Translations under genes and position numbers: made by a program
The notes under the pieces: generated by a model
Databases searched by the model: none
The model's input: only the letters and a program-made list of their open reading frames with translations
Told to the model about the DNA's origin: nothing
Source of the DNA: an uncultured Erysipelotrichaceae bacterium
Lineage (GTDB): Bacteria; Bacillota_I; Bacilli_A; Erysipelotrichales; Erysipelotrichaceae
NCBI GenBank assembly: GCA_947575425.1
Contig: CANPNQ010000006.1
Span: forward strand, 1 to 15,897
Length of the DNA: 15,897 nucleotides
Reading direction: 5' to 3'
In this document: positions 1-15,897 of the stretch, piece after piece
Position numbering within the stretch: position 1 is the first letter of the stretch
Layout of the letters: every line of letters begins with the position of its first letter

Positions 1-713
1 GCAAACTTCTTTGCGGTAGAACGACGCAGATCCTCCCATCTTCCCCCCTGCAACACGCCATATAGGGCTTGATGATAGCCAAGATCATCACAGTGCTTTT
101 GATGTTCCGCAATACTGCGAAGCGCCCAGCGCTCAGTGCGTGCCAACGCCTCCACATTATATTCATAGCTGTCTGCCAAAGAGGTCAATTCATCATATGC
201 CATATGAATGTCTGCACCGATGCGGCATTGGATCTGCATGGATTCTTCAGGACCGATAAAATCCTCCTCATTGGTAAAAGGGTCGATGAAATGAACGCCA
301 CCCTCACTCACATGTGCCAAGCGATCCTTGGGATCGGTATTGATGACTTCCTTCTCCCGATCCATACTGACGACCTTCCCCATACCGGAGCCAAGCGACA
401 TGATCTGGAATCCTCCAGAATCGGTGATGGTAGGTCCATGCCAGTGAGACCATGCACTCAAGCCTCCTTGTTTGGCAATCTCATGAGAAGCATTGCGCAA
501 ATGAAAGCCATTGCTTAACATTGCCTGTGCATCAATCGCATGCAGATCCTCCATCGATAGGAAGCGAACCTCTCCTTTGGTTCCTACGGCGATAAAGGCA
601 GGTGTTTTGATATCACCATGCGGCGTATGGATGATTCCGGCCCGTCCCAGCTTTCCGGGAATGCGCTTGATAATTTCAAAATAGAAGCGGTTATTGTTCT
701 GATATTCACTCAT
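1..713 (-). CDS. tgt: tRNA-guanine transglycosylase family protein, 3' part cut by window edge
   Basis: My translation from the ATG at 711-713 gives 237 residues before the left edge; the C-terminal third is missing. TGT enzymes exchange guanine for a 7-deazaguanine base (preQ1 or queuine) at the wobble position of GUN-anticodon tRNAs. Visible family marks are DSGGFQ (residues 98-103, including the conserved Asp), a GADIHMAYDE block (167-175), RTERWALR (192-199) and a YGVLQGG...EDLRR block (218-231). The family's other catalytic Asp and the zinc ligands would lie beyond the edge. It departs from the usual bacterial form: about 20 extra residues separate DSGGFQ from MAYDE, and the usual FDEC reads YDEL, so the base-pocket Cys is Leu. 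The ribosome binding site AAAGGA sits 8 bases before the start. The family is clear; the exact substrate is not. Confidence 0.88.
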   Translation of the reverse strand, partial: MSEYQNNNRFYFEIIKRIPGKLGRAGIIHTPHGDIKTPAFIAVGTKGEVRFLSMEDLHAIDAQAMLSNGFHLRNASHEIAKQGGLSAWSHWHGPTITDSGGFQIMSLGSGMGKVVSMDREKEVINTDPKDRLAHVSEGGVHFIDPFTNEEDFIGPEESMQIQCRIGADIHMAYDELTSLADSYEYNVEALARTERWALRSIAEHQKHCDDLGYHQALYGVLQGGRWEDLRRSTAKKF

Positions 714-740
714 AGTATCATTCCTTTTATTTCTTCATAT

Positions 741-767
741 GGTTCATCCATTTCCTATGGATGATCC
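741..767 (-). other. Hairpin in the tgt leader
   Basis: Arms 741-751 and 757-767 pair over 11 positions with one mismatch around a 5-base loop. The hairpin lies between the predicted tgt promoter and its ribosome binding site. Neither side carries a U-run, so it is not a simple terminator. Its role is unknown. Confidence 0.45.
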
Positions 768-797
768 GTGGGTCTCGCTTATATTCGGCAGCTGCCA

Positions 798-839
798 TGC
801 GCTATTATAACATAATTTTTTAGCTGTTAGAATAGCGCA
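798..839 (-). promoter_or_regulatory. tgt promoter embedded in a 9-bp inverted repeat
   Basis: Read on the minus strand, a TATAAT -10 (804-809) lies 17 bp from a weak TTCTAA -35 (827-832). The perfect inverted repeat TGCGCTATT (798-806) / AATAGCGCA (831-839) overlaps both promoter boxes, as expected of a repressor operator. A separate perfect palindrome GGCAGCTGCC at 787-796 lies near the expected transcript start. Confidence 0.55.
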
Positions 840-898
840 ATAAGGAAAGTGGGAATCCTTACAATGGAAGCGAAGGGATAAGATGGTAATCGCACAAC

Positions 899-923
899 AA
901 AAGGAACCGTGCTTGGTTCCTTT
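899..923 (-). terminator. Rho-independent terminator after the ceramidase-like gene
   Basis: A 9-bp stem, AAAGGAACC (900-908) with GGTTCCTTT (915-923), has a 6-base loop. On the minus strand it is followed by TTTTGTTGT. It lies 44 bases beyond the stop codon of the gene ending at 967. Confidence 0.8.
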
Positions 924-966
924 CTTTATGGAAACACATGGTGACAGACATGGTTCTTACCTATGT

Positions 967-2232
967 TTAAGCATGAAGTACATCTAATATCTTTGCGACA
1001 AATTGTTCCCCTGCACCTTGTTCAAACAGGGACAGACAAGCCTCGTAATCGTTTTGATCATAGGCTTCCGTATTGGGCAAATAACAAAGCGCCTGATTGG
1101 TATAGCCGATGATCCAAACCGCTGCTTTTTCCTTTATCTGCAAGGATAGTTTGGAATAAAGCTCAAAGGGCGTAAACAGGATGCTTTGTCCCTGTATTTG
1201 AAGCAGAGAACAGGAAACGCGAATCTCATCATCCAGTTTGGCTGCCTGACTTTGATTCTCAGCAGCGATCAAGCGGAATCGGGCGCCGTTCTGTTTTTCC
1301 TTCGCCAGACGGATCTCACCTTCCGCGGCATTCGCTTTGATCTTGGCATCCAATTCTGCTTGTGCAGCGGCGAAATTTGCCTTGGCTGTTTCCAAAGGCA
1401 ATGGATGATTCGCCGGCAGAGAGATTGTGAATTGGCGGATCGAGACATCAGAAAGCGGAGCGCTTGGCTGATTCTCCCATGCGTCATCCATGGCTTGAAT
1501 GAGATTGCTTGCAAGTCGATTGCATTCTGTAAAGCTGCTTTCTTTACGGACAAAGCGGGTACTCATATCTCCGGCAGGACCATTCAGGAACATTACCATC
1601 GCATAGCGATCTTTGAGTTGTTCATTCACACATCCGGGAAAATCACCGCTGATCAGCGTATTTGTCTGATCCATGAGCGTGGCATGACATCCAATGCTGT
1701 AAATCAATAGCTTTGTATCATCCGCACGGATTAGCTCCATCATGACCAGCTGCTGATCACCGCTTAAGTCAGCACTGGTGCGATTACTGCCAAGCCCTGC
1801 ATATTGCGTTTGCGCCATGCGGATGCTTGTTTCCTGCATCGTATGCTGCGCCTGTAAAACCGCTTGCTCACAAGCATCTGCCAATGCATGGATCCGCTCC
1901 ATAGACAATAAGCCGCATGTTTGCTCACTCAGCGGTTCGCGATTGGTGTCCATAATATGAGCGAGTGAGGAATGCGTATGAGTGGCTGATACAAGGATAT
2001 GATCTGAGAGATAGCCATGCTTTGCAAGTCTTTGATCAATTTCCTTTTTTAACAGCTCCTCGATTACCAATAAGTCAAATTGGATCATGACGATTGGTGT
2101 TTCATCTCCCCAAATCAATGCCCTGACGTAGATATCGTCATGTACACCGGTAGCCATACGATAAGGGGCATATCCGGCCAGCAAAGTCTTCTGTTCAGGT
2201 ACGATGGATAAGGCCGCAAATCCTGTTCTCAT
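967..2232 (-). CDS. Neutral/alkaline ceramidase-family protein, cytoplasmic
   Basis: This 421-residue protein matches the catalytic domain of neutral/alkaline non-lysosomal ceramidases, zinc amidases that release fatty acid from the sphingosine N-acyl bond. Expected landmarks are present in order: SATHTHSS (82-89, zinc His), NR (150-151), GCHAT (181-185, second zinc His), GDFPG (196-200), NGPAGDMS (217-224, ending in the expected nucleophile Ser224), FELYS (356-360, Glu ligand) and GYTNQALCYLPNTEAY (376-391, Tyr ligand region). Secreted ceramidases are usually longer, with a signal peptide and a C-terminal immunoglobulin-like domain; both are missing here, so it probably acts in the cytoplasm. 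An Ala/Glu-rich, probably helical segment spans about 280-330. GGAGGA lies about 9 bases before the ATG. The real substrate could be another N-acyl compound. Confidence 0.75.
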   Translation of the reverse strand: MRTGFAALSIVPEQKTLLAGYAPYRMATGVHDDIYVRALIWGDETPIVMIQFDLLVIEELLKKEIDQRLAKHGYLSDHILVSATHTHSSLAHIMDTNREPLSEQTCGLLSMERIHALADACEQAVLQAQHTMQETSIRMAQTQYAGLGSNRTSADLSGDQQLVMMELIRADDTKLLIYSIGCHATLMDQTNTLISGDFPGCVNEQLKDRYAMVMFLNGPAGDMSTRFVRKESSFTECNRLASNLIQAMDDAWENQPSAPLSDVSIRQFTISLPANHPLPLETAKANFAAAQAELDAKIKANAAEGEIRLAKEKQNGARFRLIAAENQSQAAKLDDEIRVSCSLLQIQGQSILFTPFELYSKLSLQIKEKAAVWIIGYTNQALCYLPNTEAYDQNDYEACLSLFEQGAGEQFVAKILDVLHA

Positions 2233-2270
2233 AAATGAATTCCTCCTTCAATCTTTTTTGCTTATGCACC

Positions 2271-2299
2271 ATTATGACACAATGAAAAGGCATAGTCAA
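2271..2299 (-). promoter_or_regulatory. Promoter of the ceramidase-like gene
   Basis: On the minus strand, TTGACT (2294-2299) and CATAAT (2271-2276) are separated by 17 bp, about 40 bases upstream of the start codon. This is a near-consensus sigma-A type promoter. Confidence 0.75.
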
Positions 2300-2338
2300 T
2301 TTATGAATCGGCATTTGAATAAAATCATAAAAGGAAAT

Positions 2339-2375
2339 GTAGCTTATGCTTTCCGTTAAGAAAAGGACAAGCTAC
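2339..2375 (-). terminator. Terminator after the MFS gene
   Basis: On the minus strand GTAGCTT and AAGCTAC pair perfectly. An inner CTTTTC/GGAAAG helix (one G-U) closes a TTAAC loop, with 3-base internal loops between the two helices. The hairpin is followed by ATTTCCTTTTATGATTTT and lies about 60 bases past the stop at 2434. Confidence 0.6.
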
Positions 2376-2433
2376 CGCATCGCTTATCCTTATATAAATC
2401 ATCTTCCAATGATAGATTTGTGACACGCAAAGA

Positions 2434-3627
2434 TCACACTGCCTTTCTTTCCCCCTTGCGGAAATAATCAAAGCTGAACACAGAGGCAAACAGGAAGAAT
2501 ATGGCCGCAACCAGAAAGGGAAGATTGGCACTGATATCATAAATCATACCGCTAAACAATGATCCTGCGACATTTCCAAGGCTCTTGATCGCATTGACAA
2601 GGCCGGTGATGACACCAATCTCCTGTGAGGAGCGATTTTCCACCGACAGTGTTTGAATGATCGGCTGATAAACAGCATTGACGGTAAAAAATAGCAGATT
2701 GAATACAAGAAACAGCGTCAGATGCGCGGTAAACAGAATTCCTGTCCCGGCGAAGAGGGCGCAAAACAACAGCGTTGTGGCTAAGGATAGACGCACTCTT
2801 GTCTTGGCGACGATCCACATATTTAAGGTGAAATTGGCGATCAGTCCGATTACCCCGACGATCGCTTTTAAAATACCGTTATAAGCAGGGATGAAGTTCA
2901 TCTGATCCTTTAAATAATAGTTAAAGGCATTGTCATAACAGGTTGTCGCAAAGCTGCTCAATACGATGGTAAGCAGAAAAGGAAAGATCATGCGGTTGAA
3001 TAAAAAGCGGGCATTTAAGAAGGAGGCCAGCGGATTGATGGTTTTAAATAGCTGATTGAATTTGAGCGATGTGCGCTCCATCAAGCTTTCTTCCATCGTC
3101 AGCATGGTGAAGATACCGACAAGGATCATGCCGATCCCCTGCACATTGAATGCCAGATAAAAGGAAACAGATCCAAGCAAACCACCCAATAAGTAGCCGC
3201 AGGCAAGGGAAACGGATTGAATGGCAATGTAGATGCTCATTCCCTTTCCCCGCTCCTTTAATGAATAGAGATCCGCTACGTAGGCTAGGGAGGCGATCGC
3301 TGTTCCAGATGAGAAAACTCCCGCAAAGGAACGAGATAAAAGCACGGTCAGCTCTGTGGTGGAAAAGCCAAGTGTCAGCTGGGCAATGCCATATCCGATA
3401 CATGAGATCGTAAGTACCTTGATACGTCCTTTTGCATCACTCATCTCACCCCAAAAGGGAGAGGTGAGAAAGCTGAAAAAGCACATGGCCGCAAAGGAAG
3501 TACCGAAGATTCTGGATGGTAATTCCAGCTGCGAAAACAGCGTTGGCGTTACCGGGTGATGAATATTCATAAAAATACCGAGCATTGCAGTGATAAACAG
3601 CATTCTCATGATGGATTGTTTTTTCAT
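2434..3627 (-). CDS. Major facilitator superfamily transporter
   Basis: A 397-residue polytopic membrane protein with about 12 predicted hydrophobic helices and a charged central loop near residues 180-200, giving the usual 6+6 MFS layout. The loop after helix 2 reads GEMSDAKGRIKVL, matching MFS motif A (G-x3-D-x2-G-R). The start of the protein is Lys-rich, followed directly by a hydrophobic helix, with no cleavable signal. GAGGAG lies about 7 bases before the ATG at 3625-3627. The layout resembles drug or sugar exporters of the DHA or SP type, but no motif fixes the substrate. The MerR-type promoter in front of it suggests that an effector or drug induces it. Confidence 0.85.
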   Translation of the reverse strand: MKKQSIMRMLFITAMLGIFMNIHHPVTPTLFSQLELPSRIFGTSFAAMCFFSFLTSPFWGEMSDAKGRIKVLTISCIGYGIAQLTLGFSTTELTVLLSRSFAGVFSSGTAIASLAYVADLYSLKERGKGMSIYIAIQSVSLACGYLLGGLLGSVSFYLAFNVQGIGMILVGIFTMLTMEESLMERTSLKFNQLFKTINPLASFLNARFLFNRMIFPFLLTIVLSSFATTCYDNAFNYYLKDQMNFIPAYNGILKAIVGVIGLIANFTLNMWIVAKTRVRLSLATTLLFCALFAGTGILFTAHLTLFLVFNLLFFTVNAVYQPIIQTLSVENRSSQEIGVITGLVNAIKSLGNVAGSLFSGMIYDISANLPFLVAAIFFLFASVFSFDYFRKGERKAV

Positions 3628-3681
3628 ATCATTTCTCCTCTATGTATTTATTTCAGAAAGATACTCCCATCTTTCCGTTAT

Positions 3682-3712
3682 ATGATATCACTTAGAGTTT
3701 GCTTTAAGTCAA
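3682..3712 (-). promoter_or_regulatory. MerR-type promoter and operator of the MFS gene
   Basis: On the minus strand TTGACT (3707-3712) and TATCAT (3682-3687) are 19 bp apart, too long for normal sigma-A use. The spacer is filled by the dyad ACTTAnAG-N4-CTnTAAGT (3690-3709). A stretched spacer centred on a dyad is the hallmark of MerR-family activated promoters. No MerR gene is in the window. Confidence 0.7.
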
Positions 3713-3780
3713 GGGGTAAATGGAAAATCATCATTTTCGTGATCATAGTGCAAAGGAACGTGTCTTTTTCATGGAATTGA

Positions 3781-3809
3781 TTGCTTTTTCTCCTGTTATT
3801 TTATATACT
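3781..3809 (+). promoter_or_regulatory. Promoter of the hypB unit
   Basis: TTGCTT (3781-3786) and TATACT (3804-3809) are 17 bp apart, about 105 bases before hypB. This leaves a leader of about 100 nt that holds a hairpin and repeated GATCAT motifs. Confidence 0.65.
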
Positions 3810-3833
3810 TACATTAGAAAAAAACAGTTGGTT

Positions 3834-3851
3834 CAGCGAGGGCATTCGCTG
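3834..3851 (+). other. Hairpin in the hypB leader
   Basis: CAGCGA and TCGCTG pair perfectly over 6 bp around a 6-base loop, about 18 bases downstream of the predicted transcript start. No U-run follows. It could protect the transcript end or take part in regulation. Confidence 0.4.
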
Positions 3852-3914
3852 TGAAGGATCATGAGGAAGAATGGATGATCATATATCATAATAGATCATA
3901 TAGGAGGATCAGGT

Positions 3915-4586
3915 ATGGATGTCAAGATATTGGAGATTAAGCAGAGCGTATTTGCGAATAATGATCGCCAGGCAGACGCATTAAGAGAAGAGCTGAAGAA
4001 ACAAGGGGTATATTTGTTAAATGTCATGTCATCTCCGGGGGCGGGAAAGACGACAACATTGGTAAAAACGATCGAGGCATGGAAGGATGAGATCAAGATC
4101 GCTGTGATGGAGGCAGATATTGATTCCGATGTGGATGCGAGAACCATATCTCAAACAGGAGTGAAAGTTATACAGCTTCATACCGGAGGAATGTGTCATC
4201 TGGACGCTTCTATGACAAAACAAGGCTTGGATGGCTTGGGCATGGAAGATGTACAGCTGGTGTTTTTGGAAAATGTCGGCAATTTGGTATGTCCCGCTGA
4301 ATTTGATACAGGGGCGATCAAAAGCATTGCGATTTTGTCAGTACCGGAGGGAGACGATAAGCCATTGAAATATCCGCTGATGTTTCAGGTGTGCGATGTG
4401 GTACTGATCAATAAAACAGATGTGCTTCCTTCCTTTGATTTTGATATGGAACGCTGTGTCCGCCATATCAAAATGCGCAATCCCAAGGCAGAAATTTTCC
4501 CTATCTGTGCAAAAAGTGGGGAAGGGATCGATGCGTGGCTTGCATGGCTGCGCAGAGAAGTGAATGCATGGAAGAGGCATGCTTGA
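3915..4586 (+). CDS. hypB: HypB, nickel-insertion GTPase
   Basis: This 223-residue SIMIBI-class GTPase loads nickel, with HypA, into nickel enzymes, classically [NiFe] hydrogenase. Motifs are the P-loop SSPGAGKTT (39-47), ADIDSDVD (67-74), GGMCHLDA (91-98) with the Cys94-His95 metal pair, ENVGNLVCPAEFD (119-131) with Cys126, and NKTD (166-169) for guanine. The N-terminal CxxCGC nickel site of E. coli HypB and the His-rich tract of some homologues are absent, so only the metal site in the G domain remains. AGGAGG lies 7 bases before the ATG. It is first in a unit with a large Fe-S flavoprotein and hypA. No hydrogenase or hypCDEF gene is in the window, so the nickel client is unknown. Confidence 0.93.
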   Translation: MDVKILEIKQSVFANNDRQADALREELKKQGVYLLNVMSSPGAGKTTTLVKTIEAWKDEIKIAVMEADIDSDVDARTISQTGVKVIQLHTGGMCHLDASMTKQGLDGLGMEDVQLVFLENVGNLVCPAEFDTGAIKSIAILSVPEGDDKPLKYPLMFQVCDVVLINKTDVLPSFDFDMERCVRHIKMRNPKAEIFPICAKSGEGIDAWLAWLRREVNAWKRHA

Positions 4587-4781
4587 TCTTTATCTTAGCA
4601 TAAGCGTGTTTTCATCAACACAAGCAGAGATACGGATATCATTGATCCATACGGAATTTTCTCAATAAAGGAGACACGCCAATCATCCAATGATCACCAA
4701 CATTTGATTCTTGGGAGATAAAAAAAGCACCGCCACATAAGAAAACCGATATAGATACACGCTGGAAAAGGAGATTATCAT
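4587..4781 (+). other. 195-base gap between hypB and the flavoprotein gene
   Basis: I find only a small GTGTT/AACAC hairpin (around 4608-4623) without a U-run. There is no convincing promoter, terminator or open frame with a ribosome binding site. The genes are probably co-transcribed, but the gap is long for an operon. Confidence 0.35.
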
Positions 4782-7556
4782 ATGGAAGAAAAGAAGCGAC
4801 CACGGATCATCGGCGCTGGAGGAATGAGCGCCTATGAATCCCATCCTGCAAAACCAAGAGAAGCGATTATCAAACTGGGGCAAAAGATCACCGATCGTGT
4901 TGGCGTTAAGGTAACAGCGCAGGATCCCGAGTATTATGGATTGGCTGCGATGATCAGTGATGAAATGGCAGAAATTGCTTTAAAGATGAAGCTGCGCACT
5001 CCCTATACCTTACAACAGATGGCGCAAATGTGTGGGCGAAAGGAACAGGAGCTGGAACCGATCTTGTTTCAGATGGGGTATGCCGGGGTTCTGGAATTTG
5101 CGTATACCAAAGATACCCATGAGCGAATGTATGTACTGCCTGTCTTTGTCATGGGCAGTGCGGAGTATTCCAATATGCGCCAAAAGGATTTGGAGGAGCA
5201 TCCGGAAATGGCTTCTTTCTTTGAGCGAATGACTTTTTTGCCATTGGAGAAGATCACTCCGATGGTGCCTGCGGGAGGAAGCGGGATTGGCATGCATGTT
5301 ATCCCGGTGGAAAAAGCGATTCCCAACAATGCGCATTCGGTTGGTATTGAGCATATTTCCCATTGGCTAAAGAAATATGAAGGCAGATATGCGGCATCTC
5401 CTTGTTCCTGTCGTTATGGCAGAAGTGTGCTTGGGGAGGGATGTGGAGACGATCCGGAAGATTGGTGCATTGCGGTCGGAGATATGGCTGATTTTGTGGT
5501 GGAGACAGATCGCGGACATTATGTGGATAAAGAAGAAGTATTGCGTATTTTACAAAAGGCTGAGGACAATGGCTTTGTCCATCAGATTACCAATATGGAT
5601 GGAGAGGATAAGATCATCGCCATCTGTAATTGCAATGTGGAGATATGCAACGCATTGCGAACCTCGCAATTATTCAATACGCCGAATATGAGCCGCTCGG
5701 CGTATCGGGCGCATGTAGATACGAAGCATTGCGTGGCATGCGGCAAGTGTGTGGAGGTATGCCCCGCAGGTGCGGTGAAGCTGGGACAAAAGCTGTGTAC
5801 GAAAAACGGAGCGATTCGCTATCCCCAGCATAAGCTTCCTGATAACAATAAATGGGGACCTGCCATGTGGGATCCCAATTATCGTGATAATAATCGCAAG
5901 AACTGTTATGACACGGGAACTGCACCATGTAAAACTGCTTGTCCGGCACATATTGCGGTACAGGGCTATTTGAAAATGGCGGCACAGGGCAGATATAAAG
6001 ATGCATTGGCTCTGATCAAAAAGGACAATCCATTCCCGGCTATCTGCGGTCGTGTTTGTAACAGGCGCTGTGAGGAAGCTTGTACCAGAGGAACGATCGA
6101 TCAGGCAGTTGCCATTGATGCGGTTAAGAAATTCATCGCCCAACAGGATCTGAATAGCGAAACACGCTATGTCCCTGAAGTGATTCAGCCTTCCATGCGC
6201 GGTCCCTTCCCTCAGAAGATCGCCATCATCGGGGCCGGTCCAGCAGGCTTATCTGCGGCTTATTATTTGGCCTTAAAGGGCTATCATCCCACGGTGTTTG
6301 AAAAGAATGAGAAGCCGGGCGGCATGTTAATGTATGGCATTCCTTCCTATAAGCTGGAAAAGGATGTTATTGAGGCAGAAATCGACATCCTGCGTGAGCT
6401 GGGAATAGAGATCAAATGCGGCATTGAGGTAGGCAAGGATATCACCTTAGAGGAGCTGCGCAAGCAGGGATATCAAGCATTTTATGTGGCGATCGGCTGT
6501 CAGAAGGGAAAATTACCCGGGATTCCCGGAGAGGATGCACAGGGGGTGACCACTGCGCTTAGCTTCCTGCGGGATGCGTTAAGCGAGCAGAGACAAGAGA
6601 TATCCGGCAAGGTCGTTGTGGTCGGCGGCGGCAATGTGGCTATCGATGCATCGAGGGTGGCGCATCGCTTGCATGCGGCACAGGTGGATATGGTCTGCTT
6701 GGAGGCAGAAGATGAAATGCCGGCCTCCAAAGAGGAAATCAAAGAGGCAAGAGAAGAACAGGTAGCGATTCACTGCGGCTGGGGAGTGAAAGAAATCTTA
6801 TGTGAAAACGGTAAGGTTAAGGGAATCGTATGCAAGAAATGCACCTCTGTTTATGACAGCGAGCATCGCTTCGCACCGCAATATGAAGAAAACGAAACAA
6901 GGACGATCGACTGCGATATGGTAATTTTCAGTATCGGACAAGCGATCGAATATGGCGATCTGTTAAAGGGCAGTCAGGTCACCTTCGGCAGAGGCAATGC
7001 GCCGATCGCCGATTCGCTGACCTATCAAAGCGCGCAAAGCGATATCTTTGTCGGCGGCGATGTATACAGCGGTCCGAAATTCGCGATTGATGCGATAGCG
7101 GCAGGCAGAGAGGGTGCGGAGTCACTGCATCGTTTTGTGCATGAAAATGCCAGCTTGACGATCGGCAGAAACCGCCGTGATTTTATCGAATTGGATAAAG
7201 AAAACATCATCTTGGAAAGCTATGACCATGCCCCACGTCAGGAGGCGGGCATGGAGGATATCGATGTGGCTCATTCCTTTGCGGATGCGCATAAGACACT
7301 CAGCGAAGAACAGGTAAGGATCGAAACTGCACGCTGTCTTGGCTGCGGTGCTTCCATTGTGGATCTTAATAAATGCATCGGTTGTGGCTTATGCACCACC
7401 AAGTGTGAATTTGATGCGATCCACTTACAAAGAGATCTGCCGGAATGCTCAAAGATGGTTATCAGCGAGGATAAGATGAAGCACATTCTCCCCTATGCGG
7501 CAAAGCGCGGGCTGAAGATCATGTTTAAGAAAAAGCCGCAAAGCAAGGTGGAATAA
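4782..7556 (+). CDS. GltD-like NAD(P)H:FAD oxidoreductase fused to several Fe-S domains
   Basis: This 924-residue cytoplasmic redox protein is organised as follows. A possible winged helix spans about 50-110. An Fe-S region holds CSC (208-210), Cys221, Cys229 and CNCNVEIC (282-289). A ferredoxin motif CVACGKCVEVC occupies 317-327. A GltD-type Fe-S helical domain has Cys383, 387, 422, 426, 430 and 434. An FAD Rossmann motif IGAGPAGLSAA lies at 483-493 and an NAD(P)H Rossmann motif VVVGGGNVAIDASR at 612-625. The FAD-closing block GGD...KFAIDAIAAGREGA follows at 758-779. A C-terminal cluster has Cys852/855 and CIGCGLCTTKC (865-875). The core matches the small subunit of glutamate synthase and NfnB-like proteins, but at about 460 residues those are half as long. 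No GltB partner is nearby. AAGGAG lies 8 bases before the ATG, and the stop overlaps the hypA start. The electron partner is unknown; a nickel enzyme or hydrogenase is only inferred. Confidence 0.85.
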   Translation: MEEKKRPRIIGAGGMSAYESHPAKPREAIIKLGQKITDRVGVKVTAQDPEYYGLAAMISDEMAEIALKMKLRTPYTLQQMAQMCGRKEQELEPILFQMGYAGVLEFAYTKDTHERMYVLPVFVMGSAEYSNMRQKDLEEHPEMASFFERMTFLPLEKITPMVPAGGSGIGMHVIPVEKAIPNNAHSVGIEHISHWLKKYEGRYAASPCSCRYGRSVLGEGCGDDPEDWCIAVGDMADFVVETDRGHYVDKEEVLRILQKAEDNGFVHQITNMDGEDKIIAICNCNVEICNALRTSQLFNTPNMSRSAYRAHVDTKHCVACGKCVEVCPAGAVKLGQKLCTKNGAIRYPQHKLPDNNKWGPAMWDPNYRDNNRKNCYDTGTAPCKTACPAHIAVQGYLKMAAQGRYKDALALIKKDNPFPAICGRVCNRRCEEACTRGTIDQAVAIDAVKKFIAQQDLNSETRYVPEVIQPSMRGPFPQKIAIIGAGPAGLSAAYYLALKGYHPTVFEKNEKPGGMLMYGIPSYKLEKDVIEAEIDILRELGIEIKCGIEVGKDITLEELRKQGYQAFYVAIGCQKGKLPGIPGEDAQGVTTALSFLRDALSEQRQEISGKVVVVGGGNVAIDASRVAHRLHAAQVDMVCLEAEDEMPASKEEIKEAREEQVAIHCGWGVKEILCENGKVKGIVCKKCTSVYDSEHRFAPQYEENETRTIDCDMVIFSIGQAIEYGDLLKGSQVTFGRGNAPIADSLTYQSAQSDIFVGGDVYSGPKFAIDAIAAGREGAESLHRFVHENASLTIGRNRRDFIELDKENIILESYDHAPRQEAGMEDIDVAHSFADAHKTLSEEQVRIETARCLGCGASIVDLNKCIGCGLCTTKCEFDAIHLQRDLPECSKMVISEDKMKHILPYAAKRGLKIMFKKKPQSKVE

Positions 7557-7912
7557 TGCACGAGCTGGGAATAATCGTACAGATTTCAAAGACCTTGGAG
7601 GATGTCGCACAGGAAAACCATCTGGAAAAGATCGGCTCTGTGACCTTAGAGATTGGTGAGGTAAGCGGCATCGTTTCCGATTATTTTGATGATTGTTGGA
7701 AATTCTATTGTAAGAAAACACCGCTGTTGGAAGGGGCTAAGCTTCATGTGATAGCCATTTCTGCCATCACGCATTGTACGCACTGTCAAAAGGACTATGA
7801 GACGGTACGCTATGGTAAAATATGTCCTCATTGTCAAAGTGATCAAACGTATTTGATTCAAGGCAATGAAATCAATATCAAGGAGATTGAAGCGTATGGA
7901 GCATCCTGCTAA
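7556..7912 (+). CDS. hypA: HypA, nickel metallochaperone
   Basis: This 118-residue protein begins with the obligatory MHE nickel site (Met1, His2, Glu3) and has the HypA zinc finger, Cys74-x2-Cys77 and Cys90-x2-Cys93. HypA receives nickel and passes it, with HypB, to apo-enzymes; in some bacteria the pair also serves urease. The ATG overlaps the upstream stop as TAATG, and AGGTGG lies just before it inside the flavoprotein gene, so translation is probably coupled. It is the last gene of the unit; a strong terminator follows 54 bases later. Length and motifs are normal for the family, and the protein looks functional. Confidence 0.92.
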   Translation: MHELGIIVQISKTLEDVAQENHLEKIGSVTLEIGEVSGIVSDYFDDCWKFYCKKTPLLEGAKLHVIAISAITHCTHCQKDYETVRYGKICPHCQSDQTYLIQGNEINIKEIEAYGASC

Positions 7913-7965
7913 GGGAAAGCAGTAAATGATGAATCTCTGCTTATGATATCATTTTCTTTCGATGG

Positions 7966-7999
7966 AAAACACCCGTATATGGTAGGCGGGTGTTTTTTT
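7966..7999 (+). terminator. Terminator of the hyp unit
   Basis: A 10-bp stem, AAAACACCCG (7966-7975) with CGGGTGTTTT (7987-7996), has an 11-base loop and runs into a T7 tract. Confidence 0.9.
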
Positions 8000-8017
8000 G
8001 TATTTATGTATGTATAG

Positions 8018-8077
8018 GAATATGGGAAGCATAGAAACAGGGGAATATGAGAAATCAGATCATATGAATATGGGAAG
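8018..8077. repeat. Three short direct repeats, about 24-bp period
   Basis: GAATATGGGAAG occurs exactly at 8018-8029 and 8066-8077. A variant, GAATATGAGAA, lies between them at 8043-8053. Start-to-start spacing is 25 and 23 bp. The piece AAGCATAGA also recurs, near 8027 and again near 8090. The array sits in the 331-base gap between hypA and the membrane-protein gene. That gap otherwise holds the hyp terminator, a promoter and a small ATAGG/CCTAT hairpin near 8140. Confidence 0.5.
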
Positions 8078-8185
8078 TATACAGGAAAGAAGCATAGAGC
8101 ATCATTTCATGGGAAGGATTTAAGTAAAATCATAGGGTAATCCTATCGCAATATGGATACAGCAAGCGCAAAAGCCATTTAGGTA

Positions 8186-8215
8186 TTGATTTATCGTGGC
8201 TAACCATGGTATGAT
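8186..8215 (+). promoter_or_regulatory. Promoter of the DUF308-like gene
   Basis: TTGATT (8186-8191) and TATGAT (8210-8215) are 18 bp apart, about 28 bases before the start codon. Confidence 0.6.
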
Positions 8216-8243
8216 GAATTAAAAGAATTGAGGTCGATGTCAT

Positions 8244-8849
8244 ATGAATATTAAAATTGAAAATTGGAAGCTGATCGTTTTATCGGCATTTTATTTTATC
8301 TTTGCCTTTGTGTCATTTAGTGTAGAAGCACAGGAGTTTTTGAGCTTCTTTCGCATCGCAGGTATTGTGATTGCGATTGTCGGTGCATTGCAGATCCTGA
8401 CTTATTTCTTGAAAAAGGATTATATGAAGCCGCAGGATTTTTCTTTCTCCTTGGGGCTGTTGCTTATATTCGCAGGATTGGTGGTGCTGGCCAAGGCAGA
8501 TTTCATCGTCACCAATTATCGCCCGGTTATTGGCACGGTGGTCGTACTGGACAGTATTTTAAGAATGCAGTATAGTATGAATCTCTTGCGGGTCAATGAT
8601 GACAAATGGCAGCTTCATACGATATTGGCGGTGGTTCCGATCATCATGGGTATTGTATTGGTGTTGGTGGATTTGGGCGGCTTATTGGAAAATTATTTCA
8701 GCTTTCTGTTACTCTTGGACGGTGCCGCTAACCTATATACGGTAATGTATTATCGCTCCTTTGTCAAAAACTATGAGCGCAAGCAGAGACAAGGGGATAT
8801 TGGGATGAAGGATGCGCCTCAAGAAGTGATCGTAAAAGAGGAGGCATAA
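8244..8849 (+). CDS. DUF308/HdeD-like six-helix membrane protein
   Basis: A 201-residue protein with six hydrophobic stretches at roughly 8-25, 34-54, 66-85, 90-110, 122-142 and 147-167, followed by a charged cytoplasmic tail rich in Lys and Glu. Size, helix count and paired-helix layout fit the DUF308/HdeD family of small integral membrane proteins. HdeD of E. coli is linked to acid resistance, but the family's biochemical role is unknown and no catalytic motif is visible. GAGG lies about 10 bases before the ATG. The gene has its own promoter and terminator, so it is expressed alone. Confidence 0.7.
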   Translation: MNIKIENWKLIVLSAFYFIFAFVSFSVEAQEFLSFFRIAGIVIAIVGALQILTYFLKKDYMKPQDFSFSLGLLLIFAGLVVLAKADFIVTNYRPVIGTVVVLDSILRMQYSMNLLRVNDDKWQLHTILAVVPIIMGIVLVLVDLGGLLENYFSFLLLLDGAANLYTVMYYRSFVKNYERKQRQGDIGMKDAPQEVIVKEEA

Positions 8850-8878
8850 GGAAATCATCTAAAATAACATCAAATAAG

Positions 8879-8908
8879 AATCCTGCTGGGAACAGGATTT
8901 TTTATTTT
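8879..8908 (+). terminator. Terminator of the DUF308-like gene
   Basis: AATCCTG (8879-8885) pairs with CAGGATT (8893-8899) around a 7-base loop. The stem is followed by a T-rich run (TTTTTATTTTCTTTTTT). Confidence 0.88.
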
Positions 8909-8945
8909 CTTTTTTATCCTCTTTCTCATATGTGAACGCAGCACA

Positions 8946-8973
8946 TAAAAAGCCTGTATCATGCATACAGACT
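8946..8973 (-). terminator. Terminator of the fumarase gene
   Basis: On the minus strand AGTCTGTAT and ATACAGGCT form a 9-bp stem with one G-U pair and a 5-base loop, followed by TTTTTAT. It lies about 70 bases past the fumarase stop. Confidence 0.82.
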
Positions 8974-9044
8974 CTCTATCCTCATAGGTGCTATGTGAGT
9001 GAAAACATCCATAGGGCAATTACCTGTAAGATAGGATGGATCGC

Positions 9045-10409
9045 TTAAACCATCTGTTCCGGATTTACATAATGATCAAATTCTTCTTCACTTAAATAGC
9101 CCAAGGTCAAGCAAGCATCTTTTAAAGAGGTATTCTCCTGATAGGCTTTTTTAGCGCATTTGGCGGCTTTTTCATAGCCAATATAGGGATTGAGTGCAGT
9201 CACCAGCATCAGGGAATGATGCAGATTTTCATTCATGCGCGCTTCGTTGACACGGATCCCTTCCACACAGTGAATGCGCAAGGAGCGCATACCATCGCTT
9301 AACAGATGGATCGTCTGCATGAAATTATAAATGATCAGCGGCATAAATACATTGAGTTCAAAATTGCCCTGACTGGCCGCAACGCCGATGGCGGCATCGT
9401 TGCCCATGACCTGCACACAAACCATCGTCATGGATTCGCACTGGGTTGGATTGACCTTTCCCGGCATGATTGAGGATCCCGGTTCATTCTCGGGTAAAAG
9501 AATTTCTCCCAGCCCACAGCGAGGACCGCTTCCCAACCAGCGGATATCATTGGCAATCTTCATCAAATTGGCGGCTAATGCCTTACATGCGCCATGCGCA
9601 AACGTCAAAGCATCCTTGCTGGTCAGAGCATGAAACTTATTCGGATCGCTGATAAAGGGTGTATGCAGCTGTTCACTTAATTGTGCGCAAACCGCTTCGC
9701 CAAATCCTTTTGGCGCATTGAGACCCGTTCCTACCGCAGTGGCACCGATTGCCAGATAACGGATATATTCACATGCTTCTTGACACATGGCCTTGTTATA
9801 TTCCAGCATAGAACGCCACCCACTGATCTCCTGTGCAAAGGTCAGCGGTGTGGCATCCTGTAAATGTGTTCTGCCGATTTTGATCACATGGGAATATGTA
9901 TGTTCCAGCTGCTTCATGGCTTCCACCATATGATCCAATTCAGGAATCAGCGTTTTTTCCATTCCCAACACTGCCGCAATATGCATGGCACTGGGAAAGG
10001 TATCATTGGAGCTTTGAGAGCGATTGACATCATCATTGGGATGAAGCAGCTTCTTTCCAGCCAACTCATTCCCACGATTCGCAATCACCTCGTTTAGATT
10101 CATATTGCTTTGAGTGCCGCTGCCTGTCTGCCATACGGATAAAGGGAAGTGTGCATCCAACTGCTTTGCCAGTATTTCATCACAAACCGCTTCAATCAGG
10201 TTGGCTTTTTCCGCGCTCAGCCATCCCATATCCGCATTGACCTTGGCGCAGGCTTTTTTCAAATGTGCAAAGGCATAGATCACATCCATTGGTATTTTCT
10301 CATCATGGATTTTAAAATTTTCAAAGCTGCGCTGTGTTTGCGCTCCCCAGTATTTATCGATTTCTACTTCAACTTCTCCCATAGAATCGTGTTCCATTCT
10401 TGTTTTCAT
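9045..10409 (-). CDS. fumC: Class II fumarate hydratase
   Basis: This 454-residue enzyme interconverts fumarate and L-malate without an Fe-S cluster; it is a cytoplasmic homotetramer of the aspartase/fumarase superfamily. The class II signatures are TGSGTQSNMNLNEV (95-108), HPNDDVNRSQSSND (123-136), GRTHLQDATP (179-188, with the conserved His182) and GSSIMPGKVNP (311-321), the mobile catalytic loop with its Ser. Length is normal for FumC, and NDDVNRSQ fits fumarase better than aspartase. I kept the first ATG, which has AGAGGA about 10 bases upstream; an in-frame ATG four codons later is less well placed. It is monocistronic, with its own promoter and terminator. In an anaerobe it would serve malate/fumarate interconversion or a partial TCA cycle. 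Confidence 0.95.
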   Translation of the reverse strand: MKTRMEHDSMGEVEVEIDKYWGAQTQRSFENFKIHDEKIPMDVIYAFAHLKKACAKVNADMGWLSAEKANLIEAVCDEILAKQLDAHFPLSVWQTGSGTQSNMNLNEVIANRGNELAGKKLLHPNDDVNRSQSSNDTFPSAMHIAAVLGMEKTLIPELDHMVEAMKQLEHTYSHVIKIGRTHLQDATPLTFAQEISGWRSMLEYNKAMCQEACEYIRYLAIGATAVGTGLNAPKGFGEAVCAQLSEQLHTPFISDPNKFHALTSKDALTFAHGACKALAANLMKIANDIRWLGSGPRCGLGEILLPENEPGSSIMPGKVNPTQCESMTMVCVQVMGNDAAIGVAASQGNFELNVFMPLIIYNFMQTIHLLSDGMRSLRIHCVEGIRVNEARMNENLHHSLMLVTALNPYIGYEKAAKCAKKAYQENTSLKDACLTLGYLSEEEFDHYVNPEQMV

Positions 10410-10435
10410 CCTTGTCCATCCTCTCTTTTTACGAT

Positions 10436-10464
10436 ATCATAACAAAATCCTGAGCCAATGTCCA
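10436..10464 (-). promoter_or_regulatory. Fumarase promoter
   Basis: On the minus strand TGGACA (10459-10464) and TATGAT (10436-10441) are 17 bp apart, about 27 bases before the start codon. Confidence 0.7.
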
Positions 10465-10546
10465 TATCCGCTTTCCTTGTGATTGATCCATATGATTGGA
10501 TCGTACCCAAGCGTGTTAAGAAACAGATCCAAAGAGAAGAAATCAT

Positions 10547-10566
10547 TTGTATTGATCTTAATACAA
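10547..10566. promoter_or_regulatory. Perfect inverted repeat, possible operator
   Basis: TTGTATT (10547-10553) and AATACAA (10560-10566) form a perfect 7-bp dyad with a 6-bp centre. It lies about 80 bp upstream of the fumarase -35 and just before a possible short open frame on the plus strand. It looks like a dimeric regulator site; the regulator is unknown, although the XRE gene is next door. Confidence 0.4.
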
Positions 10567-10628
10567 TGTCCATATATTTGTTCAAAGGAGAAAAAGCAAC
10601 GAAATTTTAATAGGAGGGAATGCGAAGG

Positions 10629-10682
10629 ATGATGATATCCGCAATTGTGTATTTGTGTGAAGAAGGGGTCAGCGATTGTTAA
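10629..10682 (+). CDS. Possible 17-residue leader-type peptide
   Basis: The frame MMISAIVYLCEEGVSDC ends in TAA and has AGGAGGG (10612-10618) 10 bases upstream. It sits 63 bases past the 10547-10566 dyad. It overlaps the end of the XRE gene on the opposite strand. No firm promoter is seen, only CATATAT near 10571. It may be a chance frame; the strong ribosome binding site is the sole reason to list it. Confidence 0.2.
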   Translation: MMISAIVYLCEEGVSDC

Positions 10683-10962
10683 TGTTCACATTGGAGATGC
10701 GAGCATCTCCCATCACTTCAATCTCTAAAAACAATTTAGTTTTACTGCGTTTTTTCAATACGATATCATCAATGCTCATATCCAATAGCCGCACCAGCTC
10801 CACAATGATTTGAAAATCTGCTTTATATGTTCCCGATAATATTTTACTGAGCGAGGAACGGCTGATTCCGATCTTTTTTGCCATCTGTTCCTGTGTGATC
10901 TTGCGAAAATGCATTTCTTCTTTGATTGCCTCAGCGATCATGAAACTGTAATTATCTATCAT
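10669..10962 (-). CDS. Small XRE/Cro-family transcription regulator
   Basis: A 97-residue protein with a helix-turn-helix over about 20-70: ITQEQMAKKIGISRSSLSKILSG is a textbook XRE recognition pair (TQEQMAKKIGIS as helices 2-3 entry, RSSLSKI as recognition helix). A short basic and beta-prone tail after residue 70 has no recognisable effector domain. A weak purine stretch (AAAAGAG) precedes the ATG at 10960-10962. It lies upstream of fumarase on the same strand with a 260-base gap, and each has its own promoter. It could be autoregulatory, or control the dyad at 10547-10566; both are guesses from position. Confidence 0.8.
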   Translation of the reverse strand: MIDNYSFMIAEAIKEEMHFRKITQEQMAKKIGISRSSLSKILSGTYKADFQIIVELVRLLDMSIDDIVLKKRSKTKLFLEIEVMGDARISNVNINNR

Positions 10963-10983
10963 ATTATCGCACTCTTTTCTACC

Positions 10984-11032
10984 ATTATAGTATGATTTAC
11001 GTGCAGATAGCGATTACGTTCCTATTTGGAAC
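10984..11032 (-). promoter_or_regulatory. XRE gene promoter with upstream dyad
   Basis: On the minus strand a perfect TATAAT (10984-10989) has only a poor -35 (CGCTAT). Immediately upstream is the perfect dyad GTTCC-TATTT-GGAAC (11018-11032, plus-strand reading). A good -10, weak -35 and a dyad about 48 bp before the start fit an activated or autoregulated promoter. Confidence 0.4.
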
Positions 11033-11083
11033 AAATTGGAAATGAAAAGCGATGAAACAGAAATACAAGCAAACATAAATTTC

Positions 11084-11113
11084 ATAATAAAAGGATCGGA
11101 ACGTGCCCGATCC
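11084..11113 (-). terminator. Terminator of the candidate small RNA
   Basis: GGATCGG (11093-11099) and CCGATCC (11107-11113) form a 7-bp GC-rich stem with a 7-base loop. It is followed on the minus strand by TTTTATTAT. A competing TCCCT/AGGGA hairpin overlaps its 5' arm. Confidence 0.7.
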
Positions 11114-11222
11114 CTTTGAGAGGGACATTTCATTTTTTGCGGGAAATAAAGGCATTTGATTGTTTGCTGGACGGAAATTAGAATCATATGCCTAGAAATG
11201 TCCGTGACAGATTTCTCTGTCA
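11085..11222 (-). ncRNA. Candidate structured small RNA or leader, about 138 nt
   Basis: A promoter on the minus strand, TTGCGT (11252-11257) - 17 bp - TACAAT (11229-11234), predicts a start near 11222. That is exactly where the hairpin TGACAGA-4-TCTGTCA (11205-11222) begins. Inside the RNA, GGACATTTC/GAAATGTCC (11195-11203 with 11123-11131) form a perfect 9-bp helix. AGGCAT/ATGCCT (11188-11193 with 11150-11155) nest within it. The RNA would end at a GGATCGG/CCGATCC hairpin followed by TTTTATTAT. The 69-residue frame across this region has no ribosome binding site. It could instead be an attenuated leader of the XRE gene 120 bases downstream. It matches no RNA family I recognise. Confidence 0.5.
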
Positions 11223-11228
11223 TGAGTT

Positions 11229-11257
11229 ATTGTATAATAGAAAGAGGAATAACGCAA
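11229..11257 (-). promoter_or_regulatory. Promoter of the candidate small RNA
   Basis: TTGCGT (11252-11257) and TACAAT (11229-11234) are separated by exactly 17 bp on the minus strand. No coding frame with a ribosome binding site starts downstream before the terminator. Confidence 0.55.
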
Positions 11258-11314
11258 TGCTTTTTTTAGAAAAAATGTGAACAAATATATACATAATTGT
11301 GCTGTTTTATAACA

Positions 11315-11902
11315 TCATTCGCTTATCTTTTGAAACATTTCCTGATAGATTTCTTTTAACTGTTGCTTTTCTTCATCATTCATAGTGCGTTCATGGGCAT
11401 CATGCTCATCCAGCGTGCCGGTATGATGGGCAACGATCTTACCGTCTTTCATGACTACGACCAAGGGAACATAGAGATGGGGGTTTCCTTCCTCATCTGC
11501 TTCAAGGATATCTGACAAGCGCTTCTCGATGGATTGAATGCTTTCCTCATCGCTGGTCTCTGCTTTCTTGTCAATATAATAGATGGGAAGATTAACCTCT
11601 TTAGCCACTTCATTCATGATCGGCAGTGCTTCGATACACCAAGGACAGGTAGGATACCCAAAGTAATAGATGGCTTCAGCGCCTGCATCCAGCTTAATTA
11701 GAAAATCGCTCATCGCAGTTTCGATAAACTGATGCTCTGTTTCCATGAAGCCCTCATATGCACTCATATCAGCACTATTGCCAACGCCGCAAATAGGACT
11801 ATCATCACAGGCATTGGGTGTTTTTTGATTTGAGTCCTTTTGATTGGCGCAAGCACATAGAGCCATGAAAGAAACCATGCAGAGAACAATACCTTTTTTC
11901 AT
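11315..11902 (-). CDS. Thioredoxin-like lipoprotein with CPWC active site
   Basis: A 195-residue protein with a signal peptide and lipobox LCAC (15-18), predicting lipidation on Cys18 and anchoring outside the membrane. After a spacer with extra Cys at 32 and 38 comes a thioredoxin fold: FGYPTCPWCIEALP (81-94) has the CxxC redox pair Cys86/Cys89, and YVPLVVVMKDGK (144-155) has the cis-proline Pro146 and the following strand. Helix 125-139 and the C-terminal part are acidic. It resembles the disulfide-handling thioredoxins associated with bacteriocin export (PedC/BrcD type), but no bacteriocin gene is adjacent. A general extracytoplasmic thiol-disulfide role is more likely. AAAGGA lies 9 bases before the ATG. 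The candidate small RNA promoter lies downstream. Confidence 0.85.
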   Translation of the reverse strand: MKKGIVLCMVSFMALCACANQKDSNQKTPNACDDSPICGVGNSADMSAYEGFMETEHQFIETAMSDFLIKLDAGAEAIYYFGYPTCPWCIEALPIMNEVAKEVNLPIYYIDKKAETSDEESIQSIEKRLSDILEADEEGNPHLYVPLVVVMKDGKIVAHHTGTLDEHDAHERTMNDEEKQQLKEIYQEMFQKISE

Positions 11903-12291
11903 AGAGTCATTTCCTTTCTGTTTGCATCCTGATAAGGATTGCTTATGATGTCGTCGATTGCTTGATACAACAATAGTTTAGCAAAAATTCAGCAGGGAAA
12001 CAAGTGGAATGACGGTTTCCGTCTTTTCACACGGATGCGGAATGAGAAAATCAGGATGGGAGGATTGTTTGGTGATCATGGTGATGATCTATGGAAAAGG
12101 CTTTTTATTCCACGCAAGACTTCGACTTGATCCATTCCATACAGTTGTCAGATCGCCTTGCAAGCCCTCAGAATTTCCGATTCTATGGTTAGATATAATA
12201 GAGGTAACACATTGACAGGATCTTTAGATGAGTTGGATGCTGACTAAAAAATGGAATAGAAGAATTGGGCATATTATGTTTATTGAATCTT
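11903..12291. other. Gene-poor gap at the edge of the restriction locus
   Basis: This stretch of 389 bases holds no gene I trust. It contains a leader hairpin for the lipoprotein gene (ATCCT/AGGAT around 11925-11943), a small GACGG-TTT-CCGTC hairpin near 12011-12023, and a short plus-strand frame at 12185-12247 ending in LTGSLDELDAD. That frame looks as if it could be the tail of a lost gene, but I cannot assign it. No tRNA or attachment site is visible, and hsdR has no clear terminator. Confidence 0.4.
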
Positions 12292-15200
12292 TTATTCATA
12301 ATAATCTTCCATCCTATTATCTGTCCAGAGTTCACACTGAGTCATGACGGTCTGTACCGCATCCTCCATACCTTCTGGTGGATACTTGTGTTTTTTCAAA
12401 AGTTTTTTGATTAACATACGCATTTTTGCTCTTGCGGATTCACGCTTTTGCCAATCGATCGTCTTATTCTTACGGAGAGTATCTGTGAGTTCTTTTGAGA
12501 TGGCGATCAGTTCGTCATTCTCATAAAAATCTTTGATTGCTTGCGGCTTTGTTAGAGCGTCATAGAAGGCAAGTTCATCATCAGTAAGTCCAAGTTTATC
12601 ACCTTCTTGCTGTGCTATGGCGATTTGCTTGGCTAATTTCAGCATTTCTTCAATGACTTCTTCATTGGTAAGCATACCATTGAGATACGCATTAAGAGAA
12701 CGCCGCATAATCTCACTAAACTTCTCTGATTTAACAACATTTGTCCTTCGATAAATGGATACCTGCTCCGCAATCAATTTTTTTAAAAGTTCGACGGCAA
12801 GGTTCTTTTCCTCCATATTAGCTATTTCCTGAAGGAATTTAGGGTCAAAAAGAGAGAATTTTTCTTTTATATCTGAAAAAAGATTGATAACGCCATCGCT
12901 CTTGATACTCTGCTTCAAAAACTCGTTAATTCTTGCATTTAATTCTTGCAAGGAAATTTTCTCTCTACCACCTGATGTTGTTAGTCTGAGTACCAGTACA
13001 CGTATGGATTCAAAGAACGCTGCTTCAAATCGACTATCCTCATCAACCATTGATGAACAGAGGGATAAAGCCTGATGGAGTATAAGAGCTTCTTTTACAA
13101 ACGATTCTTTCTCATCTATTTTCTCTCTGCCAATAATAAAGTTGACTGCACCGCTGATTGTTTTTGCTCTTTCAAGATCTGTGCCATTTCGAAAATTAGA
13201 GTAATCATAGCCATAGAGTTTATCACGGCAAACAGACAGCTTCTCCAAGAATTTAGGATAAGCAACCTTGGTAACATCCGTATCGCCGTAGTTTGACTTA
13301 TCACGATCAGTATAGTGATTCATCGCTTGCTTTAAGGCGGTGGCAATCCCCACATAGTCAACGATAAGTCCGCCTTCCTTATCTCTGAACACACGGTTTA
13401 CTCTGGCGATGGCTTGCATAAGGTTATGTCCCCACATAGGTTTGTAAATATACATTGTGGCAAGAGAAGGTACATCAAATCCAGTAAGCCACATATCAAC
13501 AACAATAGCGATTTTCAAAGAACTGCTATTATCCTTGAATTTTTTTGCAAGATCTTCCTTTTGATGCTTGTTGCCGATAATCTGTCGCCATTCTTCCGGA
13601 TCATTATTGCTGGAGGTCATAACGACAGCTATCTTTTCTACCCAAGCAGGGCGGAGTTCTAAAATTCGCTTGTATATTTTCATAGCGATAGGGCGAGAGT
13701 ATGCAACAATCATTGCCTTTCCGGTTAACAAATTTTCACGATGATTTTCGTAATGATCAATGATATCACAAACCAGAGAACTAATTGTATTGTCATTTCC
13801 GAGAACAGCTTCCATTTGTCCAAGTTCATGTTTGCTCTTTTCAATGACTTCCGCGTCGGCTTTTGCGGACATACTGTCATATTCAGCATCTATCAGCTTT
13901 AAAGTTGCTTCATCAAGATTAAGCTGAATGACACGACTTTCATAGTAAACAGGACGTGTAGCACCATCGTTGACAGCTTGTGTCATATCGTAAATGTCTA
14001 TATAATTTCCGAATACTTCTCGGGTGTCACGATCCTTAGCGTGTATGGGTGTCCCTGTAAAGCCGATGTATGTAGCATTCGGTAAGGTATTGCGGATCAT
14101 GCGGGCTGTGCCTACAACACGCTTGGCAATTTCCTCACCTTCTTCATTCTTTGTTATTTTTATTTTCTCGGTAAGTCCGTATTGACCTCTGTGTGCTTCA
14201 TCCGCCATAACAATGATATTGCGGCGTGTGGAGAGTGGTTCGTGAGACTCTACAAATTTCTGCATTGTGGTAAAGATAATACCGTTTGCTTGTCTGCCAG
14301 CAAGTAGAGTTTTTAAGTGTTCGCGATTTTCTGCGTGCATAGGGTCTTGTCTTAAAAAATCCTTACATTTTGCAAACTGTCCATAGAGTTGATCGTCAAG
14401 GTCGTTTCTGTCAGTCACTACCACGATTGTCGGACTGTCTAAGGTTTCCTGCAATAAATGTGCATAGAACACCATAGAAAGCGACTTTCCGCTTCCTTGC
14501 GTATGCCAAAATACACCGCCTTTACCATCAGTGAGAGTTGCATGTTTTGTAGATTCAATCGCCTTTCTTACCGCAAAATATTGGTGGTAACCTGCAAGTA
14601 TTTTAAAAGAGTGAATACCTTCGTTAGAAAAGCAAATAAAGTTTTTAATAATATCCAGCAGTCTTTCTTTCTGGAGCATGCCCTTAAAGAAAGTGTCAAA
14701 CTGGGCATATTGTGTGTTTTCATAGTTGCCATCCTTTGTTTTCCATTCCATAAAACGATCTTCACCGGAGGTGATTGTCCCTGCTTTGGAAACTCCCATA
14801 TCGCTTATAACACAGATAGCATTATAAATAAACATTGAAGGAATTTCCATCATATAGTTACGGAGCTGCCTGTATGCTTCGGAAGCGTCTGTTTCTTCAC
14901 GGGAAGGAGATTTCAACTCAATGAGTACAACAGGCAAGCCGTTTAAAAAGAGAATCACATCAGGGCGCTTGTTGCTTTTCTCAATGAAAGTCCATTGATT
15001 GGCAACAATAAAGGAGTTGTTGACAGGATTTTTATAGTCAACAAGATAAACGATAGAGGAATGCTCCTCATTGCCGATAAAATATCTTACGGGTACACCG
15101 TTTTGCAAATAATCCATAAAGAGTGCGTTTTTCTGCACAAGTTCACCGTTTTCAAAGCTTTTTAACTTGAATAAGGCATCTTGAATAGCGACATCAGGCA

Positions 15201-15366
15201 ATCCTCTGTTTAAACGATATAGTGATTCATACAATACCTCCTCATATAAAGGACAGTAAAAATTCCTTTCAATATCAGGACCGTATATGTATTCATATTC
15301 TAAATCGTTTCTAAATAACTCGATTACAGAGTTTTCATAATTGGCTTCAGTATAATTTGCACTCAT
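12292..15366 (-). CDS. hsdR: Type I restriction enzyme, HsdR (motor and nuclease) subunit
   Basis: A 1024-residue R subunit that, bound to HsdM2S, translocates and cuts unmodified DNA. The N-terminal PD-(D/E)xK nuclease has RPDV (Asp136) and ELK (Glu150, Lys152). The SF2 helicase motor shows TQGSGKS (289-295), DEAH (389-392), TGTP (437-440) and, further on, the WLTGFDVPSL and QAIARVNRVF motifs V and VI. The C-terminal helical tail holds DWQKRESARAKMRM (from 971) and KYPPEGMEDAVQ. The length fits the EcoR124-like class. I start at the ATG at 15364-15366 (MSANYTEANYENS), one base after the upstream stop. A longer frame to 15408 begins with TTG and adds 14 unrelated residues overlapping the neighbour. 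The region is more A+T-rich than the genes to its left. HsdM and HsdS are not in the window. Confidence 0.95.
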   Translation of the reverse strand: MSANYTEANYENSVIELFRNDLEYEYIYGPDIERNFYCPLYEEVLYESLYRLNRGLPDVAIQDALFKLKSFENGELVQKNALFMDYLQNGVPVRYFIGNEEHSSIVYLVDYKNPVNNSFIVANQWTFIEKSNKRPDVILFLNGLPVVLIELKSPSREETDASEAYRQLRNYMMEIPSMFIYNAICVISDMGVSKAGTITSGEDRFMEWKTKDGNYENTQYAQFDTFFKGMLQKERLLDIIKNFICFSNEGIHSFKILAGYHQYFAVRKAIESTKHATLTDGKGGVFWHTQGSGKSLSMVFYAHLLQETLDSPTIVVVTDRNDLDDQLYGQFAKCKDFLRQDPMHAENREHLKTLLAGRQANGIIFTTMQKFVESHEPLSTRRNIIVMADEAHRGQYGLTEKIKITKNEEGEEIAKRVVGTARMIRNTLPNATYIGFTGTPIHAKDRDTREVFGNYIDIYDMTQAVNDGATRPVYYESRVIQLNLDEATLKLIDAEYDSMSAKADAEVIEKSKHELGQMEAVLGNDNTISSLVCDIIDHYENHRENLLTGKAMIVAYSRPIAMKIYKRILELRPAWVEKIAVVMTSSNNDPEEWRQIIGNKHQKEDLAKKFKDNSSSLKIAIVVDMWLTGFDVPSLATMYIYKPMWGHNLMQAIARVNRVFRDKEGGLIVDYVGIATALKQAMNHYTDRDKSNYGDTDVTKVAYPKFLEKLSVCRDKLYGYDYSNFRNGTDLERAKTISGAVNFIIGREKIDEKESFVKEALILHQALSLCSSMVDEDSRFEAAFFESIRVLVLRLTTSGGREKISLQELNARINEFLKQSIKSDGVINLFSDIKEKFSLFDPKFLQEIANMEEKNLAVELLKKLIAEQVSIYRRTNVVKSEKFSEIMRRSLNAYLNGMLTNEEVIEEMLKLAKQIAIAQQEGDKLGLTDDELAFYDALTKPQAIKDFYENDELIAISKELTDTLRKNKTIDWQKRESARAKMRMLIKKLLKKHKYPPEGMEDAVQTVMTQCELWTDNRMEDYYE

Positions 15367-15367
15367 T

Positions 15368-15897
15368 TTAATCACTACTTTCTGAATTTGATAAAATATG
15401 TTCATCAACTGCTTGATTTATCAAATCAATGATTTGCGTTGCTTTTGCTTTAGCATCATTTTTATTGTTGCCCAAAGTAAGATAATATTCTGTGATAGAC
15501 ATGCGCATTTTACTTAGTATATTATCTCGTCTGTACCAATCAATAGAAAAACTATTATTCAATATGTTTGAAACATCTTTAATATCATTAGTATTTACGA
15601 CGTCTTTTAATATTTCATGTAAATTATCGATAATAAAACTATTGAGTTCGCTTTCGTCCAAATAAATTTTTGTGACATTAGGCGTAATTTCTCCAACATA
15701 CTTAGTAAAATCGGCCACAGCTCTGACCTGATTACGGTTAGCATATTTTATGTAACTTAATTGGTGTTCAAGTTCAGGAAACAAGGTTGCTTCATTTATA
15801 TTGTATAAATCTAATTCTTTAAGAATTGCTTCTTTATTTTCACCATTTACGTAGAAATAAGATTCACTAAAATCACTTTTTAGTTTTCCTTTAGACT
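15368..15897 (-). CDS. FRG-domain protein with HsdR-like C-terminal tail, 5' end cut by window edge
   Basis: The last 175 residues of a longer protein are visible, open to the right edge; the internal TTG near 15784 is not the true start. Visible residues 20-50 (KEAILKELDLYNI, then NEATLFPELE and YIK) match the typical end of the FRG domain. That domain is found in many proteins of defence loci and has an unsettled activity. After a linker, residues 105-165 resemble the tail of the adjacent HsdR: DWYRRDNILSKMRM against DWQKRESARAKMRM, then an A-x-Q in register. The stop and the hsdR start are separated by one base, so the two are translationally coupled. The sequence is very A+T-rich. FRG is assigned from its C-terminal end only; the N-terminal W-x-FRG motif lies outside the window. 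Confidence 0.65.
   Translation of the reverse strand, partial: SKGKLKSDFSESYFYVNGENKEAILKELDLYNINEATLFPELEHQLSYIKYANRNQVRAVADFTKYVGEITPNVTKIYLDESELNSFIIDNLHEILKDVVNTNDIKDVSNILNNSFSIDWYRRDNILSKMRMSITEYYLTLGNNKNDAKAKATQIIDLINQAVDEHILSNSESSD

Follow-up and report, generated by a model that had tools for sequence, protein, structure and literature searches.

A candidate FRG-family effector encoded in a type I restriction operon ends in an HsdR-like tail that may tether it to the enzyme

Analyzing a 15,897-nucleotide stretch of DNA from an uncultured Erysipelotrichaceae bacterium (hereafter the window), we found that the FRG-family protein encoded just upstream of the type I restriction subunit HsdR ends in a tail resembling that of HsdR itself, and profile comparisons leave us nearly certain that the two tails are homologous. 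By these comparisons, the homology takes in the last ~70-100 residues, a predicted helical module. We lean toward the reading that the FRG protein is a candidate PDC-S15 effector residing in a type I operon, where its HsdR-like tail would tether it and hold it latent.

The window makes up the whole of contig C6 in a source genome that is 66.5% complete and spread over 292 contigs, and its right end falls inside the FRG gene, leaving the 5' end of the gene open. Of the FRG protein described in the first-pass annotation, the C-terminal 175 residues are present (15368..15895, minus strand, 175 codons plus the stop); the contig stops short of the N-terminal half, and with it of the FRG domain proper. 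Multiple alignments of relatives place the end of the FRG core at 15761..15895 (minus strand), the last part being the conserved LFPELEHQ motif, and the tail region at 15371..15760 (minus strand) consists of a linker and four predicted helices, as read from the structure model of a relative, L018, which has pLDDT 87.5, a weak linker at 322-328, and helices at 330-348, 354-365, 376-394, and 397-424. Tailless relatives (L032, L033, L035, L036, L037, and L038) end 6 to 25 residues past LFPELEHQ. The neighboring hsdR gene (12292..15366, minus strand) encodes the type I restriction endonuclease/motor subunit, with 1024 aa counted from ATG 15366, which lies one base past the FRG stop and is the most likely start; a longer frame from TTG 15408 is also present. 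HsdR matches the TIGR00348 hsdR model (E 4.6e-176) and has HSDR_N, SWI2_SNF2, T1R_D3-like, and T1RH-like_C all above their Pfam cut-offs, the last at 12319..13272 on the minus strand (E 1e-91, profile 11-328 of 329), giving it the nuclease, motor, and C-terminal domains of a type I R subunit. Elsewhere in the window (3915-7912), a 924-aa glutamate-synthase-like oxidoreductase was noticed by eye between HypB-like and HypA-like genes.

The FRG fragment matches the PADLOC PDC-S15 model PDLC04927 well enough to qualify for it (E 7.5e-50, profile 250-417 of 422) and is 40% identical to the full-length L002 protein. The FRG domain (PF08867) has no match anywhere in the 66.5%-complete source genome and is found in full-length relatives, such as that of L002 (E 1.9e-16); when a full-length relative is used as the query, the contig-edge fragment is the sole match in the source genome. 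The gene is probably a candidate defense effector (PDC-S15) with a putative ADP-ribosyltransferase-like core.

The likeness of the two tails, noted in the first-pass annotation, was confirmed at the level of residues: DWYRRDNILSKMRMSI in the FRG tail (15494..15541, minus strand) and DWQKRESARAKMRMLI in the HsdR tail (12409..12456, minus strand), a BLASTP pair within the window, are identical at 8 of 16 positions, and both motifs lie inside the intervals that the first-pass annotation had given for the tails. The D and W of the motif are invariant in a 42-row FRG alignment and a 30-row HsdR alignment; L016, which is outside the former, has SW in place of DW. By BLASTP alone, the window FRG and HsdR proteins align with E 3e-4 across 27 residues. 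The top Pfam family of the FRG fragment is T1RH-like_C (PF11867), whose profile positions 270-301 of 329 match fragment residues 106-137 (15485..15580, minus strand; E 0.0026). Since this score falls below the curated cut-off (17.7 versus 26.8 bits), we do not count the window FRG protein as a T1RH-like_C member and base its homology on profile comparison instead. Moreover, the unrelated PF02886 scores almost as well on the fragment in the same Pfam scan (E 0.0035), so the PF11867 match alone is not decisive and profiles are needed. Taken by itself, a pair this short, below the Pfam cut-off and nearly equaled by an unrelated family, would fit a chance likeness of two short charged helices, but the profile evidence refutes that explanation, which we now consider exceedingly improbable.

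PADLOC models cross-match in both directions: window HsdR matches two FRG models, PDLC04934 at E 1.1e-10 and PDLC04927 at 1.6e-5, and an HsdR model is matched by the FRG fragment (3.8e-4). In PDLC04934, positions from 280-335 to 407-410 match HsdR ends and positions within 36-217 match FRG cores; in practice, this model cross-matches ordinary HsdR via the tail. An HMM of 32 HsdR tails, searched against 538 reading frames, had 11 FRG frames as its only non-HsdR matches (E<=0.0012), representing nine distinct genes, the window's included, and found nothing at E<=1 in the reversed set. Owing to the diversity of FRG tails, it reaches just 8 of the 38 FRG frames in L004-L040. In the reverse direction, the only non-FRG matches of an HMM of 51 FRG tails were HsdR proteins (32 rows), 31 of which have a stretch with E<=1.1e-4, L033 matching on the whole-protein score only. 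The profile-profile comparison proposed as a check at the outset (hhalign, 51 FRG tails versus 32 whole HsdR proteins) recovered the register first noted with Prob 93 and E 3.5e-7, its score being 54.3, whereas 100 column shuffles reached no higher than 23.2 and the reversed control 18.7, and a second alignment pair gave E 3.7e-6. Chance similarity is excluded by the two tail HMMs and hhalign, and the PADLOC cross-matches, the second alignment pair, and relatives above the Pfam cut-off also speak against it.

Relatives exceed the PF11867 cut-off in six of eight proteins scanned, a set chosen to hold six already annotated with this family and two that were not. Among the best 120 of 121 matches of a tail-only protein search, 73 carry PF11867 (counted by eye), and among the listed relatives nearer the L002 protein it is found in 1 of 120; the tail-only matches listed have PF08867, PF11867, or no domain, and nothing else. 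In the FRG proteins scanned, the T1RH-like_C match begins at profile position 251 or later, and the earlier part is unmatched. Helix order in the predicted folds also agrees, with DW lying just before the middle of the last three helices in both models.

The helix after DW has basic residues common to FRG and HsdR, which would suit a module that binds DNA and brings FRG to the DNA worked on by the type I enzyme, and the C-terminal domain of EcoR124 HsdR reportedly binds DNA as well. We consider this reading very unlikely, since the window HsdR end has no sequence match in EcoR124I: the best match between the two proteins runs across residues 110-450, and searching with a profile built on HsdR C-terminal regions brings up no EcoR124I chain at E<=1. 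According to the accessible part of one study, the EcoR124I HsdR C-terminal domain is proposed to contact the methylase and to take part in the enzyme activities (PMC5248579). Without an EcoR124I match to the HsdR ends, this C-terminal role is transferred here by position and not by sequence.

Searched against 392 genomes of the phylum, a tail profile returned HsdR-sized frames (those of ~1000 aa being assigned to HsdR by size), FRG frames (G000, G060, and G336), and shorter frames. No other effector with the tail was found among nine shorter frames checked, eight by tblastn (L076, L081, L094, L095, L096, L098, L099, and L100) and G301:C36 by translation, all of which matched HsdR or resembled an HsdR end; G406:C3, G365, G011, G196, G334, G364:C2, G237, G099, and G101 lay outside this check. 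Separately, at L101 (G061:C3, about 79802-79993), 62 residues of an HsdR end stand alone, 66% identical to window HsdR; no surrounding HsdR frame was found, and the piece is probably a remnant.

The HsdM/HsdS genes expected beyond the right edge of the window do occur in the same genome, where hsdM and the beginning of hsdS occupy one end of the 7994-base contig C33, which breaks off inside hsdS; the HsdM encoded there is 86% identical to that of L018. The joined order hsdM-hsdS-FRG-hsdR is seen in relatives only, the window genome having hsdM/hsdS on a separate broken contig, and most naturally C33 and C6 would flank a single gap in the assembly. The window FRG gene almost certainly resides in a type I operon.

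Scanning genome contigs with the FRG alignment, using peptide patterns from the core and not from the tail, we obtained 37 loci. The first-pass annotation had proposed a survey of FRG genes beside hsdR for the same tail, and it does recur in relatives: 29 of the 37 loci are tailed, and hsdR lies downstream on the same strand in all 29, with no frame of at least 120 aa between the two genes in 24. Upstream, hsdS is found in 21 of the 29 and directly adjoins FRG in 18; seven loci begin at a contig edge, and hsdS is farther off in L017. Five of the eight tailless loci also lie between hsdS and hsdR (L032, L033, L035, L036, and L037; the L036 hsdR, 59.8% identical, was shown by tblastn), and L034, L038, and L040 do not. 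No tailed FRG gene without HsdR was found among the 29 loci. We then counted 63 FRG loci, comprising the contig-scan loci, an independent FRG draw from the 392 genomes (38 FRG matches, eight of them outside the count), and one plasmid copy, without L007 (FRG split in two frames), L062, L070, and the duplicates L057 and L058. In these, hsdR is present in the fetched stretch at 28/28 tailed versus 5/35 tailless loci, although the flanks of L041-L069, many of them tailless, are ~1.5 kb or less and a farther hsdR would be missed. A regular expression picked out L052 as tailed, but neither HMM nor tblastn detects a tail in it, and it was counted as tailless. FRG relatives occur in 289 plasmid records, none covering 80% of the query; in the 30 plasmid relatives among the matches listed, the alignment stops at residue 301, where the core ends, and two plasmid FRG neighborhoods have no gene annotated as hsd.

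Several of these loci have features of their own. L034, on a 9.5-kb contig with an hsdS match, has a second FRG gene piece (1760-2035; residues 37-128, 58-64% identical) that is close to the tailed group and lies beside a divergent FRG frame, without tail or hsdR. In L012 (13075-14878) and L023 (11261-12960), an AAA_21 ATPase and a small second protein, a DUF4276 protein in L023 and one with no Pfam match in L012, form further cargo between FRG and hsdR. Type I operons in L004, L008, L009, L018, L025, L027, L028, L030, and L037 include a recombinase gene together with additional hsdS fragments, one of them inverted in several operons, as expected of phase-variable specificity. The HsdR of L030 (11155-14721) is 1188 aa long, its C-terminus extending past the tail with sequence that by eye looks like an S24/LexA-type peptidase. 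In L038 (2936-8633), a gene with a MukB-like match precedes a tailless FRG gene, possibly in a Wadjet-like operon, and the P2-like phage Peduovirus P22H1 (L138, 320-1684) encodes an FRG relative, a core match only, near one genome end. The FRG-less operons L104 (10427-11092) and L111 (5540-7322), with related HsdR, have proteins in the hsdS-hsdR gap without Pfam or PADLOC match, and no tail match was found in either genome.

In a tree of 50 FRG cores, from which 13 further divergent rows were left out, the tailed proteins form one group requiring one change (support 92/84), recovered in 94% of 200 bootstrap trees. The adjacent group consists of the five tailless FRG genes in hsd operons (support 100/99), and the two join with support of 81/65 only; entry into the hsd operon followed by a single tail gain is the parsimonious order. 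The tailed group spans Bacillota, Bacteroidota, Spirochaetota, and Melainabacteria, and the tail is accordingly old. Tail dN/dS of 0.11-0.45 (seven pairs, one dS-saturated) indicates purifying selection, and the tail evolves faster than the core (0.05-0.09, six computable pairs). Judging from the tree, an FRG gene already in an hsd operon most likely received the tail by copying from an HsdR-type R subunit and would then have retained it. Cognate FRG/HsdR tail pairs exceed other pairs in similarity by only a small margin (permutation P 0.03 across 27 loci, uncorrected for relatedness), and recent copying from the cognate hsdR is not claimed.

Because the tail is shared with HsdR, tethering of FRG to the type I enzyme is its most plausible role, one to which we give a modest preference. 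In its leading version, put forward tentatively, the tail would dock on HsdM/HsdS (HsdM2S) at the very site that HsdR uses. The tethered effector would be kept latent until set off by blockage or engagement of the enzyme, in the style of PrrC and EcoprrI; its core, with a putative ADP-ribosyltransferase-like fold, would then probably consume NAD+ or modify a target. The first-pass annotation had gone further and envisaged two interchangeable effectors, with FRG docking on HsdM/HsdS in place of or beside HsdR. In the fullest form of this idea, which we regard as possible but doubtful, HsdR and the ADP-ribosyltransferase-like FRG protein would compete for or co-occupy the same HsdM2S place through a common docking module, and a single DNA-recognition core could serve either DNA cleavage or an abortive-infection effector. 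Counted against interchangeability are the 0/29 tailed FRG genes without HsdR, the five tailless FRG genes in the same slot, and tail divergence that does not track HsdM beyond the core. In a partial Mantel analysis of 18 operons, a weak test with tail distances near saturation, the FRG tail was unlinked to HsdM or HsdR beyond the core. This null, together with the transfer of the C-terminal role by position and with the tailless FRG genes and the other cargo in the slot (L104 and L111), leads us to keep the docking claim modest and to treat interchangeability as an attractive hypothesis.

The same observations fit an FRG gene that is merely a passenger, that is, an independent defense gene in an hsdS-hsdR cargo slot whose tail came from a duplicated hsdR 3' end, through FRG insertion or later recombination, and has a local role such as folding or dimerization. 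The gap is reported, in the accessible part of one source, as a site of other cargo such as DarTG2 (PMC12255303), the L104 and L111 operons hold other proteins there without a tail match, five FRG genes in the slot are tailless, and the tail shows no co-variation with HsdM. However, a tail under purifying selection across Bacillota, Bacteroidota, Spirochaetota, and Melainabacteria, with 0/28 tailed FRG genes away from hsdR, makes this explanation unlikely in our view. Alternatively, the tail could pair FRG with HsdR itself by like-to-like packing, and not with HsdM/HsdS, so that FRG would sense the state of the motor subunit. HsdR downstream at all 29 tailed loci and the one-base FRG-hsdR spacing in the window, which favors joint translation, are consistent with such pairing, but no co-variation beyond the core is seen between the FRG tail and HsdR, to our knowledge no example of like-to-like tail pairing with HsdR can be cited, and we judge it quite unlikely.

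For the question of how restriction-operon effectors sense enzyme state, an HsdR-related tail is a concrete, removable handle that suggests which surface is bound and allows a simple deletion test. If docking is true, type I methylase cores would be modular platforms for effectors other than the nuclease.

Embedded effectors are already known, and the FRG plus T1RH-like_C architecture is already visible in Pfam-based annotation. In T1RH-like_C (PF11867), the C-terminal region of HindI-like R subunits, it is the last ~70 positions that the FRG tail matches, above the cut-off in some relatives. PDC-S15 is a phage defense candidate of PADLOC-DB v2 whose models match the window fragment and its relatives; PDC systems are uncharacterized candidates from guilt-by-embedding, and the accessible part of their description does not mention an HsdR tail. 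In the literature searched, which was without preprints and most subscription papers, we found no description of an HsdR-type tail on an embedded effector. DarT is an ADP-ribosyltransferase. DarTG2 occupies the same operon slot as FRG and differs in being a two-gene toxin-antitoxin pair, with no HsdR-like tail mentioned in the available portion of that report (PMC12255303). PrrC, an anticodon nuclease, is held latent by the type IC enzyme EcoprrI, as far as the accessible parts of two papers tell (PMC3874165, PMC12707154). Thus, from what these partial sources describe of PrrC and DarTG2, hsd operons host abortive effectors. Like FRG, PrrC is encoded by a gene embedded in an hsd operon, and its latency is the model proposed for FRG; it is a different effector, and the same parts of those papers mention no tail shared with HsdR.
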